Shown here one piece after another: positions 1-64,000 of a stretch of DNA of 64,000 nt. A program made the translations under genes and the position numbers. Origin of the DNA: Botryosphaeria dothidea (lineage: Eukaryota; Ascomycota; Dothideomycetes; Botryosphaeriales; Botryosphaeriaceae). Location: contig WWBZ02000015.1 in assembly GCA_011503125.2 (NCBI GenBank), forward strand, positions 1 to 64,000. Reading direction: 5' to 3'. Each line of letters opens with the position of its first letter. Positions within the stretch are counted from its first letter, which is position 1. The notes under the pieces are model-generated. The model saw only the letters and a program-made list of their open reading frames with translations, did no database searches and had not been told where the DNA came from.

Positions 1-148
1 AACCCTAACCCTAACCCTAACCCTAACCCTAACCCTAACCCTAACCCTAACCCTAACCCTAACCCTAACCCTAACCCTAACCCTAACCCTAACCCTAACC
101 CTAACCCTAACCCTAACCCTAACCCTAACCCTAACCCTAACCCTAACC
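1..148. repeat. Telomeric repeat tract (CCCTAA)n
   Basis: About 24 uninterrupted copies of the C-rich telomere hexamer run to position 148 and then stop abruptly. The C-rich strand on the plus strand at the left edge is the orientation expected for the left end of a chromosome. TTAGGG telomeres are usual in filamentous fungi. The repeats are perfect, so this is a terminal tract and not a degenerate interstitial one. Confidence 0.98.
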
Positions 149-285
149 ACTATAACTACCTTCTCCTAACCGCCTCGTACCCGTACTTAATCCCGTATAA
201 CGCCCCTAACGCTACTCCGCTATTCTAATACTCCCTTCCCGTCCTTCTCTACCCGCCGCTATCGTTGCTCTTCTACCTATTATAT
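149..285 (-). pseudogene. Telomere-joined remnant of the TLH helicase 3' end
   Basis: The telomere repeats are joined directly to about 135 bp that match 3,050-3,185 (TLH copy A) almost base for base, and more distantly 36,100-36,240 in the better-preserved TLH copy. It corresponds to the C-terminal coding part after the Cys-rich segment (the region encoding IGTLYGIKHGY in the good copy), on the minus strand. It is far too short to function. It shows that the telomere was added to, or recombined into, the tail of a helicase gene, which is typical for TLH genes lying next to telomeres in fungi. Confidence 0.75.
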
Positions 286-2432
286 ACGCTCCGCCTTCTT
301 TCTAATACGGCTACTATTACGCTCTGCCTTCTTTCTAATACGGTTCTTTCTCTCTTTCCGATACGGTTCTTCTCTCTCTTGTCGATACGGTTCTTCTCTC
401 TCTTATCGATACCGTTCTCCCCTCTCTTCCCGATACGGTTCTTCCTCTCTACTTAATACGGTTACTATTACGCTCCGCCTTCTTTCTAATACGGTTCTCC
501 CTCTCTTCCTAATACGGTTCTTCCTCTCTTCTCGACACGGTTCTCTCTCTCTTCCCGATACGGTTCTCTCTCTCTTTTTAATACGGTTCTTCCTCTCTTT
601 CCGATACGGTTCTTCCTCTCTTCTCGATACGGTTCTCTCTCTCTCTTCTCGATACGGTTCTCTCTCTTCTTAATACGGTTCTTCCTCTCTTCCCGATACG
701 GTTCTCTCTATCTTCTCGATACGGTTCCCCCCTTCCTTCTCGATACGGTTCTTCCTCTCTTCTTAATACCGTTCTCTCTCTCTTCTCGATACGGTTCTCT
801 CTCTCTTCTCAATACGGTTCTCCCTCTCTTCTCGATACGGTTACTACTACGCTCCGCGTTCTTCCCGACACGGTTCTCCCTCTCTTCCTAATACGGTTCT
901 CCCTCTCTTTCCGATACGATCCTTCCCTCTCTTCTCGATACGGTTCTCCCCTCTCTTCCCGATACGGTTCTCTCTCTCTTCTCGATACGGTTACTATTAC
1001 GCTCCGCGTTCTTTCCGATACGGTTCTTCCTCTCTTCCTAATACGGTTCTCCCTCTCTTCTCGACACGGTTCTCTCTCTCTTCTCGATACGGTTCTCCCT
1101 CTCTTTCTAATACGGTTCTTCCTCTCTTCCCGATACGGTTCTCCCTCTCTTCTCGATACGGTTCTCCCTCTCTTCTCGATACGGTTCTCTCTCTCTTCTC
1201 GATACGGTTCTCCCTCTCTTCCCGATACGGTTCTCCCTCTCTTCTCGACACGGTTCTCTCTCTCTTCTCGATATAGTTCTCCCTCTCTTCCCGATACGGT
1301 TACTATTACGCTCCGCGTTCTTTCTAATACGGTTCTTCCTCTCTTCCTAATACGGTTCTCCCTCTCTTCTCGACACGGTTCTCTCTCTCTTCCCGATACG
1401 GTTCTCTCTCTCTTTTTAATACGGTTCTTCCTCTCTTTCCGATACGGTTCTCCCTCTCTTCTCGATACGGTTCTCCCTCTCTTTTCGATACGGCTACTAT
1501 TACGCTCCGCCTTCTTCCCGATACGGTTCTCTCTCTTCTTAATATGGTTACTATTACGCTCCGCCTTCTTCCCGATACGGTTCTCTCTCTTCTTAATATG
1601 GTTACTATTACGCTCCGCCTTCTTCCCGATACGGTTCTCTCTCTTCTTAATATGGTTACTATTACGCTCCGCCTTCTTCCCGATACGGTTCTCCCTCTCT
1701 TCCTAATACGGTTCTCCCTCTCTTCTCGACACGGTTCTCTCTCTCTTCCCGATACGGTTCTCTCTCTCTTTTTAATACGGTTCTTCCTCTCTTTCCGATA
1801 CGGTTCTCCCTCTCTTCTCGATACGGTTCTCCCTCTCTTTTCGATACGGCTACTATTACGCTTCGCCTTCTTCCCGATACGGTTCTTCCTCTCGTCCCGA
1901 TACGGTTCTCTCTCTCTTTTCGATACGGTTCTCCCTCTTTTTTCGATACGGCTACTATTACGCTCCGCCTTCTTCCCGATACGGTTCTTCCTCTCGTCCT
2001 AATACGGTTCTCTCTCTCTTTTCGATACGGTTCTCTCTCTCTTCTCGATACGGTTCTCCCTCTCTTCTTAATACGGTTACTATTACGCTCCGCCTTCTTC
2101 CCGATACGGTTCTCCCTCTCTTCCTAATACGGTTCTCCCTCTCTTTCCGATACGATCCTTCCCTCTCTTCTTAATACGGTTCTCCCCTCTCTTCCCGATA
2201 CGGTTCTCTCTCTCTTCTCGATACGGTTCTCCCTCTCTTTCTAATACGGTTCTTCCTCTCTTCCCGATACGGTTCTTCCTCTCTTCTCGATACTATTCTC
2301 TCTCTCTTCTCGATACCGTTCTCTCTCTTCTTAATACGGTTCTTCCTCTCTTCCCGATACCGTTCTCTCTCTCTTCTCGATACGGTTCTCCCTCTCTTCT
2401 TAATACGGTTACTATTACGCTCCGCCTTCTTC
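286..2432. repeat. Subtelomeric ~23-bp minisatellite
   Basis: About 2.1 kb of tandem monomers of the form GATACGGTTCTCCCTCTCTTC, with small variants (TTCTCG, TTCCCG or TTCTTA at the joint). At roughly a dozen places a second, longer unit carrying ACTATTACGCTCCGC is inserted (for example near 305, 470, 843, 990, 1,300, 1,495, 1,550, 1,605, 1,655, 1,853, 1,955, 2,080 and 2,410), giving a higher-order pattern. Because 23 is not a multiple of 3, all frames read as 23-residue repeats, which makes open frames such as 997-1,251 (minus) and 1,544-2,002 (plus) that are not genes. Confidence 0.93.
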
Positions 2433-2889
2433 TCTATACGCGAAAAACCTACCTAACGCTAATTTTCTACTACTACTTTTTACTCTCTATTCTTCGCCTC
2501 TATTATCGCCTATACTTATTCTATAATTAATTTACTTTAAAATCTTATCTTCCGATACTATTAAATATTATTAACTCGCTCTCTATCCTATAAACTATAA
2601 AAATCGCTATTCTATAATTTTTTACCTAAAAACCCGCCGGCTTTTTAAATCCTAAAACCTCTACCTATCTACGCTACTATTACTACGGTTCTCTCCTCTC
2701 TTCTTAATACTATTTTCTTCTTCTTCTTAATATCGTTCTCTCCTTCTCGATACTATTACGGTTACGCTCCGCCTTCTTCTCGATACGGCTTCCTTTCTTC
2801 TTAAAACGGTTTTTATACTTAATATCTACTAACTTCTTCGCCGTATACTAAATCTCTATCTTACGAACCCTTATCCTTATCCTTAACCC
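2433..2889. other. AT-rich gene-free spacer with degenerate satellite monomers
   Basis: No gene is visible. The stretch is AT-rich and almost free of CpA, as expected after RIP. Decayed minisatellite monomers reappear around 2,690-2,815 (GATACGG, CTCCGCCTTCTTC), so the satellite once extended further or was partly duplicated. The rest has no recognisable family. Confidence 0.6.
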
Positions 2890-5800
2890 GGAAAATATCT
2901 CCTCTATACCCTACTCTCTACCCGCCGCGCCAACTATAAAAACTTCTAAACTAAATTATTACTCTCTACCTCTACCGTGTCCCGCTTTCGCCCTAAATAC
3001 CTAACTACGCTCTCCTCCTACTCTACGTCTACCCCGTTCTCTACTATCTACTATAACTACCTCCTCTAAACCGCCCCGTACCCGTACTTAATCCCGTATA
3101 ACGCCCCTAATAATACTCCGCTATTCTAATACTTCCGCCCCGTCCTTCTCTACCCGCCGCTATCGTTGCTCTCCTACCTATTATACACGCTCTACGGCGC
3201 CCCGCATCTAAAATATCCCGAATATCGGTCGTACTTAATCGTCCGCTTCGCCCTTCGCCTTTCCTTCGCTACCCGCCGTCCTATCTTTATCGTATAATCG
3301 CTAACGTTATACTCTACCGGCTATTCTACCGCCTTATATACTCCGTAAATTCGCCTCTACCGCCGCAACTACCGCTCTACTTCCTCTAACTTCTATCTCT
3401 CCTTCTACGCCCTCGCTATCTATCTAACGTACGGCCGGGCCCGTTACTACTCCTACCTACGGAATATCTCTCTACTCTTTTCCCGCTCCGCCCGTTCTCT
3501 TTCTATTCGCTTCTTCTCTATTCGCTTCCTCTCCGTCTATCCTCTTTCTATTTACTTTCTTCTCGCCTACTCTATCTCTACCTCGTCTATCTCTACTCCT
3601 CGTCTTTCCTCGTCTCCCCCGTAATTATCGTATAATTCTTCGCCGTCCTCGTATAAAATTCGCCCCCTTCGGCTATTAAAATACTCGTCTATAATAATAC
3701 GGCGGTACTACCCGCTTGCCGGATCCGTATACTATCTAACTAACTTATTCTTTACCTCTCCGCCTCCCCCTCTAACTACGACTATCTCGCTCCTTCTACT
3801 ATCTCTTTCTATTCTACCGCTCTCCTACCCGTAATCTATTATACTACGCGGCTCGCCCGTATATACGATTAATCTAATATCCGGAATATCGATCTTTATA
3901 CTTAACGCGCTCGTTACTACTACTACTCGCTCGCGGCCCGCCCGGAAATCCTCTAATATCTCGTCCTTGCGCTAATCGCTAATATCCGCGTAAAACGCCT
4001 CGTAAACGAACCGGCCTACCCTTACTAACCGCTCGACCTCTACCTTCGTCTTATAATAAACTACTATCTTACTCTCCGCCGACGCCGTTAACTACTACTT
4101 TACTAATTTCGTTACTAAATCCTCCTACTTCTTTCTACCGCTCCCCTTCCTACCTACTACCCTATACTATATATTCTTATATACCGTCGACCCCCTAAAT
4201 ATCTTTACCTCGTCCGCTATCTAACCTATCCGCTTATATAACCTACCCTCCTCCGCCGGCGGCAACGTCGCCGTTAATAATACTATCTACGTCTCTACTC
4301 TCGCTAACTTACCTAACCGCTATAAATACTTCCGAAAATCTACTTAGTCGTTTAATACGACGTAATATTCGTCTACGACGATCCGGTCTAACTACCTCGT
4401 CCGCCTAATACGCTTTAAAAACGTTCTAAACTCCTCGCCTACCGCCGCCTCCGGCGTTACTAATACGATCGACTCGGCGTCCGGCTACTACCTACCGTCC
4501 TATACCGCGTACCTTACGCCTACCTCTTTATACCGCCGCGTTATATCCTTACGTAACGACTTTAACGGTACTACTACTACCGTCGTGCCCCCGAGCTCTA
4601 CCTACGCCGGTAATATAAATAATACGCTCTTACCCGCCCCCGTCGGTATTACCGCTACTACGGGGCTATACCCGGCCTTAATTACCTCTATTGCCGGCTT
4701 CTATACGCTACGGAATATCGTCTTCTTATCTACTAACTACTTTAACTACTTCTTAGCGTTTATCTTTCTTAATTAGATCTAACGGTTTAACCGCTCCTCG
4801 TCGGCCTCGTCCTCGAACGGGCACCGCTTACGCTTCTTGCCTATTATCTTACTACCTACCCGTCCGTCTTTTTCGTTCTTTTTATTCTACTCGTGCCGTT
4901 CGTCCGCCTAACCGGTCGATTCGAATTCTAAAAATCGATACTAATCGATACTATACGCTCGAAACTTCTACCTCCGCTCCGCTATCTAACCTAACTACTC
5001 TATAATATCCCGCGCGTATACGATGCCTACTATATATAATATATAACCTACCTACGCGTCGGCGATCGCTACTACCGTATCGTCTTTATCCTACGGCTCT
5101 TTATTATCTTCTTCCCTATTATCTTACCTAAACGCCGTCGGCCCTTAGATCTACTATCTACTAATTACTATTACGATATCGCGGTACGCCTATATAGTAA
5201 TCTTATACTCTAAACTAGCGGCCGTCTTACGCTTTATCGCCTACCTTATCCGCTCTATCGTCTACCTCTTACTACTAGGCTTAGACGCCTATAAATATAC
5301 TAATAATAGCGGCAACTACGACGGCTTTTATCTTTAATTCTACCTCCGTCTTTACGGCTACTCTTATCTCTATTATTATCTCTAATTCTACTTCTACTAC
5401 TTCTACTACTTCTACTACCTCTACTACTTCTACTACTCCTACTACTTCTACTACTTCTACTATTTCTACTATCTCTACTACCTCTACTACTTCTACTACC
5501 TCTACTACCTCTACGAGTTACCTCGTATTAATACCTCTATTCGCTACTAAAACGGTAAAACTAACTATAAATATAATACTAATAACTCGCCTACCTCGCG
5601 GAGTAAATATCGATAAATAATCTTAACGTCCCTCTATAACGCGTACCCCTTATAATACCGCGTTATAAATACGACTATACCGTCCTCGATAAAAATATAC
5701 CGATACCCGGCCTCGGCCGTATTACTATACCTAATACTTAATATCTTAGAGCCTCTTTCCGGCTACCCGCCCGTAATATATATTAATACTAATAACTTCT

Positions 5801-6782
5801 CCTTAAACGCGGCCACGCGGCCTATCTAATCTAACGCGGCCTCGCGGCTTAACTCTAACGCCGCTCCCTACCGGGTAAACCGCCTTCTAACCTTACTATT
5901 CTCTATAATCTACTCGAATAACTACGACCTACCGTCTACGGGGAATCTATTACGCTAATCTTATAAAAAATTCTACCTCTAGCGTCCGTTCGTCGGATCG
6001 TCGTATATCGAATACTACGGCACGGCCGGCACCTCCTACCTACTCCTATAAAATAATAAATTCTCGACTAATATCTACGTTATCTCCTACGCTAAACGGT
6101 ATACTATCCCGCGAAACTACGTTATACTAAACGATACGTTCTTATACTCTAATATATCTCTACTTCTCTACCCGACGTACCCCTTCGCCGTTATATTAAA
6201 ATAAATCTTTATCCCGTACGCCCGTAAATCTAACTACTACTATATCGGGCTATCGCTACCGCGGACTATAAAATCGTCTATTATCTTATTTATCTACTAT
6301 AAACTACTTCTACCGGGCTATCTAGTTCGGTCGTTACGGCTATTACTTCTACTACCGCTACTACTTCTACCGCTACTCGTACCGCTACTACTACCGTCGC
6401 TACTACCGCTACCGCCGCTACTTTTATATTCGCTATCCTTAAAATTATACGGCCGTACGCTTAGGTTATACCGCTCGTCCTCCTCCGCCGAGGCTACGAT
6501 CTCGAATACTTTCTAAATTACTATAAAATACGCTACCTTTATTAACGCCGATAAAATTAACGTATACGTATCCGGGCTCCTCTAACTATTACCTATCGGG
6601 TTAACCCCTAATACGGCTATAGCGTATACTAACGCGCTTTCGTACTCGTACGCGGCGAATCGCTAATTTAATAACTCTATATAAAAATCTAAACACGCGC
6701 GTTAAATACGGGTTAATTTTTACGGCTAGTTATCGTCGTTATTATCGCCGTCGCCGTCGTTATCGCCGTCGCCGTCGTTATT

Positions 6783-6817
<35 letters not shown>

Positions 6818-8045
6818 TATCGTTCTCTTCTTTATTAGTACTATTAATTTCTCTATTATTACCGTCGTCGTCTTCGTCCTCGGTTCCGCTACCGTCTTCG
6901 CCTCCTACTATCCTCTTAGCCTCGTTTATTAACCTTATAAATATCTTCTTCTAACTATAAGTAAATTTATACTTCGAGCTATTCTAATCGTACTCCCGCT
7001 ACGTTCTAATAAAAAATATTAATATCTACTACTACGGCCGGACCCGGTCCTTAATCGACTTCTCGTCTAAATACGGCTATAACGGCTAGTACCGGTTCTA
7101 ATACTTCTCCGTTCTAATCGCCTATATTTATATCGATACGCCTACTCTCTTCGCTACGCTCTTCTAACTAATATAGCTAACGTTCTCTATCGCCGTCTAT
7201 ACCGCTATTTTAATTGGCTTATACGAGTCGTTTTCTTCGTTCTCGCTAGGGGCCCTCCGCCTTTTATTTTTACTATCGTCGCCGCCGCCCGGCTTCCTAA
7301 CGGCCTATAATAAATCCTCGCGGTTCTTATCGACTAAATACTACTACTACTACGTCCGCTCTAACTATAGATTCGTCTAATCTCTCTTAGCGTTCTAAAT
7401 AATCGCGGCCGCTACCTTCTCGGCCTCTTCGATTCGTTTCTATATCTACTACTACGCCCGTATCTACGTATTTCTACTACTATTATTACTACTACTACTA
7501 CCGCCTCCGCTATCTTTATTCGCTCTATTCTTCTTCTCTATTAGCTACCGTACTTCGAAATACTACGATCCGTACCGGCTCGTAAAAAATCGCTAATAAT
7601 ATACCTACCTCGCTACTTTCTAAAATTACCTCTCGAACCGCTCGCCCTTACTCTTACCCGATCCGCTCTTCTATCTACCCGCCGACTACTAATACTCGAC
7701 ACGCTAATACTTCTTTATCGCCTTCTCGTTCTAGTAAATATATCTATATCTATCGGGCTATAACTTATATATTAACCCGTCCGCGTATACCGGCAACTCC
7801 GGGATTGGCCTATCGATACCTACGGGCACCTCGAACTCCGCGGGGAACCTAATTAATCCGGGGAACTATCTAATCTCGTCCGCGATCGCCTCCGCGTCCT
7901 TACCGCCGATACCGTAATATCTACTCTATAAATACTTCTATACCTAATCCGGCTATACGACGTACCGGTATTCTTTATATACCGCGACCCGATACTCGCC
8001 TAAATAATAAAAATACTCGGCTACTCGGGCGGCTATAATAACTTA
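2890..8045 (-). pseudogene. TLH copy A: RIP-destroyed telomere-linked RecQ-like helicase
   Basis: This aligns along its length with the better TLH copy at 35,913-42,095. The 2,920-3,190 part matches its C-terminus. The 4,310-4,680 part matches helicase motifs I-II: the RIP-changed equivalent of the MPTGAGKS region is at about 4,620-4,690 and the DExH-motif region at about 4,340-4,390. The 5,585-5,800 part matches the central conserved domain, and the right end near 8,000-8,045 matches the N-terminal MAQAYFY region. Low-complexity linkers survive as (CTA/CTT)n at 5,390-5,515 and CGTCGC-type runs at 6,735-6,830. CpA has been converted to TpA nearly everywhere, so the frame is full of stops. The family comprises RecQ-type DNA helicases encoded beside fungal telomeres. 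This copy cannot make protein. Confidence 0.85.
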
Positions 8046-8545
8046 CGCTTATTATCTACTATCTACTATTTACTATTCGCTACTCGCTACTCGCTACTTT
8101 AATACTCTAATATAAAAAATACGTTTTATTTTCTCCTAACCGGCTTATTCTTTCTATCTAACTACTTTTCTTCTTATCGCCGCTAAACTATTTAACTCGT
8201 CCCGTGCTACTACCGGCTATACGTTCGCTCGTCCTCTACCTACTCGGCGATTCTATCCGTCTACTACCGCTCCGCTCGGGCTACTTTTACCCTATTAAAT
8301 CTAATCCTAACTTACTCTAACTACTAAATTATACTTAAACGCGTAATCGGACGGGTATATTATACGTAAAAATTCTTATCGCCCGACCGCGCTCTATAAT
8401 ATATCTCGATCTAACGCGAATCCGATTTCTTTTTCTAAATTTACCGTACCTAAATCTACTATACCCGTAATTCTAATTCTAAACCTTAATTTATATAGAC
8501 GCTAAATCTATCGTTATAAAGATAGATTTAACTTTTTCGGTTAGA
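8046..8545. other. Gene-free RIPped spacer between two TLH copies
   Basis: No coding signal seen. It lies between the N-terminal end of TLH copy A and the truncated helicase-side end of copy B. It contains a perfect 10-bp inverted repeat (TAAATCTATC, 8-nt loop, GATAGATTTA) at about 8,504-8,531. TTTTCGGTTAG at about 8,535 resembles the 14-mer shared by 42,521 and 47,568. Confidence 0.5.
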
Positions 8546-9850
8546 CGCCTCTCTCGGCCGCTATCTATTTTACTCTACTACTAAAATACCCGCCTTATAA
8601 TATCTATCTACTATATTCTCCCGTAACGAATTTAACGGTACTACTACTACCGTCGTCTCCGTCTCGCCTACGCTAGCGATATATAACGCCGGAACTATAA
8701 ATACTATACTCTTACCTACTTCTATACCTATTACTACTAATAACGGACTACGGCCTTCTACTACCGCCTCTACTATCTACTTCTATACCCCTTTAAACTC
8801 GATATTCTCTTAGCCTATTAACTACCGTAATATCTACCGCCTATCTACTATTTTAATCTTCTTCTAACGCCTAAAATTCGCGTTTATATTCTCCGCTACT
8901 ACCGCTACTAACCGCTTCTTACTATCTCGCCGTAACTACTATAACGTTAACGCGTACTACTAGAACTAGTAGAACCGGATACTAGCTTCCCTATATCTCT
9001 CTATCGTCGTCTTTAACTTCTAGGCCGCCTCGATTATTAACCGGCCGTATACCGCGCCCGCTATACGCGTACTATACCTAAACTATATATTCTACGTATA
9101 GCTTTAGCCCTCTATATTACCGTCGCCTTCCTCGCTCTCCGCCTCCTCTTCTACTACTCCGTCTACGTCGAAAAAATAATCCTCTTTAATAAACCTATTT
9201 CCGATCGCTTAGACGCACTACTAGTACGTAGCCACGTTAATTTCTACTCCTATCCGCGCCTTACTCTCCCGCTTTATCGCGTTACGGAACCGGCTAGCCG
9301 TCTACTTCGCTACCGCCGGTCCCTCCGGGCTCTAAACGAACCCGTACTCTTTCGGCGGTCTATCTCTTCCCTCCGCTACGTACGCTAATAACCGCTTAAA
9401 CGAGATAACTATCTATACGTAATATATTAATAACTCGTCTATCTTCTACGGTAAATACCGGTAGATAATCTTTAAACTACCGTCCCGGCCGTGCCCCTTA
9501 TAGTACCGGGTTACGTATACTATTAACCCGTCCTCGACGAATACGTTACACTATCCGCCGTTAGCCGTATTATAATACCGGATACTTATTAACTCGGGCA
9601 CCCGCGCCGGCCCGCCGCCGGTAATATATATTAATACGGCTAACTACTCTTTAAACCTATCTATCGTCCGTCTAAATCCGCTAATAGCTTCGCGGTTCTA
9701 TTTAGCCGGGTACTATACCGGGTCCTCGTACGGGTTAGCGATAAACTACTACCTCTACTACCGCCCTCGCTTCTACCCCGTAATTAACCGCTCGTATAAC
9801 TACTACTAGCCGTCCGCCTCCTCCTCTAACGGCTATCGATTTCGCGGGTT
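8546..9850 (-). pseudogene. TLH copy B, helicase-proximal part (split by Gypsy 1)
   Basis: The 8,600-8,760 part matches the motif I/Ia region of copy A (4,560-4,690) and of the good copy (38,500-38,640). The 9,420-9,660 part matches the central domain at 39,350-39,570. The right edge, at 9,780-9,850, matches 39,640-39,720 and stops exactly at the Gypsy LTR, after GGGTT. The helicase C-terminal half is missing on the left. It is RIPped as heavily as copy A. The rest of the same gene is at 18,220-20,368, on the opposite strand because of an inversion: that segment carries the inverse of the GGGTT duplication and continues the alignment at the same point. Confidence 0.82.
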
Positions 9851-10222
9851 TATAATAAACGGACCTTAGAGGGCGGAAAGACGAGATAACGAAGCCGGTA
9901 AAGGTAGTAGGGGTAAAGTAATACCGAAGTATAAGGGTGTAGTTTAAAGGGCGAGGGTATAAGGTGCGAAAGACGAGGGACGAGGGACGAGGGACGAGGG
10001 AGGTAAGTAAGGTCTAATTTAAGGCGTACTAAGTTATACGCGAGGAATACTTATTACTAGACTAAAGAACTAACTATAAAGTAGAGGGGCGAGCTTTATA
10101 TATATAAAGAACGAACTAAAATACTAGCTTCCTAATTTATAAGCAGGTAAGTCTAGATCTAGATTTTAAATTAACGAAGGTAAACGAGAGGTAAGAGGTC
10201 TAAGTAAGCTACGTTTATAATA
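9851..10222 (-). repeat. Gypsy 1 LTR (3' LTR in element sense)
   Basis: 372 bp, near-identical to 15,233-15,604 and, inverted, to both Gypsy 2 LTRs. Ends read TATAATAAACGG and CGTTTATAATA, a RIP-altered form of the TG...CA termini still visible at 20,369. It contains a short tandem of GACGAGG and a TATATATA box. Confidence 0.9.
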
Positions 10223-13200
10223 GTAGGCTCTCCTCTCTAGGAGTAAGTTTCTACGAGCCTTTAGCTTAAGGGTCGAGGTTTCGAAGGATAACGTTTATAG
10301 AACGTATTAAGGGCCTTAAGGTCTTTAATAAGGTCGTAAGGTTCCTAGATTAGTATCGAGTAACTAGTCTATTTTACGAGGTATTTTAGTTGTCTCCGGG
10401 TTACTTTAACGTCTAGAATCTCTTCTACCCTATACTCTTCTTCGCCGTTAACGATAACGGGCGGAGGCGGAGGTTAGACTTAATTAGGCAAGGGGTTAGA
10501 GGCTACGGGTTCGAGTAAAGAGACGTAGAATATAGGGTGGACTTTTATCGTCCTTAGTAGTTCTAGGCGATAGACATAGGTCGAGATCTTCTCTAGGATA
10601 GGAAAGGGGCTAAGGCGTTTAAAGTTAAGTTTATCCGAAGGCCTTATTGTCGAGATATACCTTCTTAGGAGCTAAATAAGGTTACTAGGCTTAAAGACGG
10701 GTAGCGAAATACGGTCTTTATTGGCCTATTCTACGTAGGCGTCTTATACGAATCGAATTTCTTAGCGAAGGTAGTTTTCGAGGTTTTCGAGGTTCTCTTA
10801 AAAGAGGCGTAGGGGTTCGAGGGGGGCTAAGATCGAGTCTTTTTATAGAATCTTATAACGAGGGTAGAAGCCGTAGTTTACGAAGAAAGATGTAACCTTA
10901 GTCGTAGTCGAGATCGTATTATTATAAGCGAATTTAGTAAGGGAGAGAAAGTCGTTCTAATCGTCTTGTTAATACGAAACGTAGGCACGTAGGTATTGTT
11001 CGAGAATAGCGTTAATACGCTCTGTCTGGCCGTCGGTTTACGGGTAGAAAGCCGTACTAAAGTTAGTCTTAATAGATAGGGATCTACTAAGAGTTCTAGT
11101 AAATTTAGAGGTAAAAATCGAGCCGTGGTTAGATACGAAGTCGTCGGGTAAGCTATGTAGTCGAAAAACGTAGTCTCGATAAAGCTTAGCAAGCTCTATC
11201 GAATCGAGGGTTATTTAGCAAGGGATAAAGTAAGCTATTTTAGTTAGTCGATCTACGACTACTAGTATAGTATCGAACGAGTTAGACGTTAGAAGTCCCG
11301 TAATTAAATTAAGAGAAACGGATTACTAGCGGCGTTATAGTACTTTAAGGGGTTTTAAATATCTATAGGGGGTATATCGAGCGGGTTTAATTCTTTGGCA
11401 GGTCTTATAGTTTCGTATAAAACGAGCTACTATCTAGCGTAGACCTAGCCACTAGAAATTACGAGTAACGAGTTTAAATATTACTACTTAGCCTAGGTAT
11501 CTAGTAGCCGGATACGAGTATCGAGAGCTAATAATCCTTTAGCGGAGGCTTAGATCTTTAGGAATATAGATAAGTCTATTAACTAGTAATAGACTATCGT
11601 TATCCTTAGAATATACGCCTAAATCTACCTTAGGATATTAAAGTACGTAGATATCGAGTAAAGTAAGGATCTCTTGTCTAAGAGTATCCTTATCGAGTAC
11701 TAAGCGAATATTACTAGCTAGAGACGGTTCTAGCCTAGCGATTAAATATCGAGTAGAAATAAGGGTCGAAATTTTGAATTTTTTAGAGGTAAGAATCGTA
11801 GTAGGGGGTAGGCGCCCCTCTCGAGCAGGGAGGTCTCCTAACCGTCTTATTAACGTATCCGCGCGTTAATTCTTAGTTCCTAGGCGGTAGACGATCTTAA
11901 AGTCGAGTTCTAAGAGTTTAATTACCTAGCGTGCTTGCCGACGGTTTAGAATTTGCTTAGAGGCAAAGCTAGTTAAATTCGAGTAATCTATAAGAACTAG
12001 GAGTAGCGAGGAGAGGTTAATAACGAGGGAACGGTATTTCTTTAGGGCTTCTATAATAGCTAAGAGTTCCTTATCTCTAATACTATAGTTCTACTCTACG
12101 GGGGTTATTTTCCGAGAGTAGTAGGCGATAGGATATAGGATTCTTCTACTATCCTCGTAGGTTACCTATTAGAATAAAATTACGGAGATAATAAAGTTAG
12201 ATAAGTCGGTTTTAAGGATAGTTTCGAGTTAGGGGTTAAAGTATCGGAGGATTAGGTAAGAGTAGAAGGCTTCCTTAAGATAAGTAAATGCCTTATCCTA
12301 TTCTTTTCCCTAAGTAAAACGAATATTCTTAGCTAGGAGCCTAAAGAGGGCTCTAGCTTTTCGAGAGTATCCTTTAATAAATCGTCGGTAAAAGTTTATA
12401 AAGCTAAGGAACGATTAAAGATCTTTAACTAAGCGGGGAATCTCCTAGTCTTTTACGGCGGCTACCTTAGCTAGGTCTATAGAGATACCGTCTAGAGAGA
12501 TAACGAAGCTAAGGAACGTAGTCGAAGTCGTATAGAAGTTATATTTTTCGCCTTTAACGTATAAGCCTACTTCACGAAGCTTTTTAAGAACTAATTAGAC
12601 GTATTCGTAGTACTCCTCCTTAGTTTCCGAGTAGATAAGAATATTATCTAGATAGACGACGTACTAGCGGTTAAGATATTTACGTAGCGTATCGTTAACG
12701 AATTATTAGTAGATAGTAGGCGTATTCGTAAGGCTAAAGAGTATAATAAGGTATTCGTATAGGCTATAGCGAGTCCTAAAGGCGGTTAAGTATTCGGAGC
12801 CTTCCTTAATCCGGATAAGGTTATAAGTACCGCGAAGATCGAGTCGAGTAAAAATACGAGAGCCCTAAAGTTAACGGAGAGTCTCGTTAACTAAGGGGAG
12901 TAGATAACGGTTCTTTTTCGTAATACTATTTAGTTCGCGATAATCTACGCAAAAACGAAGGCCGCTACCTAGCTTCTTAATAAAGAGAATAGAGGACGTA
13001 GAGGATAAGGATAAGGGCCGAATAAAACCTTTCTTAAGGTTTTTATTAAGGTATTTACGTAGAGCCTTAAGCTCTAAATCGGACATTAAGTAGAGAGGAC
13101 CGAATGGGGGTTTCTTGCCCTCTTCTAATAAAATCTTATAATTAATATATCGATATAGGGGAAGCCTATCGGCCTCTTTCTTCGTAAAGAAGAAAAGAAG

Positions 13201-15232
13201 ATAGTAGAATCGAGCGGGGATTCGTGAGCGGAGGGTTTCGAGTTCTTATTCCGGGGTTTATTATTCCGTTTTCTTAAGGTTATTAAGGTGTTCTTAGATC
13301 TCCTTAATTAATACGGCGTATATCCTAGTCTTATCTCGTTAGACGTAACGAGTAAGGGCGGCGTAGGATATAGTAGCGTAAGAGATCGAAGGCGAATTAG
13401 AAGGCGAGGGGGAAAGCGTAGTTATAGGTTGGCGAGTAGGTAAGTAATTTACTTGGTAAAAAGGGGAGGCGAAGGTAATCGTATTTTTTAACTATAGGAC
13501 GTGTGGATTATATCGTTCTAGCTAGGGTTTTCCTAGGATAATTAAGTATTAACCGAGCTTAGTTACTTAGAAGGTAACGAGTTCTTAATACTAATTAATA
13601 TTAAGTTAAAGGTCGGCCTCGTGGGTAATCCGTCCGGCGATAGATCCGTTCGCGAGTTCGAGGGATTTAGCTTAGGGTTTTTAGCGTGTAGGGATCGAAT
13701 AGGATATAATAAAGGCATTATCTATAAAAAGGGACGAGGTACTAGAGTCTAATATAGCCGAAGTTTCGATTTTATTATTAACTACTAATTTAAGGATAAG
13801 GAGCGGACGTTTCCTAAGATCTATAGCACGGGGCTATAGAGTACGGAGTTCTAAAGATAAAAACGAGAGTATTCTAAGATTTAAAGACGCGAGGGAAGTA
13901 AGAATAGAAAACTAATTCGAAGTAGAGATCGGACAAGGGCTAGGTAGGTACCGGGGGCTACCTAGCCTTCTACGTTTTTTAATACGTAGAGGACTAACGC
14001 TATAGAAGGTGTTATCGGTTAATTTAGGGTAGTTAGTAACGTAGGTGTATACGAAGTCGTGTTAAGTTTAAGCTCCTTAGCTTTAGCTTTAGGGCACTCT
14101 TTAACCTAATAATTAGGGTTACTATAGTAGGCGTAGAGGTTATTAGCTTTCCGGTAAGCCTTTCGAGCGGTAGTATCTAGTTCTATAGGTTTACCTTAAG
14201 GAATCGAGGTTAGCGTAGAAGACGAAGGTTAGGGAGTAGTTAGTATAAAGAGAGGAGTCGAGGTAGGGATACGAGTTACGGGTATCTTTTTCTTAATTAT
14301 TCGAGTATAGAGTTGGTTATCCAACGCAATGCAGGTTTTAGCGAATTTTCTAAATTCTATTAGTATAGAACGTCTAATAAGAAGGTCCTTAAGATTCTCC
14401 TTAAGGCTAAGGCGGAAGTAGTAGATCTTAACTACGTTTTCTTTCTAACCGAGGGTCGTAATAAGCGAGAGGAACCGTAAGTAGTAAGCCGAGTAGAACT
14501 TATCTTATTTAAGTGCGAGGAGGGATCGTTCGGCCGTTGCGTAAGCGTTAGAATCGTCGAATACGGCCTTAAGAGCTTAGTAGAAGGACTTATAGTTATC
14601 GAATTCTATAGAGCCGTTCGAAGTAGAGACGTAAGGAGTAAACTAGGTATAAGCCGTATCGCGAAGATATAAACTAGCGTAGGTAATCTTAGCTATATCC
14701 GTTATAAAGGTAGATAGGTCCGAGGCAAATTTAAGTTAAAGTTGCGTGGCGAAGTTCTAGAACCGAGTACGTTCTCCTTTAAAGGGTTCTAGATCCGATA
14801 TCTTAGGAATACGGGGACGAGGGGTAGGAGTTTCTAAAGAAGATACTATAGACGTAGTAGCCGGAGTATTAGTAGGGAGGTTCGGGGCTAGTAGTTAGAG
14901 TCGGGCGAAGGCTTTATCTTAGCCGAAACCGTAGTAGTAAAAGATATAAGTAACTTAGGCGTTCGTAGTATTCTTAGGAATAACTAGTAAATCGATATCG
15001 GATCTTAGGTAGGATTATCTTTCTCTAGCGTACGCCTAGCTAAGAGTAACGCGTAGGGAAACCGGGATATCTTTAGGGAAGGTAGGACGAGTATTAATAG
15101 GGATAGGGACTTAATCGAGGATTTAGAAAAGCGTCTCCTAAGGGTCGGGAGGCGGGTCGTTTTCTATTTCGAAGGCTATAGTCTTAGGCTTAGACGAGAG
15201 CTTTAGGCCTACTAGATAAGAGTCTAGTAAAA

Positions 15233-15604
15233 TATAATAAACGGACCTTAGAGGGCGGAGAGACGAGATAACGAAGCCGGTAAAGGTAGTAGGGGTAAAG
15301 TAATACCGAAGTATAAGGGTGTAGTTTAAAGGGCGAGGGTATAAGGTGCGAAAGACGAGGGACGAGGGACGAGGGACGAGAGAGGTAAGTAAGGTCTAAT
15401 TTAAGGCGTACTAAGTTATACGCGAGGAATACTTATTACTAGACTAAAGAACTAACTATAAAGTAGAGGGGCGAGCTTTATATATATAAAGAACGAACTA
15501 AAATACTAGCTTCCTAATTTATAAGTAGGTAAGTCTAGATCTAGATTTTAAATTAACGAAGGTAAACGAGAGGTAAGGGGTCTAAGTAAGCTACGTTTAT
15601 AATA
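15233..15604 (-). repeat. Gypsy 1 LTR (5' LTR in element sense)
   Basis: 372 bp, the partner of 9,851-10,222. It is followed immediately by ATTAC (15,605-15,609), the inverse of GTAAT, which follows the far end of Gypsy 2. Confidence 0.9.
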
Positions 15605-16215
15605 ATTACCGTCCTAGTCTCCTCTTTCGCTTTAATCTTTACCGGGCTCTAGGCTCTAGGCGGTATTAGATAGGTTACTACCGGTCTCTACTATATTTCT
15701 ACGACCGTACTATACGACTACTTACCTTAGCTAGTCTAGGCTTTCGCTAGCTTAGCCTTAATTTCTTCGGTCTTCCGGGTAAAGCGGGCCTATTCGCTCT
15801 TAGTTTTCTTTAGATCTTAGGCTAGTTTCTTAAGTATACCTATAAGGGCCGCTATAGCCTTTTTTTAGTTCTTAATCTATTCGTCTTAGGCGTAGATTAT
15901 ATTTTCTTATTTCTAGAGTATATCTAGCTAGCTCTCGACTAGACGCTAGAGCTATTCCGTCTTTTAGCGTAATATTTATACGTTATCTTTATCGGCCGCC
16001 GTCTTACTTAAGAAGGCTATAGATATTCTAATTACTATATTAATTATATTCTTAGTTCTTACTCTTTTACTTTTCTATCTTAGCGGCTATCTACGCCTTT
16101 TCTTTACCGCCTTATTCTTCTCTCTACCCTCGCCTTTCTTAATAAATTTTTTAAAGATTTCGCTTATAGTAGGGTAGTCTAAGCGCTCGCTTACGGGTAG
16201 AGCCGTAACGCTAAT
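15605..16215 (-). pseudogene. LINE (RIPped) ORF1, 5' part, inverted
   Basis: Read on the minus strand and taking TAG as former CAG, this gives a charged, coiled-coil-like ORF1 of a Tad-like LINE: SEIFKKFIKKGEG near 16,160, then AIAALIGILKKLAQDLKKT, then KAKEETRTVI ending at 15,605. It stops at the Gypsy 1 LTR. The remaining ORF1 continues at 26,123 on the plus strand as VIVDITKVKGE, after Gypsy 2. Sharing the 5-bp duplication GTAAT, the two halves join in frame once the inversion is undone. LINE ORF1 proteins bind the element RNA. This one is destroyed by stops. Confidence 0.75.
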
Positions 16216-16239
16216 ATTAATTTAACTATAGAAATCGAT

Positions 16240-16330
16240 TAGCGGGGTAGTATATTAGTAGAATATACTTCTACGGTAACCTAGCCTTTCTAGAATAGTA
16301 TAAGTTCTAAGTTCGAATCTTAGACCGCTT
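16240..16330 (+). tRNA. Candidate decayed tRNA gene or tRNA-derived SINE
   Basis: A perfect T-arm is present: stem CTAAG (16,307-16,311), 7-nt loop TTCGAAT, stem CTTAG (16,319-16,323). It is followed by a 7-nt acceptor strand ACCGCTT that pairs at five central positions with 16,240-16,246. A 4-bp D-stem AGTA/TACT and a TTCTA/TAGAA anticodon-type stem (with a 17-nt loop that could hold an intron) can be drawn. The A-box-like TAGTATATTAGTAGAATA and the B-box-like GTTCGAATC fit. No anticodon can be named. It may be a RIPped tRNA or a SINE head upstream of the LINE. Confidence 0.38.
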
Positions 16331-18219
16331 ACCTACTCGTAGTATATATATTCTATATTAAAAGTATACGTACCCGCGTTCTCTCTAGCGGTAATAAGGG
16401 GGAGAAGGGCTAGCTAGGCGCTTCTAAAAATAAATTTTAAGAGCGCTTTACTAGCGCTTATAAATAGATAAGCCGGGACTTCTTACGGCTTAGTCTTAAG
16501 ATTTATAATTATCTCTCTCTATAGTTTCTCCCTCTTAGCTACTCTTTCTACTTTAAATACCGCTACTAGTATATAGAAAAAAACTATACTAAATAGAGTA
16601 TCTATAGATACTACTATTATAGATAGAAAAGATTTTTATCTAGGCTATTCTAAGAAAGTAGCTACGGTTTTCTCTTCTATATATATTCTTATAGATAGCT
16701 ATAGCTATATAGACTCTTCGGAGAGCTAAATTAGCTTAATTAAATTTATCTATCTATCTATCTATAGAAATTAATTATAATATAAATTAGATAATAACCC
16801 GCTACTAATAATAGATATTAAGTTCTCTAACTATAATATAGCCCTAACCGTAATATAGTAATCCTAACCGTAATATAGTAATAATTTCGAGGTCGAAATT
16901 ATTAGTAGGCCTATATAAATCGAAAGTAGGGTTAGTAGTTTCTAGGGTCGAAATTATTAGTAGGGGGGGTCGAAATTATTAGTGGAGGAGAATAGAAATT
17001 ATCGGCGTTTCCGAGCGAAAATCTAGGATACGACCGCGTAGAATACTAAGTACGCGTCTATATATCCCGTAGCCGATTTAAACGGGTCGGAAATATACGT
17101 TCGTAGTAATTAAATCGACGGTTAAAGTTCGAGATATCGTAGTTTTAATAGAGTACTAGTTTTACGTACGGACCGGCGGTAGTAGCGTACGTTATAAGCG
17201 CCGGGTAAGTTAGAGTTAGTTATTAGCGAATTAGAGCGTAGCGGAGATAGATAGAAGCCCTAGAAGTAAGAAAAGCCGGTAGAAAGAAGAGTTAGTAAAG
17301 GCGTTTAGTAGTAAGTTTTAGTCGTAGTATAATATAGCGTAGCGTAGCGTAGTATACTAAAGTAAAGTAGATAGATAGATAATTAGTTAGTTAGCTATTT
17401 ATCTATTTATTAATCTATCTATTTATCTATTCGCTTACTCGCGCGTTACCTATAATATAGTAACTATCTTAGCCTAAAATAGTTAGCCGCTCTATATAAA
17501 AATTTAATTCTACTTTTAGCTCGAGTAGGCTAAGATAGTTAGTAGTAGAAGGGCTAAGATAATTAGAGTTTCCGGGCGAAAATTGAGGATACGACCGCGC
17601 GGAAAAATATAGATACGCGCGTATATCCCGGATTCGATAAGAAAAGACCGGATTTCGATAGTAGCGGTAATAATATCGAGTAGTTAGAGTTAGCGGTTTA
17701 GTAAGGGCGCTTAGCGTATAGGCCCGCCCGGCCTAAGAATACGCGTAGCGGCGACGGTAGTTAGAATTAGATAAGTTCGCCGGGTACGTTAGAAGCGCTA
17801 GAAAGATAGTTAAGAGAGAAGGAAGAAGGCCGCGGTAAGAGTTAGACGCTAAGTTAGAAAGTTCGATTAAGAAGTAATCCGTTTAGCTAGTATAGGCCGG
17901 GGTAGAAGTTAAGCGGTTAAAAGTAGTATTTAAGCTAGTTTAGGCCTAGAGGTAGAACGCGTTATAAAATTATTAGAAAAAGATTCGGGGGTAGGCGTGT
18001 CGATACGAAGTAGAATACGTCTATTAAACTACCGTTACTCCGTATAACTAGTAGACTAGTAGACTAGTAGATCGGTAGACTAATAGACTAATAGATCGAT
18101 AGACCGATAGACTAGTAAGATAGAGAATAGACGAGATAGCGAGAAAGTCTAAAGAGATAAAGTAGAAGATAGTAGTTTAAATAATAATAACGACGTATAA
18201 ATAATAGGCGGCTAGCTAG
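16331..18219. other. Gene-free RIPped region with several short repeats
   Basis: No recognisable coding sequence. Contents are two copies of CCTAACCGTAATATAGTAAT (about 16,842-16,883); three copies of GTCGAAATTATTAG (16,892-16,995); a pair of related blocks about 555 bp apart (near 17,010 and 17,565) sharing GATACGACCGCG; (TAGA/TTAG) runs near 17,370-17,435; and a GTAGACTA-type tandem at 18,045-18,115. It probably includes the LINE 5' UTR and the upstream region of the TLH gene that starts at about 18,220. Confidence 0.5.
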
Positions 18220-19376
18220 CTATAAAGCTATTCGCGTACGTATCTAAGTTTAGTATTATCGTTTATAAAGATTACGGATTAGCCGTATTATTAGGGGAGG
18301 TAAACGCGTATTTACGAGGGCGGAACTATCGATTAAATACGTCTAGTAGGCGAAGTATTATAGCCGCGATAAAGAAGAGGAAAGAAGATTTAATACGCGA
18401 TAGCGCGTAGTTAAAGGCGTAGTTCGAGACGCCGTTACGGCTAGTCCGGGCGATCTAGTATTTACCGGTCTATAGCGATAGATTAGCGTATAAGTAGCTA
18501 GTAAATAGGCGATATAGCGGTAGTAGCGGTAGTAGTAGTAGCGGTAATAGCGGGAAGAGCGGTAAGTACGAATATATTATTCGGACGAAGAAGAGAATAT
18601 AGAAGTATTATCGTAGTATATACGGATAGATAAATAAATAGCGTAAGAGCGGGTTATTAGCGTAGAGGCGTAGGGCGTACGATATCGCTAGGCCGTGGCG
18701 GACGGGCGTACGTTACTAGAGGTTTTTTAACCGCGGGCCTAGATAGGAGTATTTTAAGATATTAGAAGCCGGATAGCCGTATAGTAAGAAGAAGTAGTAG
18801 TAGTAGTAGTAAGAGTAAGAAATAATAGTACCGATAACGGCTAGCTAGCGTATCCGCTAGTAGATTAAGACGGGATTATAGTAGAAGAAGCGGCGGCGTA
18901 AGGCGGTAGTATAGCTATAGAAGAAGTTAGAGGCTAACCCGTAGTTATATAGAGTCGGGTAGGCGGAGTATTTAGCCGGGTTCGCTATAAAGAAATTATA
19001 GTAGTACGTAAAGTTACTAGCGGAAAAGTAGAAGCGATAGTAGTAAAAGTAGTAGAAGAAGAATAGGCGGAAAGGCGAGAATAGAGAAGATAGTAGCCGG
19101 GTCGAGCGGAATAGGCGGCGGAGATAGTAGACCTAGACGGAGATTTTAGCTATTATATACTAGAGTTTCGGCTAGATAATTAATAAGACGTAGGCGACGG
19201 TTTAGACGTCGGTTAATATTAAGGTTAGATTTAAGATAATCCGTAAGGAGAGTAATATTAAGCCGGAATACTCGTTCGAGGCGCGTATAAGCGAGGATAC
19301 TAAGTAGCGGTATAAGTAGGCGTAGTAGCGGATTATCGAATACGTTTTCTATACGTACGCTATAGTAGTAGTTAAT

Positions 19377-19411
<35 letters not shown>

Positions 19412-20368
19412 AGAGCGGTAGTAAAGATAGTAGTACTAGTACTAGTACTAGCCGGAAGTAAGACCGCCGTACGAGTTAACGGTAGAGTAGAATAAAGCGT
19501 TATAGAATTTTATTAAGAAAGCCCGGTTAGAGTAGGTAGAAGGTAAGGCGGTAGAGCTAGTAATCCTAGTTAACGAGAATATCGAGAATAAGAATAAGAA
19601 AGAGAAGATTAAATTTAAGTTTAAGAAGAAAGATAAGGATAGTAGAGGTATATTAAAGAGTATTAATAATAAGAAAGGATATAGTAACGAGGCGGAGAAG
19701 AAAGAGAAAAAAAAAGAAGAAAGAAAAGGAAAAGAGGAAGAGAAGAATAAAAACGAGTTAAGTTTATTAGAGTATAAGTATTTAGTATTTTATATTAGTT
19801 TATTAGACTACTAGACCGAGGACGATAGCTATACTAACGCGTTAATTAGTAGATTAGCCGTATTAGAGATTAGTAAAGAGGGAAAAGAGTAGTAGAGCCC
19901 GTTAGCGTATATACCTAAGTTATTAGTAGTTATTAAGTTAGCGCGTATTATAGTAGTATAGAGCGCGTAGTAGGCGGCTAGAAATAGCGGAGATAGTAGA
20001 GTTTAGTAGCGGGTACGCGAGATAGTTAATAGGTTTATAGTTAGGGACGAACCGACGCCGATAAGTTAGATATACGACGCTAGAACGTACGGGATAAAGA
20101 TTAGATATACGACTACGGTACCGGGTATAATATAGTAGACGAGGCCGGGCGGCGAGACGTTAGTATACCGGGGTATTAAGTTTAGTATAGATAGTTTCCG
20201 CGCGTAGATATATAGATTAGCGGGCGATTATAGATAGACGTTAGTAGAGAAGGTAATATAGATATCGACTAGCTAGGAGCGGATAGGAAAGTTACTAGCT
20301 ATTAGATAGAATCGGATACGCGATAATCTAAGCGTAACGAAGCCCGGGTAGTTTTTTATTAAGAACCC
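18220..20368 (+). pseudogene. TLH copy C: N-terminal half of the split TLH gene, inverted
   Basis: Read on the plus strand with TAG as former CAG, 18,240-18,480 gives the N-terminal zinc-binding region of the TLH family, with YKDYGLAVLLGEVNAYLRG where the good copy has CKEYGYAVWLNQVKSHLQG. Cys and His codons have become Tyr codons, a RIP effect. A Gln-rich stretch follows (19,378-19,450), then the conserved central domain at about 20,060 (YDARTYGIKIRYTTT, matching LRTYGMKIHYNTT). It ends at the Gypsy 2 LTR after AACCC. The second half is copy B at 8,546-9,850. Together they were one gene interrupted by Gypsy 1 before the inversion. Confidence 0.8.
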
Positions 20369-20740
20369 TGTTATAAACGTGGCTTGCTTAGACCTCTTAC
20401 CTCTCGTTTACCTTCGTTAATTTAAAATCTAGATCTAGACTTACCTACTTATAAATTAGGAAGCTAGTATTTTAGTTCGTTCTTTATATATATAAAGCTC
20501 GCCCCTCTACTTTATAGTTAGTTCTTTAGTCTAGTAATAAGTATTTCTCGCGTATAACTTAGTACGCCTTAAATTAGACCTTGCTTATCTCCCTCGTCCC
20601 TCGTCCCTCGTCCCTCGTCTTTCGCACCTTATACCCTCGCCCTTTAAACTACACCCTTATACTTCGGTATTACTTTACCCCTACTATCTTTACCGGCTTC
20701 GTTATCTCGTCTCTTCGCCCTCTAAGGTCCGTTTATTATA
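20369..20740 (+). repeat. Gypsy 2 5' LTR
   Basis: 372 bp from TGTTATAAACG to CGTTTATTATA. It keeps CpA/TpG sites lost from the Gypsy 1 LTRs, so Gypsy 2 was mutated less. The open frame at 20,581-20,835 spans the LTR end and is not a gene. Confidence 0.9.
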
Positions 20741-23700
20741 TTTTACTAGACTCTTATCTAGTAGGCCTAAAGCTCTCGTCTAAGCCTAAGACTATAGCCT
20801 TCGAAATAGGAAACGACCCGCCTCCCGACCCTTAGAAGACGCTTTTCTAAATCCTCGATTAAGTCCCTATCTCTGTTAATGCTCGTCCTACCTTCCCTAA
20901 AGATATCCCGGTTTCCCTACGCGTTACCCTTAGCTAGGCGTACGCTAGAGGAAGATAATCCTACCTAAGATCCGATATCGATTTACTAGTTATCCCTAAG
21001 AATGCTACGAACGCCCAAGTTGCTTACATCTTTTACTACTACGGTTTCGGCCAAGATAAAGCCTTCGCCCGACTCTAACTACTAGCCCCGAACCTCTCTA
21101 CTAATACTCCGGCTACTACGTCTATAGTATCTTCTTTAGAAACTCCTACCCCTCGTCCCCGCATTCCTAAGATATCGGATCTAGAACCCTTTAAAGGAGA
21201 ACGTACTCGGTTCTAGAACTTCGCCACGCAACTTTAACTTAAATTTACCTCGGACCCATCTGTCTTTACAACGGATATAGCTAAGATTACCTACGCTAGT
21301 TTATATCTTCGCGATACGGCTTACATCTAGTTTACCCCTTACGTCTCTACTTCGAACGGCTCTATAGAATTCGATAACTATAAGTCCTTCTACCAAGCTC
21401 TTAAGGCCGTATTCGACGATTCTAACGCTTACGCAACGGCCGAACGATCCCTCCTCGCACTTAAACAAGATAAGTCCTACTCGGCTTACTACTTACGGTT
21501 CCTCTCGCTTATTACGACCCTCGGTTAGAAAGAAAACGTAGTTAAGATCTACTACTTCCGCCTTAGCCTTAAGAAGAATCTTAAGAACCTTCTTATTAGA
21601 CGTTCTATGCTAATAGAATTTGGAAAATTCGCTAAAACCTGCATTGCGTTAGACAACCAACTCTATGCTCGAATAATTAAGAAAAAGATGCCCGTAACTC
21701 GTATCCCTACCTCGACTCCTCTCTTTACACCAACTACTCCCCAACCTTCGTCTCCTACGCCAACCTCGATTCCTTAAGATAAACCTATAGAACTAGATGC
21801 TACCGCTCGAAAGGCTTACCGGAAAGCTAATAACCTCTGCGCCTACTATGGTAACCCTAACTATTAGATTAAAGAGTGCCCTAAAGCTAAAGCTAAGGGG
21901 CTTAAACTTAACACGACTTCGCATACACCTACGTTACTAACTACTCTAAATTAACCGATAACACCTCCTATAGCGTTAGTCCTCTACGTATTAAAAAACG
22001 TAGAAGGCTAGGTAGCCCCCGGCACCTACCTAGCCCTTATCCGATCTCTACTTCGAATTAGTTTTCTATTCTTACTTCTCTCGCGTCTTTAAATCTTAGA
22101 ACACTCTCGTTTTTATCTTTAGAACCCCGTACTCTACAGCCCCGTGCTATAGATCTTAGAAAACGTCCGCTTCTTATCCTTAAATTAGTAGTTAATAATA
22201 AAATCGAAACTTCGGCTATGTTAGACTCTGGTACCTCGTCCCTTTTTATAGATAATGCCTTTATTACATCCTATTCGATCCCTATACGCTAAAAACCCCA
22301 AGCTAAATCCCTCGAACTCGCGGACGGATCTATCGCCGGACGGATTACCTACAAGGCCGACCTTTAACTTAATATTAATTAGCATTAAGAACTCGTTACC
22401 TTCTAAGTAACTAAGCTCGGTTAATACTTAATTATCCTAGGAAAATCCTGGCTAGAACGATATAATCTACACGTCCTATAGTTAAAAAACACGATTACCT
22501 TCGCCTCCCCTTTTTGCTAAGCAAATTACTTACCTACTCGCCAACCTATAACTACGCTTTCCCCCTCGCCTCCTAATTCGCCTTCGATCTCTTACGCTAC
22601 TATATCCTACGCCGTCCTTACTCGTTACGTCTAACGAGATAAGACTAGGATATACGCCGTATTAATTAAGGAGATCTAAGAACACCTTAATAACCTTAAG
22701 AAAACGGAATAATAAACCCCGGAACAAGAACTCGAAACCCTCCGCTCACGAATCCCCGCTCGATTCTACTATCTTCTTCCCTTCTTTACGAAGAAAGAGG
22801 CCGATAGGCTTCCCCTACATCGATATATTAATTATAAGATTTTATTAGAAGAGGGCAAGAAACCCCTATTCGGTCCTCTCTACTTAATATCCGATTTAGA
22901 GCTTAAGGCTCTACGTAAATACCTTAATAAAAACCTTAAGAAAGGTTTTATTCGGCCCTTATCCTTATCCTCTGCGTCCCCTATTCTCTTTATTAAGAAG
23001 CTAGGTAGCGGCCTTCGTTTTTGCGTAGATTATCGCGAACTAAATAGTATTACGAAAAAGAACCGTTATCTACTCCTCTTAGTCAACGAGACTCTCCGTT
23101 AACTTTAGGGCTCTCGTATTTTTACTCGACTCGACCTTCGCGGTGCTTATAACCTTATCCGGATTAAGGAAGGCTCCGAATACTTAACCGCCTTTAGGAC
23201 TCGCTATAGCCTATACGAATACCTTATTATGCTCTTTAGCCTTACGAATACGCCTGCTACCTACTAATAATTCGTTAACGATACGCTACGTAAATATCTT
23301 AACCGCTAGTGCGTCGTCTATCTAGATAATATCCTTATCTACTCGGAAACTAAGGAGGAGCACTACGAATACGTCCGATTAGTCCTCGAAAAGCTTTATA
23401 AAGCAGGCTTATACGTTAAAGGCGAAAAATATAACTTCTATACGACTTCGACTACGTTTCTTAGCTTCGTTATCTCCCTAGACGGTATCTCTATAGACCT
23501 AGCTAAGGTAGCCGCCGTAAAAGACTAGGAGATTCCCCGCTTAGTTAAAGATCTTTAATCGTTCCTTAGCTTTACAAACTTTTACCGACGATTTATTAAA
23601 GAATACTCTCGAAAAGCTAGAGCCCTCTTTAGGCTCCTAGCTAAGAATATTCGTTTTACTTAGGGAAAAGAATAGGATAAGGCATTTACTTATCTTAAGG

Positions 23701-25750
23701 AAGCCTTCTACTCTTACCTAATCCTCCGATACTTTAACCCCTAACTCGAAACTATCCTTAAAACCGACTTATCCGACTTTATTATCTTCGTAATTTTGTC
23801 CTAATAGGTAACCTACGAGGATGGCAGAAGAATCCTATATCCTATCGCCTACTACTCTCGGAAAATAACCCCCGTAGAGTAGAACTATAGTATTAGAGAT
23901 AAGGAACTCTTAGCTATTATAGAAGCCCTAAAGAAATACCGTTTCCTCGTTATTAACCTCTCCTCGCCACTCCTAGTTCTTATAGATTACTCGAATTTAA
24001 CTAGCTTTACCTCTAAGTAAATTCTAAACCGTCGGCAAGCACGCTAGGCAATTAAACTCTTAGAACTCGACTTTAAGATCGTCTACCGCCTAGGAACTAA
24101 GAATTAACGCGCGGATACGTTAATAAGACGGTTAGGAGACCTCCCTGCTCGAGAGGGGCGCCTACCTCCTACTACGATTCTTACCTCTAAAAAATTCGAA
24201 ATTTCGACCCTTATTTCTACTCGATATTTAATCGCTAGGCTAGAACCGTCTCTAGCTAGTAATATTCGCTTAGTACTCGATAAGGATACTCTTAGACAAG
24301 AGATCCTTACTTTACTCGATACCTACGCACTTCGATATCCTAAGGTAGATTTAGGCGTATATTCTAAGGATAACGATAGTCTATTACTAGTTAATAGACT
24401 TATCTATATTCCTAAAGATCTAAGCCTCCGCTAAAGGATTATTAGCTCTCGATACTCGCATCCGGCTGCTAGATACCTAGGCTAAGCAGCAATATTTAAA
24501 CTCGTTACTCGTAATTTCTAGTGGCTAGGTCTACGCCAAATAGTAGCTCGTTTTATACGAAACTATAAGACCTGCCAAAGAATTAAACCCGCTCGACATA
24601 CCCCCTATAGATATTTAAAACCCCTTAAAGTACTACAACGCCGCTAGTAATCCGTTTCTCTTAATTTAATTACGGGACTTCTAACGTCTAACTCGTTCGA
24701 TACTATACTAGTAGTCGTAGATCGACTAACTAAAATAGCTTACTTTATCCCTTGCTAAACAACCCTCGATTCGATAGAGCTTACTAAGCTTTATCGAGAC
24801 TACGTTTTTCGACTATATAGCTTACCCGACGACTTCGTATCTAACCGCGGCTCGATTTTTACCTCTAAATTTACTAGAACTCTTAGTAGATCCCTATTTA
24901 TTAAGACTAACTTTAGTACGGCTTTCTACCCGTAAACCGACGGCCAGATAGAGCGTATTAACGCTATTCTCGAACAATACCTACGTGCCTACGTTTCGTA
25001 TTAATAAGACGATTGGAACGACTTTCTCTCCCTTGCTAAATTCGCTTATAATAATACGATCTCGACCACGACTAAGGTTATACCTTTCTTCGCAAACTAC
25101 GGCTTCCACCCTCGTTATAAGATTCTATAAAAAGACTCGATCTTAGCCCCCCTCGAACTTCTACGCCTCTTCTAAGAGAACCTCGAAAACCTCGAAAACT
25201 ACCTTCGCTAAGAAATTCGATTCGCATAAGACGCCTACGCAGAATAGGCTAATAAAGACTATATTTCGCCACCCGTCTTTAAGCCTAGTAACCTTATTTA
25301 GCTCCTAAGAAGGCATATCTCGACAACAAGGCCTTCGGATAAACTTAACTTTAAACGCCTTGGCCCCTTTCCCATCCTAGAGAAGATCTCGACCTATATC
25401 TATCGCCTAGAACTACTAAGAACGATAAAAGTCCACCCTATATTTCACGTCTCTTTACTCGAACCCGTAGCCTCTAACCCCTTGCCTAATTAAGTCTAAC
25501 CTCCGCCTCCGCCCGTTATCGTTAACGGCGAAGAAGAGTATAGGGTAGAAGAGATTCTAGACGTTAAAGCAACCCGGAGACAACTAAAATACCTCGTAAA
25601 ATAGACTAGTTACTTAACACTAACCTAGGAACCTTACGACCTTATTAAAGACCTTAAGGCCCTTAATACGTTCTATAAACGTTACCCTTCGAAACCTCGA
25701 CCCTTAAGCTAAAGAGTCGTAGAAACTTACCCCTAGGAAGGAGAGCCTAC

Positions 25751-26122
25751 TATTATAAACGTGGCTTGCTTAGACCCCTTACCTCTCGTTTATCTTCGTT
25801 GATTTAAAATCTAGATCTAGACTTACCTACTTATAAATTAGGAAGCTAGTATTTTAGTTCGTTCTTTATATATATAAAGCTCGCCCCTCTACTTTATAGT
25901 TAGTTCTTTAGTCTAGTAATAAGTATTCCTCGCGTATAACTTAGTACGCCTTAAATTAGACCTTACTTACCTCTCTCGTCCCTCGTCCCTCGTCCCTCGT
26001 CTTTCGCACCTTATACCCTCGCCCTTTAAACTACACCCTTATACTTCGGTATTACTTTACCCCTACTATCTTTACCGGCTTCGTTATCTCGTCTCTCCGC
26101 CCTTTAAGGTCCGTTTATTATA
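25751..26122 (+). repeat. Gypsy 2 3' LTR
   Basis: 372 bp, the partner of 20,369-20,740, followed by GTAAT (26,123-26,127), whose inverse ATTAC flanks Gypsy 1 at 15,605-15,609. Confidence 0.9.
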
Positions 26123-26880
26123 GTAATAGTAGATATTACTAAAGTTAAAGGCGAGAGAAATAACCTTAACGAGGTTAAGACGGTAATAGAGAGCGGCCTC
26201 GGTTACTACGAGGTTACTAAGAAGATTATACTTAATTTTATCCGGCTCCGGGGCGAGAATATAGTCGAGCTAGTATTTAATACGGAGGTAGAGGCCTAGA
26301 AAGCCCGCTAATATCTATAATAGCTATAGATCGTAATACTAAGCGCCCGCGTAAGGGGAGAGACGTAGTTCCCGATTAAGTACGATAGCGTATCTAGGTA
26401 TATAGTCCTAAACTAGAAGACCGCGAACGAAAGAACTATCTAGAAAGAAATTCTCGACGAATTCCGGAAGGATAATAGTAATAATAACGTAGACTATACG
26501 GCGCGGAAAGCCGTATAGCTAAGTAAGGTCGATTCCGGGAAGGCTACCGGGTTACTAGTTATATAGCTAGTAAAGAAGAAGGCGGCGTAATACCTCCTCG
26601 CTAGTAGCTTCGTATAGTTTAGAGTCTTAGCGGCGTACTATACGGAGTTCTAAGCTAGGGAGAACCGAGGTCCGTACTACTAGTATAATAAATATAGCTA
26701 TAAGTAGAGTAGATACACCGGACGAGTACGGTATAGAATATACTCGAGCGAATATAATATAAGAAACTATAGTAACCGGGATAACTCTAAGTACCCGGCC
26801 TATAGAGACGCGTATACTATTTTCGATAGAGGGTGCCCGCTATACCTAAAGTTAAACCTAAAGTTAAATTTAAAAGAAAT
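26123..26880 (+). pseudogene. LINE (RIPped) ORF1, 3' part with zinc knuckles
   Basis: Continues the ORF1 begun at 16,215-15,605 (minus). With TAG taken as former CAG it reads VIVDITKVKGE, then ENIVELVFNTEVEAQKA and ATGLLVIQLVKKKAAQYLLA. It ends in a region at about 26,670-26,830 where CCHC zinc knuckles are visible with Cys and His changed to Tyr (YYQYNKYSYKQSRYTG, then YRIYSSEYNIRNYSNRDNSK). This is the nucleic-acid-binding ORF1 of a Tad-like LINE, inactivated by RIP. Confidence 0.75.
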
Positions 26881-26944
26881 CCTAAAGCTAGCGAAGGAAC
26901 CGAGACCGGTAACGGTCGAGATAGAAATAGGGGAAGCTAATACT

Positions 26945-29900
26945 ACTATAATATACTAAGGGGTCTATAGATCCTCTAGCTAAACGTTAGAAAGAGAATA
27001 AAGGTCTAATAAAGCCTTCTTAACGACCTAGAGACGGCCTAGTTCGACGTACTAGTAGTATTAGAGCCGTATCTATATAGAATAGAAGGAAGCGATAAGC
27101 CGAGGATTACCTTCTATTACTAGTAGAAGGCCGTAACTCTAATAGTCTATAGAAAGAAAGAGTACGTAAGATATAAGTTTAGGGCGATAATATAGATTAA
27201 TAACCGAGTTAGAGTATAGGTAGTACTAATCGAGTCGGCGAATATAGTAGTAGTATTAATACGAACGGTTAGTAAGGTAGTACTACTCTTCTCCGTATAT
27301 ATACCCGGAAGAAGTAGAGCGGTCTACGATAACGCCGATACTCTCGCCGAGAGAATTAGACTTATCGACTAGACTATCCGGAAGATAGAATAGAAGAAAA
27401 GAAAAGAGATAGAGATAATTATAGCTAGGGATTTTAACCGCTACGACTAACTATAGGAAGGAGACGTAATCGCCTATACGGCGCGGTAAGGGGAGGCGAG
27501 CGAGGTAATTAACCTTATATAGAAATAGGGGCTATAGTCCCTACTCCGCCCGGGAACGGCTATATAGAAGTACTAAAACGGAGAGCTAAGATCTATAGTC
27601 GATCTAGTACTAGTATCCGAGTTCCTAGTAGAACGGAGAGAGACTTATAGAATATACGAGACCGACTATAGCTTCGACTACCGTATAATCGAAACGTAGT
27701 TAGATCTAATAATTACGCGCGAAGTAGAAAAAACGGGACGACGCCTATTTTAGAAGACCGACTAGGCGACGGTAAGAGTAGAGCTATAATCTATTTTACT
27801 AGTAGTAAGGCGGATTAAGAGCGAGGGGGAGCTAGATAGAGAGGCGAATATATTCGTTCGAGTAGTTTAGTAGATCGTCGAGGCGAGGACGCCTAGGGCT
27901 AAACTATTACCGTACGTAAAAAAATAGTAGTCTAATAAACTAATAACGCTCCGCTAGAGCGTATCCGCGCTTCGAAACCGCTATACGGCGCTAAAAAAAT
28001 AGAGTTAGGACGTTACGGAAGCGATAGAGTAGCTTACGGCAGCGAGAGCGCTCTATATACGGGAGATTAAGATCTAAAAACGGAAATACTAGAGGAAGTT
28101 CCTCGACGACCCGGCTAACCTATAGAAGACTAATAACTTTACGAAGGCGGAATCGTCGATAGAAAGAATACCTACTCTAATAAAAGAGAATTAGACGGCG
28201 GTAACGAAGGAAGAGAAGGTAAGTCTCTTACTAAATATATTCTTTTCTAAGTAGCTCTAACCGGAACCGGAGGAGATAAACGCGGGACGGGTACGCCGGC
28301 GCTAGCTAGAAGTACTTCTAATCGAGAAACTAGAGGTAGAGGAAGCGATTATACTAGTCTATCTAGATAAAGTAGTAGATATAGACGAACTTCCGGTCCG
28401 AGTATAGAGAGAGACCTAGTAGGCGACGGGGGATAATATTACTAACCTCTACGAGACGTCGCTACGGCTAGAATATCTTCTAGTAGAATAGAGGACGGCT
28501 AAAATCGTACCGCTACGGAAGCCGGATAAAGACTATACGATTCTAAAAGCGTACCGACTAATCTCGCTACTCGCGATTATTAGTAAGAAGCTCGAGATAG
28601 TAGTAGCTAGGCGGGTCTCGTACCTTACGGAAGAATATTAGTTACTCTTATATAACTACTTCGGAGCCCGGCGTAGAAGGTTATACGAGTAGGCTATTAC
28701 CGTACTAATAGAAAAAATCTTCGAGGCGTAGAGGGGATAGCGCGTTCTATTTCTTATTACGTTTAACGTTTAGAAAGCCTATAATAGCGTAAATAAAGAG
28801 GTACTACTCGAAAGACTACGGTAGAGGCTTCTATCTAAGAATATCGTCCGATAGGTAGATAGCTTCTACTTAGAAAGGAAGGGATATATAGTAGTTAACG
28901 GGCACTACTTACCGCTTCGAGATATTAAATACCTAGAACTACTCTAGGGCTTACCGCTCTCGCTAATCCTCTATATTCTATATAACGCGGGACTAGTAGA
29001 AGGACCTATTAATAAGAAATAAGATACGCTAGGCTTCGTAGACGACTATATAGTATAGATAACCGGGCCGAGCGTAAGCGCTAATACGGAATCCCTCTAG
29101 TAAAATATTATACTAAAGGTAGAGGACTAGACGCGTAAGAGCGGCGTTACCTTCGAGGCGGAGAAGACTAAACTAATTTACTTTACGCGGTCTACGGCGA
29201 GGTACGACTCGCCCGCTAAGGCCCTTAGCTTCTAGGGCTAAGAAATCTACCTTAGTAAGGCGGTTAAGATCCTAGGAGTAGTACTAGATAAGAAACTAAA
29301 AATAGATAACTACGTCGTAAAGGTTACGACTAAGGCCTTTAAGTAGTACCTAGTAATAAAACGGCTAAAGAGAGTACGGCCGAGGGCTATAAGGTAGCTC
29401 TATAACGCTACGGTCGTCCCTATTACCGACTACGCCGCCTCGGCGTAGTACGGCCCGAGTATATACGAAGTAGGTAGGTTATTAAATATAGTAGATAGGG
29501 TCTAGCGATTAGGTGCCTAGGTTATTACTAGGGCGTTTAAGAAGATAGTACTTCCGGTCCTCGAATCGGAGGCGGGGCTAAGTCTAGTAGAATTTAGGCT
29601 TAAGAGAAAGATAGATAAGTACCTCGCTAGACTCTTTAGCCTCTTCGAGGGTAACCCGGTAACTAGATACGCGAGAGTACTCCGGTTATAGGGCGGGACG
29701 TAGTAGAGTTCCTTACGGTACACGTAGAACGAATTCGTAGAGCTAGTTAGACCGAGGGAGGTACCTAAGATAGAGATAATTCTACTATAGACTCTCCCGC
29801 CGTAGACGGTACCGGCCGGCGAGATAATTAGGATTAGAGAGAGGGCTAAGGTACTAAGACTCGCGTAGAGACTGCCCCTATAGAATATAGTCTTCGTAGA

Positions 29901-30900
29901 CGGGGTAGTAAGAGAGGGAATATATAGCGTAGGGGTAGTACGTATAGTAACTATGCGCTAGTTAAAAGTGCTTATTAACGAAACGGTAGCGAGGGCAAAG
30001 TCCTTTTCGGTTCTTACTACGGAACTCCTCGCGATACTAGTAGGACTAGAGTATCTAGCGATAAGGCCCCGCGGGCGAAGAGAGGTGTAGCTGGCGACGG
30101 ATAGCTAGAGGGCCCTAGACGCGATTAGGACCGGAGCCTAGCGAACTAAGGAATAATATATCGTACGGAGGATCTACGAGGTGCTCGACGAGATCGTAAT
30201 ACGAGGTCTCTCCCCCCGGCTCGCCTAGGTTCCAGCCTATTCGGGAGTAGAGGAGAACGAAGCGGCGGATAGGGCAGCAAAGAAGGCGGTAAAGCTAGGC
30301 TAGAAACCGGACCGCGACTCGCGGGATAGAAGGAGGCTGGTTAAAATAGTTACTCGGATGCTATTATAAAGCGTTTGAGATAAGAAGAGGAAATACGGGG
30401 AAGAACGGCAGCGGTATAGGAAATACACGTAGGAACTAGACGGTGCAGCACCGGGCAGGCATACTATTAGCCTATATAACGCGCTAGGCTTAGAACAGGT
30501 AGCAATCCTAATCTAGTGCCGCTCGAACCACTCCCGCCTTAAATCCTACCTATACAGGCTAGGACGAGAGGAATCCGGCGAGTACGAATACGGCACGGGA
30601 TAGGAGACGGTTAGATATGTACTACTAGCGTGCCTACGGTGGTAGGCCCTTAGGCGAGAGTTAGTAGTAGAAGCGGGGCCGAGATAGGGGGATATATCGT
30701 TTCTTTTAGGAGGATAGAATAGATAGGAAGATAGGCAGACGGGGAAGCCGATTGACGGCCCGAAGAAGAAGTGGAAGCCGAACCTTATAGTAGTTAAGGC
30801 GGCTATATAGTTCCTATAAAGGACTAGAAGGCTCTAGGACGGAAGAGGGGAGGCGGGTACGGTAGATCTACTATAGGAAACGTAGGGATAGCGGAGGAAA
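26945..30900 (+). pseudogene. LINE (RIPped) ORF2: endonuclease, RT, RNase H
   Basis: With TAG read as former CAG or TGG, one frame runs through all domains of a Tad/I-type ORF2. The AP-endonuclease is at about 26,960-27,780 (LNVRKRI, VVQEPYL, ARDFNRYDQL, YETDYSFDYRI). Reverse transcriptase is at about 28,480-29,300 (AYRLISLLAIISKKLE, ITFNVQKAYNSVN, QGLPLS, LGFVDDYI; this copy keeps VDD). The RNase H is at about 29,880-30,300 (VFVDGVV, TTELLAILVGLEYL, ATDSQRALDAI, VPAYSGVEENEAADRAAKKA). A C-terminal Cys/His segment follows at about 30,510-30,640 (SRLKSYLYRLGREESGEYEYGTG). Dozens of TAG stops remain. Confidence 0.82.
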
Positions 30901-31036
30901 ACCTAAATACGTCGGACTAAGAAGTAAGAAAAGGCTAGAGACGAAGGTAACGACAGGGAAACGGAAAGAACGGCTTATATACCACCTTAGACAGTATCGT
31001 AGCCTAATAGAATTAATTAATTAATTAATTAATTAT
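30901..31036 (+). repeat. LINE 3' UTR with (AATT)n tail
   Basis: The plus-strand LINE ends in six to seven copies of AATT/TTAA (about 31,011-31,036). Short simple-repeat tails are common at the 3' end of fungal LINEs. Sequence of the next LINE (minus strand) starts right after it, so the two LINEs meet tail to tail. Confidence 0.6.
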
Positions 31037-34000
31037 TACGGTTAGGAAGTCCTCTAGTCTAATATGCTCTGTACGTAGTAGGGTGGCGAGTGTGCTCTGT
31101 GGCTTGGATAGTTCGCTGTGGATTTGTCTGATTTTTGGGTTCCACTGTGTGCTTTAGGCTACTAGCTTGTCTTGTCTTCCCTAGCTAGTAGACTTTGTCC
31201 ATCTCTCCTTCCACTTATTCCTATATGCTATGCGTAGCTTCGTTCGCTCCGGGAGACTCTAGTGGGTAGAGGGGCAGTAGTTGAGGAGTGAGTTTGCCTT
31301 TTTTCTAAGTAGGGTTCTTCTGGTAGGGCCAGCGGCGCCTCTAGTACTTAGAGTAGCCCGAGCTATCTGTTTAATACTCTGGCAAGTTTCCTCTACTACT
31401 GCCGCGACTGGGCTATCCCTAGCTCTAATAGCCTAGGCTAGTGCTAGTTCGTCCAGGTGTAGTGAGAGTAGGGGAATCCCTATCTTATACTCCAAGGTTT
31501 GTGTGCTAGTTAACTTATACGCCCCTGAGATGGTGCGTAGGCACTGGTTTTGGATCTTCTTTAGTGGCTGGATGGCTGTTTTCCTCCACCCTGGGATTCC
31601 CTCTAGGGTATGCTATACCCTACAGCCGTAGGTGAGGACTAGCCTTACCACAGCCGTATAGATATGGCGGGCTTTAGTAAATGAGGCTCCCTAGGTAGAC
31701 GCTGCGAGTCTAGAGAGAGATATGCACTATTTGATTGCCTTGGCTCCTGTTTCCCTAATATGGGGTCCCCATCTGAGCTTATTATCTACGTGGACTCCTA
31801 GAATCTTAATTGTCGGCTCTAGGCATCCAGCAAATCCAGGGATACGGATCCCTGCTGCCATATTGAATCTCCTTGGTTTTCTTATAAAATAAGTGAGGTG
31901 ATACTTGTCGGGCGAGAAAGCTAACCCGTAGGTAGCTACCCAGTGCTCGCAAATTTAATATGCTCCCTCTAGTGTCCTATAGTTCTATTCTATAGATCTA
32001 CTAAAGGTTAGGATATTAGTATTATCGACGAATCTAAGGGGGAAGGTATTACCCCTGCGTAGCTGTGTAAGTAGGTTAGAAGCAAAGAATAGGTAGAGTA
32101 TCGGCGATAGTGAGGATCCCTAGGGAATCCCGGTTAAGGTCTAGATTGGTGGACTGGTAAAGTCTCCGAAGGATAGCTAAGTAGTACGGTCCTATAGAAA
32201 GGATCGAGTGAATCTTTCTACCCATTCTGGGAGTTTTGCCATCCTCATATTATAGAGAAGCCTTCTATGAGATACGTGGTCATATGCTCCCGAGATATCC
32301 AGGCTGAGGACTAAAGCCACTAGCCCTGGGTCTTGTGCCCAGATAGTATGGATCTGTTCTGTGAGCAGGTCGAGAGCTGCTACTGCTGACCTATTTCTCC
32401 TAGCTCCCATCTATATGTCGGGGAGCAGTTTATAGGCCTTAGTAGCCTGGGAGATCCGATCTGCCACAATCCTCTCAAGCAGCTTCCCTAGCGTGTTAAG
32501 TAAAGCAATCGGCCTAAATAACTTGGCTTTGGTATAGTTATCCCTCTGTGGTTTCCTAAGGACTACGGTAATAGAGCTTTTGAACTGCCTAGGGTGGTAT
32601 CCAAGTGCGAGGCATCCCTGGAAGAGCCTGGTAAGTGGTCCACTTAGTGTCTGGGCACACTGCTTTAGGAACCTATTGATGATCTTGTCTGGGCCTGGTG
32701 CCTTATCTGGGGGAAGCTTCTTGATGGTGTGGATGACCTGCTCTTCGGCGAGGTCTTGGGGGATCTCCACTGGCACTGGGTATGTACACCCATCTAGGTC
32801 TGAGAGGTCGGTGGCCCTGGGAGGGGGGAAGAACTGGTTGATAAGGATTTCTGCCTTGGACTGGTTGTCGTAGCGCAGTTGTCCATCTGCTCCCTGGAGG
32901 GGTGGGAACTGAGGTGGGGCTGGAGGCTCCAGTGCCCTTGTTCTTGCCCACTTTGAGAGCTTCCAGAGTGCAGATGGGTCTGAGGTAATCTCAGCTACTG
33001 TTCTGCGCCATGCTTTTGTTCTATCCCTTCTGATCTGCCTCTTCTTGCTGTTAGCAATAGTTTGGTATGCCACCCAGTCCTCCTCCCTCCCTGTAGCCGT
33101 CCATTTCCTTCTAGCTACTCTCGCCTGGAGCACTAGGTCCGAACACTCCTTTGTCCATTGTGTGGAGGCCCAGGGCGAGGGTCTCGCCGCTGGGATGGTT
33201 TCCTGGATTGTCCTTTGGATAACCTCCTGGAGTAGTTCCGTAAAGTGGTCCAGGTCTGCTTTGGTATTAAGGGGGGCTGCTCTAAGGTGTTCGAGCTTTA
33301 TTTGGAGCACCTGATTGGTTCTATTCCAGTCTGCTTTTTTCCACTGGGGCCTTAGAGGGCGTGGTTCTATAGGGGTAGGGGAGATATCAAGCGTAGTGAG
33401 GATAGGTAGGTGGTCAGAGGAGGATTCGAGCTCCTGGCTAACTCCGCAGCTAAGGATCCTCTCCTCTAGCCACTGTGTAGTAAAAATAAGGTCCAGGGTA
33501 CTCTCGCTACTACCCTCTCTCCTCGTAATAGTACCTCTTGGGAGGGCTAGGTTAAGGCTGGCTGTAGTAGCTATTTCGATAAGGTTATCTGCAAGTGTGT
33601 GGTGTATTGGGGAGGTTATACCTCCCCAGATAGGGTGGTGGAGGTTAAAGTCTCCTAGGAGGATGTGCTCCCCTGGTTTTCTAAGAGCTTCTGGGAGAAG
33701 GGATAAGGTTTCTAGAGCCGTGCTAGTATGGGAGGCTGGTGGGGGGTTATAGCAGTTATGAATATGGATTGTATATGTCCTGGTGATAAGGGATAGTGTA
33801 ATGAGATCTGGTGAGTGGACTGTTGCTTGCCAGGAGTCGGGGGTAATGGCCTTGCTTATGAAGAAGCAGGTTCTTGCCGTCCCCTCCTAAGGGAAAACTG
33901 TGTGGTAGGCAGGGTGTCTTGCTGTTGTCTTGACCCTCGGGTTCCTCCAGGGTTCCTGGATAGCTAGGATATGGTGGATTTTTGGGTCCACCTCCTTGAA

Positions 34001-34075
34001 GAGCGGGAGCATTACCCTATCCTTGCTCTTATGGACGTTATACTGTACGATGGAGAAAGCGCCTGTATCTAACAT
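31037..34075 (-). pseudogene. Tad-like LINE ORF2 (mildly mutated, 3' truncated)
   Basis: One minus-strand frame starts at 34,075 and runs about 1,010 codons to the left edge. Endonuclease motifs: VQYNVHKS, IQEPWRNP, LLGDFNLHHPIW, STLDLIF, SSDHLPIL. RT motifs: FRPIALLNTLGKLLERIVA, LSLDISGAYDHVS, GIPQGSSLSPILY; then FVDN where FVDD is needed (near 32,022), an Asp-to-Asn change that kills catalysis. It ends at LLRTEHIRLEDFL, in the segment after RT, so RNase H and the 3' end are missing or reduced. In-frame stops are mainly TAG. The ORF2 ATG overlaps the ORF1 stop (ATGTTAG, 34,069-34,075), implying stop-and-restart translation as in the related element at 52,230. Confidence 0.85.
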
Positions 34076-35628
34076 TGACTTTCTTCCATCTCTAAGTCAG
34101 GCTGCGAGGGAATCGGTAGTGTGGGCTGCGAGGCGGAGGGAGTTCCCGCGGGCTCCTCCCCCGAGGCATGCTGGGAGCTGTTAAGTCCGGTAAACCGCAT
34201 TTGGTTAGGAGGCGGGGGGCGGCTCAAGTCCCTTGGCCTGCCTGGCCCTCTCTTGGCCGGCTCCTCCTCTCTGGGCCTCTTCCTTGGCCCGACCGTCAAC
34301 CAGTTGGTTTGGGGCTGTGTCTTAGCCACAGGGCATCCTACCCTGTACCTCTCTGGAGCCGCTAGGCGGGCCTGGGTGGCCTTTGCCTGGCGGGCTCTGC
34401 GTGCTGGGCAGGCGTTGCTCTAGGCCGTGTGCTTTTGTGAGCAGTTTGCACACTGCATTTTTTCCTTAGGGCACTCTTGGGTGTTATGTGCCTCTGCACA
34501 CTGGCCATACTTGTTCTCTCTTCTATAGTGGGTAGAGATGTGGCCATAGTCCTGGCACTTAAAGCACTGGGTTACTATAAAGGCTGCACTATAGTATTCT
34601 GCTGTGTAGAGCGCATAGTTACTAATAAGTCCTTTAGCAATAATCTGGTTGGCTGCCTCGGGGTCTGTGGTGCTAAGAATAATCGCTGAGTGAGTTTTCC
34701 CCTCTGGGAGCTTCCTCTTTAGCCAGGCTAGCTTGCTGATACGTAGTCCTGGGTGTAGGGATAGGTTCTGATCCTGAAGGGTTTGGGCGGCCTGGGGATC
34801 CTTGATGTCAATGCCTTTGAGGGGGATATTGTGGACTAGCACTGAGTAGAGCTGCTGGTTAGGGCGAACTTCCCTGCCCAGTTCTGTAGTCTATTCCTGG
34901 TCCTGGAGGAGGGCTGCTCTGGTCTGAGTATTAGGTATAAAGAGCTTAACGTCCCCACTAGGGAGCTTCTTAGCAGCTAGCACCTTTTTATACTCTAGGC
35001 TTTTCCCTGCCTGAATCTTCTTGATGATGGCCTCATTGGAGAGGTTGGCGACCTCCTATCTATTGGTCTTATCTGGGAAGTGTAGGATAAGCTTAGTGGT
35101 GGCTGGGGGGGTAGGAGGCTTTAGGATTACTCGGGCTGCAATGTTGGCCCAGCTAGGCACTGCGGGCGTAGGGGTAGTCTGGAGTCGGCTAACTATCTTC
35201 TGGACTTGCTGTACTTCCTTAAGGATATCCTTAAGGCCGGGTTCCTTGGTGTTTACCTCCTGGCATATAGAGATATGATCCTGGAAGATTATCTTGGCAA
35301 TATCGAGAAAATTTTTTACCTGGCTAGAGAGGACTGAAGGGAGGCTAGCGGATGCTTGTAGGGCCTGGAGGAGGGTGTCTGCTGTCTTTGAGGCTCTTTC
35401 AACGTATTCTACGCTGTACTAGGTGCCCTGCGGTTTATTGGGGGTGCGTTGTGGTTGGGTAGAGGTGGTTACTGGAGGGGGCTGTTCGCCCCTTCCTGCG
35501 GCCTCTACATCAACCACGACGCGGCTGCAGCTACTCTAAGTGGTGTTTTGAGTCTCGCTGGGCCTAGGAGAGTCCCTAGGGCCCTCTCCCGGCGCCGTAG
35601 CTTGGGGTCGATTTTTTGGCGTGGTCAT
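34069..35628 (-). pseudogene. Tad-like LINE ORF1 (gag-like), broken
   Basis: One frame of 520 codons starts at the ATG at 35,628 (MTTPKNRPQATAP in the element), with a few in-frame stops. The 34,420-34,842 section is highly similar to the intact ORF1 at 50,734 (GKTHSAIILSTTDPEAANQI, and knuckles CFKCQDYGHISTH, CGQCAEAHNT-, CANCSQKHTA). In the first knuckle the last Cys is Tyr (THYRRENKY), a RIP-type change. The C-terminus is at 34,069-34,329 (KTQPQTNWLTVGPRKRPREEE). It would bind element RNA. Strongly homologous to, but not identical with, the LINE at 50,330-53,108. Confidence 0.83.
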
Positions 35629-35912
35629 GTTTTTCTATATTTATATAGTAATACTTATCCAGCTATTATTATTATTTCTAAAATAAACTGGTACTTACTA
35701 TTTATTTATTTATTTATCTATTTATTTATTTATTCATTCTTTTTAAATCTAATCTTTCTTATTTATTTCTACCTACACTCTTTTTCAACTATTACTTCTT
35801 TCTCTATTAGTTCTAAAATTTTACTAGCTCTCTCTACCTAAGTCTAGCTAGTCCTATCCCCTATCCATCTATTTCCATTAGCTCTATCTATTACTTTCCC
35901 CTACCCCTCTTC
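35629..35912. other. AT-rich spacer between LINE 5' end and TLH 3' end
   Basis: No gene. It contains a (TTTA)n microsatellite at about 35,699-35,735. It probably holds the LINE 5' leader and the 3' untranslated end of the TLH gene. Confidence 0.6.
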
Positions 35913-36588
35913 CTACTCCTCCTCCTCCTCTATTAAGCTCTCTACCCTTCCTATCAGCCATAAAAACTCTCGAGTCAAGTTATTACTCTCGAGCTCGTCC
36001 TTCCTCCATACCTGTCTAAGATATCCTAGTAATCTATCTTTATCTTCATCTCCATCCTCTACCGCCGCCGCCACCACTCCTACTTCCTTCTCTCCTAGCC
36101 GTAACAACCACCTCTTCCACACCCTTTGATACCCGTGCTTGATCCCGTACAACGTACCAATCATCACCCCGAAGAACTGGCACTCGCTGCCCTGAACCTG
36201 CCGCTACCCCTGCCTACCATTGCTCTCCCATCTGTTGCAGATTGCCTGTGGTACCCCGCAGCGAAAGCAGCCCGAGTACCTCTCAAACCTGATTCTTCCC
36301 TGTATCTCGCGCCTCTCCTCATCCGCCTGCCTACCCCGCTCTGTTGGACAGTGGCTGACGCTGTGCTGGTCTTCCCTGCCTGCTGCCTTGCATACTAAAC
36401 ACACCCCCTTCCACCTCTGCAGCTTTCTCTGAAGCAGTTCTGCATCTACATACACCTGTTGTGTCTGCCTGGCCTGCCTTGCCCTTATTCCTACTTGCTG
36501 CTGCTGCTGCCTTTGAAACTCCTGCCTGTCTGATTCTCTTTGTTGCGTACTTTGCTCTTCATCCTGCTGTCTTTCCTGCCGGCTTTCC

Positions 36589-36722
36589 TGCTGTCTTCCC
36601 TGCTCTCTTTCCTGCTGTCTTTCCTGCTGTCTTTCCTGCTGTCTTTCCTGCTGTCTTTCCTGCTGTCTTTCCTGCTGTCTTTCCTGCTGTCTTTCCTGCT
36701 GTCTTTCCTGCTGATTTTCCTG
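36589..36722. repeat. 12-bp tandem repeat in TLH (SRKD linker)
   Basis: About eleven copies of TTTCCTGCTGTC. On the minus strand in one frame this reads SRKD repeated. Being a multiple of 3 it does not shift the TLH frame. It is followed to about 37,290 by CTG/CTC-rich triplet runs that encode the polar linker. Confidence 0.85.
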
Positions 36723-37115
36723 CTGCTTCTCTCTTTGCTGCTGATTTTCCTGCTGCTGCCTTCTCTGCTGCTCTCTTTGCTGCTGCTCTCTTTGTTGCTG
36801 TAACTGTTGCTGCTGATGCTCTTGCTGCTGGTGCTTCCTCTACCGCTACTGCTACTCTTGCTGCTCTTGCTGCTCTTGCTGCTCTTACTGCTCTTGCTAC
36901 TCTTGCTGCTCTTGCTGCTCTTACTGCTCTTGCTACTGCTGCTTCCTTTGCTGCTGCTGCTTCCTCTGCTGCTGCTATTCCCTCTACTACTGCTCCCTCT
37001 GCTCACTCCTCCACTGCTGCTCCTCCCTCCACTGCTGCTGCTGCTGCTGCTCCCTCCACTGCTGCTCCTCCCTCTGCTGCCACCACTGCTCCTACTGCTC
37101 TTCTTGCTGCTTCCT

Positions 37116-37146
<31 letters not shown>

Positions 37147-37975
37147 TCCCTCTGCTGCTGCTGCTGCTGCTCCTCCCTCTACTGCCACCACTGCTGCTGC
37201 CCCTCCTCCCTCCTCTACTGCTGCTGCTACTCCCCCCTCTACCACTGCTGCTGCCCCTGCTGCTGCCGCTGCTGCTGGTACTGGTCCACACTCTGTTCTT
37301 CCTCCACCTCTCTGTCTACCTCCTCCCCCTCCTCCTCATCCACCATCTCAATCTCTTGCCCAGACTCCCCCCCTCCCCTTCCCCCCCTTCCCCTTCTACT
37401 TCTACAAAAATCGCACCTTTCTTCCCCCTCCTCCTCCCCCTCCCCCTGCTGCTCCACCTGCCGGCATTCCACCCGCCCAAATCTACCATCTAAAAACTCG
37501 TCCATCACTGTCCTCCTGCACGGCCCCCCGTCCAGATACCGCCTTACCAGCCGGTCATCACTCTTCTCTCCCCCCTGAACCATCACTGCTCTGCTGGCCA
37601 GCCCGTCCCTTCCCGCCCTGCCGCTCTCCTGCGCGTAGTCCAGAAAATCCCGCGGCTCATCCGTGTGGATGATAAGCCTGATGCCTAGAATATCAATCCC
37701 CATGCCTAGCGCGCTGGTGGCCACCACCACGCGCACTACTCCTGCCTTGAAGTCCTCTAGCACCTCCTTCTTCCTAGCTTCTAACATCTTGCTGTAAAAC
37801 GCCTCGCACTGGAATAGCCCTGCGTCCACCAAGCTCTTCACCCTGGTCACTGTGTTGTAGTAGATGACCATCTTTTCTTCCACCGTTGCCTGCAGTTCCT
37901 CTTCTACCATCTCTTCTATTTTCCTATTCTACGCCTCCTTCCCTCCTTATCTTCCTCGCTATCCTCCCCCTCTCC

Positions 37976-38098
37976 CTCCTCCCCCTCCTCTCCCTCCTCT
38001 CCCTCCTCTCCCTCCTCTCCCTCCTCTCCCTCCTCTCCCTCCTCTCCCTCCTCTCCCTCCTCTCCCTCCTCTCCCTCCTCTCCCTCCTCTCCCTCCTC
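37976..38098. repeat. 9-bp tandem repeat in TLH (Gly/Glu-rich linker)
   Basis: About 13 copies of CTCTCCCTC, coding Gly/Arg- or Glu/Gly-rich repeats depending on frame. It sits inside the helicase region between motif II and the second RecA-like lobe. Open frames here (for example 37,864-38,142) are shadows. Confidence 0.85.
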
Positions 38099-41000
38099 CA
38101 TTCTCCACCTCCACCTCTAACTCCACCCCCACCACCTGGTAGCTGATGTTTCTACGGGTGGTGACCGCCTTGAACACCACCACCTCGGCCGCAGTCCAGC
38201 CCATCCTGCGCCACAGCTCCGCCTCTTTGCTGGGTGGCAGCGTCGCTGTGAGCAGAACCATCTGCGTTTCTGCCGCTATAAGCTTCCCCAGCTGCTGCAG
38301 CTGCTTACGGAAGTCTACCTAGTCGTTCAGTACCACGTGGCACTCGTTAATGATGATCCTGTCCAGCTGCCTCATCGCCCTGAGCCGGTTCAAAAACGTC
38401 ATGAACTCGTCGCTCAGTGCTGCCTCTAGCGTGACCAGCACGATGGACTCCGCGTCTGGTGGCCGCCTCGCCTCCCATTCTGTACAGCTGATGCCCAGCT
38501 TGCTGCAGCGCTCTTTCATGTCCGCTCGCAGCGCGATGAGCGGTACCACCACCACCGTTGTTCCTCCTGGCTCCGTCCAAGCCGGTAGCATGAACAAGAT
38601 GCTTTTCCCAGCCCCAGTCGGCATCACTGCCACCACCGGGCTCACTCCAGCCTGGATGGCGGTCACCGCCTCTTCCTGGATGCTGCGGAACTCGGCTTCC
38701 TTTCCCATCAATCTTTACAGCTGCTCCTTTACGTTGGCCCTCTTCAGCCTTACCTAGCGGTCCAGCCGCTCCTCGTCCGCATCATCCTTAAACGGGCAGC
38801 GCTTCCTCTTCCTGGAAGCCGCCACCTCCCGCTCCTGGCTTTTAAAAGCCGACTGGAAGCCTAAGAAGCGGTGCCAGTCGGTGCTGGAAGCGCGGAACAG
38901 CAGCCTCTTCTCCGCCACCACACCCGCCTGCTCCATCATCCCACGCGCGTAGATCAAGCCTGCGGTGTGGGAAGTATGTCCTGCCTGGGCGTCTATAATA
39001 GCTGCTACTGCCCGGTCTTCTCCCACCTCTATCTGCTGCTGCTACTGCTCCTGCTCATTCCCATTCTCTCCTCCCCCCTCCTCATCCACCCTGAACGCGC
39101 TAGAGCCGCGCATGAACCGCCTGCTAATGCCAATAGCGACGTCCCTATACGCCCTGACCGTTAGCTCCTGGCCTAAGTCGATCCTGCTCTCCTTCTTCAT
39201 CGCCTCCCTTATGCGCTCTATCGTCCACCTCTTCTCCCCCGCCTCCGCTGGCCACATGTAGGCCGAGATCTACTCGCTCCCACGCACTGCTGCCAGCATG
39301 CGCTGGTGGAATGGCAAGACTAGCCATAGATACCACACCACCAGCTCCCCTACCTCCCTAGGCAGATACCTGTGGATCACCTTGACATCCCCGGACATGG
39401 CGTACCCCTTGTGGTAGCGCGTGACGAACACGACCAGCCCATCCTCTACGAAGACGTTGCGGTGCCCTCCCTTAGCCGTGTTGCTGTGCCTGATGCTGAG
39501 AATCTCCGGCCCTCTCGCCGGCTGTCCACCGGTGATGTGCATCAGCAGCAGTAGCTTCTCCCTGAACTCGGCCACCTGCGCTGCATATGCATCCACCGCC
39601 TGCCTGCTGATGCCTGAGCTCGCGTTTTCCCTAGTGAACCTCTTCCTCGCAGCAGTGATTCCCATGATCCTGTTGAACAGCCAAGTATTCCCGTCTGCTG
39701 GCAGCCTGGTGCGCTGGTCCTGCAGAAAGCTCCACCCTCTGCGCTCCTCGGCTGGGTTGTCCCTGATGGAATGCCACGGCACTGCTGGCACGTCCATTTC
39801 CCCATGCTCTTTCTTGTGGCTGCTGTGGCCGCCAAACAGCAGCTCCTGGAGTAGCAGCTGGCGACTGTCGTTCAGCAAGCCGTGCACCATGCCCCTGAAC
39901 TTGGCCATGGTGAACTGGATGCCCTGGTACAGCAGCTGCTCCCGCCCATTCCATCCCACATGGCCCTTGGTGGTGGTGTTGTAGTGGATCTTCATCCCAT
40001 AAGTGCGCAGATCCAGTATCCACTGCATGGGACTGTGGCTGCCTCGGATCATGAAGCTGTCCATCATCTTGGTCACCAGCTCCAAGCAGCTCATCTTCAT
40101 CTGGCTGCGCTGGCTGCGCTGGCTGCGCTGGCTGCGCTGGCTGCGCTTGCTGCGCCCACTGCTGTCCCTGGCGCTGCCCTGGCCGCTGTTCCTGCCGCTG
40201 CCCTGGCCGCTGCTGCCCTGGCCGCTACTGGTCCTGCCGCCCTGGCTGCTCCTGCTCCTGCCGCCCTGGCTACGCCCGCTACGTCCACTGCTGTTCCTGC
40301 TGCTACTGCCCTGGCCGCTGCTGCTGCTGGCGCCGCTGTTCTGGCTGCTACTGGTCCGGCTGCTGCTGGTCCTGCTGCTGCAGTCGCCCTGGGTGCTACT
40401 AGTCCTGCTGCTGTCCTGGCTGCTGCAGTCGCCCTGGGTGCTGCCAGTCCTACTGCTGCTACTGCCAGCATCGCCTCCACTACAACTGCCCTCCTCCTCC
40501 TTCTCCTCCTCCTCCTCCTCCTCCTCCTCCTCCTTAAAGTCCCATGCGCTGCCCCTACTGCTGAACTCCTCCCCTCCATCCTCCCCCTCCTCCCCCTCCC
40601 CTTCTACTGCTGCTGGACCCGCCATCTCCAGCGCCTTCTGCACCACCATGAAGCGCCCCACCTTGACGATGGCCGACAGAATCGCCGTGTACAGACCCGG
40701 CTCCCTCCAGCCGGTAGGCGTGACCCCCTATACCGCTAGAGCGTAGACTAGAGCGCTGTTGTACTCGCGCCACGTGATCCTCTGGTTCAGTAGTTCAATA
40801 TAAAAGTCCAAGCACGCCTTCTGGATCCCGGACAGCTTTAGTGGCAGCTACTGCCGCCGCTCTGAATCAGCTCCCCTCTAGCTGCTATTGCTACTACTGC
40901 TTCCTTCTCCTTCCCCTTCTTTATTATCATCATCACTATCACTTCTTCCTTCCTCTTCTTCCTCGCTTTCTTCATCTCTTCCTACCCCTTCTTCTTCTTA

Positions 41001-42095
41001 CTGCTTTACAGCTTGCTCTGCCTCCTCTATTAGCCTGGTGAATGCCCTGGACTGCCTGCGGGTGAACCTGTACTCCGGCCTTCTCCAGTCATGCTCCTGC
41101 TGTGTTCTAACAAAGAACATCAACACCTACTTCCACGCCCTCGACCTGTCCGCGACCGTGTTTTCCTCTATGTACGGCTGCAGCGGGTGGTACCGGTTCT
41201 AGTGCTTCTCCGTCCTCATCAGCTCCATACGGATGAATATGCCGACCCGCTGGGTTACCGCCTGCTGGCCGATGCGCGCAACCTCGTCTATGGCCTTCTA
41301 GACGGCCGCCGCTACCGGCTCCTCTGGCCGCCTGTCCGGGTCGGTGTTGGTGGTGCTGGTGGCGTCGGGCTCCTCGATCGACGCCAGCAGCTCGTCGCGG
41401 TTCAGCCGGGCCAGGTACGGCAGCCACTGCGTCCTGTCCAGCTACGGGCTGACCTCATCCTTCTCTCCATCCTCGATAGTGGCCTGAGCCTGCTTCTCTA
41501 GCTCCTCCCAGCTCTTGTTCGCCTTGTCCCACGCCTGCTGCTATAGCTGCTGCTGCTGCTGCTCTGTCCTCTGCTAGCTGGGACGTATCTGCTCTTCCTA
41601 CGCTCCTTCTGGCCGGCACACTTCGAAGTGCTGTGAGCCTTGAAAAGCGGGGAAAAAGCGCTGGCAGTGGACCTGCTTTACCGCCTCCTAGAACCTCTCA
41701 CCCAGCCTCTCCTCAGCCCTCCTGCCTGGCCGGCCCCTGCCTCTCCCAACCGACCACCCATGCTCAATACGCCAGTGCTCTTTCATCGACTTGTTACCCC
41801 TGCAGATGTACTGGCAGCTGCCGGGATCCTTCTGGCACAGTAGCCTATCCTTGAACAGTAGTAGCTCAGTGATGGGCCGCTGCATCTGGGCTGGCACCCT
41901 CAGCTCGCCGGGAGACCTGATCAAGCGCTGCCAGCTTCCAACCTCGCTGCTGATGAACTCCGCCTGCTTCCGGCTCATCCTATGGTGTTTCCCCTGCAAG
42001 TGGCTCTTTACCTGGTTCAGCCACACTGCGTACCCGTACTCCTTGCAGATTGCTAGCTGGAACTCCGCTTGATGGTAGAAGTAAGCCTGCGCCAT

Positions 42096-42457
42096 CTTCG
42101 CCACGACGTGTTTAGTATTATGTTATTTTATTTTCGTTGACGGTGTTGTTTGTCACTGAACTAATGTTGGTTGGTTGGTCGGTTAGTGTACTATCTATCT
42201 ATCTATCTATCTATCTAGCTGTCTCTCCGGTCTCTGTATGCACGGGCCAGCCGCACCCCATCAAAAACTCCCAACCCTAACTCCAACTTACGTTCTAACC
42301 TGGATATCTTAGCAGCTGGCCGATGGATTTTAAAATACCGTATATGAAGAGTAATCGCAAGGTCCAGGTCTAGAATCTAGTAGAGTTTAGTATGGATGCA
42401 GCGACGTTTTTTTTTTCCTTTTCTAAATCCAAGTCGGTAAATCCAAGTCGCTAAACC
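42096..42457. other. Upstream region of TLH copy D
   Basis: No coding sequence. It holds a (TATC)n microsatellite at about 42,190-42,214 and a poly-T stretch near 42,410. At 42,424-42,520 it overlaps a cluster of AAATCCAAGTCG motifs: three direct copies and one inverted (CTTGGATTTA). A TLH promoter would lie here, but I see no firm elements. Confidence 0.45.
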
Positions 42458-42886
42458 CTAACCTACCCGGCGACTTTTTTGTATGGGAGCTAAATCCAAG
42501 TCGCTCGGCTTGGATTTACACCTTTCGGTTAGGGCCCAATGGTGGACGTTACGCCAATGTTTTTTAAGAACCCTTAAGTCTCGGCAGATATAATGACACT
42601 GCTGGGGCTCGAGCTGGCATAGTAACCCATCTATATAAAGCGGTAAGTGGCCGATAGGCCGGTCCACGCGTGTTGGGATTACCAGCTGGTACGCGTTTTT
42701 GATTAGATCTATCCATTCCTACTATACGTCGGCTAATGCAGCTGCTGTCTCTTTCGGGTCTAGTTGATGGTGCTTGCCCTGCAGGTGGACCCGGACGTGA
42801 TCGAGGCAGACGGCGTACTTGCAAGTTTTACAAACAAGCAAGCAGTATTTAGGGAGATAGAAGAAGTGTCTGTTTAATTGCGCCAT
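42458..42886 (-). pseudogene. Second TLH N-terminal zinc-domain fragment (DUF3505-like)
   Basis: From an ATG at 42,886 the minus strand reads MAQLNRHFFYLPKYCLLVCK, then CKYAVCLDHVRVHLQGKHH, then after two adjacent TAG stops DRPIGHLPLYIDGLLCQL and CHYICRDLRVLKKHWRNVHHW. This matches the first 135 residues of the neighbouring TLH copy D (MAQAYFYHQ, HLQGKHHRM, CQYICRGNKSMKEHWRIEH). The Cys/His pairs (CKTC...H...H and CHYIC...H...H) are intact. The homology ends after HHW and the remainder to 42,458 is unrelated. It is a truncated extra copy of the helicase N-terminus, or the relic of a stand-alone zinc-domain gene of this family. Confidence 0.7.
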
Positions 42887-43225
42887 GCTATATGTGAGTA
42901 AAGAGTTGGGAGGAAGTTTTACTTGGTTTATCTAAAGTAGGAGAAGATATAGCAGTTAAAGAATAGTATAAACGTACTTTCTTAACGCGTCTGAGCTGTT
43001 TTCGTACCCCTATTAGAGCGTGTACGTGTCGCGTTAAAATAAGGTTGAATCACGGGATATTATCTATTAACGAAGATGTGGCAGAATTTTAATGAGGCGA
43101 AAAGGCGGTGAGGCTACGGGAGGGCTTGTACGAAAAGAGAAAGACCCATGTAGGGTTAATTTAAAAGGTAGGGTTGATTCGCGCATATATCTTAGGCCAG
43201 CACCTCTGAGGTATCGACACAGCCC
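42887..43225. other. Gene-free stretch
   Basis: No recognisable coding sequence, repeat or RNA. From about 43,190 it passes into LINE-derived sequence. Confidence 0.5.
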
Positions 43226-43798
43226 CACCAGGCCCTCATACCCGGCACCTATACGACAAGCTCCCACGGAGCCTGGCTGGTCTCCTTGCCCAGCTTCGGA
43301 CAGGCCACTGCTGGCTTAACCAACACCGTAAGCGGATGGGCCGCATCAACAATGAGCAGTGTGAATGTGGAGAAGTTGAATCAGTATCACATGTCCTTCT
43401 TGACTGTTACCTGCTTCAGCAAGGCCGACAGAAGATGCTTCAAGAAAGTGGCTTACAAAAGAACAGCCTATCAGCCTTGCTAGGTGGAAAGCCACCAAGC
43501 AACACAGCAGCCACCCAAAGCAAAAACAAGTGGAGGATAACAGCATCACAGCTACAGGCTGTACTCAGCTTTGCGCAAGACACACAGCGGTTTATAAACA
43601 GAGATGAACCCATAGCGTAGAACACTCTTTACACCACATACCTAACACCTCACTCTCCGCCTCCCTTTACCTTCTCCTTCTCTCAAATTGACACACAACA
43701 TGTATACTAGCATTGAAATTCTTTGAATAGTCGTAGCCTGCATATCGCTCAGGGCGATGGGTCAGGGTAAATGAATTCAACTCAACTCAACTCAATCA
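43226..43798 (+). pseudogene. LINE ORF2 C-terminal fragment with 3' tail
   Basis: The plus strand reads HLYDKLPRSLAGLLAQLRTG, then CWLNQHRKRMGRI and CECGEVESVSHVLLDCYLL, then a tail ending at 43,618. This is the Cys/His segment that follows RNase H in Tad/I-type LINE ORF2. The ATG at 43,336 is internal. A 3' UTR ends with a pentamer tail (AACTC)n at about 43,776-43,794, inserted into LTR-derived sequence. 5' truncation is typical of LINE insertions. Confidence 0.7.
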
Positions 43799-43868
43799 AG
43801 GTAAACCCTACACGGCTTACCGCCCTCTTTGGTGTTTGGATCCTTAGAGGCCGAGGCCCGCCGTTACA
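43795..43868 (-). repeat. LTR fragment inserted in the hAT transposase
   Basis: About 74 bp matching 45,067-45,136 (shared AAGGTAAACCCTACACGGCTT, ending CCGCCGTTACA). It is the same LTR family as the solo LTR at 44,651-45,136. On the minus strand the hAT reading frame runs up to 43,869 and breaks exactly at the LTR terminus (TGTAACGGCGG). The LINE fragment at 43,226-43,798 is inserted in it. Confidence 0.7.
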
Positions 43869-45680
43869 CCTGGAGGTCAAGTACAACGTCTAAAAGAACA
43901 AACCATAAGTTCCAGCGCGTATTGTTATCAAGCCCCAATGCTCTACCAGCACGCCTCTTAAACAGGTTCCACCTGTAATTATTCTCTCGCATGTGTATTG
44001 AGGTATTATGGACTTTACCAAGAGGACCTAGCCGTCGCTAGCCAAGCGCCCTTTGTGCTTCAAATCCTTCCATGAAGTCGGTACCGAACGCGGCCTCGTC
44101 ATCCCCTTCAATCTGCTCAAGGACGGCCTTTACAGCTTCCCTGGAGTCCACGAAAAGGAATGCTTGTACGATAAGGTTAATGACGTGGCCATGGCACCGG
44201 ATCCGCTGCTTCTTCGCGTCCCAATTGATGCCTTTTCCCTTTAGATGCTGACTGAGCAAACGGCAGAGCTTATCGTTAGAACCGTGGTTATCCCCGGTGT
44301 AGAACCCAATATTATGCCAGATATTATAGTCTTCGAGGACGTGGTGAAGAAGCTTCCATTGCTCGGCCCGTCCATGGCTACCAGGGCCATCAAGTCCCGG
44401 CAGCTCCGAAAGAGCAAGCAATGCTTGCAATGTCTCTTTACTATCGGGGTCGACGAATTTGACACAGGTTCCAAGGAAGGCCTTATGATTGGGAGCGGAC
44501 CAGACATCGGCAGAAAGGTGGATCTTCGAGGGCGACGACTGGAGCTTTTTTCGTAGAATGTCTTTATGGACGCAGAATGAATTTGAGACAAGCTTTTGTA
44601 TCGAGCCATGCGAGAGACTGATCAAGTCCTCTGCAGTATAGTTGATTGCGTGTTACGGCGCAGCCACCTCAGAAGCGAGTAAACAGCAGAATGAAGGAAC
44701 AAGTGGGGTGCACGCGTACGGCGCAGAAAGACCCACAAGGATCACGTGGCTCACGTGATGCCAAGGACATGATCCGTCCGATCTAACGAGCCTCAGGCAT
44801 CTAGAGACAGATCAAGGGGATCAACCTCGCCCTGATCTGTCCGATCCGTAGGGCCTACCTAACAACGGGAAGCAGATCAAACGGATCCCGAACAGATTGT
44901 ATAGAACTCTCCTACGTATATGAACCACGCTCCTTAGCATAGCTTTGACCTTCGTGGTCAACTTCTTCAATAATCGAGCTATTATTGGTAATACGGCCTT
45001 CGCACGCAGTGCTCCGTCACGTGTATTCGTTCATACTTGTTCTCTCCCCCTACCTTGTACCCACTCAAGGTAAACCCTACACGGCTTACCACCCTCTTTG
45101 GTGTTTGATCCTTAGAGGAAGAGGCCCGCCGTTACATTGCGGAGATAAAGGCGTGCAGCTCTGGCCAAGAGCTACAATTGTAAGGGAGGTTTCGAACAGC
45201 GACAAGCTGGACGAGAGCCTCTAGGGCAGCTTTCTGGTTAATAACAGCCCTAAGGGTTTCTTGCTCCTTTACTGACTGCCTCACAGCGTCGATCTCGCCA
45301 GCTTTGGCGAAGGCATCCTTTATAAGACTTTTGCGCTGTTTTTTAAGCGGATGCTCCTGGGCTTCCAGCTCAATGCCGTGGGTGTTGAGCAGGCGATAGC
45401 GGAAAGTTGTTGATACAGTGGTGAAGTACGTTGGATCTTCGCAGTGCTTGCAGTAGTAGATTTTTTCATTCTTTCGGGCGCTGCGGACAGGCTCCGAGCC
45501 CTTCGGCTCGCGTACATGGACCCAGGTGTTTGCAGTTGCTTTGCGCTTTCGAGTTCGTCGGTTGGCGGAGGATGAGGTTGGGGGGTCTGAGGTGATGGTG
45601 CCGGGGTCAACGGTCGACAACGTAGGCGATGCACGGTTACCCGATACATTAGAAGCTCTAGAAATCTGCTGGTAGGCCAT
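43869..45680 (-). pseudogene. hAT-family transposase, split by a solo LTR
   Basis: The N-terminal part (45,680-45,137) has a basic stretch and a BED-type zinc finger (YYCKHCEDPTYFTTVSTTF, then RLLNTHG), then ALVQLVAVRNLPYNCSSWPE. The second part (44,650-43,869) has the hAT core: LSADVWSAPNHKAFLGTCVK, IGFYTGDNHGSNDKLCRLLS, RCHGHVINLIVQAFLF. Deleting the solo LTR and one TTGCG copy joins the parts in frame. One TAG at 44,038-44,040 interrupts the frame, which then continues (GPLGKVHN) until another LTR cuts it at 43,868. The C-terminal dimerisation domain is therefore missing. CAGTGTCTCATTTCGC reading inward from 45,909 may be the 5' terminal inverted repeat. It is inactive. Confidence 0.85.
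44651..45136 (-). mobile_element. Solo LTR (486 bp) with 5-bp target duplication
   Basis: TGTTACGGCGC at 44,651 to CCGCCGTTACA at 45,136, with near-perfect terminal inverted repeats and TG...CA ends. It is flanked on both sides by TTGCG (44,646-44,650 and 45,137-45,141). No internal retroelement genes are present, so the body was lost by LTR-LTR recombination. Relatives are the fragment at 43,795-43,868 and the longer LTR at 62,754-63,667. Confidence 0.9.
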
Positions 45681-45996
45681 TACTCTCGTATAAGATAGGG
45701 GTATGATGCGGTAGTTGACGACAATGACGACGATGAAATGTCGACCCTTCTGAAAGCCGGTGAGAGGACGACCGTGTGGATGAAGAAGCTAGATTCTAGG
45801 AACTATGCTTTCTCCCAGACCTTTATACAAGGGAGCTACTGTAAAAAAGCATGAAAGTATTAGAAAATGTGGGGCAAGGGATGAACCGGCGTAGCGAAAT
45901 GAGACACTGTTAGTAGTAGTAGTAGTAATTGTTACGGACCTACCTGTATATAGAGTTGTTGGGGCACGATCAGCCACCAGGCTGATCATTACTGTA
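45681..45996. other. hAT 5' flank
   Basis: Non-coding. It contains a possible hAT terminus at about 45,909 (CAGTGTC on the minus strand), a (TAG)n run at 45,911-45,927, and no other recognisable feature. Confidence 0.45.
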
Positions 45997-46135
45997 TGTT
46001 GGATATCACGTGTTTCAAGGTCTCCTTATATCACACCACATAGCTTAGCCACAATCACTCGTATAAGAGGCAAGCGGGTCACCCACCCTCTTCCTCTTCA
46101 TGCCATCAACAATGGATCATCTTTGTTCATCAACA
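45997..46135 (+). repeat. Copia-type LTR remnant 1
   Basis: Begins TGTTGGATATCACGTG and ends CATCAACA (139 bp), with a TATAAG box near 46,060. It is the partner of 48,496-48,635. The start resembles the sense-strand start of the Copia LTR in this window (TGTTGGAATTCACGTG) and the length is similar (137 bp there). No matching target duplication was found. It is joined to a 5'-truncated pogo transposase. It could instead be the 5' region of that transposon. Confidence 0.5.
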
Positions 46136-47440
46136 ATCCAACAGGTTCTTACTAAACGTATTCTCGACCTGGACTCGCGAGGATTTTCACCCCAACTTCG
46201 CGCTATTAAAGATATGGCGAATAAGCTACTTGCTAATCGCGCTAGAGGCACGGTTGGCGTTAAATGGGCCTCTAACTTTGTAAAACGGACTCCCGAGCTT
46301 AAAACACATCTAAACCGCACGTACGACTACCGGAGAGCAAAATGCGAAGACCTAGAGCTTCTTACGCAGTGGTTCAAGCTTGTCCAAAACACTATTACGA
46401 AGTACGGGATTATAAATATAGACATGTACAACTTCGACGAAGCTGGCTTCCTTATAGGCATGATTACAGCTAGAGTAGTTGTTATAGCATCCGAATGATG
46501 CGCCCGACCTAAATCTGTTCAACTAGGCAACCGCGAGTGGGTTACCGCGATCTAGGGAGTCAACGCTGAGGGCTGGGCGATTCCGCCGTTCGTGATCTTC
46601 AAGGGCCAGCACCACCTCTCTATTTGGTATAGCGACGACATTCCACGCAATTGGACTATCGCATTGAGCGAAAATGGCTGGAAAACAAACGAGCTTGGTC
46701 TGTAATGGCTGCAACACTTCGAAAGGCACACTAAGGAGCGCACAATTGGAGTATGGCGACTTCTGGTCCTTGATGGCCACGAGAGCCACCATTCGGCTGA
46801 ATTCGACGCATTTTGCCAGGAGCACAAAATAGTTACGCTTTGTATGCCTGCACATTCATCTTACCTTCTTCAGCCACTCGATGTAGGCTGTTTTACGCCT
46901 CTTAAAAAGGCGTATAGAAAGCAGGTTGAGGAGCTAATGCGATCCCACATTAACCACATCATAAAGCTTGAGTTTCTACCTACATTTAAAGCGGCATTCG
47001 AAGCTATGTTTACGAAGCAGAATATCGCAGGTGGATTTCAAGGCGCAGGATTGGTTCTACTCGATCTAGAAGCCGTGATTTCCAGGCTTAATGTTAAGCT
47101 TCGGACGCCGACACCGCCGCAGGCAGAGGCCGCAACTTGGGACCCTTAAACACCACACAACCCAGCTGAATTGGCATCTCAAACTGAGCTCATTAGGAGC
47201 CGGATCGTAAGGCATCAAGATAGCTCACCAACACTAATTAACAATGCGCTAAATCAGCTTGCCAAAGGGGCTCAGATGAGGGCCAGGATTTAATGGATAA
47301 AGCTGCTGTTAATTAGCAAATTTTGCAGGAAACACGTCAGAGTAGAGTGCGATTAGGTAGGACTGTAGTAAAGCAACAGCGATGTAGGAAATGCAGCGAG
47401 ACTGGACACAATTCTCGCACGTGTTAAAAACTTACAAGAG
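46136..47440 (+). pseudogene. pogo/Fot1-like (Tc1/mariner superfamily) transposase
   Basis: One plus frame runs from about 46,136 to past 47,149. It begins in the CENP-B/Tc5-like helix-turn-helix region (RILDLDSRGFSPQLRAI, KWASNFVKRTPELKT), so the first DNA-binding part is missing. The DDE_1 catalytic core follows. All three catalytic Asp are present and in frame: NFDEAGF (codon 46,436), LVLDGHESHH (46,772) and LQPLDVGCF (46,880), with 35 residues between the last two. Stops at 46,496 (TGA), about 46,550 (TAG) and about 46,701 (TAA) break it, as does a TAA at 47,147. Decayed coding continues to about 47,440. The ATG at 46,100 lies in the LTR-like sequence and is probably not the original start. 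Confidence 0.82.
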
Positions 47441-47567
47441 ATACTGTAGAGTAAGATGCATGTTATAGCTAGTCAATTCAATAAGGCGTTGTGGAGTTAT
47501 TTAGGATTGAAGTAGTTTAAGTCGTAAAAGTGATGCACTCGCTTATCCGATACGTTATATCTTAGGG

Positions 47568-47850
47568 CCTTTCGGTTAGGGAGTGACCACCCGCCCCGGC
47601 GGAGTGGTCGTCCCGACGAGTGTGAGTCACAGGAGGCAGCAAGTCGCCAGTGACTACTGAAATTGGAAAAAGGGCACAAGTATGTCCGGGGGCCCACCCC
47701 CGGCATGCGGCAGCGGAATTCATACAGCCCAATAGTCAGTTGCACCCGCTTCCCCGGCGGCGCAGCAGCAATAGATCGGCAAAATTCAACCCCGGTTCTG
47801 GAGGTCTCAGGCCTCTCCAGCGCGTAGAACCGGGCGAAAATTCGCCCGTC
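47568..47850 (+). ncRNA. Cluster of strong hairpins upstream of a hammerhead ribozyme
   Basis: Four strong inverted repeats lie in 270 bp. GACCAC+CCGCC / GGCGG+GTGGTC at 47,585-47,609 has a 2-nt loop. AGTCAC/GTGACT is at 47,625-47,655. CCGGGGG/CCCCCGG is at 47,686-47,703. CCCGGTTCT/AGAACCGGG (47,791-47,834) encloses GGAGG/CCTCTCC and abuts GGGCGAA/TTCGCCC (47,832-47,847), with which it competes for GGG. The region is GC-rich and keeps CpA/TpG, unlike RIPped neighbours. No reading frame explains it. I infer a structured RNA leader belonging with the ribozyme and the ORF at 48,044. Confidence 0.6.
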
Positions 47851-47875
47851 TATGACTATATTAACTAACCCTAAG

Positions 47876-47946
47876 CAAGTCCCTGATGAGTCTACAAGGA
47901 CGAAACCCCGCTGTCATACCTAGTATCAACACTGGGTCGGACATTG
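47876..47946 (+). ncRNA. Type I hammerhead self-cleaving ribozyme
   Basis: All core elements are present in order. Stem I 5' strand is CAAGTCC (47,876-47,882). Core CTGATGA is at 47,883-47,889. Stem II is GTC, loop TACAAG, GAC (47,890-47,901). Core GAA is at 47,902-47,904. Stem III starts with A15.1 as ACCC (47,905-47,908) and returns as GGGT (47,934-47,937), with an inner AUAC/GUAU hairpin. The cleavage nucleotide C17 is at 47,938 (GTC triplet). Stem I 3' strand is GGAC-a-TTG (47,939-47,946). Cleavage would fall between 47,938 and 47,939, leaving the 129-codon ORF 105 nt downstream. The open end at stem I makes it type I. Confidence 0.85.
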
Positions 47947-48043
47947 TTTGCTCATCAGTTCTTACCACTCCTCATCGCGTATTCCCAGATCTCATTAGCC
48001 CCTAATCAAACCAAGAGTTGTTGTTCCTTCTATATTTTCAGCC

Positions 48044-48433
48044 ATGGAAGCTCCGGCAGCTCACAGCCCCGATAACAATGGCGGCAACGACGGGGACAAT
48101 AGCAGTAGCTTTGTCTACGACAGCATCGCAGCCCAGTCTTTCGGCGATTATCTTGCCGATACGGACACAGATACAGAAAACTCCAATCTTCCATCATGTC
48201 GCCGTTGGGTGTGGTATTGCAAACTCCGCGCCTGTCCGAAATATTACACTGCCTGGTCCTGCAAGACCAATTTCTTGCTCCATTTATACGAGACGCCTGT
48301 GCATCGCGAAGATGCAGCCACAAGAACACGCGAAGGACGACGACAGTTGGCAAGGACATGGAGAGAGGAAACAGCGTACGACTTGAGCGAGCCGAAGAAG
48401 CAGCCGCCAAAAGACGGTGACGGTAAAGAATAA
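48044..48433 (+). CDS. 129-aa protein with C2H2-like zinc motif, downstream of ribozyme
   Basis: An intact ORF with a good start context (GCCATGG), about 105 nt after the predicted ribozyme cleavage site. A pyrimidine-rich TTCTATATTTTCAG directly before the start could be a 3' splice site. The protein has an acidic, Ser/Asn/Asp-rich N-terminus (residues 1-50), then a compact aromatic and Cys/His region at about 58-90 (WYCKLRACPKYYTAWSCK, then FLLHLYETPVH), giving C-x4-C-x15-H-x6-H, a C2H2-like finger. A charged tail follows (TREGRRQLARTWREETAYDL). I do not recognise the family and assign no function. Having no stops or RIP marks amid decayed repeats, it may be young or selected. It could be the sole product of a small ribozyme-bearing element, or a host gene. 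Confidence 0.6.
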   Translation: MEAPAAHSPDNNGGNDGDNSSSFVYDSIAAQSFGDYLADTDTDTENSNLPSCRRWVWYCKLRACPKYYTAWSCKTNFLLHLYETPVHREDAATRTREGRRQLARTWREETAYDLSEPKKQPPKDGDGKE

Positions 48434-48495
48434 ATGTACTATCAACTAGAATTCCCTCGTTAGGCAAAATTCGCCGAAGATTGATTTTTCTTTTT

Positions 48496-48635
48496 TGTTG
48501 GATATCACTCGTTTCTCAGACAGTTCAAGTCGCACCATATAGCTTAGTCACAAGCACCTGTATAAGAGGCAAGCGGGTCACCTACCCTCTTCCTCTTCAT
48601 GCCAATCATCAATGGATCATCGTTGTTCATCAACA
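48496..48635 (+). repeat. Copia-type LTR remnant 2
   Basis: 140 bp starting TGTTGGATATCAC and ending CATCAACA, closely matching 45,997-46,135, including TATAAGAGGCAAGCGGGTCAC. The match fades within about 15 bp after the CAACA end. No target duplication is visible. Confidence 0.5.
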
Positions 48636-48718
48636 TACCAACATTTTTCAATGTTACACAAAGCAACGAACCTCAAACACTATATGTCAGACTATTTTAC
48701 TGCCTCAATCATGCCCAA

Positions 48719-48778
48719 CTTCCTCGGATCAACACTTCCTCGGATCTCTACACTTCCTCGGATCAACACTTCCTCGGT
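48719..48778. repeat. Short tandem of CTTCCTCGGATCAACA
   Basis: Four imperfect copies of a 16-17-bp unit (CTTCCTCGGATC with AACA or TCTACA) in 60 bp, in the short gene-free gap between the LTR remnant and a LINE fragment. Confidence 0.8.
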
Positions 48779-48835
48779 TATGCTATGCTGTCATTCATGT
48801 ATATAAGCAGACCTACTCACCTGTCCCTCGTGGGC

Positions 48836-49500
48836 GGCTGCTAACGCAGAAGCCCTACAGACTACGAAAGTCACGCTATGCATAGACAACACCTCGGTCA
48901 TACAGGGCATAGACGGGCACACCCCGGCCAGCTCACAGAGCCAATTCATGAGGCTAAAGAGCATGAGACAGGAACTCCAAATCCCAGTGGAGACTAGGTG
49001 GTGCCCTGGTCATATGGGAATCACGGGAAACGAGGAGGCCGATCAGCTAGCGAAGGCAGCTATCGGTCTACAGAACGATGAACAGGGGCCGGCAACGGTA
49101 TCCTGGGCAAGGCGGAGAAACAGGGAGGAGAGGTCGCGAGTCTACGAGGCCTGGTGGGAGGAGCACCAAACACCAGCCTACCGACACCTAGGCCTTAAGA
49201 TAAGAAAGGGAAGGAACCCCGAGCTAGCGCTATCAAGGTAGACACTGTACCGACTACTAGCCGAAAGAACCGGCCACGGGGATTTCGCTGAGTATTACAG
49301 ACGCCTAGGGCATGAAACGGCGGAACTTACCTGCAAATGCGGCGCTGAGAAGGCGCAGTGGCACTTTATCGACTGCCGCCTGGCAACGGGCTGGGAGTAT
49401 CCAGGAACTGCGACGAGGGCAGAGAAGATTAGGAACCTCCTCAGACTAACGGGGTGGTTTCTTTTTCAAAACCTCCTTGAATCAACGGCGGTGTTCTAGG
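48836..49500 (+). pseudogene. LINE ORF2 fragment: RNase H and C-terminal Cys/His segment
   Basis: The plus strand reads KVTLCIDNTSVIQGIDGHTP and TRWCPGHMGITGNEEADQLA, the Asp and His-Gly-x-x-Gly-Asn-x-x-Ala-Asp motifs of LINE RNase H. A TAG at 49,239-49,241 (from CAG) follows ELALSR, then TLYRLLAERTGHGDFAEYY and CKCGAEKAQWHFIDCR, and a stop at 49,498. The ATG at 48,948 is internal. It is 5' truncated, with a 3' UTR probably reaching about 49,670 (AACAATAAA). It is a different lineage from the LINEs at 31 kb and 50 kb. Confidence 0.8.
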
Positions 49501-50329
49501 GGAGATGCGAGGAACCGTGAATGGTAGGTTTTTATGATAAGAATTAGATAGGAAGCGGAGGATCTCATTTGTCCAGCGAAAAGGTGGCTACTCCACCCGT
49601 TAATAAGCCCCATGGGAGGCAAGACTGGCTATAAAGCCAGTACAGATAGACGTTAATGCAACAATAAATCACCTGTCCCTCAAGAGACAGGCAGAATCTA
49701 CTCTCTTTTCTAACCTCACAACTCCTCACTCTCAAATCCAACAGTTCATATACATGATTGAGAGTGTAGCATAACCGAGGATATTAATTATCCGAGTGTA
49801 AAAGCCGACGAAGGGCTGGGTATCAATGAGTGGTGTTTCCATATTTTGGTGAATGATAGAAGATCCGAGATAACTAAGATGCCTGAGGCAATAAGGTAAT
49901 ATAGTCTGACAAAAGACTTAATAGTCAGTCCGCTGTATTTAGCGGAATAATACGTGTCGAACGGCGCGAGAAAGAATACACAGCTTGTTTTATTATCATT
50001 GCTACTGAGGTCTGCTATTGTCAAACGGCGCGAGAAAGAATACACCGCTTGTTTTCTCATTGTTGCTACTGAGGCCTGCTATATACGTGTAATAATCGGA
50101 TTTACGGAAATACGCATAACTGGGGTAAATGAGGTGTGTGGGGATAGGTGTATGGTGCGGCAAAAAATAAAGAAAGAACGCGTGTATAAGCAAAAGCAAA
50201 CAAAACACGTGATTACGGGCCAATGTGGTTGACACGTAGTAAACGTAACTTTAGAGCTCTCTACGTATTTATTATTATTACACGTATACGTGTAAGTTTG
50301 TCTTTCTTATATCGATCCCGCGTCGAGCC
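49501..50329. other. Gene-free stretch with a 64-bp tandem duplication
   Basis: After the LINE 3' UTR no coding sequence is seen. A unit beginning ACGGCGCGAGAAAGAATACAC occurs at 49,961 and again at 50,025 (period 64 bp, a few differences). A CCGC-TGTATTTA-GCGG hairpin lies just before it. ATAACCGAGGATAT at about 49,772 recalls 58,374-58,420 and may be old LTR material. Confidence 0.5.
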
Positions 50330-50733
50330 GATAGTGTCCTACTAAGTATAGCGCAGCTATTAGACGAGGTGAGACGGACGCCGGGCCTCGCCCTATAGCT
50401 GCTTCGGTCCGGCGATCTCCTAGAGCCGTCGGTTGCGTCTACCGCGTCGCCGTCGCGGCGGTAAGGTGAGCGTATTTTAGCGCCTACGGGCGTGCTCTCC
50501 TCCTTTACGTCGGTATCGCGCCAAGCTAACGCTGCTCCTCCTACTCTACCTAATATTGCCCGGCTGCTCGGCGAGGTAAGACGGACGCCTAGCCTCGCCT
50601 TATAGTTACTTCGGTCCAATGATCTCCTAGAGCCGTCTGTCGCGTCGGCGCCGTGGCGGGGTAAGTATATTCCTACGCTTATATCTTAGTCATCACTTTT
50701 CTTACTATTTCTACTACTAAATCTGCAAAAAAC
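50330..50733 (+). promoter_or_regulatory. LINE 5' UTR with two ~207-bp monomers
   Basis: Two related, GC-rich monomers share ACGGACGCC, CCTCGCC and GATCTCCTAGAGCCGTC with a 207-bp offset (ACGGACG at 50,374 and 50,581). They sit directly upstream of LINE ORF1. Tandem 5' UTR monomers serve as internal promoters in several LINE families, so I infer that role here. Confidence 0.6.
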
Positions 50734-52230
50734 ATGAACATACCAAAAATCCGACCTCAAGCTACGGCTACGGAAGAAACCCCTAGGGGCTCTTCCAGGC
50801 CTCAAAACCCTAGCAACACCCTTCCCAGCAGCTGCAGCAACGTGGTGGTTGGAATTGAGACTATGGAAAGGGCTGAACAACCCCTCCCAGTACCCACCTC
50901 TACCCGCCCCCAGCAGACACCTAAAAGCCTGCAGCATGGCCAAATCAGCGTAGAATATGTCCAGAGAGCTGCCACAACAGCAGACGCCATCCTACAAGCC
51001 CTCCAGACAATCGCTGGTAGACCTTCAGCCCTCAATAGCCAGATAAAAAATTTTCTCGGCGCCGCCAAGGAAATCTTCCAGGACCACATTACCCTCCGCC
51101 AGGAGGCAGCAGCCAAGGAACCAAACCTGAAGGATATCCTAAGGGAAGTCAAGCAGGTCCACAAAACAGTCAGCCGTATCCAGGCAGCGCCTACACCAAC
51201 TAGCCTAAGCTGGGCATACATCGCAGCCCAAACAGCCCCAAAGCCTCCCACCCCGCCCACCACCACAGAAATCACCCTCCACCTTCCAGATGAAGCAAAT
51301 AGACAGGAAGTAGCAAATCTCCCAAACGAAGCCATCATTCAAAAGATCCAGGCAGGAAAAGGCCTAGCCTGTAAAAGGGTACTCGCTGCTAGAAAACTCC
51401 CTAGTGGGGATATCAGGATCTTTGTTCCGGACACACAAACAAGGACAGCCCTTCTCCAGGACCAGGAGTGGACCACTGGACTCGGAAACGAGGTCCGCCC
51501 AAATCAACAACTATACTCAGTACTAGTCCACAACGTCCCTGTCAAGGGAATTAACACCACGGATCCCCAGGCCACCAAGGCCCTACAGGAGCAAAACCTG
51601 GTCTTACATCCAGGACTGCATATTAGTAAGCTAGCCTGGCTGAAGAAGAAGCTCCCAGAAGGGAAAACACACTCCGCAATCATCCTCAGTACCATAGACC
51701 CTGAGATAGCCAACCAGATTATAGCTAAAGGACTAATCTGCAACTTTGCCCTACACACAGCAGAGTACTATAGTGCGAACTTTACAGTAACCCAATGCTT
51801 CAAGTGCCAGGCATATGGCCACATTGCCACCCACTGTAGGAAAGAGCAAAAGTGCGGTCAGTGTGCAGGCAGCCACGATACAAGAGAGTGCGGAAAGGAG
51901 AAAACGCAGTGTGTAAACTGCTCCCAAAAACATACAGCCTGGAGTAACCTATGCTCAGCGCGCAAGGCCCACCAGGCTAGAGCAACCCAAGCTCGACTGG
52001 CCGCGCCAGGAAACTACAGGGAACAACCTCAAGCAGCCCAAAAGCCAACACAGAATGGATGGACCCTGGTAGGGTCCCGGAAGAGAATAAGGGAAGAGGA
52101 ACCTAGGAGAAGAAAGCCAGGGCTTAATAGCTCCCAACACGCAGCCGAGGTTGAGAACCAGGAAGACTCCCAGACACAGGCGGAAATACCTCCTACCCTA
52201 CAAGCAGACATAGAGATGGAAGGAAACTAA
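50734..52230 (+). CDS. LINE ORF1 protein (intact, Tad-like), three zinc knuckles
   Basis: 498 codons from a real ATG to TAA, uninterrupted. The N-terminal third is Ser/Pro/Gln-rich, followed by a helical region (NSQIKNFLGAAKEIFQ, LKDILREVKQVHKTVSRIQ), a middle domain including KTHSAIILSTIDPEIANQI, and three CCHC knuckles at about residues 355-410: CFKCQAYGHIATHC, CGQCAGSHDTREC and CVNCSQKHTAWSNLC. The tail is basic (GSRKRIREEEPRRRKP). Proteins of this kind coat LINE RNA and act as chaperones during target-primed reverse transcription. Its stop overlaps the ORF2 start (TAATG, 52,228-52,232). It is the only complete transposon ORF in the window. The element lacks most of ORF2, so it is not autonomous. 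Confidence 0.9.
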   Translation: MNIPKIRPQATATEETPRGSSRPQNPSNTLPSSCSNVVVGIETMERAEQPLPVPTSTRPQQTPKSLQHGQISVEYVQRAATTADAILQALQTIAGRPSALNSQIKNFLGAAKEIFQDHITLRQEAAAKEPNLKDILREVKQVHKTVSRIQAAPTPTSLSWAYIAAQTAPKPPTPPTTTEITLHLPDEANRQEVANLPNEAIIQKIQAGKGLACKRVLAARKLPSGDIRIFVPDTQTRTALLQDQEWTTGLGNEVRPNQQLYSVLVHNVPVKGINTTDPQATKALQEQNLVLHPGLHISKLAWLKKKLPEGKTHSAIILSTIDPEIANQIIAKGLICNFALHTAEYYSANFTVTQCFKCQAYGHIATHCRKEQKCGQCAGSHDTRECGKEKTQCVNCSQKHTAWSNLCSARKAHQARATQARLAAPGNYREQPQAAQKPTQNGWTLVGSRKRIREEEPRRRKPGLNSSQHAAEVENQEDSQTQAEIPPTLQADIEMEGN

Positions 52231-53108
52231 TGATAAACACAAGCTACCTCTCGATTATACAGTACAACGTAAATAAAAGTGCGAAGGGGGTAATGCTCCC
52301 ACTCTTTCAGGATATCAGTCCGACGGCCCACCACATCCTCGCAATCCAGGAGCCATGGAGGAACCCAAGGACAAAAACAACAGTAAAACACCCGGCCTAC
52401 CACACAGTCTTCCCCCAGGAAGGAATAGCGAGGACCTGCTTCTTCGTAAGCAAGGCCATTGCCGTAGAATCTTGGCAGACGACAATCCACTCTCCAGACC
52501 TTATTACCCTCTCCCTTACCACTGCAACCAACGTTATCCACATCCATAACTACTACAACCCTCCCTCTGCCCACACAAGCACGGAACTAGGGACCCTATC
52601 TATTCTCCCAAGAGCCCTTGCCATGCAGGGGCAACATATCCTTCTCGGGGACTTTAACCTCCATCACCCCCTCTGGGGAGGTATTACCTCCCCTACACAC
52701 CATACTCTTGCGAATCACCTAATCGAAACTGCAACTGCAGCAAACCTAAACCTAGCCCTCCCAAGAGGCACTATTACCAGAAGAAGAGGTAATAGTAAAA
52801 GTACTCTAGATCTTATCTTCACTTCCCAGTGGATAGAGGAAAGAATTATAAACTGTGGAGTTAGCTATGAGCTAGAGTCATCATCTGATCACCTACCTAT
52901 CCTCACAACATTCGACGTCACCCCAATACCTATACTCCCTCAACCCCCAAGACCCCAATGGAAAAAAGCGGACTGGAAGAAGGTAAACACAACACTCCAG
53001 ATGAAGCTTAGGAGCATCAGAACAAGCCAACCAAGCACTAAGGTAGAGCTAGACGCCGCTGTCGAGCAGATCCAGAAGGCCATTCAGGACACCATCCAGG
53101 AAACCATC
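52230..53108 (+). pseudogene. LINE ORF2, endonuclease domain only, cut by Copia LTR
   Basis: Starts at the ATG overlapping the ORF1 stop. It codes for a complete AP-like endonuclease with its key residues: QYNVNKS, IQEPWRNP, LLGDFNLHHPLW, STLDLIFTSQW and ESSSDHLPIL. It ends at AIQDTIQETI, where the Copia LTR begins (53,109). The homologous frame at 33,310 (minus) continues from the same point into PAARPSPW and RT. RT and everything downstream are absent on the far side of the Copia element. The endonuclease would nick target DNA to prime reverse transcription. Confidence 0.88.
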
Positions 53109-53245
53109 TGTTGAAAATTGACGCGGTGCAGAATGTAGTACGATTCTTGGCATGAGTTGGTGAGGGGGGCAGGAGAGGTGCCCGACTTATACCCAACCAT
53201 GACGCTATACCTAATGTAGTATCTAGGTACACGTGAATTCCAACA
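53109..53245 (-). repeat. Copia 3' LTR
   Basis: 137 bp, TG...CA, same length and sequence family as 58,196-58,332 with no visible length change. The purine-rich tract lies just inside. Confidence 0.92.
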
Positions 53246-53456
53246 CACCCCCTTCGTGGAGTGGCGAATCGTCGCTTTGCCCGATTTGGCACTACACGAT
53301 AATGAACGAATGGTGTTGTTAAGCAACATAGAGACATACTAAATACCAGCGAGTGTTGAGATCTCGCTTCGCAGAGAAGATAGCTTAATGCGTAGGGATA
53401 AGCATCTTTATTGAAATCATCAAGAACACAAACAAATATAAGGAAAGATTCTGCCG

Positions 53457-56400
53457 CTAAGTTGGCGCAGGTAGAAGGCCAAGCTGGGCTACGAACGTCC
53501 TGTGCTTTTGCCTTGGTAGCGGCTTGGTTAGCCCATTAGCGAACATACTGGCAGTTGGTGTCCACCTGAAGTGGATGTTGCCTGCCTGAGTCTCCTGGCG
53601 CAACCAGTGACTGTGGATGTCCACATGGCGGAGTTTGGTGGCTAGTTTTGCCGCATTCTCTTCCATGAGGCGTAGGGTCTGCTTGTTGTCACATTGAACT
53701 TGAATGAGATGACCCGGGTTGTAGTCCAGTTGCTTGAAGAGGCGCTTCCACCAGTAGTATTGCCTCGCTGTTTCTAAGAGGGCAAGAAGCTCGGCTTCTG
53801 TTGTTGATGTAGTGACTGTTGGCTGCTTGGTTGCACGCCAGTCAATGGGAGAGTCATATAATATGTATAGTGACCCTTGGTGACTTCGTCTGGTCTCAAC
53901 GTCATTGGCATATGACGCGTCACTGCTAATTGTGAAGATGTTCTTCTCATCAGAGCTGTTACCGTGGTAGCAGATACTGTGATGCTTGGTTCCAGCTAGG
54001 TAAGAGAGGACACGCTTGGCGAGATGGATGTGACGCTCAGATGGGTTGCGAAGATACTCTGACAGCCGTGTGGAGGCAAATGCTATATCAGGCCTTGTGC
54101 AGATAGCAGCGAAGTTGATAGAGCCGATTATGCTTTGGTAGGCACGAATCTCCTGCGCTGTTGCGAGATCATCATTCGTTCTAATATCCTCATCTGTAGG
54201 GAGAGGGGTTCTTGCGAAAGAGTGGTCCTTAACGCCGTACTTGCTGATTAATCCATTAATGTAGGACTCCTGAGAAAGCCACAACTGACGCTTCTCACGG
54301 TCCCGGACGATCCTTATGGCAAGGAACTACTGTACTTCTCCCATTGCTCGCATCTCATATACCTTGAAGAGCTTCTCTTGGAAGGCGTTGGCGTATACTT
54401 CGTCCTTCTTCTTAAAAGCAATAATAACATTATCCATAAAGAAGAAAACCAGTAGATAGTCATTGAAATAGAGATATGGAGCGTCTCCAATAGGGCGTAG
54501 TCCCAAGCTCTTGAGCGTCTTACAGAAGTGTTTCTGCCATAGCGCCGGTGACTGCTTAAGACCGTAGAGGGCACGGAGGAGAAGAAGTACGAGTCCTGAA
54601 GCAATGTTCATGCCCTCAGGCGGACTGCAATAGACTTCCTTATCCAATGGTACGTGAGGGAACGCATTGACAACGTCATACTGACGCATCTCGAGGTCAA
54701 ATGCATAAATGATTGCTAGCAAGAAGCGAAGGATCTTGAAGGCAAGAGTGGCGGCGTACGTGTCCTGATAGGTGTGCTGAAGGTCTCCTCTGACACAGAT
54801 ACGCGCTTTGAACTTGATGAGGTTTCCTTTCTCATCAAATTTGTAGGTGTAGACCCAGGTAAGAGGGATGACTTGCTTCCCTGCTTTCCTAGCATTGAGA
54901 ATGGGCACTCTCTTCCAAACCTCCTGATGCTCATTTTTCTTGAGAGCCTTATCCATGGCCTCCATGAACTGATCCTTGAATGGATGCGTTATGAGTTCTG
55001 AATGGTTGCTTGGTGGTGGCGGTAGTTGGTCCTTGTGGATCTTCGGCATTGGTTCTCTCATAGAGAGGCCTGCTACAAAGGCCTTGAGGTAGGATTGGTC
55101 GTCCCAGTTGTTGTTTTCAATCACTGCTGCTTGAGCCCTGCGTTGATGGCGTGTTCTGGGGCCTTGAATGATGTTTTCAGGTGTGAAGTACCCTGAAATC
55201 ATATCCGCTCTTGGTGCCCTGTTGCCAACTTCGGCTGTAGCGAGAGGATCGGTGTCGTATTGTGCAGGTAGAAGACGCCGTTGTGGTAGTTGTGAATCAC
55301 CCCCTGAGTCTTGAGGGGTTTCTGGCCCTGGAGACTCGTCGTGTGGTGGCGTTGAGGACTCACACGAGTCCTCAGTGGGCATTGGAGTGGGCATTTGACC
55401 TTCAGTGGTGTCTGCACCCACCCCCTCACCTTCAGATTCGCTTGTGTCAGGAGTTGTGACGTCTTCAAGCTCTGAATCTTTAGTGTCTGAGTTGGAGAGG
55501 TGAATTCTTGGCCGTTCCAGCGTGTGAGGCTCTTCTTCTGCTTCTGGCACTTCGTGATAGTGCTCGTTGTCGTCAGGGGAGTACCTTAAGTTCTCGTTAA
55601 AGGTAACGTCCCGTGTGCGAATGATTCTGTCCTCTGGAGGAAACTAGATGCGGTAAATATTCGTGGAATCGTATCCCACAAGGTAGCCCACAAGAGCACG
55701 TTCCTTAAGCTTCTCAGTGCGAGGTATGTGCTTATCCAGTGCATATGCTTTGCAGCCATACATACGTAGATGCGAGACATTGGGCTTCTTCCCATGAAGT
55801 AACTCAAATGGAGTCCTCCAGCCAAGCCGGCGGGAAGGGGTACGATTGAAGATGTATACTGCCGCTTGGACAGTCTCAGGCCACAGGCGATCTGGCAGGT
55901 TGGCGCCCACTCGCAAAGCTCTTGCCTTGAGAATGATGAGATGGCCTGACTGCTCAGAGTTCCCGTTCTGCTGAGGTGTATAAGGTGATGATGTCTCCCA
56001 AGTAATGCCACGTCTTCTGAGCTCCTGACTGAATGCATGACCAAGCGATTTCTCGCCGTCAGAGCGTAGGAAGGCTGTTTGGCAATCAAAGCGAACTTTG
56101 AGGAGTTGCAAGAAGTCCAGAATGATGTCTGGCACTTCTGATTTGAGCGCGTGGGTCTTGGCCAGCGTGAAGTTGATCTCAGTACACTCTAGATGCGTGA
56201 TATACTGATTACCGTTGAAGGCCTGGATCATGCTAGTCATGTCGACTGATGCTCGAAAGAATGGCTTGCTGCTTGACTCCTCATGTGCGGGAGAGCGTGA
56301 AACCAATTGGTGTGCCTTGGTCAGAGCGCAGGTGTCACAATGCTGAGGCAATGAAGTGTCCTCCTGGATCATGATACCGTCCGTTGCCTCTGGAAGGGCT

Positions 56401-57929
56401 TGAATGGCGTCTTTGCCAGCGTGTGTAAAAATGTTGTGCAGTGTTTCTGTAGGAAGCGTGCGAATAGCTACACCTGCCTTGATACTGCCTGAATCCTGCT
56501 GGGGATGATCTGTCTTATTAAGCTCAATGAAGAACAGATCCTAATAGATCACGAAGCGATAGACCGTCCGACCCTTGCGGTGGAGGTGCATATGGTAAGT
56601 GTCCATATCCAGGCCTTTGCGTTTAGCTCTGGTAATTAAAATGAGGTTGGCCATGAAGGTAGGGACGTAAGCAACATCTCTTAATGTAAGAGGCTTGATT
56701 CCCTGTAGTCCCATAGCGTTAACCGTAACGTCACCGAAACAGGTGACTGGAAGCGTGACGTTGCCGCTTGTAATGGTGTCCTTTGGAGTAGCATCACGAG
56801 TCTTTGTGAAGCGATGCTCCATGTGACGGTTGCACACATGATGAGACGAGCCTGAATCGAGAATCCATGACTGCTCAAGAGTGGTGGCTGCAACCCTGCT
56901 CTTGCTTAAGAAAGCTGTTCTGATAACTGTGGCCAAGGAGTGCCGTAAGTCGTCAGATGAGTCCTGCCCGCCGTCCTCAGTGGTTGAGGTCTGCTTTGGC
57001 TCCTTGTCTGCATTGGGCTAAGTTGGATTAATGCTCTTGTGCCGTAAAATGGCAGCATCAACTGTTGCCTTGATTCGAGGATTCTTCAAGGCTTTGGCGA
57101 CCTTCGCTTGTGCTTCCTTGCTTAGCACCCAACCTGAAGAACGTGCATCCTTGTTGAGGTAAGGGCATTCATGGTACCAATGAGTGGCACCACATTGACA
57201 CTTTGGAGTTGTCTTGCCTTGCTCTCCGCCACGAAAGGTAGCAGCAAAGGCTGAAACAGACTTCCCTTCTGCCAATGCAAGGGTACGGTAGCGTTGACGA
57301 TAGTGCTCCGTTAGGTAGGTGATCTCAAGGACCTTAGTAGGGTTCCTCTGAATCTCGGTCATGAGGCCAACAGTGAACTCTGAATCGACGTGCGATAATG
57401 TAGTAAGGAATGCAATAGCACCGTCGTTGCCGTCCACGTGTGGCAACTCATGGACCTTCGCCCTGCGGGCGAGATTCTCCCACTCAGAAAGCCACTTGAG
57501 AATGTTCTGACGATTAGGAGGCTTCCTCAACTCGTCGAGTTGTAGAACGAGGGTCTGGCGCGTGAGGAAATCTGAAGGAGCGATATGCTGCTTCAGGACC
57601 TTCAGGTAGTGATAGGGAGAGGAGGACTCGGCTCCGCGAAGGACTGGAAGAAGATGAGAGGCAATAGAGTCTTCAATGAGGTCTGAAAGATCATTGAGAG
57701 ATCTCCTCTGCTCCTTATACTCCTTCAGCTTGATCCTGTAGAGGTCGAGTGCTTCCCTACTCTGAGTTGAAGGAATGGTTGGCTTCGTTTCTGTCGTCGG
57801 AAGCGTCGGCTTTGCTGGATCAACAAGTTCCCAGATGTCAGCCTTCTGTGCACGTCCTTTGATGATAGAATACCAATCTTCCCATTGCTGTGAGCCCTTT
57901 AGGACTACTACAGTCTTTGAGGAGCTCAT
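53457..57929 (-). pseudogene. Copia Gag-Pol polyprotein with four TAG stops
   Basis: A single frame of 1,491 codons starts at ATG 57,929 (MSSSKTVVVLKGSQQWEDW). Gag spans residues ~1-300 with a Cys/His knuckle CQCGATHWYHEC near 245. Protease WILDSGSSHHVC is near 355. A gag-pre-integrase HCDTCALTKAH precedes integrase with DMTSMI, LRSDGE and PQQNGNSEQ (DDE). Reverse transcriptase follows (WVYTYKFDEKGN, KARICVRGD, LYGLKQSPALWQKHF, catalytic FFMDN where xVDD is expected, near 1,163), then RNase H (SSDASYAND, TEAELLALLETARQ, QCDNKQTLRL, HVDIHSHWLR). The only interruptions are TAG at 57,018, 56,541, 55,644 and 54,327, each one step from CAG. There is no frameshift. The Asp-to-Asn change in RT also inactivates it. 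Confidence 0.92.
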
Positions 57930-58176
57930 GGCGTCGAGATGGGTCAATCAGACAGTTTAAAGATGCTTAAATAAGACAAGAGAAGTGCATAGGCAATGAT
58001 AGATGATCAAAGGACTCTTATTTGATGATAACGAAGCAAAGCGGAGGGTCCGTGATGCTCTTTGAGAGAGAAAGAGGGCAGAAATGCCAAAAGTGCTGCC
58101 CGGATGCCGCGGAACAGCGAAAAAACCACTTAAAAGAGGTTTGGGAGGATCGTAGCGTTGACAGAAGGCATCTAAT

Positions 58177-58195
58177 GCGCTTCCGGGCTCATAAC
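58177..58195 (-). promoter_or_regulatory. Primer-binding site complementary to the 5' half of initiator Met-tRNA
   Basis: Right after the Copia 5' LTR (minus strand) comes GTTATGAGCCCGGAAGCGC. Its complement GCGCTTCCGGGCTCATAAC looks like the D-stem to anticodon-loop section of an initiator tRNA-Met, with GGGCTCATAAC matching the conserved stem and loop around CAU. Use of the 5' half of tRNA-iMet as primer is known for Drosophila copia. Confidence 0.75.
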
Positions 58196-58332
58196 TGTTG
58201 AAAATTGACGCGGTGCAGAATGTAGTACGATTCTTGGCATGAGTTGGTGAGGGGGGCAGGAGAGGTGCCCGACTTATACCCAACCATGACGCTATACCTA
58301 ATGTAGTATCTAGGTACACGTGAATTCCAACA
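58196..58332 (-). repeat. Copia 5' LTR
   Basis: 137 bp, TG...CA. It contains a GGGTATAAG box on the sense strand, a likely promoter. Confidence 0.92.
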
Positions 58333-58919
58333 ATAGGTAAATAAGCGTGTCTTAAATACATGAATCTGAAGTGATATAACCGAGGAATTGTCAGTACCCG
58401 AGGATATGATATCCGGAGGTGTTGGGCATGAAGATGAAAAAGTGATGCACTCCGTGTTCCCGGTGGAATCTTCGAGATATTGTGGTGGAGAAGTGAAGAT
58501 CATTGCCTGAAAGAATCTTGTGTTCTGAGTATCACGGGGATTCTAGTTGACACTTACTTTTCGTGATTGGCAGGGTTATGGTATCTGGATAGGACAGCGA
58601 CTCCATGGAAGATTTTATTGGCTTACCAGCAGATGTAATGATGTAAGAGGCGCCACTATCCGTCTTTCCAAGCCACTGCTTATTGTTACACAAAACAAAA
58701 ATGCCTCAGTGCGCCGGAAAATGTTTCTTGTGTACAAGGAGCAGGTAAAGACAAAACCGAGAACTTTCCAATTTGGAGCGGGCCAACTCAATTCAACTCT
58801 TCTAAATCCACTCCATCCTTGCAACGACTTTATGCTCTGTTTTTCCCCGTTAGTAAACTCCATTTGCCCTACTGCGGACCCAGACAGTGCGGAAGATCAC
58901 AGATATTCTTCTCTCTATT
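58333..58919. other. Upstream region of the DUF6536 gene
   Basis: No confident coding sequence. A CT-rich stretch (TTCTTCTCTCTATT) lies directly before the gene's ATG, as is common in fungal core promoters. The frame 58,547-58,927 shows no domain and overlaps the start. AAAAGTGATGCACTC at about 58,436 is shared with 47,525. Confidence 0.5.
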
Positions 58920-61900
58920 ATGCCTGAACTGAGCTCTTATGAGAGAACATCACAGCAAAAACTTATCATCGAGAACTATGCAGCATTGCTGTATGAAGAA
59001 CTCATAGGTGGCAAGAGCTACTTACTCGCATCGGTCTCTGAAGACACCTTTAAGCTATCGCTTCAGCAGCACCTACTTGGTTTTTTCAACGCCATAGAAC
59101 CAGAATTAGACCAAGATCCAGCATCTCAGACAGCTTTGGTGGGATTGCAATGCGCGCGGGATCATTTGGGAGAGATCTCTGAGCGCTTCATTGAGATGAC
59201 CAAGTCTTGGATAAGCGGTCCTTGCAACACAACGAACCGTGGAACAAATCTGTCACGGCACCAGGATGCTACCAATGGCGAGCAACATGACGCACAATCT
59301 GCTAAAGACAGACGTTCCTCACTGGATATTCGTGTCGAAAAGAATCCCAGGGCCTCCTCCATGGATCAAAGCCAGCATGATAAGCCGTCTGCTTGTTTCG
59401 AAGAGGCAATGCTTTCAACTGGGGTGCCAAAAGATGAGTTCAGCCTGTGCCGGATTGGATCGAAGGACCACCACATTGTCGGTCATCCCGCTTTCTCAGA
59501 CCTCATGATGGCTCTCAATCGCTTGGCTTTTGGGCCCGCTTATACAGGTCATCAGAGCTTACATCCAAGTGGGGCAAAAGATAACGGCGGGGTCCCCGAG
59601 CGCTTCGCGACGATTGAGCGATTTAAACCTTGGTTTCCGCAGTGCGACCCTAACCACCCTCGCGCATCGACATGGTCCGTCCGGCTCTCGAAACAAACTA
59701 CTGCGCTCTCAATACACGTCGTCGTTTCCGCGGCTGTTCTGCTCTTTAACGTCGTAGTAACCGCCATTGCACTATCAAAATATGGGTGGAACACGGGTGT
59801 CGGTGTAGCCTACGAGGGGGACTGTGAGCAGAGCAATCGATACAACACCGGACTCCATCTTGTTATCAATATTCTCTCCACCGTCCTTCTGAGTGCTAGC
59901 AATTACTGCGCTCAAATTTTGATTGCACCATCCCGGAACGAGATCGATAAAGCCCACTCCCAAGGGATATGGCTGGATATTGGAGTACAGAGCCTGAGAA
60001 ACTTAACCAACATCAGGGTCCAGAGGCGCTTCGTCTGGGGTGTCTTAATGTCTAGCTCTATTATTCTTCATCTCTTGTAGGTATTACGTTTATTGAACCC
60101 AGAAGACGACATCATATACATACTCACTGCTTTTATTCTTAGCTGGAACTCGTCTCTTTACGGTTCAACCCCGATATTCGTCTACAACACAGTGGTGGCG
60201 ACTTCTGACTTTCGAACGGACCCTGCACCCTGGACATATAATATAAGCGGTCTGGAAAGCTTCAAAAGAAATGCAAATAACCTGGAAAGGCTCGACAACC
60301 TCGCCTGTATTGAAAGATACATTCAACCGTTCAGCAGTCCACGCGATGTTATCGTGGTCACAAATACGACGAGGAAATCTGCTCTATTCGATACAAATTC
60401 GTCTCTGATTGTCGCTTTCCACAACCCAGCAAGTGGGGAGCGATGGTTCGCTGGGCCTAAGTGGATTTGCTCTGGACTCTATTTCGATGTGAATGATTCT
60501 GCACACGACTGCAATCTTGACTTCATGAAGCCTCATGCTCAGGATTGGCGAATCCATACAGACGAAATTCCATTACCGGTCCAGGTAGACTACTGCTTGA
60601 GCGCGGGGGTTGCAGCAACAAGAACATGCCAAGTCAGATACAGCCTCACTCTCTTCCTCCTCATATGCTGCCTCAATCTTTGCAAGTGCATTTGCATTAT
60701 TTACACAAGGGTTAGTCACACAGAAAAGAGACTTGTGACAATTGGGGATGCTATTGCAAGTTTCTTCCAGGTGCCGGACGAGACGACAGCGGGGCACTGC
60801 CTTGCGAATATGGAAACTATGACACGACTCATGTTTCACGGAATTGAATCCGCAGACAACAAAGGAAAAATACAGCGCATCAAGATTTCCGCACAGAGGA
60901 ATGTTTATCTAGCAACCGGATACTTGATGTTCAAGAAGAAAGGCCCAGAAGATAGGATCTGGCCATCTGCACCGAATATACGAGAACATGTCAAAGACAG
61001 CCGTCTATTTGTAGCTGTTTCTCGACGTCGCTGGCTCTGGACTGTTGGGTCGTAAGAGCTCCCAAGTATTCCTAACACCATTGTGTGCTCCAACGCTTAC
61101 TTGGTTCCAGCTGCATTATAACGATGGTGGTAATCACGTGCCTCTTAAGCATAACATTCCAGGCACAGAGTATCCGCGGCCTCTCAACCTCAATCAGCGC
61201 TCTTTGGCGGCGGGGGCTCGGGCAGCCTCTGGCATCCAACATCGTCAAGCCCTTCGAAGCAACATTCAACTTTTACGAAGCTGTCACTTTTGCCAACATG
61301 TTTCAGCTGCTTTTCAGCTTCCTATATCTCCTCTATAACCGTCTTCTCACAACGTTGCTGATAACATTGGAGTGGTCAGGGTTTGGTTCTGAGCGGAAGG
61401 CACTACGCGTCTCCTCACCAGAAGGCGTTCAACGATCCTCCTATTTTTTGAGCCTCCCTTACAAATTCGGATTACCATTGGTAGTTGCAAGCTCTGTCGT
61501 GCACTGGTTGATCTCACAGAGCATTTTTCTCATTGCGACGATTGGGATTGATTCCGATGGCAATGAAGCCAAGGAATACAATGGCTTCGTGATTGGTTAC
61601 TCCAGCATCGGAATCATCCTCTCACTGATCGTCGCCCTCTGCATGATCTTGGCGCTCGGTGGAGTCGGATTAATGAAGTACCCGGGCGACCATGACGGTG
61701 GCACGCAAGAGCAAGACCATACTTCAGGTGTATTTGACATGCTACGAAGGTTTTGGACACATCGGGCGCGCGCATCTCCCTCCATGGATCCCAAACGTAC
61801 CCTTCAGATCAGCAAGGAGCGGTGGGCGCCACCAATGACTTCTACGTGCAGCGCAGCAATAAGTTCAGCCTGCCATCGGCCTACTGAAGATGAGCATGCA

Positions 61901-62035
61901 CACCTTTTTCCTGTCAAATGGGGTGATGTTGCATTCTACGAGACCGGAGCTCCGGAAGATGGTATACAGAGGCGTTGCTGCTTCACGACGGCGAAGGATG
62001 TTGCAAAACCGCTTCCGAGTATAGAATACCGATAG
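58920..62035 (+). CDS. DUF6536-family multi-pass membrane protein (3 exons)
   Basis: Exons 58,920-60,076, 60,143-61,051 and 61,111-62,035 sum to 2,991 nt, 996 residues, in frame across both introns. The first ATG in frame is 58,920 (MPELSSYERTSQQ); the frame is open upstream but only from GTG. Residues 1-245 are soluble and low in features. The DUF6536 signature begins near 250 (WSVRLSKQT) with a first TM helix (ALSIHVVVSAAVLLFNVVV), YEGDCEQSNRYNTGLHLVIN, ILSTVLLSASNYCAQIL and WLDIGVQSLRNLTNIRVQRR. Further TM segments are near 375, 550, 690, 750, 805 and 850, about eight in all. A soluble loop with N-glycosylation-type sites separates TM3 and TM4. Function of this fungal family is unknown. 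It lacks RIP marks and is the one likely host gene. Long N-terminus is unusual. Confidence 0.85.
60077..60142 (+). other. Intron 1 of the DUF6536 gene
   Basis: 66 bp. Donor GTAGGT, branch-like TACTCAC near 60,121, pyrimidine-rich TGCTTTTATTCTTAG acceptor. Phase 2. Removal replaces the in-frame TAG after LHLL by LHLF-WNSSLYGS, matching the family motif LHLxxNS. Confidence 0.85.
61052..61110 (+). other. Intron 2 of the DUF6536 gene
   Basis: 59 bp. Donor GTAAGA, branch-like CCTAACA near 61,070, acceptor TTCCAG. Phase 2. Removal joins WTVGS to CIITMVV in frame and starts TM5. Confidence 0.82.
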
Positions 62036-62753
62036 CAACATAGGGTTGGAATTTTGTGTATATATGTCGAAAATCAGAGAGAAGTGATAAGACCTATTGT
62101 AAAGTGGTAGAACTACGTCATATTGCCCAACTTGAATCATTCGACTTTTACCCACATTCAACTTTTGTCCACACATCCTTTACAACTCTTGTAGTATTCA
62201 TACACCCCGTCGGCCTTCGCGGGCCATAGGGATAAAATTGCTAAATCTACGCTAAACTACATTAGGATCCCGGTTCATCTAAGGCCCACACACTAGATAG
62301 AAGTCGCTATCCTTCTTAGAACGAGCGTGATTAATATAGAAAAGAATAGATAGGAAAGAAAATAAACGTTAAAGCTAAGACTATTAAACGTGAAAAGAGA
62401 GATAGGGGCGGAGTTAACTACTTAAACCCTTTTGTGATGGTTCAACCCCAGGGTGAGCGCTGAAGAGTTGGATTCCGTCTACACGAAGGTCAAGCTGGGG
62501 AGGAAAGGATACGCGTCCCCAGCGACTCTATATAAGCGAATACTAGCGCTACACGTGATCGCCGCGGATCCTCCAAGGCACCATCATGGGTATAAACCAT
62601 AACACCTTTGTACTAGGTCTTATCGAGACTAATTCCCGAGTGTTATTAGTCCCTATATTAGCGTGATAAATCCGTAGTTAGTAGAAAGATAGATAATTAA
62701 GTAGCTATTATAGTTTCCTAGTCTCTAGTTGTATTAAGCCTTCTAGTAGCTAA
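62036..62753. other. Gene-free stretch, partly repeat-derived
   Basis: No coding sequence. The 62,225-62,430 part is AT-rich and RIP-like. The segment 62,435-62,586 has LTR-like ends (TGATGGT...ACCATCA) and a TATATAAG box at about 62,526 but no target duplication, so I do not call it an element. Confidence 0.5.
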
Positions 62754-63667
62754 TGTAACGGAGTGCCTTCTACTACACGACTTCGGAGTCGTCGGGTAGG
62801 AGTTGGGTAACCGAAGGGTTTACCTTGAGGACAAGAGTGGTAAGGTTGATGATGATGATGATGATGAATTCATAGACCGTCCCAGCCGCCGAAGGCAGCT
62901 ATGCGGCATGCAGCCGGCTCCTCTACACCTGCTAGGCCCGTTTAGGCCTAAGCGAGACAGCGGAGCCTGGCCTACTCTCTATCTATTCTGCGTATCTCTA
63001 CATGTCTCTTGGCGCTACAGCTTCCCGCAGCGCCAATAATCTCCATAAACTATCCCGTCTTCCTCCAGTGTCAAGCTTCATGCTGTGTGCGCGATGTCGC
63101 TCCGAATTGCCCAAGGAGCTTGGTTGCCATCATGAACTTTGCTGCTGCTATTGCTGTGCTGCGCTGGCTCAGCAGCTTCCTCAGGTCCGCTGTCCAGCAT
63201 CTCCGCCCCCTCTCGTCCGGCACACGGAAGGTGAGTCTTAGCCCCTCCTGAGTGGTAAGGACAAGCGAGATGAGAAGTGGATAGTCACGTGGGGACTTGG
63301 GAATGCACGTGATAAAGACTCGTTACTAGCAATGAGTGAGATTGCTACTTTGAGTTGATTACGAAGGGTTAAGTATCTAGCTAAGTGAGTGTGCTTATAT
63401 ACTATAGGAGAGCTCTATCAATCTGGTGAAGCCCTTATGAGCCGGGCTCTTGAGGGCTCACTTAGGAGCCCATTTATTGAGGGCTCGCGGAGCCCTTTTC
63501 TTGAGGGCTCGCCGCGGGGCGCACGTGCTCCGGGCGCTCGGGCCTTCTTTGCTTCCTGGCGGGGCGAGCGGCGGTTTCCCGTTCGCCTGCTTTGCTATCA
63601 CCAGCGCCTTGTCTGATTACTGTGCCTCTGAGGTCTGTAGATGCTGTATGGACTGGGGTTCGTAACA
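62754..63667 (+). repeat. Long LTR of the TGTAACGG family
   Basis: Starts TGTAACGGAGTGCC and ends GGTTCGTAACA (914 bp). Shared with the solo LTR at 44,651-45,136 (minus) are AGGGTTTACCTTGAG near the start and a core with TATA box followed by AGGAGAG-TCTAT-CAATCTG (about 63,395-63,424). It contains diverged GAGGGCTC-type repeats at 63,448-63,510. No 5-bp duplication was found. Open frames at 62,803-63,616 lie wholly inside it, start mostly with non-ATG codons and show no domains, so I leave them out. Confidence 0.65.
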
Positions 63668-64000
63668 CCCGACGGCTTAATAGTAATATATAAAGAAAGG
63701 AAGAGTAGTTTTAAGAAGGAGAATTTACTAGTATTTTGGCTCTTTCTTCTCTATAGAGAGGGCAGCGGAGTAGGAGGTGTTGAAGGGTTTGAGCGAGAGC
63801 TCTAGTGCATGTACACCGGTTACCTGTTGTTTATTAAACCGGTAAAGGTAGGACTTGAAGTATCCGTGTCCTAGCTTTAGCTGGTAGTAGGCTGAGGCGG
63901 TCTCCCGTTTTGTAGAGGGGATACGGAGCCTTTTACCTATTTTCCAGCTGTACGTACATGCGTAGGATTGGGGATTACGGGCTCAAGCCTCTTTCTTATA
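63668..64000 (-). pseudogene. LINE ORF2 C-terminal fragment, runs off the window
   Basis: The minus strand reads RETASAYYQLKLGHGYFKSY, then after one frameshift near 63,828 CTCTRALAQTLQHLLLRCPL and YREERAKILVNS. This is the Cys/His segment that follows RNase H in Tad-like LINEs. A TAG-type stop follows. The upstream part of the element lies beyond position 64,000. Confidence 0.7.

Follow-up and report, generated by a model that had tools for sequence, protein, structure and literature searches.

The most likely reading of positions 47872-47950 on the plus strand of the window (the whole 64,000-nucleotide stretch of DNA analysed here), which we hold with moderate confidence, is a type I hammerhead ribozyme (HHR) that is genuine, occurs in one copy and would lie in the leader of an RNA running into an open reading frame (ORF) of 129 amino acids. 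All letters of the type I consensus and the three stems are present, and chance is an unlikely source of the motif. The case for the predicted processing by self-cleavage is weakened by a competing hairpin and by the absence of copies, and is modestly helped by a well-folded RNA upstream and an unstructured leader downstream.

Results

A hammerhead core with three stems

The elements of the candidate, as read from the sequence and the pair list, are the following.

47872-47882, plus strand: 5' strand of stem I, in which GUCC (47879-47882) adjoins the core, then A, A, C, G, A, A and U outward
47883-47889, plus strand: catalytic core C3 to A9, CUGAUGA
47890-47901, plus strand: stem II, GUCU/GGAC with a last pair U-G, loop ACAA (47894-47897)
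47902-47904, plus strand: G12, A13 and A14
47905-47937, plus strand: stem III, ACCC (47905-47908)/GGGU (47934-47937), UGU (47912-47914)/ACA (47929-47931) and AUAC (47916-47919)/GUAU (47923-47926), loop CUA
47938, plus strand: C17, with predicted cleavage between 47938 and 47939
47939-47950, plus strand: 3' strand of stem I, GGAC, bulged A47943, UUG, U, U, U and G
47951-47958, plus strand: anti-core arm CUCAUCAG, the exact complement of CUGAUGAG (47883-47890), with which it can form a competing hairpin

The letters that define membership of the class in the consensus given in the methods of PMC3088659 (C3 U4 G5 A6 N7 G8 A9, G12 A13 A14, the pair A15.1-U16.1 and H17) are all found. C17 lies within a GUC cleavage triplet, and the cleavage position is predicted from the sequence and from established hammerhead chemistry. 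The pairs that adjoin the core are C47882-G47939 in stem I, G47890-C47901 in stem II and A47905-U47937 (A15.1-U16.1) in stem III. Loops close stems II and III while stem I is open, which corresponds to the type I layout. Stem II is formed by GUC/GAC and can reach 4 bp with a U-G pair (47890-47893/47898-47901). In stem I, GUCC/GGAC and the bulged A47943 are followed by CAA/UUG and by possible G-U, A-U, A-U and U-G pairs that extend to 47872/47950, that is, seven further pairs beyond the bulge, including two G-U. A first, sequence-only reading of this DNA had placed every invariant position with the right letters and coordinates. Its stems also stand as it gave them, but its list was incomplete, as stem I can be extended by four pairs and UGU/ACA adds a helix to stem III. 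No standard contact between loops I and II was recognised by eye, the features seen being the one-base bulge in stem I and the loop ACAA.

Chance expectation of the motif

An exact core with Watson-Crick stems of at least 4, 3 and 4 bp, thresholds that equal the stem lengths observed at the locus, is expected 0.07 times in the 51.7 Mb genome and 9e-5 times in 64 kb (67 occurrences among 30.9 million simulated cores). When the natural preferences CTGATGAG and CGAAAC are fixed, the expectation becomes 0.0005 per genome, an approximation that assumes 1/16 for two further stem II pairs, and 0.005 with G-U pairs. The full signature of core plus stem II is expected 2.4e-6 times per genome, for a string that was taken from the locus after it had been seen and to which the RF00008 consensus is close. 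A more stringent descriptor, adapted to the locus, had 0 matches in 46.4 million trials. A loose descriptor with G-U pairs is expected about 2.8 times per genome (2611 matches in 30.9 million core placements). The bare-core patterns occur at chance level: CTGATGAGN{3,30}CGAAAC is present 15 times in the genome versus 13 expected, and CTGANGAGN{3,25}CGAAA 227 times versus 208, 30 of these 227 having been retrieved from 100 listed. Applied to the window and to 75 loci of the same genome, the descriptor found the candidate site only.

The energy of the hammerhead fold is ordinary, since 333-347 of the 2611 chance descriptor matches are at least as low (the counts differ by rounding at the threshold). 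Folding of the 71 nt from 47876 to 47946 gave a z of -1.34, and that of 47868-47955 a z of -1.24. The initial claim that chance is unlikely is thus borne out by sequence plus stems but not by stability alone.

The core and stem II recur beside predicted hammerhead stems elsewhere

Viral contigs and prokaryote genomes yielded at least 120 and at least 118 stretches, respectively, with the signature CTGATGAGTC-N(3-12)-GGACGAAAC. As controls, the backward pattern gave 0 and another stem II sequence of equal length gave 19, counted by sequence alone. Among the matches listed, 256 instances corresponded to 235 distinct ones, and 197 of the 235 carried hammerhead stems I and III, versus about 1.4% with shuffled flanks. 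Type I stems were found in 104 of these listed instances, type III stems in 95 and neither in 38; in the flank-shuffled controls, type I and type III stems appeared in 0.85% and 0.51% of 4700. Judged by stems that can be predicted around it, the signature CTGATGAGTC-N-GGACGAAAC marks putative HHRs elsewhere. These occurrences and the chance estimates together support the type I identity that had been proposed from sequence and secondary structure.

The signature frame has a length of 24 nt, as in the window, at 124 of the 256 listed sites; the window's exact 24-mer was not found in the viral contigs. Among the 40 commonest loops, the first letter is usually C, which gives a fourth C-G pair, and T, as here, is rare (TGTAA 4 and TAAAA 3 of 256). 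Two of the 104 sites with type I stems had flanks too short for use, which left 102 comparison sites, themselves predicted hammerheads. Proximal stem I measures 6 bp in 55 of them, 5 bp in 21 and 4 bp in 15; the candidate has 4 bp before the bulge, where 6 is the commonest length. We also noticed five and four signature sites in a row in contigs L108 and L225, respectively; prophage regions are so described in PMC3088659.

Covariance models

No Rfam family reaches its gathering score in the window. The covariance check proposed with the sequence-only reading fails: the best overlapping match by bits, RF03152, scores 16.6 bits at the motif (E 3.4, cut-off 56.3), and RF00008 scores 15.4 bits (E 1.9, cut-off 48.5). 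How weak these hammerhead matches are is shown by the unrelated bacterial family porB, which has a better E value (0.54) beside the motif. In genome-wide searches, RF00163 matched two other places (18.3 and 16.9 bits), the candidate locus being absent from its matches, and RF03152 gave no matches.

As a yardstick, 15 signature loci hand-picked for short length rather than taken at random were scored in the same way. Fourteen of the 15 miss the Rfam cut-off; 13 give an HHR match at the signature site, with 20.3-47.0 bits, and the candidate locus scores below all 13. In an overlapping set of 14 signature loci, also hand-picked, one hammerhead passed the cut-off. Failure in Rfam is therefore not decisive, because 14 of 15 signature sites tested fail as well. 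The gathering cut-off is a database threshold and not a defining property of HHRs, and Rfam was rejected as a decisive judge, the signature loci lying mostly below its cut-off. As the cut-offs passed over nearly all signature sites in these small samples (15 and 14 loci), annotations may undercount hammerheads.

A model of our own was built from 41 of the 102 type I signature sites (stem I of at least 5 bp, stem III span of at most 20, fold share above 0.05, near-identical sites removed). The candidate is its only match in the window, with 22.3 bits and an E value of 3.6e-4, or about 0.3 when scaled to the genome. The best parse misses the true stems I and III, and the score therefore comes mostly from the core and stem II. 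The same model gave 30 matches of 11.1-59.4 bits in 19 held-out loci with long-stem-III type I sites, and two matches (15.9 and 12.2 bits) in a further 44 core-like loci from the candidate's genome, some of which overlap.

A downstream arm predicted to compete with the core

All fold shares come from an energy model that leaves out tertiary contacts and co-transcriptional order. In an 80-nt segment (to 47950/47951), the HHR fold has a share of 0.0116 and lies 1.7 kcal/mol above the segment's minimum. Nine of the 102 type I signature sites are at or below this share, and 0.38% of the 2611 chance matches reach it. The share is 3e-4 in the 71 nt from 47876 to 47946 and 2.6e-8 with the natural 3' flank to 47970, which is below 101 of the 102 comparison sites. 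In a transcript that reaches 47958, it falls to 1.5e-9 - 6.2e-8, depending on the 5' start used, because CUCAUCAG (47951-47958) pairs with CUGAUGAG (47883-47890). The resulting CUGAUGAG/CUCAUCAG hairpin is the minimum-energy fold (-29 kcal/mol, z -3.76). The arm may nevertheless be due to chance, as random 20-nt 3' flanks were equally disruptive in 23 of 3000 cases and 20-mers taken from the window in 36 of 3000. The anti-core 8-mer is absent from the 80 nt upstream and 90 nt downstream of all 235 listed signature sites.

A structured region upstream and an open frame downstream

The candidate is flanked by the following features.

47560-47876, plus strand: self-structured RNA region, closed by CUUAGGG (47561-47567)/CCCUAAG (47869-47875); z -4.57 on the plus and -1.96 on the minus strand, with -131.6 and -127.3 kcal/mol
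48044-48433, plus strand: single-copy 129-aa ORF, an open frame with start context GCCATGG

The closing helix of the upstream region ends directly before stem I. When the region is taken from 47560 to 47945 (386 nt), with edges chosen after the folds and the scan had been seen, z is -4.75 on the plus and -1.06 on the minus strand, for nearly equal energies of -151.0 and -147.9 kcal/mol. Among 111 sliding plus-strand windows between 42 and 64 kb, the lowest z (-3.78) partly overlaps this stretch and the next (-3.64) lies elsewhere, at 49605; the best-placed 120-nt windows of the region come 11th and 14th out of 364. In 47560-47945, all Rfam families stay below their cut-offs. A scan for bacterial promoters and terminators gave 1 and 2 sites, versus shuffle means of 0.8 and 1.1. 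A telomerase RNA had been considered on account of the template-like CTAACCCTAA before the motif and was rejected: TAACCCTAA occurs 3 times outside the terminal array versus about 1.4 expected, and no Rfam telomerase match was obtained.

The RNA after the predicted cut is unstructured and unusually open (z +1.99). The 'intact small ORF' of the sequence-only reading is confirmed as an open frame, which begins 105 nt past the predicted cut, but belongs to no recognised family and is best called a putative gene. Searches of its 129 residues returned no Pfam family, no relative in the genome and, in the PDB, only 3nrw (E 0.57). An AlphaFold model made without an alignment had a pLDDT of 43.8 and was not used.

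Genomic surroundings

(AACCCT)n occupies positions 1-148 of the window, and the candidate therefore lies 47.9 kb from the chromosome end. The first 2410 positions hold this telomere repeat array and, after it, a long degenerate 23-bp tandem array. Several mobile-element remnants and one further ORF were recognised around the candidate.

45997-46143 and 48496-48643: LTR-like repeat TGTTGG...CCAACA, 147-148 bp, two copies 84% alike
46144-47555: broken Fot1-like transposon (Tc1-mariner/pogo type), its 5' part missing and an LTR-like repeat abutting the break
50734-53114: LINE-type ORFs (a 498-aa ORF and an endonuclease ORF), many genome copies with 65-94% identity
54327-56372, minus strand: Copia-type remnant with RVT_2 and SH3_retrovirus domains
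58887-60080, plus strand: ORF that matches DUF6536 strongly (E 1.7e-46)

The DNA-binding domain of the Fot1-like transposon matches HTH_Tnp_Tc5. Comparison with locus L039, which holds a relative with 45-bp terminal inverted repeats, puts the end of the transposon's 3' terminal repeat, with a TA target site, at about 47555. The right LTR-like copy (148 bp) has TTTTT on both sides and is found near full length in at least 33 other places in the genome.

The stretch 47560-48433 itself was single copy in genome searches, which found no second copy of the hammerhead. An origin from a mobile element was rejected, the DNA around the motif being unique in the genome and the longest paralogous transposon match stopping at 47523. 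A retrozyme or LTR element finds no support either, as the two LTR-like repeats are without a hammerhead and the descriptor gave no second site in the window and the 75 loci. The second ribozyme expected of a viroid-like or ambivirus RNA copy was not found on either strand between 44 and 52 kb with one core mismatch allowed. The only similar DNA in phage records was a 36-base piece in two records of one Cronobacter phage (E 4), and the searched ORFs included no recognisable Penelope element.

Discussion

If the motif is a working hammerhead, the nascent RNA would fold stems I to III and cut itself between C47938 and G47939. The cut would leave a structured 5' fragment ending in a 2',3'-cyclic phosphate and, downstream, an uncapped RNA with a 5'-OH and the 105-nt unstructured leader. 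Cleavage would then reduce or redirect ORF expression, or set the structured upstream RNA free. Positions 47951-47958, once transcribed, could pair with the core and keep uncut molecules locked, which would confine cleavage to a short co-transcriptional window. As a long shot, the whole could be imagined as a timed self-cleaving switch in a fungal gene leader, in which a strongly structured RNA domain is bordered on its 3' side by the hammerhead and, 12 nt past the cut, an anti-hammerhead arm closes the cutting window when transcribed, with transcription speed or a ligand deciding whether the ORF mRNA keeps its cap.

Next after the genuine hammerhead ranks a chance resemblance, which we consider possible on a tentative footing. 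Here intergenic DNA would merely meet the descriptor, and its RNA, if made, would fold as the CUGAUGAG/CUCAUCAG hairpin, which is indeed the minimum-energy fold. The chance-level abundance of the bare-core patterns, the several matches per genome expected of the descriptor that allows G-U pairs, the low Rfam scores and a hammerhead energy that is ordinary among chance matches all fit such an origin; moreover, the locus was drawn from an unstated number of first-stage windows. What speaks for a true ribozyme is the far lower expectation once Watson-Crick stems and natural preferences are combined, the presence of the natural signature as well, and a fold share that exceeds that of 99.6% of the chance matches.

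Two further explanations keep the ribozyme but change its fate. Rather unlikely, though compatible with the favoured reading, since it posits the same ribozyme and a different product, is a structured non-coding RNA gene at 47560-47945 whose 3' end would be cut by the hammerhead, the ORF being incidental. The strand difference in z, the overlap with the lowest sliding window and the helix that ends at stem I agree with it. Against these stand edges chosen after the scan, a second window almost as low elsewhere, the modest ranks of the 120-nt windows, the nearly equal minus-strand energy and the lack of a fitting Rfam family; the left edge also coincides with the end of the Fot1-like transposon, which may mean that the true 5' end is lost. 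Slightly less probable still is a decayed or trapped hammerhead, a true one by origin (a mobile element, or DNA copied from a viroid-like RNA) and inactive through the anti-core arm and lost loop contacts. An exact core and natural stem II combined with a short proximal stem I and low model scores, an anti-core 8-mer foreign to the flanks of the listed signature sites and a position between transposon remnants would be expected of it. Yet decay would presumably have hit some of the invariant letters, all of which are intact, no second copy or second ribozyme accompanies the candidate, and random flanks can be as disruptive, so the arm may be chance.

Fungal hammerheads are already known from Yarrowia lipolytica (PMC3088659), and the candidate would add a member. 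The Yarrowia type I hammerheads are tied to interspersed repeats and occur in several copies (Perreault et al. 2011, PMC3088659); with a 4-bp descriptor, the matches in the Yarrowia family rose from 1 to 15 once helix bulges were allowed (RNArobo paper, PMC4870747). The candidate resembles them in its fungal genome, type I layout, exact core and bulged helix, here in stem I, and differs in being single copy before an ORF, while theirs are multicopy in repeats. The genome-encoded fungal hammerheads treated in PMC3088659 and PMC4870747 are those of Yarrowia, in repeats, from which a lone one before an ORF differs; if true, it would allow a direct test of a role for self-cleavage in the expression of fungal host genes. 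HDV-type ribozymes are reported in a comparative fungal RNA screen (PMC5640933), whose main text contains no word beginning 'hammerhead'. With the predicted viral and bacterial hammerheads that have a GUC..GGAC stem II, the candidate shares the identical CTGATGAGTC...GGACGAAAC frame and its 24-nt length, whereas stem III spans 14-20 nt in 79 of the 102 comparison sites and proximal stem I has 5-6 bp in most of the 102, against a 33-nt stem III and 4 bp plus a bulge here.

Penelope hammerheads have a minimal stem III. The core layout of the candidate is that of the RAGATH-1 (RF03152) and Penelope-type minimal hammerheads, from which it differs in its long stem III and in falling far below the RF03152 cut-off; Penelope hammerheads are called minimal in PMC6155905. 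The vertebrate intronic hammerheads RECK and CTCL are conserved across many species (PMC3088659, PMC6155905), and the candidate would share with them a type I hammerhead associated with a gene. Inspection by eye suggested a possible intron in the 5'-UTR on the plus strand at 47680-48041, with GTATGT at 47680, CTAAT at about 48002 and TTTTCAG ending at 48041, which would enclose the candidate.
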